Of a stretch of DNA of 38,099 nucleotides, positions 1 through 38,099 are shown piece after piece. How positions within the stretch are numbered: position 1 is the stretch's first letter; each line of letters opens with the position of its first letter. A model generated the notes under the pieces. The model was not told the origin of the DNA, ran no database searches, and saw only the letters and a program-made list of their open reading frames with translations. This DNA comes from Tepidanaerobacteraceae bacterium. Lineage in GTDB: Bacteria; Bacillota; Thermosediminibacteria; Thermosediminibacterales; Thermosediminibacteraceae. The DNA lies in NCBI GenBank assembly GCA_030446005.1, contig JASUSP010000015.1:1-38099 (forward strand). The letters are read 5' to 3'. The position numbers and the translations under genes were made by a program.

Positions 1-679
1 GTAGGGACGACCTGCCTTCACCAGCCGCTATACTGATTATATCATGAAAGTGCATTTTCATCCTCTGATGGTGCCGCATTTTGCGGCATGGGAGTCTACT
101 ATCACAAATACGTTGCGGGGAACCTGGGGATGATACGGTTCACCTTACCAGCCAGTCGCTGTTCAGCTTTCTAGGAAGCCTTATCGCTCCGTTCATTGTT
201 GTAAGACTCGGGAAGAGGTCCACGTTCATATTCGCGTCGCTGTTAAACCCGATACTTTTTACCATATTGTTTCTCTCGGCTGGCAGGAATACTTACATCT
301 TTATAGCCTTGAGCAGTTTAGGTGCATTTTTGGGAGCCAGCAGCATGTCATCGGTCCCGAGCTTTATGTGGACACGGCCGAATACGGCAAATGGAAAACC
401 GGCAAGGACCTGACGGCTTTCATCATGTCCATGTCGGCAATGCCGATAAAAATCGGAGTTGCTTTGAGCGGTGCGGTGGTAGGTTACGGCCTTGCCATGA
501 TCGGGTACAATCCTTTAGCTGAACCCACCGAAGGGTTAATTAAAGGCATAATAAACCTTATCGCCTTGGTACCCATATCCTGTGGGTTGATGGCAGCACT
601 AATATTTATACTGTTTTACAGGCTTACCGATGTGAAGGTAATGGAGATAATGAGTGCAAACCAACGCAAAATACGATAA
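1..679 (+). pseudogene. GPH-family sugar permease remnant, frameshifted
   Basis: These are parts of a sodium/proton-coupled sugar transporter of the glycoside-pentoside-hexuronide (GPH/MelB) family, spread over three frames. Frame 1 around 73-130 reads YYHKYVAGNLGM. Frame 3 (about 145-355) carries SLFSFLGSLIAPFIVVRLGKR, a GPH-like membrane stretch. Frame 2 from about 353 to the stop at 679 carries the family hallmark DTAEYGKWKTGK followed by two hydrophobic segments. An intact protein would be about 450 residues in one frame; here at least two frame changes (near 130-145 and 340-360) break it, and the N-terminal half lies beyond the window edge or is gone. No single start and frame can express it. 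A sequencing indel could explain one shift but less easily two. The substrate is unknown. Confidence 0.75.
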
Positions 680-887
680 TCCGGGGCAGCCGGTGACCAA
701 CGAAAAGAAAGAGGATTCGGTAAAGGAGTTCTCGCGCGAGTATCCCCCATTCAAATCAAAGTACATAGTTTCCTTCGAGGAATTTATAGAGGGCTACCCT
801 ATAGTGGATGAAAGGGTAGTTCCCTACTTGAAGGCGGCCTATGATAAAAATACCAGTATGGTAATTCCGTATTTGTTTGTGCTTTGA
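654..887 (+). CDS. Short unidentified ORF after the permease remnant
   Basis: An open frame of up to 77 codons starts at GTG 654 (another GTG at 693) and overlaps the end of the permease remnant. It is rich in charged residues and contains FEEFIEGYPIVDERVVPYLKA, which looks like real protein rather than noise. I do not recognise a family, and no good ribosome site precedes either start. It ends 44 bases before the URO-D gene. It could be the N-terminal stub of a gene cut off by the same decay that affected the permease. Treat as hypothetical. Confidence 0.25.
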   Translation: MQTNAKYDNPGQPVTNEKKEDSVKEFSREYPPFKSKYIVSFEEFIEGYPIVDERVVPYLKAAYDKNTSMVIPYLFVL

Positions 888-931
888 TTTTAAAAATAAA
901 TTTAATATTAAAATAACGGGAGGTTATATAA

Positions 932-2152
932 ATGGTAAAAGATGCGAAAAAGCTGGCTGAAGAAAGGCTTGCGCGCTTTGAAGCGGCCATAAACCTTGAG
1001 GAACCTGACAGAGTCCCTTGTTCCGGGATAGGCGGAGATATAGTGGCAAGTTACGCCGGCATCACCCAGTACGAAATGTGTTACGATTATGAAAAGGCTT
1101 TGAAAGCTTCAGAAAAATTTATGAGAGATTTTCCCTTCGATATGGCGATGGCGGGCTCTCCGGGATTGGACGGCAGGGTATTTTGCCTTGCTTTTGTAGA
1201 ATTTCCCGATATTTCTCCGGCCTTGACCCTTATAACAGGACCTCTCCACGATATTCTTGGGGACAAATACTACAGGTATCCGGGCAGGGAAATCAGCGAA
1301 AATGCATCTCCGCAGTTTATCGGAGGCACCTTCATGGAAGCTGACGAGTACGACGAATTGATAAAAGACCCGGTGAAATTTGTCGCGGAAACGGTGCTCC
1401 CAAGGGCTTGCAAGAATCTGGAAACCCCCCGTAAGGCCATGGCCACCTGTGTGCGACTCGGAATGGAACTTTCAAGAAGTGCGGGATATGCTTTTCAATT
1501 CGGAAAAATTGCTGCAGAATTGGGATACCCGGTCATCCCGATGGGGTGGGGGTACGCGCCTCTTGATATGATTGGTGACTTTTTAAGAGGGGTGGACAAC
1601 TTAATATTGGATATCCGAAGATACCCGGAAAAGGTCAAAAAAGCCGCTGAAGTGCTGGTAGAACCCCTGATAAACTACTCCCTATCTTTTAAAGCTATGG
1701 GGGCAAAATACGCTATGTTTCCACTGCACCTGAATGAGTACCTATCGCCGAAACTTTACAGGGAATTTTACTGGCCGACGCTGAAAACTATAATACTTAG
1801 GCTTTTAGAAGAAGGCATAAAATCCTGGGTCTTCTTCGAAGGGCGCCACGACGCTCACCTGGAAACCATATTGGAACTGCCGAAAGGCTGGGGAGTTGCG
1901 TATTTTGAAAAGACCGACGTGGTTAAAGCAAAACAATTGTTGAAGGACCATACGTGTGTCATGGGAGGTATACCGGTCGGTCTGCTGGTCGGTGGGACAC
2001 CGGAAAAAATAAAAGAGCATATCAAAAATTTGCTGGAGCAGGTAAAGCCGGGAGGAGGCTTCATACTGGCCGCCGGAGTAGGCTCGGTGCCCGCCGGTAC
2101 TCCCGTTGAAAACTTGAAAGCTGTAATTGAGGCCGTCGAGGAATACGGTTAA
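932..2152 (+). CDS. URO-D-family protein (corrinoid methyltransferase-like)
   Basis: A 406-residue member of the uroporphyrinogen decarboxylase (URO-D) superfamily. In anaerobes most such relatives are not haem enzymes but methyltransferases that pass methyl groups from small methylated compounds or methoxylated aromatics to a corrinoid protein. The N-terminus (LEEPDRVPC) and the C-terminal half, ending in GGGFILAAGVGSVPAGTPVENL, are characteristic: the latter is the last beta/alpha unit of the TIM barrel. The start ATG at 932 has GGGAGG about ten bases upstream. No corrinoid protein or reactivase is next to it, so the methyl donor is not evident. The preceding permease remnant may once have supplied the substrate. 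It is followed at once by a strong terminator, so it is probably monocistronic. Superfamily assignment is firm; the reaction is inferred. Confidence 0.8.
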   Translation: MVKDAKKLAEERLARFEAAINLEEPDRVPCSGIGGDIVASYAGITQYEMCYDYEKALKASEKFMRDFPFDMAMAGSPGLDGRVFCLAFVEFPDISPALTLITGPLHDILGDKYYRYPGREISENASPQFIGGTFMEADEYDELIKDPVKFVAETVLPRACKNLETPRKAMATCVRLGMELSRSAGYAFQFGKIAAELGYPVIPMGWGYAPLDMIGDFLRGVDNLILDIRRYPEKVKKAAEVLVEPLINYSLSFKAMGAKYAMFPLHLNEYLSPKLYREFYWPTLKTIILRLLEEGIKSWVFFEGRHDAHLETILELPKGWGVAYFEKTDVVKAKQLLKDHTCVMGGIPVGLLVGGTPEKIKEHIKNLLEQVKPGGGFILAAGVGSVPAGTPVENLKAVIEAVEEYG

Positions 2153-2159
2153 TTTAGAA

Positions 2160-2196
2160 AATCGGCGCCGACTGCAATAGTCGGTGTCGATTTTTT
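2160..2196 (+). terminator. Rho-independent terminator after the URO-D gene
   Basis: A 14-bp stem (2160-2173 with 2179-2192, two G-U wobbles) with a 5-base loop is followed by a run of T. It starts eight bases after the URO-D stop codon and separates that gene from the metal transport cluster. Confidence 0.9.
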
Positions 2197-2222
2197 GCGC
2201 CGAAAAGCTTCACTTTAAAAGA

Positions 2223-2252
2223 TTGCGCTATCCGGCATTTATAATATATAAT
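2223..2252 (+). promoter_or_regulatory. Candidate sigma-A promoter for cbiQ-cbiO
   Basis: TTGCGC (2223-2228) and TATAAT (2247-2252) are separated by 18 bases; a second TATAAT lies at 2240. It sits between the terminator and cbiQ. The -35 match is only partial. Confidence 0.45.
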
Positions 2253-2311
2253 CATTTTGCAGACTTAATGTGGAAAGATATTTGTTTCTTTTTATACTAG
2301 AGGTGTGTTTT

Positions 2312-3070
2312 GTGAGAATGGAATTTTATCCTGAAGAGAAAGACTACTTTTTTAAGAAGACTGACGGCCGCGTCAAATTGGTATCGGCAATTTTTAGTAT
2401 CGCAGCTCTTTCGACTATCCGCACATGGGAATATCTCGCCGCCTGTTTAGGGTTTTATATTTTTCTTCTTTGCCTTACCGGATTTCCGGTTTTAAAGTGG
2501 ATGCGGCGCATTTTCTTTCCGGTTTTGTTTGCAGGTGCCATGAGCGCCGCGGCTGCTTTTGCCAATTTTTATGCGGGTAGGCAATACGCCGGCATAGACG
2601 GTGCCGTCCTTTTTTTAAGGGCACTTTGCGCCATAGTCGTATTAAGTTCCGTGATTTACAGCATGAGCTTCAGGGAGCTGGTCTTTTCCTTAAAGGTTTT
2701 GCACGTTCCCGATGTACTGGTGAACCTCATCGGTTTTACAATTAGGTATGCGAATATATTAACCGATGAACTTTCAAGGATGAAGAAAGCGAGAAAGGCA
2801 AGGGGATATTCGAAGGGCAGGAACTTCTGGCATACCGCCACCATGAAGGTGATAGGGCAGACGGTCGCCGTCTTGTTTCTTAGATCTTACGAAAGAAGCG
2901 AAAGGGTATATCAAGCAATGCTATCTAGAGGTTACGGCGGGGATATAAGGTTACTTTCAGCTCCAGCAAGACCGGGGAAAAAAGATTTCGCTTTTGGAGC
3001 GCTGATGGCCGGAGTGCCGCTTTTTTTCAAAGTCGCCGAAATGGGGGCATTTTCATGGATTATGCGGTAG
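2312..3070 (+). CDS. cbiQ: ECF transporter T component, CbiQ/EcfT type
   Basis: The transmembrane coupling subunit of an energy-coupling-factor (ECF) ABC importer, here for Ni2+ or Co2+. It links the ATPase to the substrate-binding CbiM protein. Several hydrophobic helices cover the first two thirds, and the cytoplasmic coupling region carries the two family arginine motifs, RKARGYSKGR and YQAMLSRGYGG. The open frame begins at 2270, but GTG 2312 is the likely start because AGAGGTG lies six bases upstream; that gives 252 residues, normal for the family. The gene overlaps cbiO by 16 bases, so the two are translationally coupled. The cbiQO-then-cbiMN order with a separate promoter before cbiM is less common than a single cbiMNQO operon. 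Confidence 0.9.
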   Translation: MRMEFYPEEKDYFFKKTDGRVKLVSAIFSIAALSTIRTWEYLAACLGFYIFLLCLTGFPVLKWMRRIFFPVLFAGAMSAAAAFANFYAGRQYAGIDGAVLFLRALCAIVVLSSVIYSMSFRELVFSLKVLHVPDVLVNLIGFTIRYANILTDELSRMKKARKARGYSKGRNFWHTATMKVIGQTVAVLFLRSYERSERVYQAMLSRGYGGDIRLLSAPARPGKKDFAFGALMAGVPLFFKVAEMGAFSWIMR

Positions 3071-3891
3071 AAATTCATAACCTTGCTTTCCGGCATAAAG
3101 ACGGAACCGTAGCGCTCAGAGGCGTCACGATGAAAGTAAAAAAAGGCTCAAAGACGGCCATCTTGGGACACAATGGTGCGGGAAAATCCACGCTTCTTTT
3201 TCATTTGAACGGCATATATCTGCCTCAGCAGGGAAGTGTAAAAATTTTGGGAGTGGAGGTCAACCGGAAAAACGAGAAACTGGTAAGAAAAATGGTGGGC
3301 CTTGTGTTCCAGGACCCCGACGATCAGGTTTTTTCCCCGACGGTATGGGACGATGTAGCCTTCGGCCCGGCAAATTTCGGCCTTCCTCGGGAAGAAATCG
3401 AAATCAGGGTAAAGGAGGCTCTGAGGGCCGTGGTTATGGAGGAATTCGCCGATAAAATGCCCTTTCATTTGAGTTACGGCCAGAGAAAAAGGGTGGCCAT
3501 AGCGGGGGTGCTTGCAGTGAAGCCCGAGATTTTGGTGCTGGATGAGCCTCACGCTTTCCTCGACCCGAAAAGCAAGGAAAATCTTTTTGATATCCTGGAA
3601 AAGGAAAACCAGGATGGGAGAACGGTTATTATCGCCACCCATGATGTAGATTTTGCCTATGAATGGGCCGATGAAATTGTGGTGATGAAAGAAGGGAGAG
3701 TTCTGGCTCAAGGGGGGACTGAAGTTCTTTGCAGGGAAGAAATAATAAAAGGGGCCGGACTGGAATTTCCCAAGGTAGTCAGGTTTTTTAACAGGATTCA
3801 CGGATTAAAGGTTGAAAAAGCTCCGAAAACAATAGATGAAGCAGCAGAGCTGGTGAATAAACTTCTTAAAAATATACCGCAAAGGGATTGA
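3055..3891 (+). CDS. cbiO: ECF transporter ATPase, CbiO/NikO type
   Basis: The ATP-hydrolysing subunit of the Ni/Co ECF importer, 278 residues, cytoplasmic and peripheral to the membrane. All ABC motifs are visible in order: Walker A GHNGAGKST (about residue 38), Q-loop QDPDDQVF (about 86), signature LSYGQRKR (about 139), Walker B ILVLDEPHA (about 157-165), and the switch histidine in ATHDVDFAYEW (about 196). The LSYGQ form of the signature is common in CbiO/NikO. The C-terminal extension beyond the ATPase core, about 60 residues, is usual for CbiO. Start ATG 3055 lies inside the end of cbiQ. The -35 box of the next promoter overlaps its stop codon. Confidence 0.93.
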   Translation: MDYAVEIHNLAFRHKDGTVALRGVTMKVKKGSKTAILGHNGAGKSTLLFHLNGIYLPQQGSVKILGVEVNRKNEKLVRKMVGLVFQDPDDQVFSPTVWDDVAFGPANFGLPREEIEIRVKEALRAVVMEEFADKMPFHLSYGQRKRVAIAGVLAVKPEILVLDEPHAFLDPKSKENLFDILEKENQDGRTVIIATHDVDFAYEWADEIVVMKEGRVLAQGGTEVLCREEIIKGAGLEFPKVVRFFNRIHGLKVEKAPKTIDEAAELVNKLLKNIPQRD

Positions 3892-3917
3892 CAAAAATAT
3901 AACAAATTTTTTATAAT
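3888..3917 (+). promoter_or_regulatory. Sigma-A promoter for cbiM operon
   Basis: A perfect TTGACA (3888-3893) and a perfect TATAAT (3912-3917) with an 18-base spacer. Transcription would begin near 3924 and produce a leader of about 130 nt before cbiM. The -35 box overlaps the cbiO stop codon. Confidence 0.85.
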
Positions 3918-3952
3918 AATGTCAGAGGAAAAATTGAAAAGATTTTAGAAAA

Positions 3953-4025
3953 GTACCATGAAGGTACAAAACAGCCATGAAGGCCTCAAGTGGATGAATC
4001 CACAAGGCTTCTTCATGGCTTTTTT
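3953..4025 (+). promoter_or_regulatory. Structured leader with terminator upstream of cbiM (attenuator or metal riboswitch candidate)
   Basis: Directly downstream of the promoter are a small hairpin GTACC/GGTAC (3953-3967) and then a long terminator-type stem. AGCCATGAAG (3973-3982) pairs with CTTCATGGCT (4011-4020), GCCT (3983-3986) with AGGC (4005-4008), and an inner hairpin GTGGAT/ATCCAC (3990-4003) caps it. A run of T follows to 4025, and cbiM's AGGAGG is at about 4040. The octamer CCATGAAG occurs twice, in the first hairpin (3956-3963) and in the terminator arm (3975-3982), so the descending arm could pair with either copy. A terminator between promoter and gene implies conditional read-through. 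I cannot match it to a named riboswitch by eye. Confidence 0.65.
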
Positions 4026-4054
4026 AATTACGAATACATAAGGAGGAACGAATT

Positions 4055-4711
4055 ATGCACATTCCCGATGGTTTTCTCGATGCCAAAACCGCAGTTGCCA
4101 CATCAGCCGCAAGTTTAGCTGCCCTTAAGTACAGCATGACAAAAGTAAAAGAGGAACTGGGCGAAAGAGATGTTCCTTCCCTGGGTGTAATGGCAGCCTT
4201 CATTTTTGCCGCTCAAATGGTCAATTTCCCGGTAATGGCCGGCACCTCGGGCCATCTGCTGGGGGCGGCGCTGGCTGCCATTTTGTTCGGACCTTACAGT
4301 GCCAGCCTCATCCTGAGCGCAGTACTTATAGTCCAATGCCTTTTTTTCCAGGACGGGGGCATTACTGCGCTAGGTGCCAACATTTTAAATATGGCCGTGG
4401 CAGCCACTTTTGTTGCCAGCTGCGTTTACAGCGCCGTTAAAAAATTGAAATTTGCAGGAAGCGAGATAGCAGCCGTATTTCTTTCCGCCTGGATCTCTGT
4501 TCTTGTCGGGGCGTTTTTAACTAGTGTTGAGCTTGCACTATCGGACACCGTGCCCTTGAATGCGGTCATCGCTCCCATGATGCTGGTTCATGCCGTCATA
4601 GGTATTGGTGAAGGTATTATAACCTGTGCGGCGGTGGGCTATGTAAGGAGATTTTTAGATGGGAAATCAGGAGCCTGCGTAAATTCTGACGCCGGAGGTG
4701 GGGTAAATTGA
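4055..4711 (+). CDS. cbiM: Ni/Co-binding membrane subunit CbiM/NikM
   Basis: The substrate-capture subunit of the ECF metal importer, 218 residues, an integral membrane protein. It begins MHIPDG, the family signature in which the free N-terminus and His2 bind the metal deep in the membrane, and it has the second conserved histidine at His67 (GTSGHLLG). Several hydrophobic helices fill the rest. AGGAGG precedes ATG 4055 at good spacing. The stop overlaps the next gene's TTG start by four bases. Whether it carries Ni2+ or Co2+ cannot be read from the protein alone; the neighbouring PDGLE protein and CooT favour nickel. Confidence 0.95.
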   Translation: MHIPDGFLDAKTAVATSAASLAALKYSMTKVKEELGERDVPSLGVMAAFIFAAQMVNFPVMAGTSGHLLGAALAAILFGPYSASLILSAVLIVQCLFFQDGGITALGANILNMAVAATFVASCVYSAVKKLKFAGSEIAAVFLSAWISVLVGAFLTSVELALSDTVPLNAVIAPMMLVHAVIGIGEGIITCAAVGYVRRFLDGKSGACVNSDAGGGVN

Positions 4712-4986
4712 ACCGGTGGGCGATGTTGTTATTTCTGGCTGTAGTTGTTGCGGCTTTTTTGTCGCCTTTTGCTTCTCCTCATCCGGACGGCCTCGAGAGG
4801 GTAGCGGAAGATCTGGGTTTTTTAAAAAAAGGCGAATCTCCGGTGCTCCAATTTTCGCCAATGCCCGATTACACCGTTGCAACCATAAATGACGAAAGGG
4901 TATCTACGGCGCTGGCCGGCGTGACCGGAACTCTAATTACTCTGGCTTTTGTCTGGGGTTGGATGAAGTTAATCTCCAAATTTTAG
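4708..4986 (+). CDS. PDGLE-domain accessory subunit (NikN/CbiN-like)
   Basis: A 92-residue membrane protein with a hydrophobic N-terminal segment (about residues 4-22), the extracytoplasmic PDGLE motif (HPDGLERVAEDLGF, about residues 25-38) and a C-terminal membrane helix (about 68-88). PDGLE-domain proteins accompany CbiM/NikM in ECF nickel and cobalt importers and are required with it for transport. The start is TTG 4708, overlapping the cbiM stop, so translation is coupled. Compared with classical CbiN, the PDGLE type is found more with nickel systems. Confidence 0.85.
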   Translation: MNRWAMLLFLAVVVAAFLSPFASPHPDGLERVAEDLGFLKKGESPVLQFSPMPDYTVATINDERVSTALAGVTGTLITLAFVWGWMKLISKF

Positions 4987-5076
4987 CGAATGCACGGTGA
5001 AAGTTTCCAGGGATACTTGAAAAAAGTTGCCCGTATTTTAAAATAGTACTGAGGGATTTTGGGAGGGAGCTTTAAT

Positions 5077-5313
5077 ATGATGGATGGTCATAACATGACC
5101 GGAAATGGTGAAAGCAAAAAAGAAATCGATACCTTGCGGGTTTTGCTCGCCCACTGGATCGAGCACAACCGATCCCATGAAGAGAATTTCCGCAGCTGGG
5201 TTGAAAAATCGAAAAACCTCGGGAAAATTGAGGCTTCCAGAATGATTGAAAAAGCCGCCGATGCTTTGAAGGCTGCCAGCGACTTTCTACTAGAAGCCAA
5301 AAGACATATATAA
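5077..5313 (+). CDS. Small histidine-containing protein of the nickel cluster
   Basis: A predicted soluble, mostly helical protein of about 78 residues with a His/Glu-rich helix (HWIEHNRSHEENFRSW, about residues 27-42) and an alanine-rich second helix. There is no signal peptide or membrane segment. The open frame extends back to TTG 5059, but GGGAGGGAG sits seven bases before ATG 5077, which fixes the start. It lies between the importer and cooT, 12 bases before the CooT start, so it is very likely part of metal handling. The clustered histidines could bind Ni2+. I do not recognise a characterised family. Confidence 0.7.
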   Translation: MMDGHNMTGNGESKKEIDTLRVLLAHWIEHNRSHEENFRSWVEKSKNLGKIEASRMIEKAADALKAASDFLLEAKRHI

Positions 5314-5325
5314 GGAGTGAAAGTT

Positions 5326-5526
5326 ATGTGTGAATCGAAGGTCTACCTTTACGAACGGGGCGAAGAAAGGGAGATAATGGATAATGTTATTTTTATAGAA
5401 CCTCAGGGAGACAGGGTCTTCATGTACAACCTACTGGGGGAACAAAAGATTCTGGATGCAAGAATAAAAGAAATAAAACTGCTGGAACATAAAATTATTC
5501 TGGAAAGCAGGAAAGATAAAAAATGA
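5326..5526 (+). CDS. cooT: CooT-family nickel-binding protein
   Basis: A small protein of 66 residues of the CooT family, a cytoplasmic nickel-binding accessory protein for carbon monoxide dehydrogenase maturation in Rhodospirillum rubrum. It begins MCESKVYLYE; the cysteine at position 2 is the Ni ligand in characterised CooT. The ending IKEIKLLEHKIILES matches the compact beta fold of the family. The ORF opens at 5317, but GGAGTG placed before ATG 5326 and the MC N-terminus decide the start. It overlaps the DUF3842 gene by four bases (ATGA). Together with the importer it indicates that nickel enzymes (CODH/ACS or hydrogenase), encoded elsewhere, are the destination. Confidence 0.88.
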   Translation: MCESKVYLYERGEEREIMDNVIFIEPQGDRVFMYNLLGEQKILDARIKEIKLLEHKIILESRKDKK

Positions 5527-5945
5527 TAATCGCGGTTGTGGATGGGATGGGAGGGGGTATAGGAAGCCAGATTATAGCACTTTTAAGGCAGGATTTACCC
5601 CCTGAAGTAAAAATATACGCCTTGGGGACCAATTCGGCAGCTACTTCAAACATGATGAAAGAAAAAGCAAACAAGGGCGCCACCGGTGAAAACGCCATCA
5701 TCTACAATGTAAACAAAGTCGATGTGATAGTCGGTTCCATGGGCATAGTTATTCCGAACTGCATGATGGGCGAGATCACTCCAAAAATCGCCGAAGCCAT
5801 AGCATCGTGCAGGGCTAAAAAAATACTTATCCCTATTGTGGATAACGAGGATATATCGGTTCTTGGTATAGAAAAAAAGCCGCTTTTCCTTTCCATAAAG
5901 GATGCCATAGAAAAGATTAAAGCCCTTTTGGAAACGGAAAAATAA
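5523..5945 (+). CDS. DUF3842 family protein
   Basis: A 140-residue soluble protein that fits the DUF3842 family of Firmicutes, whose function is unknown. It starts MIIAVVDGMGGGIGSQI, a glycine-rich loop after a beta strand typical of a Rossmann-like nucleotide-binding fold, and contains NSAATSNMMKEKANKGATGENA in its middle. Its start overlaps the cooT stop, and it ends at a terminator, making it the last gene of the nickel operon. That position suggests a role in metal handling or signalling, but this is only context. Confidence 0.8.
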   Translation: MIIAVVDGMGGGIGSQIIALLRQDLPPEVKIYALGTNSAATSNMMKEKANKGATGENAIIYNVNKVDVIVGSMGIVIPNCMMGEITPKIAEAIASCRAKKILIPIVDNEDISVLGIEKKPLFLSIKDAIEKIKALLETEK

Positions 5946-5947
5946 AG

Positions 5948-5972
5948 GCCCCTTTAAAAGGGGCTTGTTTTT
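5948..5972 (+). terminator. Terminator closing the nickel operon
   Basis: GCCCCTTT (5948-5955) and AAAAGGGGC (5956-5964) form a stem with almost no loop, followed by TTGTTTTTC. It starts three bases after the DUF3842 stop. Confidence 0.8.
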
Positions 5973-5998
5973 CATCTTTTTCGAAAGGGGATGGGACC

Positions 5999-6802
5999 AT
6001 GCTAAAAGTGAGCATATTGCAGATGGAGATTATGTTTGGCGAGCCGGAGGAAAACCGAAAGAAAGCTGAAAGAATGCTTAAAGAAGCTTTGAAGGTAAAG
6101 GTAAAACCCGACATTGTTTTGCTTCCGGAAATGTGGAATACCAGTTACGACCTAAAAAGGCTTTCAAATATAGCCGACAGGAACGGCAGTCCCACCATAG
6201 AATGGCTAAAAAAAGTTGCAAAGGAAAACGGTATTAACATAGTGGCGGGGTCGATAGCCGACATAAGATGCGATGAATACAGCGAAGTTCCCCGGGTGTA
6301 CAATACCGCCTATGCAATAAATAGAAACGGAGAGGTGGTCGCGCGTTACGACAAGGTTCACAGGTTCAGGCTGATGGATGAAGAAAAATACTTTTCGCCG
6401 GGAGAAAAAGCCGTCACCTTTGAGCTGGACGGTGTAAAATGCGGAATTGCCATATGCTACGACATAAGGTTTCCCGAATTCATAAGGAAAATAGCCCTGC
6501 TCGGGGCCCAAATCCTTTTTGTGCCGGCCCAGTGGCCCAAGCCCAGGGAGATGCACTGGAGACTTTTGAACATTGTGAGGGCCATAGAAAATCAGTTTTT
6601 CGTGGTGGGAGCAAACCGGGTAGGGAGGGAAGGCAAAGCAGAATTTCCCGGGTGCTCCATCGTCGTTGACCCCTGGGGTGAAGTGCTGCTGGAAGCCGAC
6701 GAAAGGGAGGGCGTTTTCGAGGCTGTAATAGACCTGTCGGCGGTGGAACAGGTGAGGAAGCGCATACCCGTTTTTGAAGATCGAAGGCCCGATGTATATT
6801 AA
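5999..6802 (+). CDS. Carbon-nitrogen hydrolase (nitrilase superfamily, omega-amidase-like)
   Basis: A cytoplasmic amidase of 267 residues, the normal length for the Nit/omega-amidase branch. The catalytic triad is visible: Glu44 in LLPEMWN, Lys119 in YDKVHRF and Cys153 in GIAICYDIRFPE. The branch typically hydrolyses alpha-ketoglutaramate, alpha-ketosuccinamate or damaged glutathione-type amides; the exact substrate is not decided by sequence. Start ATG 5999 follows GAAAGGGGATGG. It stands alone between a terminator and the small regulator gene, with no obvious partner. Confidence 0.88.
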   Translation: MLKVSILQMEIMFGEPEENRKKAERMLKEALKVKVKPDIVLLPEMWNTSYDLKRLSNIADRNGSPTIEWLKKVAKENGINIVAGSIADIRCDEYSEVPRVYNTAYAINRNGEVVARYDKVHRFRLMDEEKYFSPGEKAVTFELDGVKCGIAICYDIRFPEFIRKIALLGAQILFVPAQWPKPREMHWRLLNIVRAIENQFFVVGANRVGREGKAEFPGCSIVVDPWGEVLLEADEREGVFEAVIDLSAVEQVRKRIPVFEDRRPDVY

Positions 6803-6863
6803 TGGCAAATGAGCAAAATATATAAATGCCGGGGAAGGGCTGTAGGGTTGAAGGGAGGATTTC

Positions 6864-7163
6864 TTGGTGAATCCTAAAACCATAATGGCCATTTTACAGC
6901 GGGATAGAAAAGCTTCCGCGCCTAAAGTCCAGGAGGTGCTGACGAAATACGGTGACAACATAAAAGTGAGGCTCGGGATTCACGACACCGATGAAAACCA
7001 TTCTTCCGATGAAGGTCTCATTATCCTCCAGCTCTGCGGCTCCGATGAAGAAACAGGGAGACTAGAAAGGGAGCTGAATTCCTTAGAAGGTGTAAAGGCG
7101 AAAAAAATAATCCTTTCATTCAGCGATGAAGTCGAACAGTTCATACGAAGTATAGAAGTTTAG
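6864..7163 (+). CDS. TM1266-like small regulator (ACT/NikR-like fold)
   Basis: A 99-residue protein resembling the family annotated as putative iron-only hydrogenase system regulator (TM1266 type), which has the ferredoxin-like fold of the NikR C-terminal domain. The core runs from the strand KVRLGIHD through LIILQLCGSDEETGRLERELNSLEGVKAKK to a final strand. Unlike the shortest members it has an N-terminal extension of about 30 residues (TIMAILQRDRKASAPKVQEVLTKY). Start is TTG 6864 or GTG 6867 after GGGAGG at 6853. The gene converges with and overlaps the SPL gene by 23 bases. No hydrogenase gene lies in this window. Confidence 0.6.
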   Translation: MVNPKTIMAILQRDRKASAPKVQEVLTKYGDNIKVRLGIHDTDENHSSDEGLIILQLCGSDEETGRLERELNSLEGVKAKKIILSFSDEVEQFIRSIEV

Positions 7164-8163
7164 CGTCCGGGAAGCATTCCCGGATTTTTACTTCAAAGAA
7201 TTCCTTGAGTTCCCTCATCTTGTCAGGAGGGTATACGTATTTTCCGTAGCCGAACTGGCCGAATTTGAAAACCCTTTCTTCTTCATCGAGGGGAACCTTG
7301 GTTTTTGGAAAAACGACAAGGATGTTCTTTTTTGCCCTCGCCGTGAACCGGTGGGTTATAAGTTCGAATTCAACGGATTTAACGATTCCTGAAAGCCCTT
7401 CTGCAAGCTTATGGAAAAGCTCTTCGTATTCCTGCCTCCAGCCGGGATAGTAAAAGATGGGGCCTATTATGAAGCCCAGCGGATATTCGCTTAAAGCCAC
7501 CTTTTTTGCAGCTTCTATTCTTTCCTCCAGCGGCGGGGTTTTGTGTTCGAATTTTTTTATTATGCCTTCGGAATTGATGCTGAAGCGGAAGGTGGTTTTA
7601 CCGCCGTGTTTCGCATCAAGCAGCGAATCGACGTTGGTAAACTTTGTCACGAACCGAAAAAGGCCCTTTTTCTGTTTGGCGAAAAACTCGATGGTTTTTT
7701 TAAGGGCGCCGGTGTAAGGTTCTACGGGCAAGGGGTCCGAAGTGGCCGATCCTTCGAAAATGGTAACTTCCGGCGACCTTTCTTCGATATACTTTTTAGC
7801 CCTCTCGAGGATTTCGTCTAGGTTTACATAGACCCTTATGAAAGGCTTTTTCCCAAGAGTGGTGTTGAGGTAACAGTATTCGCATTCGCCTATACAGCTT
7901 GTCACGAGGGGCAGCTGGTAATGGGCGGAGGGCTTGCAACTTTCAAAGTCCAAGGTTTTTCGAACCCCCACCACCAGGGTCCTTTTGGCCTCCAAATAAG
8001 CTTCCTGGGGCGTTTTGCCTGGGATACCCAGAACTCTGTTGTGGGAAGTGGTAAAGTACACGTCCACACCCATTTCCTGCATTTTGTAGTAAATATTCCT
8101 ACCCAATGGATAGTTTAAAGCTTCGCGTTCAAAGTAGGCCCTTTTTGGGATGAATATTTCCAT
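7141..8163 (-). CDS. splB: Spore photoproduct lyase (SPL) family radical SAM protein
   Basis: A 340-residue radical SAM enzyme of the spore photoproduct lyase family, which repairs the UV lesion 5-thyminyl-5,6-dihydrothymine during spore germination. The cluster-binding motif is Cys90, Cys94 and Cys97 (CX3CX2C in SCIGECEYCYL), one residue offset from the Bacillus subtilis enzyme's Cys91/95/98. The following tyrosines (Tyr96, Tyr98) are also present. The residue equivalent to the B. subtilis hydrogen donor Cys141 is Ala140 (FEGSATSDPLPVE); Cys76 is another cysteine nearby. ATG 8163 has AGGTGA just upstream. It is a single gene converging on the TM1266-like gene. It may be a true clostridial SPL or a paralogue with another function. 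Confidence 0.8.
   Translation of the reverse strand: MEIFIPKRAYFEREALNYPLGRNIYYKMQEMGVDVYFTTSHNRVLGIPGKTPQEAYLEAKRTLVVGVRKTLDFESCKPSAHYQLPLVTSCIGECEYCYLNTTLGKKPFIRVYVNLDEILERAKKYIEERSPEVTIFEGSATSDPLPVEPYTGALKKTIEFFAKQKKGLFRFVTKFTNVDSLLDAKHGGKTTFRFSINSEGIIKKFEHKTPPLEERIEAAKKVALSEYPLGFIIGPIFYYPGWRQEYEELFHKLAEGLSGIVKSVEFELITHRFTARAKKNILVVFPKTKVPLDEEERVFKFGQFGYGKYVYPPDKMRELKEFFEVKIRECFPDAKLLYFV
7166..7189 (+). terminator. Terminator of the TM1266-like gene, inside the SPL coding sequence
   Basis: TCCGGGAA (7166-7173) and TTCCCGGA (7177-7184) form a perfect 8-bp stem with a 3-base loop and five T after it. It begins three bases after the stop of the plus-strand gene and lies within the last codons of the convergent SPL gene. 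Confidence 0.85.
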
Positions 8164-8425
8164 TTTATCACCTCATTTTATTTTTCCCTAAAAGGGCCTT
8201 TATCAATGAATGCCGGTTGAACTCTAAGGTCCTAAAATGATAAACTTATTTTGAAATAGAAGTTTTAAAGAAAAACTGAAGACGATACAATCCCTGCCAT
8301 TATTTTTATTTTGGAGATGGATGGGAAAGTCATGGGGAAAATGGCAAGACAGGGAATGTTAATTACAATAAGAGCATGCTTTGTTAGAAAGATGGCTTAT
8401 TACATAAATTGGAGCGTGAAGGTCG

Positions 8426-9859
8426 ATGAAGGGAAAGCTAAAACTCGTATCGACGAATTGTTATACTTTTACAAACAGCGAATCGAAGGTAGAAATCAAC
8501 GTCTACCTAAGCCCCAGGCTATTTGAGGATTTTGTGGAGGATGAGGCCATAAACCAGCTTTACAACGCATCGCTCCTTCCGGGGGTGGTAAGTCCGGTCA
8601 TAGGAATGCCGGACATCCACACAGGCTTCGGGCTACCGATAGGAGGCGTAATGGCGACCGATTACGAAAAGGGCGTAGTGTCGGCGGGAGCCGTTGGAAT
8701 GGACATAAACTGCGGCGTCAGGCTCCTTACAACCAAAATTGATGCCGGTGAGATTGATAAGGAAAAAATATCGAGAATTTTAGACAGGATTTCCGCGCGG
8801 GTGCCTTCCGGAGTGGGGAAATCCAGCGCCGTAAAGTCCTTGCGGAAACCGGATTTGGAGGCAATAGCAAACATGGGTGTTGAATATTTCGTAAGGGCGG
8901 GTTACGGCAGGCTAGAGGACCTAGAAAGGATAGAAGACAGGGGCTGCATCCCGGGAGCGGACGCCAAGGCCGTACCCAAATCGGCGAGAGAAAGGGCCGA
9001 CCAGCTCGCCACCATCGGCGGCGGCAATCACTTCATCGAAATCGGAAGAGTTTCCAAGGTTTTCGACGAGGAACTGGCATCGCGGTTCGGGCTTTTCAAA
9101 AATATGGTGTACGTGCTCATTCACACAGGAAGCAGGGGGCTTGGACACCAGATTTGCACCGATTACTCGAGGATTATGTGGGAACATTCGGAGAAAAATG
9201 GTACAAGGGCACCGGTAAAGGGCCTTTCGTGCGCGCCGGTTTTTTCGGAGGACGGGCAGAACTACCTGAAGGCAATGGCATGCGCTGCAAACTACGCCTT
9301 CTGCAACCGCCAGCTCATAACGCACTTCGTCCGGGAGGCATTCGTGGAAGTGCTGAAAAAACCGGAATCGGAACTGGGCCTGGACCTTTTGTACGATGTG
9401 GCCCACAATATTGCGAAAAAAGAAAAGTACGGCAAAAGGTGGCTCCTGGTCCACCGGAAGGGCGCCACCAGGGCACTTCCGGCGGGACACGGTGATAATC
9501 CCCTTTGCTATCGCGACACGGGACATCCCGCGATAATCCCGGGCAGTATGGGTACCGCCTCTTACGTGCTCGTCGGCCTTCCGGAGATACACCGCACGTT
9601 TTGTTCGGTAAACCACGGAGCGGGAAGGGTCATGTCTCGAAGGAGGGCAAAGAGTGAATTTACAAAAGAAGAGCTTCTCGAGCAGACCAAAAACGTGGTA
9701 ATAGCGTCCAGCAATCTGAAAGCCCTGCTCGATGAAGCCCCGCTGGCCTATAAGGACATCGACGAGGTTGTTTTTACTCTTGTCGATGCCGGGCTTACGA
9801 AACCAGTAGTAAAATTAAAGCCCATGGGTGTATTGAAGGGCGAGGGAGAGGAATCCTAG
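8426..9859 (+). CDS. rtcB: RNA ligase RtcB
   Basis: The RtcB RNA-splicing ligase, 477 residues, joins 2',3'-cyclic phosphate or 3'-phosphate ends to 5'-OH ends using GTP and Mn2+. Recognisable stretches are IGMPDIHTGFGLPIGGV near the N-terminus, GAVGMDINCGVRL with the metal-binding Asp and Cys, IGGGNHFIE, HTGSRGLGHQ, and near the C-terminus VNHGAGRVMSRR, which contains the histidine that becomes guanylylated. The start is ATG 8426 after a GAAGG site. No archease or RtcA gene is adjacent; it stands alone between the SPL gene and the sigma-54 activator. Assignment is very secure; its physiological RNA target is not indicated. The 262 bases upstream hold no clear gene. Confidence 0.96.
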   Translation: MKGKLKLVSTNCYTFTNSESKVEINVYLSPRLFEDFVEDEAINQLYNASLLPGVVSPVIGMPDIHTGFGLPIGGVMATDYEKGVVSAGAVGMDINCGVRLLTTKIDAGEIDKEKISRILDRISARVPSGVGKSSAVKSLRKPDLEAIANMGVEYFVRAGYGRLEDLERIEDRGCIPGADAKAVPKSARERADQLATIGGGNHFIEIGRVSKVFDEELASRFGLFKNMVYVLIHTGSRGLGHQICTDYSRIMWEHSEKNGTRAPVKGLSCAPVFSEDGQNYLKAMACAANYAFCNRQLITHFVREAFVEVLKKPESELGLDLLYDVAHNIAKKEKYGKRWLLVHRKGATRALPAGHGDNPLCYRDTGHPAIIPGSMGTASYVLVGLPEIHRTFCSVNHGAGRVMSRRRAKSEFTKEELLEQTKNVVIASSNLKALLDEAPLAYKDIDEVVFTLVDAGLTKPVVKLKPMGVLKGEGEES

Positions 9860-9910
9860 GAAATTGCCGCAGACGTAATACTTGTTTAACCAATTTGTGC
9901 GATTATTATG

Positions 9911-9919
9911 TGTTATAAT
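9911..9919 (+). promoter_or_regulatory. Extended -10 promoter of the sigma-54 activator gene
   Basis: TGTTATAAT gives a TGn-extended perfect -10 box 36 bases before the ATG at 9955; only a weak -35 match (CAATTT) is found 17 bases upstream. Confidence 0.5.
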
Positions 9920-9954
9920 TAGAATATAAAGAATACTTTTCCGGGTGTGATTTT

Positions 9955-11700
9955 ATGAAAAAGACTGTCAGGGCATTGTTAAACAAAAGAATACTAAAAG
10001 CGTCAGAAGGCGAAGCATCAAGATATACAGGTGGAGACTGTCTAGATTGCGATTATGTAATTGTAACAGAAAACGGCAAAGTGAGTAAAATCTATGACGT
10101 ATATAAAAGCGGTAATTTAAAAAAATTTCGTATTATAGGGGACTTTGTACTTGTAAAAGAAGAAGATGTTATAGATCTGGAAAGTTATAGTGGCGAAACG
10201 TTTGTAGCAATAAATGGGAAGGGAGAAATAGTTGGAGTTGTATCAATAAAGGAAATAATTTCTTTCATGAACGAATATATAAAAAACCTGAGAAATGAAC
10301 TAGATATGGTAAAAACTGATTTAGAGGCTTTTATGGCTTGTTCGGACGACCTCGCTTGCATTACCGATGGTTCAGGGTCAAAAGTGAGGATAAGTTCATC
10401 GTGCGAGAAGATATACGGTGTAAAACCCGAAAGCTTGATCGGCAAAAACGTCAAGGACCTCGAAAAAAACGGAATGTACTTTCCATCGGCAACCCGGATG
10501 GTAATTGAAGAAAAAAAGCCTGTGACGATAACGCAAAAGACCAAAACTGGCCGAAAACTGCTGGTAATGGCCACGCCGGTCTTTGATGAAAACGGAAACA
10601 TAAAGAGAGTGGTGAGTATTTCTAAAGATATAACAGACGAAGAAAAACTGAAAGCTGAACTCAATCATACGAAAGAACTTCTTCAAAAATACGAGAGGGA
10701 ATTAGTTGCTCTGAGAGCAGCGAATACAGCCAGATCCCAGATTATTTACAGGAGCAAAGCGATGGAAAAATTAATGGAAACAGTAAACAAAATAGCGATG
10801 GTAGAATCTACGGTGCTTATATATGGGGAGACAGGCGTTGGAAAAGAAGTTTTGGCAAAGTACATCCACAGTGTAAGCGACAGGAGCGAAGGACCATTTG
10901 TAAAAATAAATTGTGGTGCAATCCCTGAAACTCTCCTTGAAGCAGAACTTTTTGGATATGAAAAAGGGGCGTTTACCGGGGCAAGAAGCGAAGGTAAACC
11001 TGGCCTTTTTGAAGTGGCAGATGGAGGAACAATGCTTCTCGACGAAATAAGCGAGCTTCCTATGTCACTGCAGGTCAAATTATTGAGGGTATTGCAGGAA
11101 AAAGAATTCATCAGGGTTGGCGGGATTAAGACGATAAAAGTCGATGTAAGGATAATCGCTGCTTCAAACAAAGACTTAAAAGAACTGGTAAAAGAAGGAA
11201 AATTTAGGCAGGATTTATATTACAGGCTCAATGTAGTCCCGATTACCATTCCCCCTCTGAGAGAACGAACGGAAGACATCCCCATTCTTGCTCATCATTT
11301 TTTAAATAAGTACAACGAAAAATACGGTCGATCAAAGCAATTGACAAACGAAGTAATTGAAGCATTTTTGAGATATTCCTGGCCGGGAAATGTGCGGGAG
11401 TTAGAGCATGTTATAGAAAGGCTGGTTGTAATTTCGGAGGATAATCTAATAACGAAGAAAGAGCTTCCTTCTGAATTGTTAAATGGAGAAAGCACATATA
11501 ATGCAGAAGGAGTATATGTTGCAGAAATCATGCCTTTGAAGAAAGCCAGTGCCCTTGTAGAATATCAATTGATAAAACGTGCCATGGAAATTGGTGGAAG
11601 CACTTATAAGGCTGCAGAGATGCTAGGTGTAGACCAGTCTACGATAATAAGGAAGCTAAAAAAATATGAGGCGTTGCTGGATGATGGGGATATGATGTAA
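9955..11700 (+). CDS. Sigma-54-dependent transcriptional activator with PAS domain
   Basis: A 581-residue enhancer-binding protein that remodels sigma-54 RNA polymerase. Domain order: an N-terminal region of about 110 residues with a CBS-like end (VAINGKGEIVGVVSIKEI), a PAS domain (about 125-225), a short coiled coil (about 225-250), the AAA+ domain with Walker A GETGVGKE (about 290), the sigma-54 loop GAFTGAR (about 337) and Walker B GTMLLDE (about 357), and a Fis-type HTH (about 535-578) ending STIIRKLKKYE. There is no phosphoreceiver domain, so it probably responds to a small ligand or redox signal. It stands directly before an operon led by a near-consensus sigma-54 promoter, so it almost certainly controls the sugar-phosphate locus downstream. 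Confidence 0.93.
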   Translation: MKKTVRALLNKRILKASEGEASRYTGGDCLDCDYVIVTENGKVSKIYDVYKSGNLKKFRIIGDFVLVKEEDVIDLESYSGETFVAINGKGEIVGVVSIKEIISFMNEYIKNLRNELDMVKTDLEAFMACSDDLACITDGSGSKVRISSSCEKIYGVKPESLIGKNVKDLEKNGMYFPSATRMVIEEKKPVTITQKTKTGRKLLVMATPVFDENGNIKRVVSISKDITDEEKLKAELNHTKELLQKYERELVALRAANTARSQIIYRSKAMEKLMETVNKIAMVESTVLIYGETGVGKEVLAKYIHSVSDRSEGPFVKINCGAIPETLLEAELFGYEKGAFTGARSEGKPGLFEVADGGTMLLDEISELPMSLQVKLLRVLQEKEFIRVGGIKTIKVDVRIIAASNKDLKELVKEGKFRQDLYYRLNVVPITIPPLRERTEDIPILAHHFLNKYNEKYGRSKQLTNEVIEAFLRYSWPGNVRELEHVIERLVVISEDNLITKKELPSELLNGESTYNAEGVYVAEIMPLKKASALVEYQLIKRAMEIGGSTYKAAEMLGVDQSTIIRKLKKYEALLDDGDMM

Positions 11701-11701
11701 T

Positions 11702-11743
11702 GCAGTTTTGCATTGGATTTTCTTAAAATTGCATGTGAAAATC
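11702..11743 (+). promoter_or_regulatory. Candidate activator-binding repeats upstream of first sigma-54 promoter
   Basis: TTGCAT occurs at 11708-11713 and again at 11729-11734, exactly 21 bases (two helical turns) apart, within an imperfect inverted repeat GATTTTC/GAAAATC. It lies about 110-130 bases upstream of the -24 box, a usual enhancer distance. The same hexamer is found in inverted form upstream of the second sigma-54 promoter. Confidence 0.4.
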
Positions 11744-11805
11744 AAATATGTAATTTAATAGAAAAAAGAAAAATTCCGGAATCCACTAAAAACAAGGAAA
11801 GATGA

Positions 11806-11836
11806 GCCTTTGCGATTTTTATCGCAGAGGCTTTTT
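11806..11836 (+). terminator. Terminator after the activator gene
   Basis: GCCTTTGCGAT (11806-11816) pairs with ATCGCAGAGGC (11821-11831) with one mismatch and a TTTT loop, followed by five T. It insulates the sigma-54 operon from read-through. Confidence 0.88.
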
Positions 11837-11840
11837 GCTT

Positions 11841-11856
11841 TGGCACGAAAGTTGCT
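11841..11856 (+). promoter_or_regulatory. Sigma-54 (-24/-12) promoter of the transaldolase-transketolase operon
   Basis: TGGCAC-N5-TTGCT matches the sigma-54 consensus, with GG (11842-11843) and GC (11854-11855) separated by ten bases. It is 53 bases upstream of the transaldolase start and immediately after the activator's terminator. Confidence 0.92.
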
Positions 11857-11908
11857 TTAAATCTTCTCCAAAAAGAAGAGGATTAATAGTTAGGGGGTTT
11901 TCTGAAAA

Positions 11909-13105
11909 ATGAATCGCAATATTTATAAAGAAAGCGCTATGGAAAGACTTGCCGCTTTGTCAGGAGAAATGGAACTTTGGTGGGATTCAAATCCGCTTAT
12001 CTATGAAAAGTGGCGCGACGATTTTGTGGCTTCTGTCGAAAATGATTTAAAAGAGATCTTCGATATGCAGCTTAAGAAATTATGGGAAGAGAAGGCGGAT
12101 CCCAACGAATGGGTTTTAAAAGGCGTCACTACCAATCCACCGCTTACAAAAGCAGTATTCGATATTTTAAGGCCGGAATGGGAGAAGGTTATAAAAGATA
12201 TAATCAAGGCAAATCCGGGTATGGACTATAAAGAAGTGACGTGGGAAGCTTATAAAGAAGCGTGTAAAAGAGGGGCCGAGAGGTATCTTCCATTGTTTGA
12301 AAAATCAAATTACAAATACGGATATGTATCTGCACAGGTAGACCCAAGGCTTTTTACTGACGAAAAGGAAATGTTAAGACAGGCTCTGGAATTAAAAGCT
12401 CTACAGCCCAACATAATGGTAAAAATTCCGGCTACGAGGGCAGGGGTTTTGGCAATCTTCATACTTACATCGCTCGGAATCCCCACAAATGCCACGCTTT
12501 GCTTTACGCTCCCTCAAATCATGGCAGTTGCAGAGGCAGTAAAGAACGGAAAGGCAGTAGGCGAAAAGTACGGTGTTGACTATACTAAGTGGAGATCGGT
12601 TATCACCATTATGATTGGAAGGTTTGAAGATGCCAAAGTCTTCGAACAGCAGGCAAAAGAAAGAGGTATAGAACTTACCGAAGAAATGAAGAGGTGGGCA
12701 GGAATAGCGGTCACCAAGAAGGCATGTAAGATTTTAAAAGAAAGGAATTATCCGAGCAAGATGCTGGTTGCATCCAGCAGGGTAAGCCCGAAGATAGATG
12801 GAGTTCAATATATATGGCACATTGAAAAGCTGGCAGGATGCGACCTTGTTTATACGATGAATCCGGAACTCATTAAATCATTCATGACGCTTTATTTAGA
12901 TAGGCCTGTAGAAAATAAATGCAATGAACCCGTGCCTGATGATGTTATGGAAAAACTGCTCAAGATACCCTATTTTGCGGAAGGGTATGGCGAAGATACA
13001 ATAAGACCCGAAGACTTTGAAAAGTTGGAACCAACACTTACGACCTACAACCAATTTTCAAAAGCAGTGATGGAACTTGAGGAATATGTAAAGTCGCTTT
13101 TTTAG
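11909..13105 (+). CDS. Transaldolase-family protein, long form
   Basis: A 398-residue class I aldolase of the transaldolase family. Lys172 in IMVKIPAT is the Schiff-base lysine, and the first-strand motif LKGVTTNPPL and the C-terminal barrel strands are present. Transaldolases move a dihydroxyacetone unit between sugar phosphates; some relatives act as fructose-6-phosphate aldolases that release free dihydroxyacetone. It is clearly longer than the 215-320 residues of common transaldolases, with an extra N-terminal helix region (about residues 1-65) and a C-terminal extension with DRPVENKCNEPVPDD. It is the first gene of the operon, so it may be the pathway-defining enzyme. A free-DHA product would fit the DhaK/DhaL genes further down, but this is inference. 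Confidence 0.85.
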   Translation: MNRNIYKESAMERLAALSGEMELWWDSNPLIYEKWRDDFVASVENDLKEIFDMQLKKLWEEKADPNEWVLKGVTTNPPLTKAVFDILRPEWEKVIKDIIKANPGMDYKEVTWEAYKEACKRGAERYLPLFEKSNYKYGYVSAQVDPRLFTDEKEMLRQALELKALQPNIMVKIPATRAGVLAIFILTSLGIPTNATLCFTLPQIMAVAEAVKNGKAVGEKYGVDYTKWRSVITIMIGRFEDAKVFEQQAKERGIELTEEMKRWAGIAVTKKACKILKERNYPSKMLVASSRVSPKIDGVQYIWHIEKLAGCDLVYTMNPELIKSFMTLYLDRPVENKCNEPVPDDVMEKLLKIPYFAEGYGEDTIRPEDFEKLEPTLTTYNQFSKAVMELEEYVKSLF

Positions 13106-13123
13106 AAAAAGGGAGTGAGCAAT

Positions 13124-13975
13124 TTGAATCTAACCGAGGATAAAATTGGCGCTATAATGAAGGCAGCTGAGAGAATTCGCAAGGACTGTATCTGGATGAG
13201 TACAAGAGCCGGGACCGGGCATCTCGGTCCTGCCCTATCGATAGCAGATATACTTGCAACCCTGTATGTAGGGGTAATGAAAGTAGATCCCAAAAACCCA
13301 AAATGGCCCGACAGGGATCGATTGATACTAAGCAAAGGCCATGGTTGCCTTGCTCTCTATTCTATACTTTCGCAGGTTGGATTTTTTGACAGGAAATATT
13401 TAGGTGATTTCTGCACCAAATGCGACACTTTGCTTCCCGGGCATCCCGAATTAAAACTCCCGGGAGTGGAGGCAAATACAGGGTCTTTAGGACACGGTAT
13501 TGCAATTGGAATGGGAATGGCTTTGGCTGCAAAACTGGATGGAAAGCAATACAGAGTTTTCGTGGTAACCGGTGACGGAGAATTGCAGGAAGGCAGCAAC
13601 TGGGAGGCGGCGATGGCGGCAGCTCACCACAAACTGGACAATTTAGTGGTAATTGTGGATAGGAATAGGCTGCAGCTGGGGGACCTTACGGAAAATATAA
13701 GCAAACTCGAACCCCTTGAAGAAAAATGGAAGTCTTTCGGGTGGAGAGTAAAGAGTATCAACGGTCATGATATAAAAGAACTACTTTCGACTTTGAATGA
13801 TGTTCCTTTTTCCATAGGGAAGCCTTCTGCGATTATAGCCAATACCGTGAAAGGGAAAGGGCTTAAAATTGCAGAGAACAAAGTAGAATGGCACTACAAG
13901 GTTTTGACGAAAGAACAATACGAAGGCTTAAAAGAAGAACTAGCACTGGAGGAACTTGGCAATGAGAGAATTTAA
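13124..13975 (+). CDS. Transketolase N-terminal (TPP-binding) subunit, divergent copy
   Basis: The diphosphate-binding half of a split transketolase, about 283 residues. The TPP motif GDGELQEG...DRNRLQ is present, with SKGH and a GHPE loop. Compared with ordinary transketolases, GHPGxxLS is changed to GHLGPALS, and the motif ends in NRLQLGD rather than NGLQIDG, as seen in the second copy at 17328. The open frame begins at GTG 13115 but TTG 13124 has GGGAG at correct distance and is the likely start. It overlaps the C-terminal subunit gene by 14 bases. The changes suggest an altered donor or acceptor range. Confidence 0.88.
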   Translation: MNLTEDKIGAIMKAAERIRKDCIWMSTRAGTGHLGPALSIADILATLYVGVMKVDPKNPKWPDRDRLILSKGHGCLALYSILSQVGFFDRKYLGDFCTKCDTLLPGHPELKLPGVEANTGSLGHGIAIGMGMALAAKLDGKQYRVFVVTGDGELQEGSNWEAAMAAAHHKLDNLVVIVDRNRLQLGDLTENISKLEPLEEKWKSFGWRVKSINGHDIKELLSTLNDVPFSIGKPSAIIANTVKGKGLKIAENKVEWHYKVLTKEQYEGLKEELALEELGNERI

Positions 13976-14921
13976 AAAGTCTACAAGGACATCGTTTGCA
14001 GAAGCTATTTTAGAAGTCGGAAGTGAAAACAAAGATGTAGTAACTGTAGCGGCGGATTCCGCATCGAGATACGGCGATTTTGTAAAGAAATTTCCGGAAA
14101 GGTGCTTTAACGTAGGTATTGCTGAGCAGACAATGATAGGAGTAGCTGCAGGCCTTGCGCTCTGCGGCAAGATTCCGGTTGTAACTTCTTATGCAAATTT
14201 TCTCGCATTTCGTGCCATAGAACAAGTGCGGGTAGACATTGCAACGGCAGACTTGAATGTAAAAATGGTGGGAACCGATACGGGTTTTTCTTCGGCGTGG
14301 TTAGGATTTACCCATCTTGCCCTTGAAGATGTAGCAGCTATAAGGTCTATACCTAATATTGTAATAATAGACCCTGCTGATGCTACAGAAGCGTATTTGG
14401 CGACAAAGGCTATGTTCGAATATAAAGGACCCGTTTACATGCGTTTGCGTGGCAGAAAAGATGAACCGGTACTGTTTGGCGGGGATTACGTTTTCAGGAT
14501 AGGGGAAGGAAAAGTCTTAAAAGAAGGGCATGATGTATTGATCATCTCTTCGGGGAGTGCCATATACGAGAGTTTGATTGCCTGGGAAATCTTGAGGCAA
14601 AAAGGGATATCGGCAACGGTTGTGAATATGGCAACGATAAGGCCTCTGGACGAAGCCCTGCTTTTGGAAATTACTTCTTCAGTCAGAAGTGTGGTTACCG
14701 TTGAACACCATAACATTACCGGGGGATTAGGGAGTGCTGTGGCAGAACTTCTTGCAGAAAAAAGGCCGAATGTAAGATTACTGAGGATGGGTGTGAAAGA
14801 TACATTCGGAACTGCAGGCTCGGAGGAAATGTTAAAAGCCCATTTTGGCCTTGACGCAAAAGCGATAGCTGAAAGGGTAGAAGTTTTTTTAAAAAATGAT
14901 TGTGAAAATGAGGTGAGTTGA
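13962..14921 (+). CDS. Transketolase C-terminal (pyrimidine-binding) subunit, divergent copy
   Basis: The partner of the preceding gene, about 319 residues, with the pyrimidine-binding domain followed by the transketolase C-terminal domain. The glutamate that activates TPP is in FNVGIAEQTMIGVAAG. ATG 13962 is preceded by GGAGG at 9 bases and overlaps the N-subunit gene, so the two are made together. The second copy differs in substrate-facing loops (SSAWLGFTHLALEDVAAIR here, VGEDGATHQSIEDIALMR there): this copy has no GxDGxTHQ motif, which normally holds a substrate-contacting histidine region. That strengthens the idea of different substrates for the two transketolases. Confidence 0.88.
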   Translation: MREFKKSTRTSFAEAILEVGSENKDVVTVAADSASRYGDFVKKFPERCFNVGIAEQTMIGVAAGLALCGKIPVVTSYANFLAFRAIEQVRVDIATADLNVKMVGTDTGFSSAWLGFTHLALEDVAAIRSIPNIVIIDPADATEAYLATKAMFEYKGPVYMRLRGRKDEPVLFGGDYVFRIGEGKVLKEGHDVLIISSGSAIYESLIAWEILRQKGISATVVNMATIRPLDEALLLEITSSVRSVVTVEHHNITGGLGSAVAELLAEKRPNVRLLRMGVKDTFGTAGSEEMLKAHFGLDAKAIAERVEVFLKNDCENEVS

Positions 14922-14923
14922 CT

Positions 14924-15382
14924 ATGAAGGTAATAATCGGGAGTGACCATTTCGGATTCGACCTGAAGGAAGTCATAAAAGAGCATATAGAATCTAAGGG
15001 AATTGAAGTTGTCGATATTGGTGTATACGACAAGACTCCTGTAGATTATCCTGATATTGGAGTGGCCTTAGCGGAAAGGATTGCTTCAGGGGAATTCGAA
15101 AGGGGAATACTTATATGTGGGACCGGGATAGGTATGGCGATAGTGGCCAATAAGGTACCGGGAGTAAGGGCTGCTGTATGTCATGATGTGTATTCTGCAG
15201 AAAGGGCGAGGAAGAGCAACAATGCTCAGGTTATGACAATGGGTGCCCAGATAGTAGGTCCTGAACTTGCAAAAAAACTAGTGGATGTATGGCTCGAGTC
15301 CGAGTTTCAAGGAGGAAGGTCATTGCCTAAAGTAGAAAAGATTAATAAGATTGACGAAAAATATCGTTTTAAAACTGCGTAG
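14924..15382 (+). CDS. rpiB: Ribose-5-phosphate isomerase B family (RpiB/LacAB)
   Basis: A sugar-phosphate isomerase of 152 residues. The N-terminal GSDHFGFDLKEVI, the catalytic-cysteine loop CGTGIGMAIVANK and the RARKSNNAQVMTMG segment are all family hallmarks. RpiB interconverts ribose 5-phosphate and ribulose 5-phosphate; related enzymes act on allose, erythrose or galactose phosphates. ATG 14924 is chosen over TTG 14918 because AGGTGAG lies six bases upstream of it. It is tightly packed after the first transketolase, three bases from its stop, so it works in the same pentose-phosphate step set. Confidence 0.92.
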   Translation: MKVIIGSDHFGFDLKEVIKEHIESKGIEVVDIGVYDKTPVDYPDIGVALAERIASGEFERGILICGTGIGMAIVANKVPGVRAAVCHDVYSAERARKSNNAQVMTMGAQIVGPELAKKLVDVWLESEFQGGRSLPKVEKINKIDEKYRFKTA

Positions 15383-15418
15383 TGTGGAATGAGTAAAAAA
15401 AGGCAAGGAGGTATTAGG

Positions 15419-16369
15419 ATGAGGTACGATTGCGATTTACACTGCCATACCGTGCGCTCCGACGGATACGATACCCCTGAAGAACTCATAATAAATGCAA
15501 AAGAGGCAGGGCTAAAAGTCGTAGCGATAACTGACCATGACATACAACCGCCTCTGTATATAGAAAGTAATGGAAAAAAGCTCGACATAAGGCAGTTTGC
15601 CAAGCAAAACGGAATTGAATTGGTTTTGGGCTATGAATTTTCCTGCGACACTTACGTAGACGATGTCCATATATTGGGATACAAAATGGATTTTGAAAGC
15701 CCTCTATTACAAGAAGAAGTGGAGAGGGCTAAAAGGAGTAAATCCGATGCTTACAGGGAACTCTGCGAGATTCTGACGTCAAAAGGCATGCCGATAGACT
15801 ACGAAAATGAGATACTGAAGTATACGGATGAAGAAGGAAACATACGATACAGGGACCCGGATGAAGTTCAGAGAAAACACATATTTGAAGTAATGGCAAA
15901 GAAAGGATACGCTCCTACCTGGCAGGAGGCGAAAATACTGGTCAGGGATGACCCGGAGCTGAACGTGAGAAGAAAAAAGATAAGTCCTTTTGATGCCATA
16001 GATTTGATTAAAGCGTGCGGGGGCACAGCGGTACTTGCACACCCATTCCTAATCGATGAAGTCATAACATACCCTGATGGCAGGAATTTGACCAGGAAGG
16101 AGTATATAGAAAAGCTGGTAAATCACGGATTGGATGGAATAGAGGCCTGCTATACTTACAGCAAGACCAGCTATAAAGGTTCTTTAAGTGATGACGAGAT
16201 CGAAAGAATCATAAAAGAAGAGTATAAAGGAAGGGTAAAATTCTTTACCGGAGGTTCGGATTACCACGCCGACCATAAAAAAGGAGTGGCAAACCCCAGG
16301 TATTTAGGAGAGAGAGGGATTTCCTTAAGAGAATTTGAAGAAATAAAAGATTACCTTGTGGGAGAGTGA
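15419..16369 (+). CDS. PHP-domain phosphoesterase
   Basis: A polymerase-and-histidinol-phosphatase (PHP) domain protein of 316 residues. Metal-binding motifs are visible in order: DLHCHTVRSDG (HxH) at residue 5-15, AITDHD at about 41, the conserved histidine in VLAHPFL, and GGSDYHAD near the C-terminus. Relatives hydrolyse 3',5'-bisphosphonucleosides or small phosphate esters, such as RNase AM/YciV. ATG 15419 follows an AGGAGG site; the open frame from 15389 would include that site and is not the start. Being inside a sugar-phosphate operon, it may be a sugar-phosphate phosphatase, but the sequence does not decide this. Confidence 0.82.
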   Translation: MRYDCDLHCHTVRSDGYDTPEELIINAKEAGLKVVAITDHDIQPPLYIESNGKKLDIRQFAKQNGIELVLGYEFSCDTYVDDVHILGYKMDFESPLLQEEVERAKRSKSDAYRELCEILTSKGMPIDYENEILKYTDEEGNIRYRDPDEVQRKHIFEVMAKKGYAPTWQEAKILVRDDPELNVRRKKISPFDAIDLIKACGGTAVLAHPFLIDEVITYPDGRNLTRKEYIEKLVNHGLDGIEACYTYSKTSYKGSLSDDEIERIIKEEYKGRVKFFTGGSDYHADHKKGVANPRYLGERGISLREFEEIKDYLVGE

Positions 16370-16373
16370 TATT

Positions 16374-17303
16374 ATGCCTTTGGTAGATAGCAAGGGCATG
16401 CTGATATACGCCATGGAAAATAAATTTGCCGTTGGCGCCTTTAACGCCAACAACCTCGAGACAGCCCAGGCGATAATTGAGGCTGCAGAGGAAGAAAATG
16501 CGCCAGTAATTGTCCAGATAAGTCAGGGTGCCATAGATTATGCGGGTGAAGAGTGTTTCTTTGCCATAGTTAAAACCTTTGCACAAAAATCCAAGGTCCC
16601 TGTGGTGTGCCACCTGGACCATGGTGTAGACTTTGGCACGGTGATTAGGGCATTGAGAGCTGGCTTTACTTCACTTATGTTCGACGGCTCTTCACTGCCT
16701 TTTGAGGAGAACGTGAGGATTACGAAAGTGCTAGTAGAGATAGCTCACGCCTCGGGGGTTCCACTTGAAGCGGAGATAGGCAAGGTCCCGGATGCGGCAA
16801 AAGGCCCTCTTTCGCCAGAAGAAGTAAAAAAATATCTAACGACTCCGGAAGAAGCCCAGGAGTTTTGCGAAAAGACGGGTGTCGATTCGCTGGCAGTAGC
16901 AGTGGGGAGCGCCCACAGGATGAAGGTCCAGTCGGTAAAACTCGACATTGAAAGAATAGCAAAGATAAGAGAGCGAGTGGGAGTGCCGTTGGTGTTGCAT
17001 GGAGCATCAGGGGTAATGGACGAATCGGTAGTAGAGGCGATTAAAGCAGGCATTAGCAAGATAAACTTTGCAACGGAGCTTAACAAGGCTTTTACGAATG
17101 CAATAAAAGAAAAATTGGAAGCAGAGCCGGAACTCGTGGACGTAAGAAAATACGGTGCTTATGCTAGGGAACGGGTGAAAAAAGTGGTGAAGGAAAAAAT
17201 TAGGTTGTTAAATTCCTCTGGGAAAGCTGAAGAAGTAATGGATTTCATAAAAAAGAACAGGTATTTCGAAAAAAAGAGCGATAAATCGAAAATAGTAGAG
17301 TAA
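16374..17303 (+). CDS. fba: Class II ketose-bisphosphate aldolase (FBP/TBP type)
   Basis: A zinc-dependent class II aldolase of 309 residues. Zinc and substrate residues lie in CHLDHGVDFG (about residue 82), EAEIGKV, AVGSAHRM and VLHGASG, and the phosphate-binding end in KINFATELNKAF. The canonical reaction cleaves fructose (or tagatose) 1,6-bisphosphate to DHAP and glyceraldehyde 3-phosphate. Here the loop after the second zinc histidine is SAHRMK, not the commoner GTVHG/GTSHG form, so the acyl-chain substrate might differ. ATG 16374 is four bases after the PHP stop and has GGGAGAGTG upstream. In this operon it would join DHAP and GAP for the transaldolase-transketolase cycle or run in reverse. 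Confidence 0.87.
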   Translation: MPLVDSKGMLIYAMENKFAVGAFNANNLETAQAIIEAAEEENAPVIVQISQGAIDYAGEECFFAIVKTFAQKSKVPVVCHLDHGVDFGTVIRALRAGFTSLMFDGSSLPFEENVRITKVLVEIAHASGVPLEAEIGKVPDAAKGPLSPEEVKKYLTTPEEAQEFCEKTGVDSLAVAVGSAHRMKVQSVKLDIERIAKIRERVGVPLVLHGASGVMDESVVEAIKAGISKINFATELNKAFTNAIKEKLEAEPELVDVRKYGAYARERVKKVVKEKIRLLNSSGKAEEVMDFIKKNRYFEKKSDKSKIVE

Positions 17304-17327
17304 TTAGCAAATATCGGGGGATAAGAA

Positions 17328-18152
17328 ATGCTGAAAAAAGAAGAACTTGTGCATTTACAGGAAATGGCGAAAAAAATAAGGTGCCATATAATTGAGATGA
17401 TAGCTGAGGCCGGTTCTGGCCATCCAGGGGGCTCGCTTTCTTGTACAGATATACTAGTTGCCCTTTATTTCCATGAGATGAGAATTGACCCCTCAAATCC
17501 AAATTGGCAGGATAGAGATAGATTTGTGCTTTCAAAAGGACACGCTGCCCCTGCCTTGTATGCAGTTTTAGCCGAAAAGGGATACTTCCCAATGGAAGAA
17601 TTGAAAACTTTAAGAAAAACAGGATCTATGCTACAAGGACATCCCGATATGAAAAAGACACCGGGAGTAGATATGACTACCGGCTCGTTAGGGCAGGGGC
17701 TTTCGGCAGCCAATGGAATGGCTATAGCTGGGAAGCTAGACGGCAAGGATTATCGCGTATACGTGCTTTTGGGGGATGGAGAACTGGAAGAAGGGCAGGT
17801 ATGGGAGGCGGCTATGGCTGCAGCCCACTACAAACTGGACAACCTGACAGCTTTTGTGGATCACAACGGCTTGCAGATAGATGGCTCCATAACTGATGTG
17901 ATGTCGCCGGAAATAATAGAGGAGAAATTCAAAGCTTTCGGATGGCACGTTATTGACATAAATGGACACGACTTCGAAGAGATAATCAATGCAATAGAAC
18001 AGGCAAAAAAAATGAAAGGTAAACCGACGGTAATAGTAGCAAATACAGTAAAGGGGAAAGGCGTCCCTTATATGGAAAACCAGGTTGACTGGCACGGCAA
18101 AGCGCCTACGAAAGAGCAGGCACAGGAAGCTCTAAAAGCCCTTATAGGCTAG
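17328..18152 (+). CDS. Transketolase N-terminal subunit, canonical copy
   Basis: The diphosphate-binding half of the second split transketolase, 274 residues. Motifs are textbook: [35 protein letters not shown] and the TPP site [13 protein letters not shown]...[12 protein letters not shown] 17328 follows a GGGGGATAAG site. It lies 24 bases after the aldolase gene and 38 bases before its partner. Splitting transketolase into N and C subunits is common in anaerobic Firmicutes and archaea. Confidence 0.93.
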
Positions 18153-18190
18153 ATGAAACCGTAATGTCATGAAAGAGTGGAGGTAAGAAA

Positions 18191-19126
18191 ATGGCAAAGA
18201 TTGCAACGAGAGAAGCTTACGGGGAAGCTCTTGCCGAGCTGGGCGAAGAGATTAAAGACATAGTAGTTTTGGACGCGGACCTTTCGAAATCTACAAAAAC
18301 GACTGTTTTTGCAAAAAAATTTCCGGAACGCTTTTTCAATGTAGGAATAGCAGAGCAGAACTTGATGGGCACCGCAGCGGGTCTTGCTACATGCGGCAAG
18401 ATACCTTTTGCCAGCACCTTTGCTGTATTTGCCTGCGGGAGGGCCTTCGAACAAATAAGAAACTCCATCTGCTACCCTAATCTGAATGTCAAAATAGCAG
18501 CGACTCACGCAGGGATCACCGTAGGAGAAGACGGAGCTACACACCAATCCATAGAAGATATAGCTCTTATGAGGTCGTTGCCCAACATGACTGTGATTAG
18601 CCCTGCGGATGCAGTAGAGACAAAAAAAGCGGTGCGCGCTGCGGCAATGCTCAAAGGCCCGGTTTATCTGAGGCTTGGAAGGCACCCTGTAGAAACAATA
18701 TTCGATGATAGTTATGAATTTGAAGTGGGAAAGGGAGTCGTATTGAGGGATGGCAAGGATGTTGCATTGATAGCGACGGGAATAATGGTAGGGGAGTCGC
18801 TTAAGGCGGCGGAAATTTTGGCAAGAGATGGAATAGAAGCAATGGTTGTAAATATCCACACCATAAAGCCAATAGACGAGGAAGTATTATTAAAAGCTGC
18901 GGAATGCAAAGCTGTGGTTACTGCAGAAGAGCACTCAATCATAGGTGGGCTTGGGAGCGCTGTTGCGGAAGTTCTTATCGAAAAGAAGCCTGTACTAATA
19001 AAAAGGGTAGGCATTAGGGATGTGTTTGGGATGTCGGGTAAGCCGGAGGAATTGATGAAGGCTTACGGCATAACTGCCGAGGATATAGTAAATGCTGCAA
19101 AATCGCTAATATTAAGCTATAAATGA
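18191..19126 (+). CDS. Transketolase C-terminal subunit, canonical copy
   Basis: The pyrimidine-binding/C-terminal half, 311 residues. FNVGIAEQNLMGTAAG holds the TPP-activating Glu. GEDGATHQSIEDIALMR is the classical substrate-pocket motif, and the third domain contains TAEEHSIIGGLGSAVAE. The protein pairs with the preceding gene to give a full transketolase. It is the last gene of the first sigma-54 operon; no strong terminator follows, only the palindrome at 19128-19167, so some read-through into the next operon is possible. Confidence 0.93.
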   Translation: MAKIATREAYGEALAELGEEIKDIVVLDADLSKSTKTTVFAKKFPERFFNVGIAEQNLMGTAAGLATCGKIPFASTFAVFACGRAFEQIRNSICYPNLNVKIAATHAGITVGEDGATHQSIEDIALMRSLPNMTVISPADAVETKKAVRAAAMLKGPVYLRLGRHPVETIFDDSYEFEVGKGVVLRDGKDVALIATGIMVGESLKAAEILARDGIEAMVVNIHTIKPIDEEVLLKAAECKAVVTAEEHSIIGGLGSAVAEVLIEKKPVLIKRVGIRDVFGMSGKPEELMKAYGITAEDIVNAAKSLILSYK

Positions 19127-19127
19127 T

Positions 19128-19167
19128 TAATGCAATAATACATTAGTTATTATGAATTATTGCATTA
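19128..19167 (+). promoter_or_regulatory. Perfect 12-bp palindrome upstream of second sigma-54 promoter
   Basis: TAATGCAATAAT (19128-19139) and ATTATTGCATTA (19156-19167) are perfect inverted repeats with 16 bases between. The arms carry TTGCAT, the hexamer also repeated upstream of the first sigma-54 promoter. It lies 52-91 bases before the -24 box and may be the activator's binding site; it has no T-tract on the plus strand that would make it a good terminator. Confidence 0.5.
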
Positions 19168-19218
19168 TTAAATTAGATAAAAATCGATGAAATACTTTGT
19201 CTTGAACAATTTATTTGT

Positions 19219-19234
19219 TGGTACAAAACTTGCA
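19219..19234 (+). promoter_or_regulatory. Second sigma-54 (-24/-12) promoter
   Basis: TGGTAC-N5-TTGCA has GG (19220-19221) and GC (19232-19233) exactly ten bases apart and differs from the TGGCAC consensus at one base. It is 39 bases before the aldolase start. Confidence 0.85.
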
Positions 19235-19272
19235 ATTAGAATTTATTTAGAGTAAAGGAAGGTGCATTTGAT

Positions 19273-20181
19273 ATGATGACTGAAATTAAAAATAAATTGA
19301 CGGGCGTTTTTATCCCTGTAACTACGCCTTTTGTAAATCAAAAAATTGACTATAAGAGCTTTGAAGAAAATATTGAAAAGTGGAACGAAAGTAAAATAAG
19401 AGGTTATATGCCTCTCGGGAGCAATGGCGAATTTAGAAGTTTGACAGACGAAGAGGCTTTAAAGCTGGTAGAAATTATTGCGAAGAAAAGGGCGAAGGAT
19501 AAGACATTGATAGTAGGTGCAGGACGGGAATCGGCGTGGGCGACAATAGAGTTTATAAAAAAGATAGCAGAATATGGAATTGATTTTGCAAGCGTGATAA
19601 CTCCCCACTATTTTGCATCTAAGATGAATGATGAAGCCTTGATCCGGTTTTACACAGAAGTGGCAGATAAGTCACCGGTTCCGGTGATGATTTATTGCAT
19701 ACCTAGGTCAGCAAATGGCGTGCTGATATCGCCCAAAGCAATTTCAGTCCTATCACAACATCCGAATATTGTTGGAATTAAAGATTCTTCGAAGGAAGAT
19801 ATAGGAATATTCATAAATGCAGTGCCTAAAGGGGCAGAATTCTATGTATTATCTGGATCTATAAACAAATTTTTAGATGGACTGGAAAAAGGAGCGATAG
19901 GCGGAGTCCTTTCGATGGCCAACTACTTGCCGGACCTTTGTTGCAAGATTCAGGAACTATTTGATGCTGGTAAGCTTGAAGAAGCAAAAGCGCTTAGCGG
20001 CAGGCTTTGCAATATAAACGAAAAAGTGTCAGGGCATGGCGGGGTTGCAGCAGTAAAGGCAGCGATGGATATACTGGGATACTTTGGACGGGAACCGAGG
20101 ATACCTTTGCTTCCGTTGAAAGAAAATGAAGTAGAGGAAATAAGGAAAATTTTAAAGGAAGAGGGGCTGTTAAATGATTAA
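19273..20181 (+). CDS. DHDPS/NAL-superfamily aldolase, 4-hydroxy-2-oxoglutarate aldolase-like
   Basis: A class I pyruvate aldolase of the dihydrodipicolinate synthase/N-acetylneuraminate lyase superfamily, 302 residues. Lys170 in IVGIKDSS forms the Schiff base and Tyr141 in MIYCIP is the catalytic tyrosine. The substrate-side loop is GSNGEF rather than the GTTGE of DapA, and several stretches (VTPHYFASKM, LSQHPNIVG, YFGREPRIPL) resemble mitochondrial 4-hydroxy-2-oxoglutarate aldolase HOGA1, which yields pyruvate and glyoxylate. Start ATG 19273 (or 19276) is the first in its operon. Its stop overlaps the next gene by eight bases. A related 2-keto-3-deoxy sugar acid aldolase activity is the alternative. 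Confidence 0.85.
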   Translation: MMTEIKNKLTGVFIPVTTPFVNQKIDYKSFEENIEKWNESKIRGYMPLGSNGEFRSLTDEEALKLVEIIAKKRAKDKTLIVGAGRESAWATIEFIKKIAEYGIDFASVITPHYFASKMNDEALIRFYTEVADKSPVPVMIYCIPRSANGVLISPKAISVLSQHPNIVGIKDSSKEDIGIFINAVPKGAEFYVLSGSINKFLDGLEKGAIGGVLSMANYLPDLCCKIQELFDAGKLEEAKALSGRLCNINEKVSGHGGVAAVKAAMDILGYFGREPRIPLLPLKENEVEEIRKILKEEGLLND

Positions 20182-21175
20182 GGTGCTGCTTTCTCAGGAC
20201 ATTCACCCGGAAGGAAGAAAACTATTAGAAGGTAAGTTTGATGTTAGGATTGCTCCAGGTGCCGCTGAGGCCGATTTGATAGAAGCTGCAAAAGATGTGG
20301 AAGCGATTATATTGAGGACTAACGCAAAAATAACGAGGAAAGTAATAGAAAATGCCCCAAAATTAAAGATTATATCTAGAACAGGTGCAGGAGTCGACAA
20401 CGTAGATGTAGATGCTGCAACTGAAAAGGGTATCCTTGTCTGTAATTTGCCTGCCGTAAATAATGTGTCGGTTGCAGAACATACTGTAGCCCTTATAATG
20501 CACCTTGCAAAGCAGCTCAGCACTATGGACAGGGCTGTACGAGAAGGTAAATGGAATATGAGGAATTCAAATATAGCAGTAGAATTGGAAGGAAAGATAC
20601 TCGGGGTAGTTGGGATGGGCAACATCGGAGCCCTTGTTGCAAAGAAGTGCCACGATGGATTGGGTATGAAGATTCTCGCTTATGACCCGTATACTGAAGA
20701 AAGATTTAAGGATTATGACTATGAGTTCACAGATGACTTGGAGGAATTGTTTAGAAGATCTGATTTCGTTACACTTCATTGTCCAGATACTCCGGAAACG
20801 AGGGGCATGGTGAAGAGAGACTTGATATATTCAATGAAACCGACGGCGTATCTTATAAATACCGCAAGAGGGACTTTAGTCGATGAAAAGTCGCTAATTA
20901 TGGCTCTTAAGGAAAGAAGAATTGCTGGTGCTGGATTGGATGTATTTACGGAAGAACCCCCTAAGGAGGATAATGAGTTGCTGAAATTGGACAATGTGGT
21001 GCTTTCGCCGCATTCTGCAGCAATGACAAAAGAGGCCACGACCCGCATGTCGACAGAGGCGGCTCAGGCGGTGGTTGATTACTTTGAGGGAAGACAGCCC
21101 AAATATATATTCAATGGTAATGAATTAAGAAAAAAAGGGATAAGGTTGTATTTTGAAATGGAAAAACTGCTATGA
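20174..21175 (+). CDS. D-2-hydroxyacid dehydrogenase (SerA/glyoxylate reductase type)
   Basis: A 333-residue NAD-dependent D-isomer 2-hydroxyacid dehydrogenase. The coenzyme-binding motif GMGNIGALVAKK is near residue 150, and the active-site residues are in NTARGTLVDE (Arg), GLDVFTEEPP (Glu) and SPHSAA (His). It lacks the ACT domain of phosphoglycerate dehydrogenases. ATG 20174 overlaps the aldolase end, so the pair is co-translated. Following an HOGA-like aldolase, a role as glyoxylate or hydroxypyruvate reductase is reasonable: it would remove glyoxylate made by the aldolase. The substrate is inferred from context only. Confidence 0.87.
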   Translation: MIKVLLSQDIHPEGRKLLEGKFDVRIAPGAAEADLIEAAKDVEAIILRTNAKITRKVIENAPKLKIISRTGAGVDNVDVDAATEKGILVCNLPAVNNVSVAEHTVALIMHLAKQLSTMDRAVREGKWNMRNSNIAVELEGKILGVVGMGNIGALVAKKCHDGLGMKILAYDPYTEERFKDYDYEFTDDLEELFRRSDFVTLHCPDTPETRGMVKRDLIYSMKPTAYLINTARGTLVDEKSLIMALKERRIAGAGLDVFTEEPPKEDNELLKLDNVVLSPHSAAMTKEATTRMSTEAAQAVVDYFEGRQPKYIFNGNELRKKGIRLYFEMEKLL

Positions 21176-21203
21176 ATTCAAAACCTGATAAAGGTTTTGA
21201 ATT
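21175..21203 (+). repeat. Perfect 12-bp inverted repeat after the dehydrogenase
   Basis: AATTCAAAACCT (21175-21186) and AGGTTTTGAATT (21192-21203) form a perfect stem with a 5-base loop. It begins on the last base of the dehydrogenase stop. AT-rich sequence but no clean T-run follows, so it may be a processing or weak termination signal, or an operator. Confidence 0.6.
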
Positions 21204-21230
21204 ATAAAATAAATAATAGGGGGTATTTTT

Positions 21231-21620
21231 ATGAAATATGTGGTTAATGTAAATTCTATGGAACCTGACGTTGATCCGACTAGATCTCTCAGGGCATGGG
21301 TAAAAAATCGAGATAAGTCAGTACTAAGAGATACTTATTGGCTTATAGACCCAGAAAGCTCACCTTCAAGACGTTTAAAAATGGGGTATACAGTAATATA
21401 TCCAACTGGAACTACAACAGGTCATTCGCACGATGAAGAAGAAGTGTATTTCGTAGTTCAAGGTGAAGGAGTAATGGTAGTGGGAGAAGAAGAGTTTCCC
21501 ATAAAACCTGGAGACGCTTTGTATGTACCACCACGCGTTTTTCATACTACGCGGCAAGTGGGCAATATACCGCTAGCAGTTGTATGGGTAACCGGTAAGT
21601 TAGATGAGGGTGAGATATAA
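21231..21620 (+). CDS. Cupin-domain protein
   Basis: A 129-residue single-cupin protein. The metal site is clear: HSHDEEEVYFVVQGEG supplies two histidines and the glutamate of motif 1, and RVFHTT supplies the histidine of motif 2. There is an N-terminal arm of about 55 residues with no known motif. Such small cupins include sugar isomerases, epimerases and metal-dependent dioxygenases. It sits in the second sigma-54 operon two bases before the aldehyde dehydrogenase, with GGGGG before its ATG. A sugar or keto-acid isomerase function would fit, but the sequence does not show it. From here on the genes look visibly more AT-rich. Confidence 0.8.
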   Translation: MKYVVNVNSMEPDVDPTRSLRAWVKNRDKSVLRDTYWLIDPESSPSRRLKMGYTVIYPTGTTTGHSHDEEEVYFVVQGEGVMVVGEEEFPIKPGDALYVPPRVFHTTRQVGNIPLAVVWVTGKLDEGEI

Positions 21621-21622
21621 AG

Positions 21623-23068
21623 ATGGTTCAACATTATAAGATGCTTATAAATGGAGAATGGGTAGATTCAAGAAGTGGTAGATTAATTGAAGTTATAAAT
21701 CCTGCTAATGGAGAACTTATTGCGACAACTCCTGCGGCAGAAAAAGAAGATATAGAAGAGGCTGTTAGAAGTGCATATAATGCTTTTGTTTCTTGGAGTA
21801 ATGAAACTCCATTTTATAGGGGGAATTTGCTTAGGAAGGCTGCCAAATTGGTTTTAGAACGTTCAAAAGAGATAGCCGAAATAATGACACGAGAACAAGG
21901 TAAAACTTTAAAAGAATCAAAGCAGGAAGTGGAGAAAGGAGCTGCAATTTTAAGATATTATGCCGAAGAAGGAGAAAGAGTATATGGACGGGTAATTGCC
22001 AATGAAGAAAAGAATAGTGAAAGCATAGTGATATACGAACCCATTGGAGTAGCGGCTGCAATCACCCCGTGGAATTATCCAATAGAACTATTAGCTTGGA
22101 AAGTGGGTGGGGCATTAGCTGCGGGATGTACTTTAGTAGCAAAATTACCAGCAGAAACCCCTCTTTCGCCATTGAAATTTATTGAATGTATTGTAGAAGC
22201 TGGAGTGCCTGCTGGAGTAGTAAATGCTTTAACAGGTTATGGAAGAGAAATTGGTCCTTATCTTGTTGAACATCCGTTAATAAAGCGAGTAGCTTTTACA
22301 GGATCTACAGAGACAGGAAAACAGATTCTTAAGATGTGTAGTAATGATATAAAGAAAGTGACTTTGGAATTGGGCGGCAGTTTACCGATGTTAGTTCACA
22401 GCGATGCGGATTTAGATGCTGCTGTAAAAGGTGCAGTAAGGCGGAGTTTTAGAAATGCAGGGCAAATTTGTATTGCGATAAATAGAATTTATGTCCACCA
22501 AGATATATATGAAGCCTTTATTGAAAAATTTGCTGAAAGTACAATGAAGCTAAAAGTAGGAAATCCATTATTAGAAGAGTGTGATATGGGTCCGATGTGT
22601 ACTAAACGAGGATTAGAAAAAGTAGAAAGGCATGTTAAGGATGCAGTATCGAAAGGTGCAAAAGTGGTATGTGGCGGAAAAAGACTGGAAGGGATAAAAT
22701 ACGAAAAAGGTAATTTCTATGAGCCTACTATAGTCCGAGATGTTAATCATGAGATGTTGATAATGAGAGAAGAAACTTTTGGCCCTGCAGTAGGAGTAAT
22801 GCCTTATAAAGATATTGATGAGGCTATAAACTTAGCGAATGATACTAATTATGGACTTGCTGCAATAGTTTATACCAGAAGTATAAGTATTGCACGAAAA
22901 GTGGCAAAGGAAGTAAAAGCAGGGAATATAGCGATAAATAATGTGGACGCAGGAGTTATAAATGCACCATATGGTGGTTGGAAAGATAGTGGTATAGGAG
23001 TGGAGCATGGACCAGAAGGATTGTTTGAATACTTACGTCCAAAGCATATAAGAATACATTATTTATAA
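21623..23068 (+). CDS. NAD(P)-dependent aldehyde dehydrogenase
   Basis: A 481-residue aldehyde dehydrogenase of the succinate-semialdehyde/lactaldehyde dehydrogenase type. The catalytic glutamate is in TLELGGSLPM (about residue 250), the nucleophile Cys is in RNAGQICIAI (about 285), and the cofactor loop FTGSTETGK is near 225. Both key residues are present, so it should be active. It overlaps nothing but follows the cupin by two bases. In this locus likely substrates are short hydroxyaldehydes such as glycolaldehyde or glyceraldehyde; no sequence feature picks one. Its codons favour A/T at the third base compared with the first operon. Confidence 0.88.
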   Translation: MVQHYKMLINGEWVDSRSGRLIEVINPANGELIATTPAAEKEDIEEAVRSAYNAFVSWSNETPFYRGNLLRKAAKLVLERSKEIAEIMTREQGKTLKESKQEVEKGAAILRYYAEEGERVYGRVIANEEKNSESIVIYEPIGVAAAITPWNYPIELLAWKVGGALAAGCTLVAKLPAETPLSPLKFIECIVEAGVPAGVVNALTGYGREIGPYLVEHPLIKRVAFTGSTETGKQILKMCSNDIKKVTLELGGSLPMLVHSDADLDAAVKGAVRRSFRNAGQICIAINRIYVHQDIYEAFIEKFAESTMKLKVGNPLLEECDMGPMCTKRGLEKVERHVKDAVSKGAKVVCGGKRLEGIKYEKGNFYEPTIVRDVNHEMLIMREETFGPAVGVMPYKDIDEAINLANDTNYGLAAIVYTRSISIARKVAKEVKAGNIAINNVDAGVINAPYGGWKDSGIGVEHGPEGLFEYLRPKHIRIHYL

Positions 23069-23092
23069 AAAAACCATAATATAGCCTTAATG

Positions 23093-23121
23093 TAGCCGCC
23101 GTCTTATTAAGGCGGCGGCTA
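23093..23121 (+). repeat. GC-rich inverted repeat before the transporter pair
   Basis: TAGCCGCCG (23093-23101) and CGGCGGCTA (23113-23121) form a perfect stem with an 11-base loop in otherwise AT-rich DNA. No T-run follows, so it is not a standard terminator. It sits between the ALDH stop and the transporter genes, 92 bases before the first ATG. Confidence 0.6.
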
Positions 23122-23212
23122 GATCAAACATAACAGCTGGGGGGTGAAATAATTTATAGAAAATTCATAAAATACCCATAAATATTAATATATAAAATAA
23201 GGAGGCGAATTT

Positions 23213-23611
23213 ATGAATTTTATAAAAATTATTGTAGGCACAATTACTTCTGCATTTGCTGGTTATGGTGTTTTTACAATTTGGCCTTCTGCTTTGGCAA
23301 GGTGGAATTGGCTTGGGGGTTGGCTTGCGGCAGGCATAATAATTACAACAGGTTGGTGGGTTAATCACTATATGAATGCAATACCAAATGAGGATGATGG
23401 TGCATGGGTTGATATGGGGCTTGCAATATGGTTGTCTGCACTTTTAGGCGGTTCGGTTATGCTTTCTCTTGATAATGGACTTGTTAGGTCGGGGTATGGG
23501 ATTTATCATGGTGCAAGTATAGGGCCAGCTTTAACTACTATAATTCTGCAGTTAATAGGGGCTACAGTAGCGGGCTATTTGCTTTATCAAATCAGAAAGG
23601 GTGATGTATAG
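23213..23611 (+). CDS. Small membrane protein, putative two-part transporter subunit A (Lin0368-like)
   Basis: A 132-residue integral membrane protein with about four hydrophobic helices. It resembles, from memory, the Listeria Lin0368-type proteins annotated as putative glycerol transporter subunits next to glycerol/DHA kinase genes; this is not a verified match. The start ATG 23213 follows AGGAGG. A second small membrane protein begins right after the stop codon. It is probably the uptake system of this locus because no other transporter is present between 9955 and 27340. The pair sits before a xylulokinase-like gene and DhaK/DhaL, which fits import of glycerol, dihydroxyacetone or a ketose. 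Confidence 0.55.
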   Translation: MNFIKIIVGTITSAFAGYGVFTIWPSALARWNWLGGWLAAGIIITTGWWVNHYMNAIPNEDDGAWVDMGLAIWLSALLGGSVMLSLDNGLVRSGYGIYHGASIGPALTTIILQLIGATVAGYLLYQIRKGDV

Positions 23612-23962
23612 ATGTGGGGATGGAATAATGTAATTACTACGTTATTTGGCAGTATTATTTTCCCTTTGGTGATAGGTTTAGTGTGGGGGAAACTAGCTGA
23701 GGAGTATAAAACGTTTGGTGGTATTTTAGCGGGATTTTTTGTGGTAGGAACCGTTTGGTTGCTAAATCATGGTATTGGATTGATTTATGAACCTCAGATG
23801 ACAAGAGAATTTGCGGGTCCATGGAGCGATCAGGGATTAACTGCATTTTGGGGGTTGTTTGTGGCGGATTTATTTGCGGGAAAAAAAGTAAATTGGAATG
23901 CTCTGTTAAGTGCTATTTTGGGTGGCGTATTGGGAGGACTCTTACTTTATGCGACAGTGTAA
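23612..23962 (+). CDS. Small membrane protein, putative two-part transporter subunit B (Lin0368-like)
   Basis: A 116-residue membrane protein with about four hydrophobic helices and a similar glycine-rich character to its neighbour, such as ILGGVLGGLLLYATV at the end. The start ATG 23612 directly follows the TAG stop of subunit A, so the two are translated in tandem and probably form one complex. Both have the arrangement of a WxVNH / WLLNH segment at the second helix, suggesting they descend from one duplicated ancestor. No charged transport motif identifies the substrate. Confidence 0.55.
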   Translation: MWGWNNVITTLFGSIIFPLVIGLVWGKLAEEYKTFGGILAGFFVVGTVWLLNHGIGLIYEPQMTREFAGPWSDQGLTAFWGLFVADLFAGKKVNWNALLSAILGGVLGGLLLYATV

Positions 23963-24011
23963 TTTATTAAACAAATTTAAAATTAATAAATAATTTGGAG
24001 AAGGGGGAAAA

Positions 24012-25547
24012 ATGATGGCTTATGTATTGGGATTAGATGTAGGTACTTCGGCAACAAAAACAATTATAGTAAATGAGTCGGGAGAAGTTGTTGCAAAAGC
24101 CACAAAAGAATATGATTTTATAGTTCCAAAACTAGGATGGGCAGAAAGCGATCCAGAAATGTGGTGGCAAGCGGCAGTTGAAACGATAAAAAAGGTATTG
24201 GAGAAAGCTAAGATTAAACCGGAAGAAATAGCAGCAATTGGACTCAGTGGTCAAATGCACACATTGGTTCCGCTGGATAAGGAAGGAAAAGTTATAAGGA
24301 ATGCAATAATGTGGAATGACCAGCGTGTAGCAAAGCAATGTGATGATGTCCATGCGAAGGTTGGGGGAGAAGAGAAGCTTATTGATTTTGTGGCAAATAC
24401 TGCTCTGCCTGGTTATAGCATTGGTAAGATATTATGGATAAAAGAAAATGAACCGGAAAATTATGAAAAGATGGAAAAGTTTATAATTGCAAAAGATTAT
24501 ATAAGATATAAAATGACAGGTGAACTTGTTACAGATGTGTCAGATGCAAGTGGTACATGTTTATTTGATGTGGAAAAAAATAGATGGTCAGAAAGCTTGA
24601 TAAATCTGTTAGAAATTAAATCAAATATATTCCCTGAAGTAGTTGAAAGTCCACAAATTAGTGGTTTTTTAACAAAGGAAGCTGCTAATATATTAGGATT
24701 AAAAGAAGGGACGCCAGTTGTAGGGGGAGCTGGAGATGTGTTGGCCCAAGCAGTTGGGACAGGAGTAACTGAAGAAGGTATTGCAATGCTTATTATAGGA
24801 ACGGCAGGTATAGCTTCAGTGGCGCTTTCAAGATTTGGTAGGAATCCTGGTGGTTCTTTACAGTTGTTTAGAGGTGGAGTACCTGGAGAATGGAATATAT
24901 TTGGTTGTACTTTAGCGGCAGGAGGATCTTTTAAGTGGTTGAGAGATGCTATTGGACATGAAGAAAAAGTTATAGCTAACTTAACTGGCGATGATGCATA
25001 TAATATATTAGTTAATGAAGCTGTGCAGGAAGAAGTTGGTAGTAAAGGTTTGTTGTTTACTCCATATTTAGTAGGAGAAAGATGTCCTTACACAGATCCA
25101 AATGCAAGAGGAGCTTTTGTAGGGTTAAACATTATGCATGATAAGCGTTCTTTTGTAAGAGCAGTATTAGAAGGAATTGTATTTAGCTTAAAAGACGCTT
25201 TGAGATTAATTCAAACTTTAGGAGTTCCAATAAAACAAATTAGAGTGAGTGGTGGTGGAGCTATTAATCCTAAATGGAGGCAGATACAAGCAGATATATT
25301 AGGTGCAGAAGTAGTGACTGTGAGTTATAGTGGTGAAGGAGGTTCATACGGAGCAGCTATATTAGCTGGAGTTGGAGCTGGTTTTTGGCCTTCAGTAAAA
25401 GATGCAACAAAGAAACTTCTAAAAATTGAAACAAGGACAGAACCAATTAAAGAAAATAATGAGAAATATGAAAAAATATACGATATATACAGAGAAATAT
25501 ACCAAGCTTTAAAAAATATAAATGAAAAAATTAGCATGTTAAATTGA
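24012..25547 (+). CDS. xylB: FGGY carbohydrate kinase, xylulokinase-like
   Basis: A 511-residue FGGY-family sugar kinase with both actin-like ATPase halves. N-terminal GLDVGTSATKTIIV is the phosphate-1 motif; GLSGQMHTLVPLD and IMWNDQR resemble xylulokinase; the adenosine motif region GAGDVLAQAVGTG and the second phosphate motif IRVSGGGAINPKWRQI complete the fold. Xylulokinase converts D-xylulose to xylulose 5-phosphate, the substrate of the transketolases. FGGY kinases for L-ribulose or apulose look similar, so the sugar is a strong guess only. Starts are ATG 24012 or 24015 after an AGAAGGGGG site. Confidence 0.88.
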   Translation: MMAYVLGLDVGTSATKTIIVNESGEVVAKATKEYDFIVPKLGWAESDPEMWWQAAVETIKKVLEKAKIKPEEIAAIGLSGQMHTLVPLDKEGKVIRNAIMWNDQRVAKQCDDVHAKVGGEEKLIDFVANTALPGYSIGKILWIKENEPENYEKMEKFIIAKDYIRYKMTGELVTDVSDASGTCLFDVEKNRWSESLINLLEIKSNIFPEVVESPQISGFLTKEAANILGLKEGTPVVGGAGDVLAQAVGTGVTEEGIAMLIIGTAGIASVALSRFGRNPGGSLQLFRGGVPGEWNIFGCTLAAGGSFKWLRDAIGHEEKVIANLTGDDAYNILVNEAVQEEVGSKGLLFTPYLVGERCPYTDPNARGAFVGLNIMHDKRSFVRAVLEGIVFSLKDALRLIQTLGVPIKQIRVSGGGAINPKWRQIQADILGAEVVTVSYSGEGGSYGAAILAGVGAGFWPSVKDATKKLLKIETRTEPIKENNEKYEKIYDIYREIYQALKNINEKISMLN

Positions 25548-25581
25548 ATAATAAATATAGTGAAAAAGCTATAGCCTATTA

Positions 25582-25623
25582 AGAAACCCGATGATGTTGT
25601 ATAAACTGAGGGTTTCTGTTTTT
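25582..25623 (+). terminator. Possible terminator between xylB-like gene and dhaK
   Basis: AGAAACCC (25582-25589) and GGGTTTCT (25610-25617) form an 8-bp stem with a 20-base loop and a short T-run (GTTTTTT). It could end transcription partly before dhaK, giving lower expression of the kinase pair. Confidence 0.55.
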
Positions 25624-25669
25624 TACAATATCAAAAACATAAATTTATAAGGAAGGGAGAATATTTATT

Positions 25670-26665
25670 ATGAGAAGATTAATAAATGACCCTTATGATG
25701 TTGTGGAGGAAATGCTTGAAGGTTTTTGTAAAGCTCATAGCAAGTATGTACATCTTTATGAAAATGATGGAAGAGTTGTAGTGAGTAATTTAGCTCCTGT
25801 TAAAGGCAAGGTTGGTATCATAATCGGCGGCGGTTCTGGCCATGAGCCTCTGTTTTTAGGTTATGTAGGAGAAAATTTTGCTGATGCAGCTGTTATAGGA
25901 AATATTAATACATCGCCCTCACCTGAATCATGTTATAATGCTGTCAAAGCAGTGGATGCTGGAAAAGGATGTTTATACTTGTATGGTAATTATGCAGGAG
26001 ATGTAATGAACTTTGACATGGGGGCAGAGATGGCTGCTGAGGAAGGTATTAGAGTAGAAACTGTAAGAGTTACCGATGATGTTTGCTCTTCAAAAAATAT
26101 TGAAGACCGTAGAGGAGTAGCGGGAGACTTTTTCGTTTTCAAAGTGGCAGGAGCTAAAGCTGCGATGGGAGCAGATTTAGATGAAGTTAAGGCTGCAGCA
26201 GAAAAAGCTAATGCAAATACTAGATCGATGGGAGTGGCTTTGTCTTCAGCGACACATCCAGCAACAGGAAAACCGATTTTTGAAATGGAAGAAGGAGACA
26301 TGGAAATAGGTATGGGTATACATGGTGAACCTGGTGTAAGGAGAGATAAACTTCAGAAAGCAGATAAAGTTGTTGAAGAGATTATGAGCTATATAATACC
26401 TGATCTTCCATTTATTACAGGTGATGAAGTAGCAGTACTTGTGAATAGCTTAGGATCGACACCGCTTATGGATTTACATATTTGCTATAGAAAAGTGGCA
26501 ATGATACTAGAGGAAAAAGGGATTAAGATTTATCGGTCTTTTGTAGGACCATATGCTACGACTATGGATATGATTGGTATGTCGATTACGCTTATGAAAT
26601 TAGATGATGAATTAAAACAACTATTAGATTATCCTTGTTCTACTCCATATTTTACAATTAAATAG
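25670..26665 (+). CDS. dhaK: Dihydroxyacetone kinase subunit DhaK
   Basis: The substrate-binding subunit of dihydroxyacetone kinase, 331 residues. GGGSGHEPLFLGYVG is the N-terminal signature, and GMGIHGEPG contains the histidine that covalently holds DHA as a hemiaminal. The protein phosphorylates DHA to DHAP with the separate DhaL subunit. ATG 25670 follows GGAAGGG. It is followed 30 bases later by dhaL. Related kinases act on erythrulose; sequence cannot exclude this. Confidence 0.92.
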   Translation: MRRLINDPYDVVEEMLEGFCKAHSKYVHLYENDGRVVVSNLAPVKGKVGIIIGGGSGHEPLFLGYVGENFADAAVIGNINTSPSPESCYNAVKAVDAGKGCLYLYGNYAGDVMNFDMGAEMAAEEGIRVETVRVTDDVCSSKNIEDRRGVAGDFFVFKVAGAKAAMGADLDEVKAAAEKANANTRSMGVALSSATHPATGKPIFEMEEGDMEIGMGIHGEPGVRRDKLQKADKVVEEIMSYIIPDLPFITGDEVAVLVNSLGSTPLMDLHICYRKVAMILEEKGIKIYRSFVGPYATTMDMIGMSITLMKLDDELKQLLDYPCSTPYFTIK

Positions 26666-26695
26666 CACTAATATCACAAAAGGGGTAATAAAGTT

Positions 26696-27337
26696 ATGTA
26701 TGATGATTTTATACTTGACAAAGATTATTTCATAAAAGTCGTTGAAGACATAATAAATTTAATAGAAGAGCAGAGAGATTACCTAACAGATTTGGATTCT
26801 GCTATCGGTGACGGAGATCATGGATTTAACCTTAGTATTGGTTTTAGAGAAGTTAAGAAAAATTTAAAGGATTGGCAAGACAAAGACTTGACATTTATAT
26901 TCAAAAAAGTGGGTATGACTTTATTGTCTAAAGTTGGCGGAGCTTCTGGACCACTTTATGGAAGTTTTTTTATAAAATTTGGCGAAGCAGCTCAAACAAA
27001 AAATGAAGTAAACTTTAAAGAATTTTATAACATGTTTAAAGCAGGGATTGAGGCTATTGAATTTAGAGGGAAAGCCAAAGTTGGAGAGAAAACTATGTTA
27101 GATGCTTTAAAACCTGGATTGGATGCATTTAAGGATGCAATTGAAAACGATCTGGAGCCTAAACAGGCGTTTGAAAAATTTGTTGAAGCGGCAAAAAAAG
27201 GAGCTGAATCTACGATTCCACTTGTTGCAAAAAAAGGAAGAGCGATGCGTTTAGGTGAAAGGGCAATTGGGCACTTAGACCCTGGGGCGGCTTCTTCTGT
27301 TATGATATTGGAAGCGTTTTTAAAAAATATGACATGA
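26696..27337 (+). CDS. dhaL: Dihydroxyacetone kinase subunit DhaL
   Basis: The nucleotide-binding subunit of DHA kinase, 213 residues, all-helical. LDSAIGDGDHG (about residues 36-46) gives the aspartates that chelate the Mg-ADP. The C-terminal half contains the conserved GEKTMLDAL and GRAMRLGERAIGHLDPGAAS. In PTS-type systems DhaL keeps ADP bound and is phosphorylated by DhaM; no DhaM is nearby, so the phosphate donor is open (ATP or another DhaM). Start ATG 26696 follows AAAAGGGG. The gene ends the second sigma-54 operon. Confidence 0.92.
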   Translation: MYDDFILDKDYFIKVVEDIINLIEEQRDYLTDLDSAIGDGDHGFNLSIGFREVKKNLKDWQDKDLTFIFKKVGMTLLSKVGGASGPLYGSFFIKFGEAAQTKNEVNFKEFYNMFKAGIEAIEFRGKAKVGEKTMLDALKPGLDAFKDAIENDLEPKQAFEKFVEAAKKGAESTIPLVAKKGRAMRLGERAIGHLDPGAASSVMILEAFLKNMT

Positions 27338-27345
27338 TTAAAATC

Positions 27346-27382
27346 AAGTCCCGAGGAAATTTTTGGTCCATCGGGACTTTTT
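27346..27382 (+). terminator. Terminator after dhaL
   Basis: AAGTCCCGA (27346-27354) and TCGGGACTT (27371-27379) pair, followed by a T-run. It ends the sugar locus eight bases after the dhaL stop. Confidence 0.9.
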
Positions 27383-27813
27383 TAAGTAAGCGATGTTATA
27401 ATGTAATTACTCCCGGTTATTAGACTAAGCGACCAAAACTCCTCGCCTTACATAATAATTTTGAGAAAAACACTTTAGTTCTTAATCTGTATCTAATATA
27501 AAAAACCTCTACAACTATTTTGATTGATGATTACTTACAGTTTGAAATATAGATCTTAAAAACAAGACGTAAATCAGAGAAAGAGGCTTTCGAAATTATA
27601 AACTTCAATTATAGCGAAGGCATTCGCGAGCAGTCTGATAGTATAGAAGAGTGTGATAAATTCAAACGTTGTAAATTGATAAGTTCCTTGAAAAACACTT
27701 TTAAGATTATGTTATGTTGACCTAAAGAAACTCGTTATCATTTACTCCACTTACCATATAACAAAAAAATTTTATGTATTTAAAATCATGATACTGCAAG
27801 AGATATAATGCAC
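27383..27813. other. AT-rich gap with a possible coding remnant
   Basis: This and the promoter region up to 27941 form a 560-base gap. It is AT-rich and has no clear gene. An open stretch without a start codon (27553-27720, listed separately) looks protein-like. No inverted repeats of an insertion sequence, tRNA or riboswitch were recognised. Confidence 0.6.
27553..27720 (+). pseudogene. Possible remnant of an unidentified gene
   Basis: An open frame between a TAG (27550) and a TGA (27718) reads 55 residues with natural-looking composition, including EKEAFEIINFNYSEGIREQ and CDKFKRCKLISSLKN. There is no in-frame start or ribosome site near the beginning, and the frame stays open for another 20 codons past the TGA. 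It may be a decayed piece of a mobile element or other gene. No family was recognised. Confidence 0.25.
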
Positions 27814-27843
27814 TTGTTTATAACATTGAGTCTATGCTATAAT
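27814..27843 (+). promoter_or_regulatory. Candidate sigma-A promoter of the quinone operon
   Basis: TTGTTT (27814-27819) and a perfect TATAAT (27838-27843) with an 18-base spacer, about 100 bases before the UbiD-family start. Confidence 0.55.
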
Positions 27844-27941
27844 TTCAAAGAAAGATTTTTTAAATTGTTGCATTTAACTTTTGAAGAGTTGTAGTAACGA
27901 TATATAAGTGCAATAGATTTAAAGATATGGAGTGTAAGCTT

Positions 27942-29375
27942 ATGTATAAAGATTTACAAGATTTTGTGAATGTTTTGGAACAAAGAGGACTGCTAAAGCG
28001 GATAAAGGTAGAAGTGGACAGCGAACTGGAAGTAACTGAAATAGTGGATAGAGTGGTAAAATCAGGAGGTCCTGCGCTTCTTTTTGAAAATGTAAAAGGC
28101 TCAGAGTTTCCCCTGTTAATAAATACCTTCGGTACTTATGAGAGGATGAAGCTGGCATTAGAAGTAGAAAGCCTTGATGATATTGCTAGAGAAATAGAAG
28201 AGCTGATAGATTTTTCAAACTATGTGGGGTTGTTTAATAAAATAAGGTCGGCCACAAGACTTGCAAAACTTGCAAAAATTTTCCCGAAAAAGGTAAAACA
28301 AGGTGCCTGTCAGGAAGTCATGGAGGAACCAAACCTGTACAGGCTTCCAATATTGAAATGCTGGCCCGGGGATGGAGGAAGATTTATAACACTTCCATTG
28401 GTGATTACGAGAGACCCGGAGACGGGTGTTCAGAATATGGGCATGTACAGGCTTCAGGTTTTTGACGAGAAGACTACGGGGATGCACTGGCACCTCCATA
28501 AGGACGGCAGGGAGATATACGAAAAATATAAAAGGCGAGGGCAAAAGATGCCCGTTGCTGTGGCTCTTGGATGCGACCCGGCCACGATATATGCATCTAC
28601 CGCTCCCCTTCCAAAAGAAATTGATGAGATGGTATTTGCGGGATTTTTGCGAAAGGCGCCTCTTGAACTGGTAAAGTGCAAAACCTGCGATATTTATGTA
28701 CCCGCCAATGCGGAATTTGTGCTGGAAGGATATGTGGATATCGATGAATTAAGGGAAGAAGGTCCCTTTGGCGACCACACGGGATACTACTCGCTTAAGG
28801 ACTATTATCCCGTCTTTCACATTACGTGCATGACCCGCAAAAAAAATCCCATATATCCGGCCACTGTCGTAGGGAAACCTCCAATGGAGGACTGTTTTTT
28901 AGGGAAGGCCACGGAGAGAATTTTTTTGCCTTTTTTAAAAATACTGTGCCCAGAAATAGTGGATATAAATTTTCCGCTGGAAGGTGTGTTTCATAACTGC
29001 GTAATAGTTTCGATAAAAAAGAGATTCCCCGGCCATGCAAAAAAGGTGATGCACGCTCTTTGGGGAATCGGGCAGATGATGTATACAAAAATTATAGTTG
29101 TGGTGGACGAGAACGTGGACCCGAAAGACCTTTCGACTGTGGCGTGGAAGGTATTCAACAATGTTGACCCGAAAAGGGATGTGGTAATAGTCGACGGGCC
29201 CCTGGACGCTTTGGACCACGCTTCGCCGATGAAGCACTACGGAAGCAAGATGGGGATTGATGCAACTAAAAAATGGAAGGAAGAGGGGCACGAAAGGGAA
29301 TGGCCTGACGAGATTACCATGGACCCGAAGATAAAGGAGCTGGTTGACAGAAGGTGGAAAGAATATGGGTTCTAA
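27942..29375 (+). CDS. ubiD: UbiD-family prenylated-FMN decarboxylase (menaquinone MqnL type)
   Basis: A 477-residue decarboxylase of the UbiD family that uses prenylated FMN, made by UbiX, to remove a carboxyl from an aromatic ring. EGPFGDHTGYYSLKD holds active-site residues of the conserved E-R-E triad region, and the N-terminal DLQDFVNVLEQRGLLKRIK is the usual beginning. GGAG before ATG 27942 decides the start; ATG 27927 lies within that ribosome site region and is not used. It overlaps the UbiA-type gene and precedes UbiX, so the most likely role is decarboxylation of a prenylated dihydroxynaphthoate in the futalosine menaquinone route, or of another prenylated benzoate. Confidence 0.9.
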   Translation: MYKDLQDFVNVLEQRGLLKRIKVEVDSELEVTEIVDRVVKSGGPALLFENVKGSEFPLLINTFGTYERMKLALEVESLDDIAREIEELIDFSNYVGLFNKIRSATRLAKLAKIFPKKVKQGACQEVMEEPNLYRLPILKCWPGDGGRFITLPLVITRDPETGVQNMGMYRLQVFDEKTTGMHWHLHKDGREIYEKYKRRGQKMPVAVALGCDPATIYASTAPLPKEIDEMVFAGFLRKAPLELVKCKTCDIYVPANAEFVLEGYVDIDELREEGPFGDHTGYYSLKDYYPVFHITCMTRKKNPIYPATVVGKPPMEDCFLGKATERIFLPFLKILCPEIVDINFPLEGVFHNCVIVSIKKRFPGHAKKVMHALWGIGQMMYTKIIVVVDENVDPKDLSTVAWKVFNNVDPKRDVVIVDGPLDALDHASPMKHYGSKMGIDATKKWKEEGHEREWPDEITMDPKIKELVDRRWKEYGF

Positions 29376-30258
29376 AGGCCATGCGGTTTCGCTTGTTAGC
29401 ACTTTGTGGGGCCGGCTAAAGACTTATGGTGAATTGGTAATGTTTTCTCATACGTTATTTTCCCTGCCATTTTCGCTCATTGCTATGTTCTGGGCTGCTG
29501 GCGGACTGCCCCCGGCTAGAGTTTTTTTCTGGATTATGGTGGCCCTTTTTGGAGCAAGAAACGGTGCCAACGCCCTTAACCGCCTGGTGGACAAGGATAT
29601 AGATGCCAAAAATCCGAGGACTGCCGGAAGGCATATACCCAGGGGAATTGTAAAGGAATACGAAGCCTTTTTGATTGTGATATTTTGTTTTGCAATATTG
29701 GTATTAGCCGCGTTCAATCTGAACCCGCTTTGCGTGAAATTGCTGCCTGTTGCAATATTTTTATTCGTGATATATTCGTACACCAAGCGATTTACCTGGC
29801 TGTGCCACGTGATATTGGGGCTTGCCTGCGGTGGAGCTCCGGTAGGAGCTTGGATCGCGGTAACTGGAAAAATACAATGGCCGGCCTTGGTTCTCGGTGC
29901 TGCAGTGATGTTTTGGGTTGCGGGATTCGACATAATATACGGATGCCAGGATGTGGAGTTTGATACCAGTCACGGCCTTCATTCAATTCCGGCAAAATTC
30001 GGCATAAAAAATGCACTTAAAATATCTTCTGCTTTTCATGTGATCTCTATGGGTCTTTTGTTTTACCTCTATTTTTTGATGGATATGGGCTACCTTTATC
30101 TTGTCGGTCTTATTATTATCTCATGTTTTCTATACGCCGAACATAAGCTGGTTTCCCCTACGAACCTAAAGCATGTAACCATAGCTTCCTATGATATAAA
30201 TCAGATAGTCAGCGTGGTCTTTTTTATATTTTCTTTCATAGACATTTTCATTTTCTGA
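29365..30258 (+). CDS. ubiA: UbiA-family prenyltransferase (MqnP-like)
   Basis: An integral-membrane aromatic prenyltransferase of 297 residues with about eight or nine helices. The first Asp-rich motif NRLVDKDIDAKN and the second DIIYGCQDVEFD bind Mg2+-prenyl diphosphate. It attaches a polyprenyl tail to a hydroxyaromatic acid, then UbiD removes the carboxylate. ATG 29365 overlaps the ubiD end by 11 bases. The trio ubiD-ubiA-ubiX resembles MqnL, MqnP and MqnM of the futalosine pathway. The polyprenyl diphosphate probably comes from the synthase at 35228. Confidence 0.92.
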   Translation: MGSKGHAVSLVSTLWGRLKTYGELVMFSHTLFSLPFSLIAMFWAAGGLPPARVFFWIMVALFGARNGANALNRLVDKDIDAKNPRTAGRHIPRGIVKEYEAFLIVIFCFAILVLAAFNLNPLCVKLLPVAIFLFVIYSYTKRFTWLCHVILGLACGGAPVGAWIAVTGKIQWPALVLGAAVMFWVAGFDIIYGCQDVEFDTSHGLHSIPAKFGIKNALKISSAFHVISMGLLFYLYFLMDMGYLYLVGLIIISCFLYAEHKLVSPTNLKHVTIASYDINQIVSVVFFIFSFIDIFIF

Positions 30259-30267
30259 GGTGATCGG

Positions 30268-30855
30268 ATGGCAAGGTACGTGGTCGGCATAACGGGCGCA
30301 AGCGGCAGCATATACGGCGTGAGATTAATAGAAGAACTTTTGAAAGCGAAAAACGAGGTCCACCTTTTAATTACCGAAAACGGGGGCAAGGTTTTAAAAC
30401 ATGAATTGGGCTTCGATATGGAGGGTTTGGTTTCGCATTTTGGCAAATACGAAAGATTAGGCGGAGTTATTAAAAAATACGACATACATGACCTTTTCGC
30501 GCCGATAGCCAGTGGGTCTTTTCAAGCCGATGGGATGGTAATAATACCGTGTTCAATGTCAACCCTGGCGTTTATAGCCGGCGGGATGTCACATAATTTG
30601 CTGCAAAGGGCTGCCGATGTATTTTTGAAGGAAAAAAGAAAGATAGTCATAGTTCCGAGGGAAACGCCCTTGAACTCGATACACCTCGAAAACATGCTGA
30701 AACTTAGCAGAATGGGTGTTCATATAGTGCCGGCTATGCCCGCCTTTTATCATAATCCAAAAACTATTGATGATATGGTCAATTTCATAGTAGGGAGGGT
30801 ATTAGATGCCTTGAACCTCCCAAATCAACTATATGAAAGATGGAAAGGAGTGTAA
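30268..30855 (+). CDS. ubiX: Flavin prenyltransferase UbiX
   Basis: A 195-residue flavin prenyltransferase that makes prenylated FMN from FMN and dimethylallyl phosphate, the cofactor of UbiD. The start GITGASGSIYGVRLIEEL and the FMN/phosphate motif IIPCSMSTLAFIAGGMS are diagnostic, as is VPRETPLNSIHLENM. ATG 30268 follows the UbiA stop by nine bases with GAGGTGATCGG upstream. Its presence confirms that the adjacent UbiD homologue is prFMN-dependent. Confidence 0.96.
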   Translation: MARYVVGITGASGSIYGVRLIEELLKAKNEVHLLITENGGKVLKHELGFDMEGLVSHFGKYERLGGVIKKYDIHDLFAPIASGSFQADGMVIIPCSMSTLAFIAGGMSHNLLQRAADVFLKEKRKIVIVPRETPLNSIHLENMLKLSRMGVHIVPAMPAFYHNPKTIDDMVNFIVGRVLDALNLPNQLYERWKGV

Positions 30856-30862
30856 TTGAGCC

Positions 30863-31840
30863 ATGTTTATCAAAAAAATTAAAGGGTTAGTGGTTGTCTT
30901 CACATTAATTTGCCTTATGTTTTCGCTCAGTGCTTGCTCAAAAAATAATTCGACAAAAACAGCTCCCGAAGCACCTCAAAAAGAAAAGGGAAGTCCCCTC
31001 GTAATCGGTGTTCTTCCCGATGTTGATTCCATACCTCTGATTATAGCTGAGGCAAAGGGATATTTCGAGGAAGAAGGGGTAGAGGTTAAACTTGAGCATT
31101 TTAAGAGCGCTATGGAGAGGGATAGTGCCCTTCAAAGCGGCAAAATAGACGGAGCGGTCTCGGACATTCTCGCAGCGGCTTTTGCTAACGACGGGGGGTT
31201 CAAAGTAAAAATAACCTCTCTCACCAACGGAACTTATAAACTCCTTGCGGGAAAGGGAAAAAATATCGATGTAGTTGAAAAGATGAAAGGCAAGGGCATT
31301 GCCATATCAAAAAACACCATTATAGAATATGCTACCGATAAGATATTGGAAAAATACGGCGTAGATCCAAACGAGGTAAACAAGGTGGTAGTACCTCAAA
31401 TCCCAACGAGGTTGGAGATGCTCCAAAACGGAAAGGTTGATGCTGCAACGCTTCCAGATCCGCTGGCTTCGGTGGCTGTAAAAAACGGGGCGAAGGTTAT
31501 AGAGAGCACCGACAGATTGGGGATAAATCCGGGGGTACTGTTGTTTTCGCAGGAAGCTATAGAACAAAAGGGGAATGAAATTAAGGCCTTCTATAAGGCG
31601 TATAACAAGGCCGTGGAATTTCTCAATCAAAATGAAAAGTCATCTTATATTGATATTATAATTGAAAAAGCCGGATTCCCCGAAGATGTTAAGGACATTA
31701 TAAGTCTCCCGGAATATACGAAGGCAAAGCTTCCGTCGAAAGAGGATTTTGACGGGGTGATGGACTGGCTAGTGAAAAAAGGCCTTGTAAAGAAGGCGTA
31801 TTCTTTTGATGAACTGGTAGACGGGAGATTCCTTGAGTAA
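30863..31840 (+). CDS. ABC transporter substrate-binding lipoprotein (NMT1/SsuA-like)
   Basis: A 325-residue solute-binding lipoprotein. The signal peptide ends in a lipobox (SLSAC, Cys about 25), followed by a Ser/Thr/Lys-rich linker and a two-lobe binding fold beginning LVIGVLPDVDSIPLIIAEAKGYF. It matches the NMT1/SsuA/ThiY class that binds aromatic, sulfonate or pyrimidine compounds. It begins eight bases after ubiX and is followed by its own ATPase and permease genes. Being in the quinone operon, it may import a quinone precursor; a thiamine-precursor or sulfonate role is the alternative. MqnA and MqnD share this fold, but the lipobox points to a true receptor. Confidence 0.87.
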   Translation: MFIKKIKGLVVVFTLICLMFSLSACSKNNSTKTAPEAPQKEKGSPLVIGVLPDVDSIPLIIAEAKGYFEEEGVEVKLEHFKSAMERDSALQSGKIDGAVSDILAAAFANDGGFKVKITSLTNGTYKLLAGKGKNIDVVEKMKGKGIAISKNTIIEYATDKILEKYGVDPNEVNKVVVPQIPTRLEMLQNGKVDAATLPDPLASVAVKNGAKVIESTDRLGINPGVLLFSQEAIEQKGNEIKAFYKAYNKAVEFLNQNEKSSYIDIIIEKAGFPEDVKDIISLPEYTKAKLPSKEDFDGVMDWLVKKGLVKKAYSFDELVDGRFLE

Positions 31841-32612
31841 AGCAAAGCGGGCGTTATATATGATTCGAGTGAGAAATCTCGAAGTCTTCTATAACTCTTC
31901 TCGAAGGAAATTCAGGGCTCTTGCTGGCGTAAATATGGATGTGGAAAAGGGCGGGATAATTGCTGTGATAGGCCCCTCGGGATGCGGTAAAACCACGCTT
32001 CTTTACGTGCTGGCCGGAATTATAAATGAGTTTGAGGGCGAAGTTTTAATGGATAATGCCCCTGTAGATCCAAGAAAGCATCGAATAGGTCTTGTCCTTC
32101 AGGATTATGGACTTTTGCCCTGGAAAAGAGTATTTGAAAATGCACTGCTGGGGTTGAAAGTAAAGAAAAAGGTGATAAACAAAAAAGATAAAGAATATGC
32201 CGAATACGTACTGACCCGAGTGGGCCTTTCCGGCCTTCTTAAAAGGTACCCGGGTGAGTTGAGCGGCGGCCAGAGACAAAGAGTGGCGATAGCAAGAGCA
32301 TTCATTATGAAGCCGGATATTCTGCTGATGGACGAACCCTTTTCCGCCCTTGATGCAATAACTAGAGAAGAAATGCAGGATCTTTTTTTAGACGTATGGA
32401 AAAGCGATTCTGTTTCAACGGTTTTTGTGACTCACAGTACCGAAGAAGCGATGTATGTTGGGAAGAAAATAGCCGTCATGACAGGTCCTCCCGGTCGAAT
32501 TGTTACGATTATGGATAACCCTTTCTTTGGTATACGAGAAGTTAAGGACAGCGATCTTTACTTCAGCATGAAATTAAAATTAAAAGAATTAATAAAGGGT
32601 ATACAAAAATGA
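31833..32612 (+). CDS. ABC transporter ATPase (SsuB/TauB-like)
   Basis: The ATPase of the importer, about 259 residues. Walker A GPSGCGKTT, Q-loop VLQDYGLLPW, signature LSGGQRQRVAIARAF, Walker B ILLMDEPFSALD and the switch region FVTHSTEEAMYVG all appear. The likely start is TTG 31833, with GGGAG upstream and overlapping the lipoprotein stop; ATG 31860 is a less likely alternative with a poor ribosome site. The class handles aliphatic sulfonates, taurine, nitrate or thiamine precursors. Confidence 0.93.
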   Translation: MSKAKRALYMIRVRNLEVFYNSSRRKFRALAGVNMDVEKGGIIAVIGPSGCGKTTLLYVLAGIINEFEGEVLMDNAPVDPRKHRIGLVLQDYGLLPWKRVFENALLGLKVKKKVINKKDKEYAEYVLTRVGLSGLLKRYPGELSGGQRQRVAIARAFIMKPDILLMDEPFSALDAITREEMQDLFLDVWKSDSVSTVFVTHSTEEAMYVGKKIAVMTGPPGRIVTIMDNPFFGIREVKDSDLYFSMKLKLKELIKGIQK

Positions 32613-33349
32613 TGATGAGAAACTCCGTCCGCTATGTCTTTATATTTTTCTTGTTTTTTATATTATGGCAAATCGGATCGGCTGCCTTGAAAAATCCCAT
32701 TCTCCCACCGCCGACAGCCGTCTTTTGCAATTTGAAAGAAGTATTCTTTTCAAAGATTGCAATTCACGCTGCTTTAAGCGTTTACAGGATTGTCGCAGGC
32801 CTTGTTATTTCGGTGTTAATAGGTTCTATTTTGGGGCTTTTAATGGGTTTTTATGATTCCATCGACAGATTTTTTTCACCGGTAATCTATTTTACGTATC
32901 CCATACCTAAAATCGCATTACTGCCTATAGTGATGATTTTATTCGGCCTGGGTGAAGTGTCAAAAATAACCATGATAATTATTATAACTGTTTTTCAAAT
33001 CATTATCACTGCGCGCGATACGGTAAAGAACATACCCAAAGAAACATTTTATTCCCTGAAATCTTTAGGAGCCAGCGATGTGACCGTTTTCAAAGAGATT
33101 ATACTGCCCGCGGCTATGCCGGAGTTGCTGACTGCCATTAGGTTGAGTGCCGGAACCGCTGTTTCGGTTTTATTTTTTACGGAGAACTTCGGGACAACAT
33201 ACGGCATAGGCTACTTTATTATGGATGCGTGGATGAGAGTTAATTACGTCGATATGTATTCGGGAATTCTGGTCCTCGGCGGAATAGGGCTGCTCATATT
33301 TTTAGCTGTTGACGCCTTTGATATGATATTTTGCCGCTGGAAGAGGTGA
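32609..33349 (+). CDS. ABC transporter permease (SsuC/TauC-like)
   Basis: The membrane subunit, 246 residues, with about six helices and the cytoplasmic EAA loop SLGASDVTVFKEIILPAAMPELLTAIR recognised in its core (LGASDVTVFKEI). It overlaps the ATPase gene by four bases (ATGA). It is the last gene of the operon begun by ubiD; the next gene has its own promoter. Confidence 0.92.
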   Translation: MMMRNSVRYVFIFFLFFILWQIGSAALKNPILPPPTAVFCNLKEVFFSKIAIHAALSVYRIVAGLVISVLIGSILGLLMGFYDSIDRFFSPVIYFTYPIPKIALLPIVMILFGLGEVSKITMIIIITVFQIIITARDTVKNIPKETFYSLKSLGASDVTVFKEIILPAAMPELLTAIRLSAGTAVSVLFFTENFGTTYGIGYFIMDAWMRVNYVDMYSGILVLGGIGLLIFLAVDAFDMIFCRWKR

Positions 33350-33405
33350 ATATAAATATATTAAGTATAGTTTAAATTTTTTATCGCGCAAGTAATCCTT
33401 TTCTC

Positions 33406-33435
33406 TTGCAAAGTATATTGAAAAAATTGTATTAT
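33406..33435 (+). promoter_or_regulatory. Candidate promoter of the NDH-2-DoxX gene
   Basis: TTGCAA (33406-33411) and TATTAT (33430-33435) with an 18-base spacer, about 70 bases before the start codon. Confidence 0.5.
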
Positions 33436-33505
33436 ATTGATGTGCAATACTTTTACAATTGAATCATTATAAGAAATTATAATTTTAATTTGGGAGGGAA
33501 ACCGG

Positions 33506-35260
33506 ATGGCAGAGAAAAAGCGGATAGTTATACTGGGAGGTGGGTACGGAGGGCTTACGGCCGCGCAAAAACTAAATAAGCTTTTGGCCAGGCGGGACGA
33601 TGTAGAGATTTACTTAATAAACAGGTCGCCCTTTCAGGTGTATCTTACGGAGCTGCACCTGGTAGCGGGTAACAGGGTAAGGCCGGAAGGAGTACTTTAT
33701 TCACTTGAAAAGGCTCTAGAGGAAACCGGGGTAAGGCTTGTAATTGACGAAATTGAAGATGCGGACGTGAAGGCAAGGGTATTGAAGGGCAAAAAAGCCG
33801 AATATCCCTTTGACTACCTGATTCTCGCCTGCGGCAGCCAGCCCGAATATTTTGGTATCCCCGGAATGAAAGAACACGCATTCACATTATGGTCTTTCGA
33901 AGATGCACTGAAGATTAGGCATAGAGTAGAGGAGATGTTCGATAAGGCCAGGTACGAATTGGACGGGGAAAAGAGGCGCGAGTATTTGACTTTCGTGGTG
34001 GGCGGCGGCGGATTTACCGGCATAGAGATGATAGGCGAGTTGGTGGAATGGGTTGAAGACCTCTGCAGGGAATACGGAATAAGCCGCGACGAAGTTACTC
34101 TGATGGTAGTGGAGGCCTTGCCGAAAATATTGCCGAACCTTTCGGACGAGCTGATAAAGAAGGCTACCGATTATCTGGAGAGGAACAAAGTTAGGATATT
34201 ATTGAATTCGCCCATAGTTAATGTCGAACCGGACGGATTTACGTTGAAGAGCGGAGAAAAGATAAAGACCCGTACCCTTATCTGGACAGGTGGAGTAAGG
34301 GGTAATGCCCTAGCGGAAAAACTGGGCCTTGAAACTGGAGGCCGCGGAAGGATAAAGGTAAATGAATACCTGGAAACCAGCGAAAAGGGCATTTACGCTA
34401 TAGGTGACGTGAGCTTTTATGTGAATGAGAAGAATTTCGTAATGCCGGCCCTGGTTGAATCGGCCATACAGTCGGGTGAGTGTGCGGCCCACAATATTGC
34501 TGCTGAAATTACCGGTGGCTCCAAAAAACCCTTGAAACTCAACCTGCACGGAAATATGGTTTCCATAGGAGAAAGGTACTGCGTGGCAGAAGTGATGGGG
34601 CGTAAGCTTGATGGATGGATTGCCACGTTCATAAAACACATGGCCGACATGCATTACCTGTTCGGTGTCGGTGGATGGACTTTCGTAAGGGAATACATCG
34701 GCCACCAGTTCTTCAAAAAGAACCGCGGGAAATCCTTCATTGTTCAGAATCTGGGGGTTAGCACCAGCGCTTTTTGGCTTGCTATTTTAAGAATTTATTT
34801 AGGATACCGCTGGCTGATGTCTGGCCTTGAAAAGGTACACTCCGGATGGCTTGCAGCGGGCGACAAATTGGTGGCGGGAGCTTCGACAAGTCCGATAGGG
34901 CCTAATACACCGGAATGGTACGCGAGTTTTGTAGAAAAATTCATTTTCCCACACGCTCTATTCTTCCAGACGGTAATAACGTTGAGCGAACTTGCGATTG
35001 GTACTTGTCTCGTTCTCGGACTCTTTACAATGCTGGCTTCGCTCGGGTCGCTCTTTATGCTGCTCAATTTCATGATTTCCGGTTCTGGCGACATGTGGTT
35101 CTTCATGGTGTCTCTGGGGGTATGTTTCTCCGGCGCGGGTCACTCGTTCGGTCTCGACAGGTGGGTAATCCCCTGGATATCCAGAGTGGTAAAAAGAATA
35201 ATCAGGGGAGGCGGCCGGAAACCTGCACTACCGGGTTCTATTCACGACGTAGTCAGCTAG
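33506..35260 (+). CDS. Type II NADH dehydrogenase-like flavoprotein fused to a DoxX-like membrane domain
   Basis: A 584-residue fusion. Residues 1 to about 410 form a pyridine-nucleotide-disulfide oxidoreductase of NDH-2 type: the FAD dinucleotide motif GGGYGG at about 11-16, the NADH motif VVGGGGFTGIE at about 165, and the FAD-binding GIYAIGDVS at about 300. Residues from about 418 to 575 form a four-helix DoxX/DoxD-like membrane domain with AILRIYLGYRWLMSGLEKVHSG at its start. Such a protein would pass electrons from NADH to membrane quinones. Listeria's Ndh2 of extracellular electron transfer also has an extra C-terminal membrane region. Its 3' end overlaps the convergent polyprenyl synthase by 33 bases. 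ATG 33506 follows GGGAGGG. Confidence 0.9.
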   Translation: MAEKKRIVILGGGYGGLTAAQKLNKLLARRDDVEIYLINRSPFQVYLTELHLVAGNRVRPEGVLYSLEKALEETGVRLVIDEIEDADVKARVLKGKKAEYPFDYLILACGSQPEYFGIPGMKEHAFTLWSFEDALKIRHRVEEMFDKARYELDGEKRREYLTFVVGGGGFTGIEMIGELVEWVEDLCREYGISRDEVTLMVVEALPKILPNLSDELIKKATDYLERNKVRILLNSPIVNVEPDGFTLKSGEKIKTRTLIWTGGVRGNALAEKLGLETGGRGRIKVNEYLETSEKGIYAIGDVSFYVNEKNFVMPALVESAIQSGECAAHNIAAEITGGSKKPLKLNLHGNMVSIGERYCVAEVMGRKLDGWIATFIKHMADMHYLFGVGGWTFVREYIGHQFFKKNRGKSFIVQNLGVSTSAFWLAILRIYLGYRWLMSGLEKVHSGWLAAGDKLVAGASTSPIGPNTPEWYASFVEKFIFPHALFFQTVITLSELAIGTCLVLGLFTMLASLGSLFMLLNFMISGSGDMWFFMVSLGVCFSGAGHSFGLDRWVIPWISRVVKRIIRGGGRKPALPGSIHDVVS

Positions 35261-36199
35261 TATGAGCAACGAACTCTTGGCAGGGATGTCAGACAGAACT
35301 GATAGATGTTCTTTAGATTTTGCGACATAACGCTCGGCTATACGCCGGGCGTATTCTATTCCTCCCGATTCTTTGACTATTTCGATGATTTGTTGGATAG
35401 TATTTAAATCCCATCGAGCGGGGTCAGAGAAAAGTTTTCGCAATTCGCGGGCTGTAGAACCGTTGTTAAGAGCGTACAAAAGGGGTAGAGTAATTATCCC
35501 TTCTTTTATATCGTTTCCAAGGGGTTTGCCGCTCTTATTTTCATCTGCCGTTAAGTCCAGGATGTCGTCCATTACTTGAAACGCCATTCCTAGCATCATA
35601 CCGTACTTTTTCAGGGCCGATATAATTGCGGGTGAAGCTTTTGCTCCTCTTGCTCCCAGCTCGCAGCTCATGGCAAAAAGAAGGGCGGTTTTTTTTCTTA
35701 TCCTTCTAGCATAGTCTATAAAACTTATGTTTATATTGAAGGCTTCTTTTTTCTGGCGCGCCTCACCTTCGCACACCTTATAAAGCATCCCTGACACTGA
35801 TTTTAGAATTTCGAGGTCGCCGTGGTCGACCAGAATTTTTAAAGCCTTTGCGAGCACGAAATCCCCCGCATAGACGGCCGCATCTTTTCCTATTGAAGCC
35901 TGCACTGTGGGAACTCCGCGCCTCAATGGCGAGTCATCCACGATGTCGTCGTGAATGAGCGTGGCCGTATGTACCAGTTCTACCGCTACGGCGAGGGGTG
36001 TGATTTTGTGGTAGTCGTAATCGCCAAACCGTGCGGAAAGGTAAACCAGGGCCGGCCTTATTCTCTTACCTCCGGCTTTGATGGTGTTTTCCAAAGCATC
36101 CCATAGGAAGGATTCCTTTGTTTTCACAGAGGTGAGGAGTTCTTCCTCTAATAATGCCATTTCGCTTGATATTTGATTATAAAATTCGTATAATGCCAT
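35228..36199 (-). CDS. hepT: Long-chain polyprenyl diphosphate synthase (heptaprenyl synthase component II type)
   Basis: A 323-residue trans-prenyltransferase that builds the polyprenyl tail of menaquinone from farnesyl or geranylgeranyl diphosphate and IPP. Both Asp-rich motifs are intact: LIHDDIVDDSPLRRG (first) and FQVMDDILDLT (second), with GGKRIRP near the N-terminus. ATG 36199 is preferred; the frame extends to TTG 36223 with no better ribosome site. It is transcribed opposite to the NDH-2 gene and downstream of the FMN lipoprotein. The product probably feeds the UbiA-type prenyltransferases here. A separate component I (HepS) is not seen. Confidence 0.92.
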   Translation of the reverse strand: MALYEFYNQISSEMALLEEELLTSVKTKESFLWDALENTIKAGGKRIRPALVYLSARFGDYDYHKITPLAVAVELVHTATLIHDDIVDDSPLRRGVPTVQASIGKDAAVYAGDFVLAKALKILVDHGDLEILKSVSGMLYKVCEGEARQKKEAFNINISFIDYARRIRKKTALLFAMSCELGARGAKASPAIISALKKYGMMLGMAFQVMDDILDLTADENKSGKPLGNDIKEGIITLPLLYALNNGSTARELRKLFSDPARWDLNTIQQIIEIVKESGGIEYARRIAERYVAKSKEHLSVLSDIPAKSSLLILADYVVNRTR

Positions 36200-36275
36200 G
36201 GGTACTATCACTCTTTCTAACAAAAATAGTCACAACAAAAATAACACAAAAAAGAAATAATGGCAATTATAAAAG

Positions 36276-36301
36276 AAAGGGCATACAGAAGTATGCCCTT
36301 T
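36276..36301 (-). terminator. Terminator between FMN lipoprotein and polyprenyl synthase genes
   Basis: AAAGGGCATAC (36276-36286) and GTATGCCCTTT (36291-36301) form an 11-bp perfect stem with a 4-base loop. On the minus strand it is followed by a T-rich run; it would end the lipoprotein transcript before the synthase gene, and it could also work on the plus strand. Confidence 0.8.
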
Positions 36302-36318
36302 TAATACCTTTTCCAGCT

Positions 36319-37140
36319 TTATTTTGCCAGAGAAAGGGCTTCGGTCATCAGGTTCTTAAATTTGGTCGAAGTTCCGGTGGCGCCGCTTACTGTGTCCACC
36401 TGCGCGGCATCCTGTTTTTCAATGAGGGATTTAGTAAGGGCTTCTACCGCTTTAGCAGGAGTTTGGCCAGATTTTGCTTCCATATTCTTTGCATATTCCT
36501 GGTCTACGGATTTGTAATGTCCGTCTTCTTTGTTGATTTCGTCAAAGAAAGCCGATTGAATCTTGCCGTCATTTACGATAACGGCGGCCATGGCCTTCCA
36601 GCCGTGATCGTCAAAGTTGGCTTCCGCTGCTTTGTAAAGACCGTCTTTAAGTCCGCCTTTGGCTTCAACTGAAGTACCTTTGAGAGCTTCGGCCACGAGA
36701 GCTTTGAAAGCTTCAGAAGTATGGGTGGCGCCGGTTACTACATCCACAGCCTCGGGATTCTGTTTTTCAATTAGAGATTGTTCTAGTTTGGCATAAGCTT
36801 CAACGGGAGTCGTGCCGGACTTTTCCTTCATTTTCGGCCCATATTCTGGGTCAAAGCTCTTCAGCTTTCCTTCCTTGTTGATTTCATCGTAAAATACATT
36901 TGTTATTTTTCCATCTTTCACAATCACGGTCACAAGACCTTTCCAACCCTGCTCATTAAAATCCTTTTCCTCAGCGTAGTAGGTGCCGTCCTTAAAAGTT
37001 GCCTGCTGCTGTTCTTGCTGGCCGCCCTGCTGTTCCTGCTGCTGGTTTGGTTGGCCCTCCTGCTTCTTCTGGGAGCTGCAACCGGCTACAAGGGCAACTA
37101 CCAGGAAGAGGACCAGCGTTAGGGCTAACAATTTCTTCAT
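36319..37140 (-). CDS. pplA: FMN-binding lipoprotein with two flavinylation repeats (PplA-like)
   Basis: A 273-residue secreted lipoprotein. The signal peptide ends VAGC with Cys21 as lipidated residue, followed by a Gln-rich linker (about 24-47) that would hold the domains away from the membrane. Two FMN_bind repeats follow (about 48-155 and 162-273), each with an ApbE flavinylation motif: DVVTGAT at Thr139 and DTVSGAT at Thr255, where FMN is joined by phosphoester. Two covalent flavins on one lipoprotein are as in Listeria PplA, which passes electrons to extracellular Fe(III) or flavins. The first repeat has TGAT instead of SGAT. ApbE/FmnB is not in the window. GGGGGG precedes ATG 37140. 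Confidence 0.92.
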   Translation of the reverse strand: MKKLLALTLVLFLVVALVAGCSSQKKQEGQPNQQQEQQGGQQEQQQATFKDGTYYAEEKDFNEQGWKGLVTVIVKDGKITNVFYDEINKEGKLKSFDPEYGPKMKEKSGTTPVEAYAKLEQSLIEKQNPEAVDVVTGATHTSEAFKALVAEALKGTSVEAKGGLKDGLYKAAEANFDDHGWKAMAAVIVNDGKIQSAFFDEINKEDGHYKSVDQEYAKNMEAKSGQTPAKAVEALTKSLIEKQDAAQVDTVSGATGTSTKFKNLMTEALSLAK

Positions 37141-37206
37141 GTACTTTCCCCCCTGATAAAAATGTTTAATTGATTATTTATTTAATTTTTGGACCACTTA
37201 ATATAT

Positions 37207-37212
37207 ATTATA
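37207..37212 (-). promoter_or_regulatory. -10 box of the FMN lipoprotein promoter
   Basis: TATAAT on the minus strand, preceded by TGTG, 67 bases before the start codon. No good -35 was found. Confidence 0.45.
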
Positions 37213-37253
37213 CACAAAACTCGAAAATCCTTCTAAAGGAATGTTGAGAAATT

Positions 37254-38011
37254 TTACTGCAAAAACTTGCTGAAAATTGCTCCTATAATCAAAGTCAAGC
37301 CCGTAAGCTGATATATCTGCACGGTTTTAGCATTAGCCTGTATTAGGTTGGGAATATCGTTGTAGTATATTTTTGCAATTTTAACGGCGTTTTTCGCTAT
37401 GGGGTAGGCACACAAAGGAAGCAAAAACACGGGATTGCCGGAAATATAAGCTAGAACCGGACATGTGGCAAAGGCCGCGGCGAAAAGCGTAAAATAAAGC
37501 AGGGTGGCTCTTTTTTTGCCGAGCCTTACCACCCAGTTTCGTTTGTTGCCCCGGAGATCTGCTTCGTAGTCAGGAAACTCGTTGATTAAAAGCACGTTAG
37601 CTATTAAAAATCCGAGAATCAAGGAAGCTCGATATAAACTCCTATAAGTCCCGCAAGTGCCATGGTCCATACAGCAATGGCTTTGACTTCCGAAACGGAA
37701 AGTATTCCGTCCACTATTACTTTCTTGCCTCCGCTGAACGGGGTTCTCTTGTCGGGTGTGACGTATCGGTCCACTCCGGATTCATAATCCACAAATTCGT
37801 TTATGGCGTTTTTTCCTATTTCTATCAGGTATACCCCGATCATGCTCCAGAACAACCAGTAGAGGCTAAATTTTCCTTCGATGCCGTAAGCTAAAGCAGC
37901 ACCTACGGCCATCGGGACCGTTGAGGCAATCCAAATTTTAGGGTCCGCGAGCTGCCAAAATCCCTTCCAGAATCGAGACCAGTCTTTTTTTAGCGTAGAG
38001 ACCTGGTTCAA
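37254..38011 (-). pseudogene. UbiA/MenA-type prenyltransferase, internally deleted and frameshifted
   Basis: Two pieces of one membrane prenyltransferase in different frames. The first (38011 to about 37619) has the N-terminal helices and the first Asp-rich motif NEFVDYESGVD, then ends ALAGLIGVYIELP at a stop. The second (about 37650 to 37254) resumes at LGFLIANVLLINEFPDYEADLR, which is the second Asp motif region. A normal protein of this family has about 60-70 more residues between these parts, including cytoplasmic loops and a helix. The missing piece and frame change mean it cannot make a working enzyme, unless the assembly is wrong. In the neighbourhood it would be the DHNA prenyltransferase (DmkA/MenA). 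The TTG at 38011 has no good ribosome site; the frame stays open upstream. Confidence 0.7.
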
Positions 38012-38099
38012 AAAACTTGACTGTTTTTATCTTCAGCCAAGTCGGCCCCCGGACCAGGCTTTCGCCTCCTTTCCGGATATTTGATTTGCCCTCCGAGGG

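Follow-up and report, generated by a model that had tools for sequence, protein, structure and literature searches.

How transcription reaches cbiM, a gene separated from its promoter by an intrinsic terminator, is the question raised by this locus, which lies in a 38,099-nucleotide stretch of Tepidanaerobacteraceae DNA, referred to here as the window. The sequence-only reading had placed a promoter, a strong terminator and the cbiM ribosome-binding site in succession at 3888-4054, and this arrangement is borne out by the coordinates, by its retention in relatives and by the minimum free energy of positions 3953-4025, which is -34.1 kcal/mol against -13.9 +/- 4.6 kcal/mol in Markov shuffles (z = -4.4). 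The answer proposed here, to which a probability of about 60% is given, is that the leader is a new dual-hairpin transcription antitermination element of a nickel/cobalt regulon, in which a factor acting on two hairpins, P1 and P2, under metal shortage would cause read-through. The features concerned are as follows.

2270-3891, forward strand: cbiQ and cbiO, which precede the regulated promoter (Pfam PF02361 and PF00005)
3888-3917, forward strand: sigma-70-type promoter, TTGACA at 3888-3893, an 18-nt spacer and TATAAT at 3912-3917, overlapping the cbiO stop codon and kept in relatives
3953-3967, forward strand: hairpin P1, GTACC-ATGAA-GGTAC, with both-side changes at two of its five stem pairs in a comparison of 8 leaders
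3974-3984, forward strand: hairpin P2, GCC-ATGAA-GGC, which excludes the terminator, with covariation of its pairs in 33 leaders
3973-4025, forward strand: intrinsic terminator, indicated by fold, energy and covariation
4041-4046, forward strand: cbiM ribosome-binding site AGGAGG, from the sequence
4055-4711, forward strand: cbiM, with its ATG at 4055, the substrate-specific ECF component for cobalt/nickel (Pfam PF01891, 213.9 bits)
4708-4986, forward strand: PDGLE-domain (CbiN-like) gene (Pfam PF13190)
5059-5313: small gene with no Pfam family, flanked by the PDGLE gene and cooT and belonging to the cbiM operon
5317-5526, forward strand: CooT, of the Ni(II)-binding CODH accessory protein family (Pfam PF10133, 84.1 bits; Foldseek match to 6fan and 5n76), reading MCE from 5326
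5523-5945, forward strand: DUF3842 gene, whose first bases overlap cooT (Pfam PF12953, 170.6 bits)

From cbiM onward, the operon thus continues with the PDGLE gene, the small family-less gene, CooT and DUF3842. In the leader, P1 lies thirty-five bases downstream of the -10 box, and the terminator is composed of a rising arm (3973-3986), an inner hairpin (3990-4003), a descending arm (4005-4020) and a T6 run (4020-4025). Because the rising arm contains the 5' strand and loop of P2, P2 and the terminator are mutually exclusive. The terminator state, at -34.1 kcal/mol, is far more stable than P1 and P2 together, at -10.0 kcal/mol, so that the leader would be off by default, and something must therefore hold P2 for read-through to occur. 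The motif CCATGAAG is present in the leader at 3956 and 3975, and these copies had been read as rivals for one descending arm; this part of the sequence-only reading is not supported in that form, since the copies fold into separate hairpins, of which the second alone excludes the terminator. Pairing of P1 with the descending arm was also considered as an antiterminator and rejected, because it would create another hairpin before the T-run that would itself terminate. The conserved alternatives are instead the P2 hairpin and the terminator, with P1 as a second copy of the recognition hairpin; P1 and P2 are two copies of a single unit defined by a C-G-closed stem and an ANGRA loop. The inner hairpin of the terminator, in the window as in many other terminators, often carries a loop of the form NGAA or ANGAA (GGATGAATCC, CCGGATGAACCGG, AGCAGGAAGCT), which is possibly a third copy of the recognition loop. 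A leader peptide was likewise considered, the ATG of the P1 loop opening a 27-codon frame, and was rejected because this ATG is not conserved, the loops of relatives reading AAGAA, AGGAA and ACGGA.

Comparison with related cbiM leaders, which the sequence-only reading had proposed as a check, finds the promoter, P1, P2 and the terminator kept before cbiM in four groups, namely Fervidicola, Thermovorax, Thermosediminibacter and Tepidanaerobacteraceae, with compensatory changes in the stems, and supports the view of the leader as a conditional terminator. The P1 stem keeps its pairing in the variants GTACC/GGTAC, GTGCC/GGTGC, GTATC/GATAC and GCATC/GATGC, and among close relatives the loop is near-constant (C-A-N-G-A-A-G), with stems that vary in step. 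Over the wider set, the loop consensus relaxes to C-ANGRA-G, again with covarying stems, and in more distant Firmicutes the number of hairpins of this type ranges from one to four, with ANGRA loops, the last hairpin overlapping a terminator. The linkers between hairpins range from a few nt to more than 100 nt.

Pairing in a set of 33 leaders amounts to 98.5% for the P2 helix, together with 13 both-side changes, a result reached by 0 of 500 shuffles, and to 98.2% for the terminator helix, together with 30 both-side changes, these figures being biased upward because the collecting script demanded three P2 pairs and the terminator. Two measurements are free of this bias: P2 pair 2-14, which the script did not demand, is paired in 31 of the 33 leaders with six both-side changes, and the terminator-coupled hairpin is present in 17 of 28 cbiM leaders fetched by CbiM protein homology alone. 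Upstream hairpins of the P1 type were not demanded by the script either. A C-ANGRA-G hairpin stands within 160 nt upstream in 37 of 100 P2/terminator units, against a shuffle mean of 0.38, the other 63 having no strict P1 within that distance, and the ANGRA loop occurs in 39 of 74 upstream C-N5-G hairpins, against 0.6 expected.

Two covariance models were built to follow the distribution of the element: R1, which describes P1 plus the terminator, and R2, which describes the P2/terminator unit of the 33 leaders. Among 398 Firmicutes genomes, R1 matches 55 at E<=0.1, and R2 matches 144 at that cut-off and 91 at the stricter E<=1e-4, with up to 14 matches per genome. The script did not find the element at cbiM loci outside Firmicutes (L041-L052). 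The first gene behind 75 elements is most often CbiM (22), followed by NikA-type SBP (8), DUF3842 (7) and ECF S (7), and more rarely FmdE (4), DUF4198 (4), CobN (3), ZnuA-like (3) and LarC nickel insertion (2) proteins, with Fe hydrogenase, TrmO and CooT as further first genes. Proteins named by reading the sequences add CooF/CooS CODH, CooC, FecBCD-type importers and a recurring methyltransferase beside an ECF component. By this gene content, the element appears to mark a nickel/cobalt regulon.

Several loci show particular arrangements. A class I SAM methyltransferase lies near ECF S, ZnuA-like and FecBCD importers under the element in L095, L097, L105, L111, L173 and L183, and the association of the methyltransferase with importers could represent a metallophore or cofactor pathway. 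In L205 (G373:C61), several lipoprotein genes stand in series, each preceded by its own element. In G024 (C252:11002-11324, near L167), DUF3842 lies beside the element in pieces with an internal stop, as a pseudogene or an assembly error.

These observations suggest a mechanism that accounts for a leader with a default terminator. Without the factor, the far more stable terminator would form and cbiM would be off. When nickel or cobalt is short, a trans-acting RNA-binding factor would hold P1 and then P2; with P2 held, the terminator could not form, and RNA polymerase would read into the uptake and metallocentre genes. A metal response and its direction may be inferred, the direction because the targets are uptake genes. 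The prime candidate for the factor would be apo CooT, encoded in the same operon in the window, perhaps together with DUF3842, but the binder may also be another protein or the RNA itself.

CooT and the element co-occur strongly. The element is present in 78 of 118 genomes with CooT and in 13 of 280 without it (odds ratio 40), Fisher p-values for such co-occurrence overstating independence because the genomes are related. It is also found in 12 of 16 genomes that have CooT and lack CODH, against 6 of 61 that have CODH and lack CooT (CODH being counted in 163 genomes by E-value and in 161 over the model cut-off); the element tracks CooT, not CODH. CooT is present in 78 of 91 element-bearing genomes and absent from nine of 92-100% completeness, and the weak CooT-model matches read in CooT-less genomes proved to be YqfC-like proteins, sigma factors and other proteins, not CooT. 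It is a nickel protein with solved structures (PDB 6fan, 5n76), for which Foldseek returned no convincing RNA-binding neighbour. CooT also lies within open reading frames some 270-330 aa long (L182 in G123, and G085, G156, G303, G324, G344, G365, G384 and G402); the L182 copy is joined to a longer domain and belongs to an operon of the order DUF3842-FmdE-CooT-CbiM. In the published R. rubrum work, CooT is said to have an Sm-like fold, seen in a crystal structure, and an RNA role reportedly received no experimental support. That apo CooT binds the tandem C-ANGRA-G hairpins and turns on the whole nickel/cobalt regulon, with Ni(II) at the dimer interface freeing the RNA, is a tentative proposal, possible at best.

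The second candidate, DUF3842, accompanies the element even more consistently, occurring in 47 of 49 genomes with the element and in 25 of 63 without it, in a sample that was balanced on CooT, not random. Its predicted model is Rossmann-like, with a best TM of about 0.5, and the structure search with this model returned no RNA-binding neighbour; the open-access literature yielded no paper naming the family. FmdE was rejected as a universal partner, being absent from many element genomes. In G027 and G056, the element is present and both CooT and DUF3842 are absent, and since neither protein is universal, an RNA-only sensor may operate instead.

Such a sensor would be a tandem-hairpin riboswitch, in which a small ligand or metal ion would be bound directly by P1 and P2, which would dock with each other, the docked state blocking the terminator. 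It agrees with the finding that no tested protein is universal among element-bearing genomes, and the guanidine-II riboswitch likewise consists of two small look-alike stem-loops (PMC5486947). Binding would, however, turn uptake genes on, which is the wrong sign for nickel/cobalt feedback; hairpins number anywhere from 1 to 4, linkers differ in length, conservation was not seen outside the hairpins, and no Rfam riboswitch is matched. The riboswitch is on these grounds doubtful. The earlier suggestion of a Ni/Co-responsive RNA is accordingly retained in part: the link to nickel and cobalt stands through gene content, and direct binding of either metal would have an odd sign. That the leader belongs to no named RNA class, as was also suggested, agrees with a covariance-model search in which no Rfam family reached gathering score in the window and no Rfam 15 model did so over the element at 20 loci, most of which carry elements. 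Weak matches to caiA, Ocean-V and MIR530 (E 0.3-1, far below gathering) were set aside as noise. A description of the element was not found in the open-access literature, and precedent in a subscription journal is possible. The plainest alternative, an ordinary cbiQO terminator with chance repeats, cbiM being expressed by read-through or from another start, would explain why the terminator sits close behind cbiO, and is highly improbable, as cbiO is followed by a consensus promoter before the terminator is reached, and both hairpins and loops show conservation and reappear in front of unrelated nickel/cobalt genes.

Among known RNA-binding proteins, an ANTAR-domain protein binding both hairpins would suit an architecture of two hairpins of which the second overlaps a terminator (PMC3369931, PMC8934654), and ANTAR proteins are present in 27 of 31 tested element genomes; the genome of the window itself has one. 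They are absent, however, from eight element-bearing genomes of 95-100% completeness (G002, G003, G008, G009, G012, G013, G171 and G330), which largely refutes ANTAR as the general binder; the ANGRA loop is also not the A1/G4 hexaloop, and the variable linkers speak against it, leaving this explanation unlikely. CsrA bridges two hairpins, and a CsrA-like dimer bridging two A(N)GGA hairpins would be compatible with the occurrence of CANGGANG-like loops (CCACGGAGG, CCATGGAGG), but the GGA core is mostly broken, with A at its second G in 28 of 33 P2 loops, so that this explanation is very unlikely.

The antitermination element favoured here would matter since the control of nickel and cobalt supply in Clostridia-type Firmicutes, acetogens included, is poorly known, and a widespread element before CbiM, NikA-type, LarC, CobN and CODH genes would define a nickel/cobalt regulon in one stroke. 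It also gives DUF3842 a context and offers a defined RNA target on which the once-suspected RNA role of CooT can be tested directly.

Among known systems, the closest are the ANTAR dual-hairpin elements, formed by two tandem hairpins with the second over an intrinsic terminator (PMC3369931), at which ANTAR proteins act in the eut, nas and ami leaders by way of two hexaloops with A at position 1 and G at position 4 (PMC3369931, PMC8934654). The linker length is restricted there, a 20-nt extension abolishing EutV action (PMC8934654). The present element resembles those of EutV/eut, NasR/nasF and AmiR/ami in its look-alike hairpins, in the position of P2 within the terminator rising arm and in default termination, and differs in its C-G-closed ANGRA pentaloop with G at position 3, its free linkers, its one to four copies, its nickel/cobalt genes and its occurrence in the eight genomes without ANTAR; it works like the ANTAR/eut dual-hairpin type and is outside that family. 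Guanidine-II (mini-ykkC) shares the two tiny, similar stem-loops, but the loops of the element are five bases (ANGRA), without an Rfam match, and stand before nickel/cobalt genes, not guanidine export. The guanidine-II loops are four-base ACGR. The NiCo (czcD) riboswitch, an efflux-activating RNA built on a four-way junction, responds to the same metals, whereas the element is a set of hairpins before uptake genes, and the NiCo model matches nothing in the window at gathering score or at E<=10. The cobalamin riboswitch, RF00174, often controls cbiMNQO; it has no match in the window, and the same search does recover a genuine one elsewhere, in L108 (189-372), close to a CooC/FecBCD cluster under the control of the element. 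Finally, the CooT of the window is a member of the known family (PF10133; PDB 5n76, 6fan, 6y8v), whose known role is that of a CODH maturation factor, and an RNA-binding nickel sensor in this family would be new.
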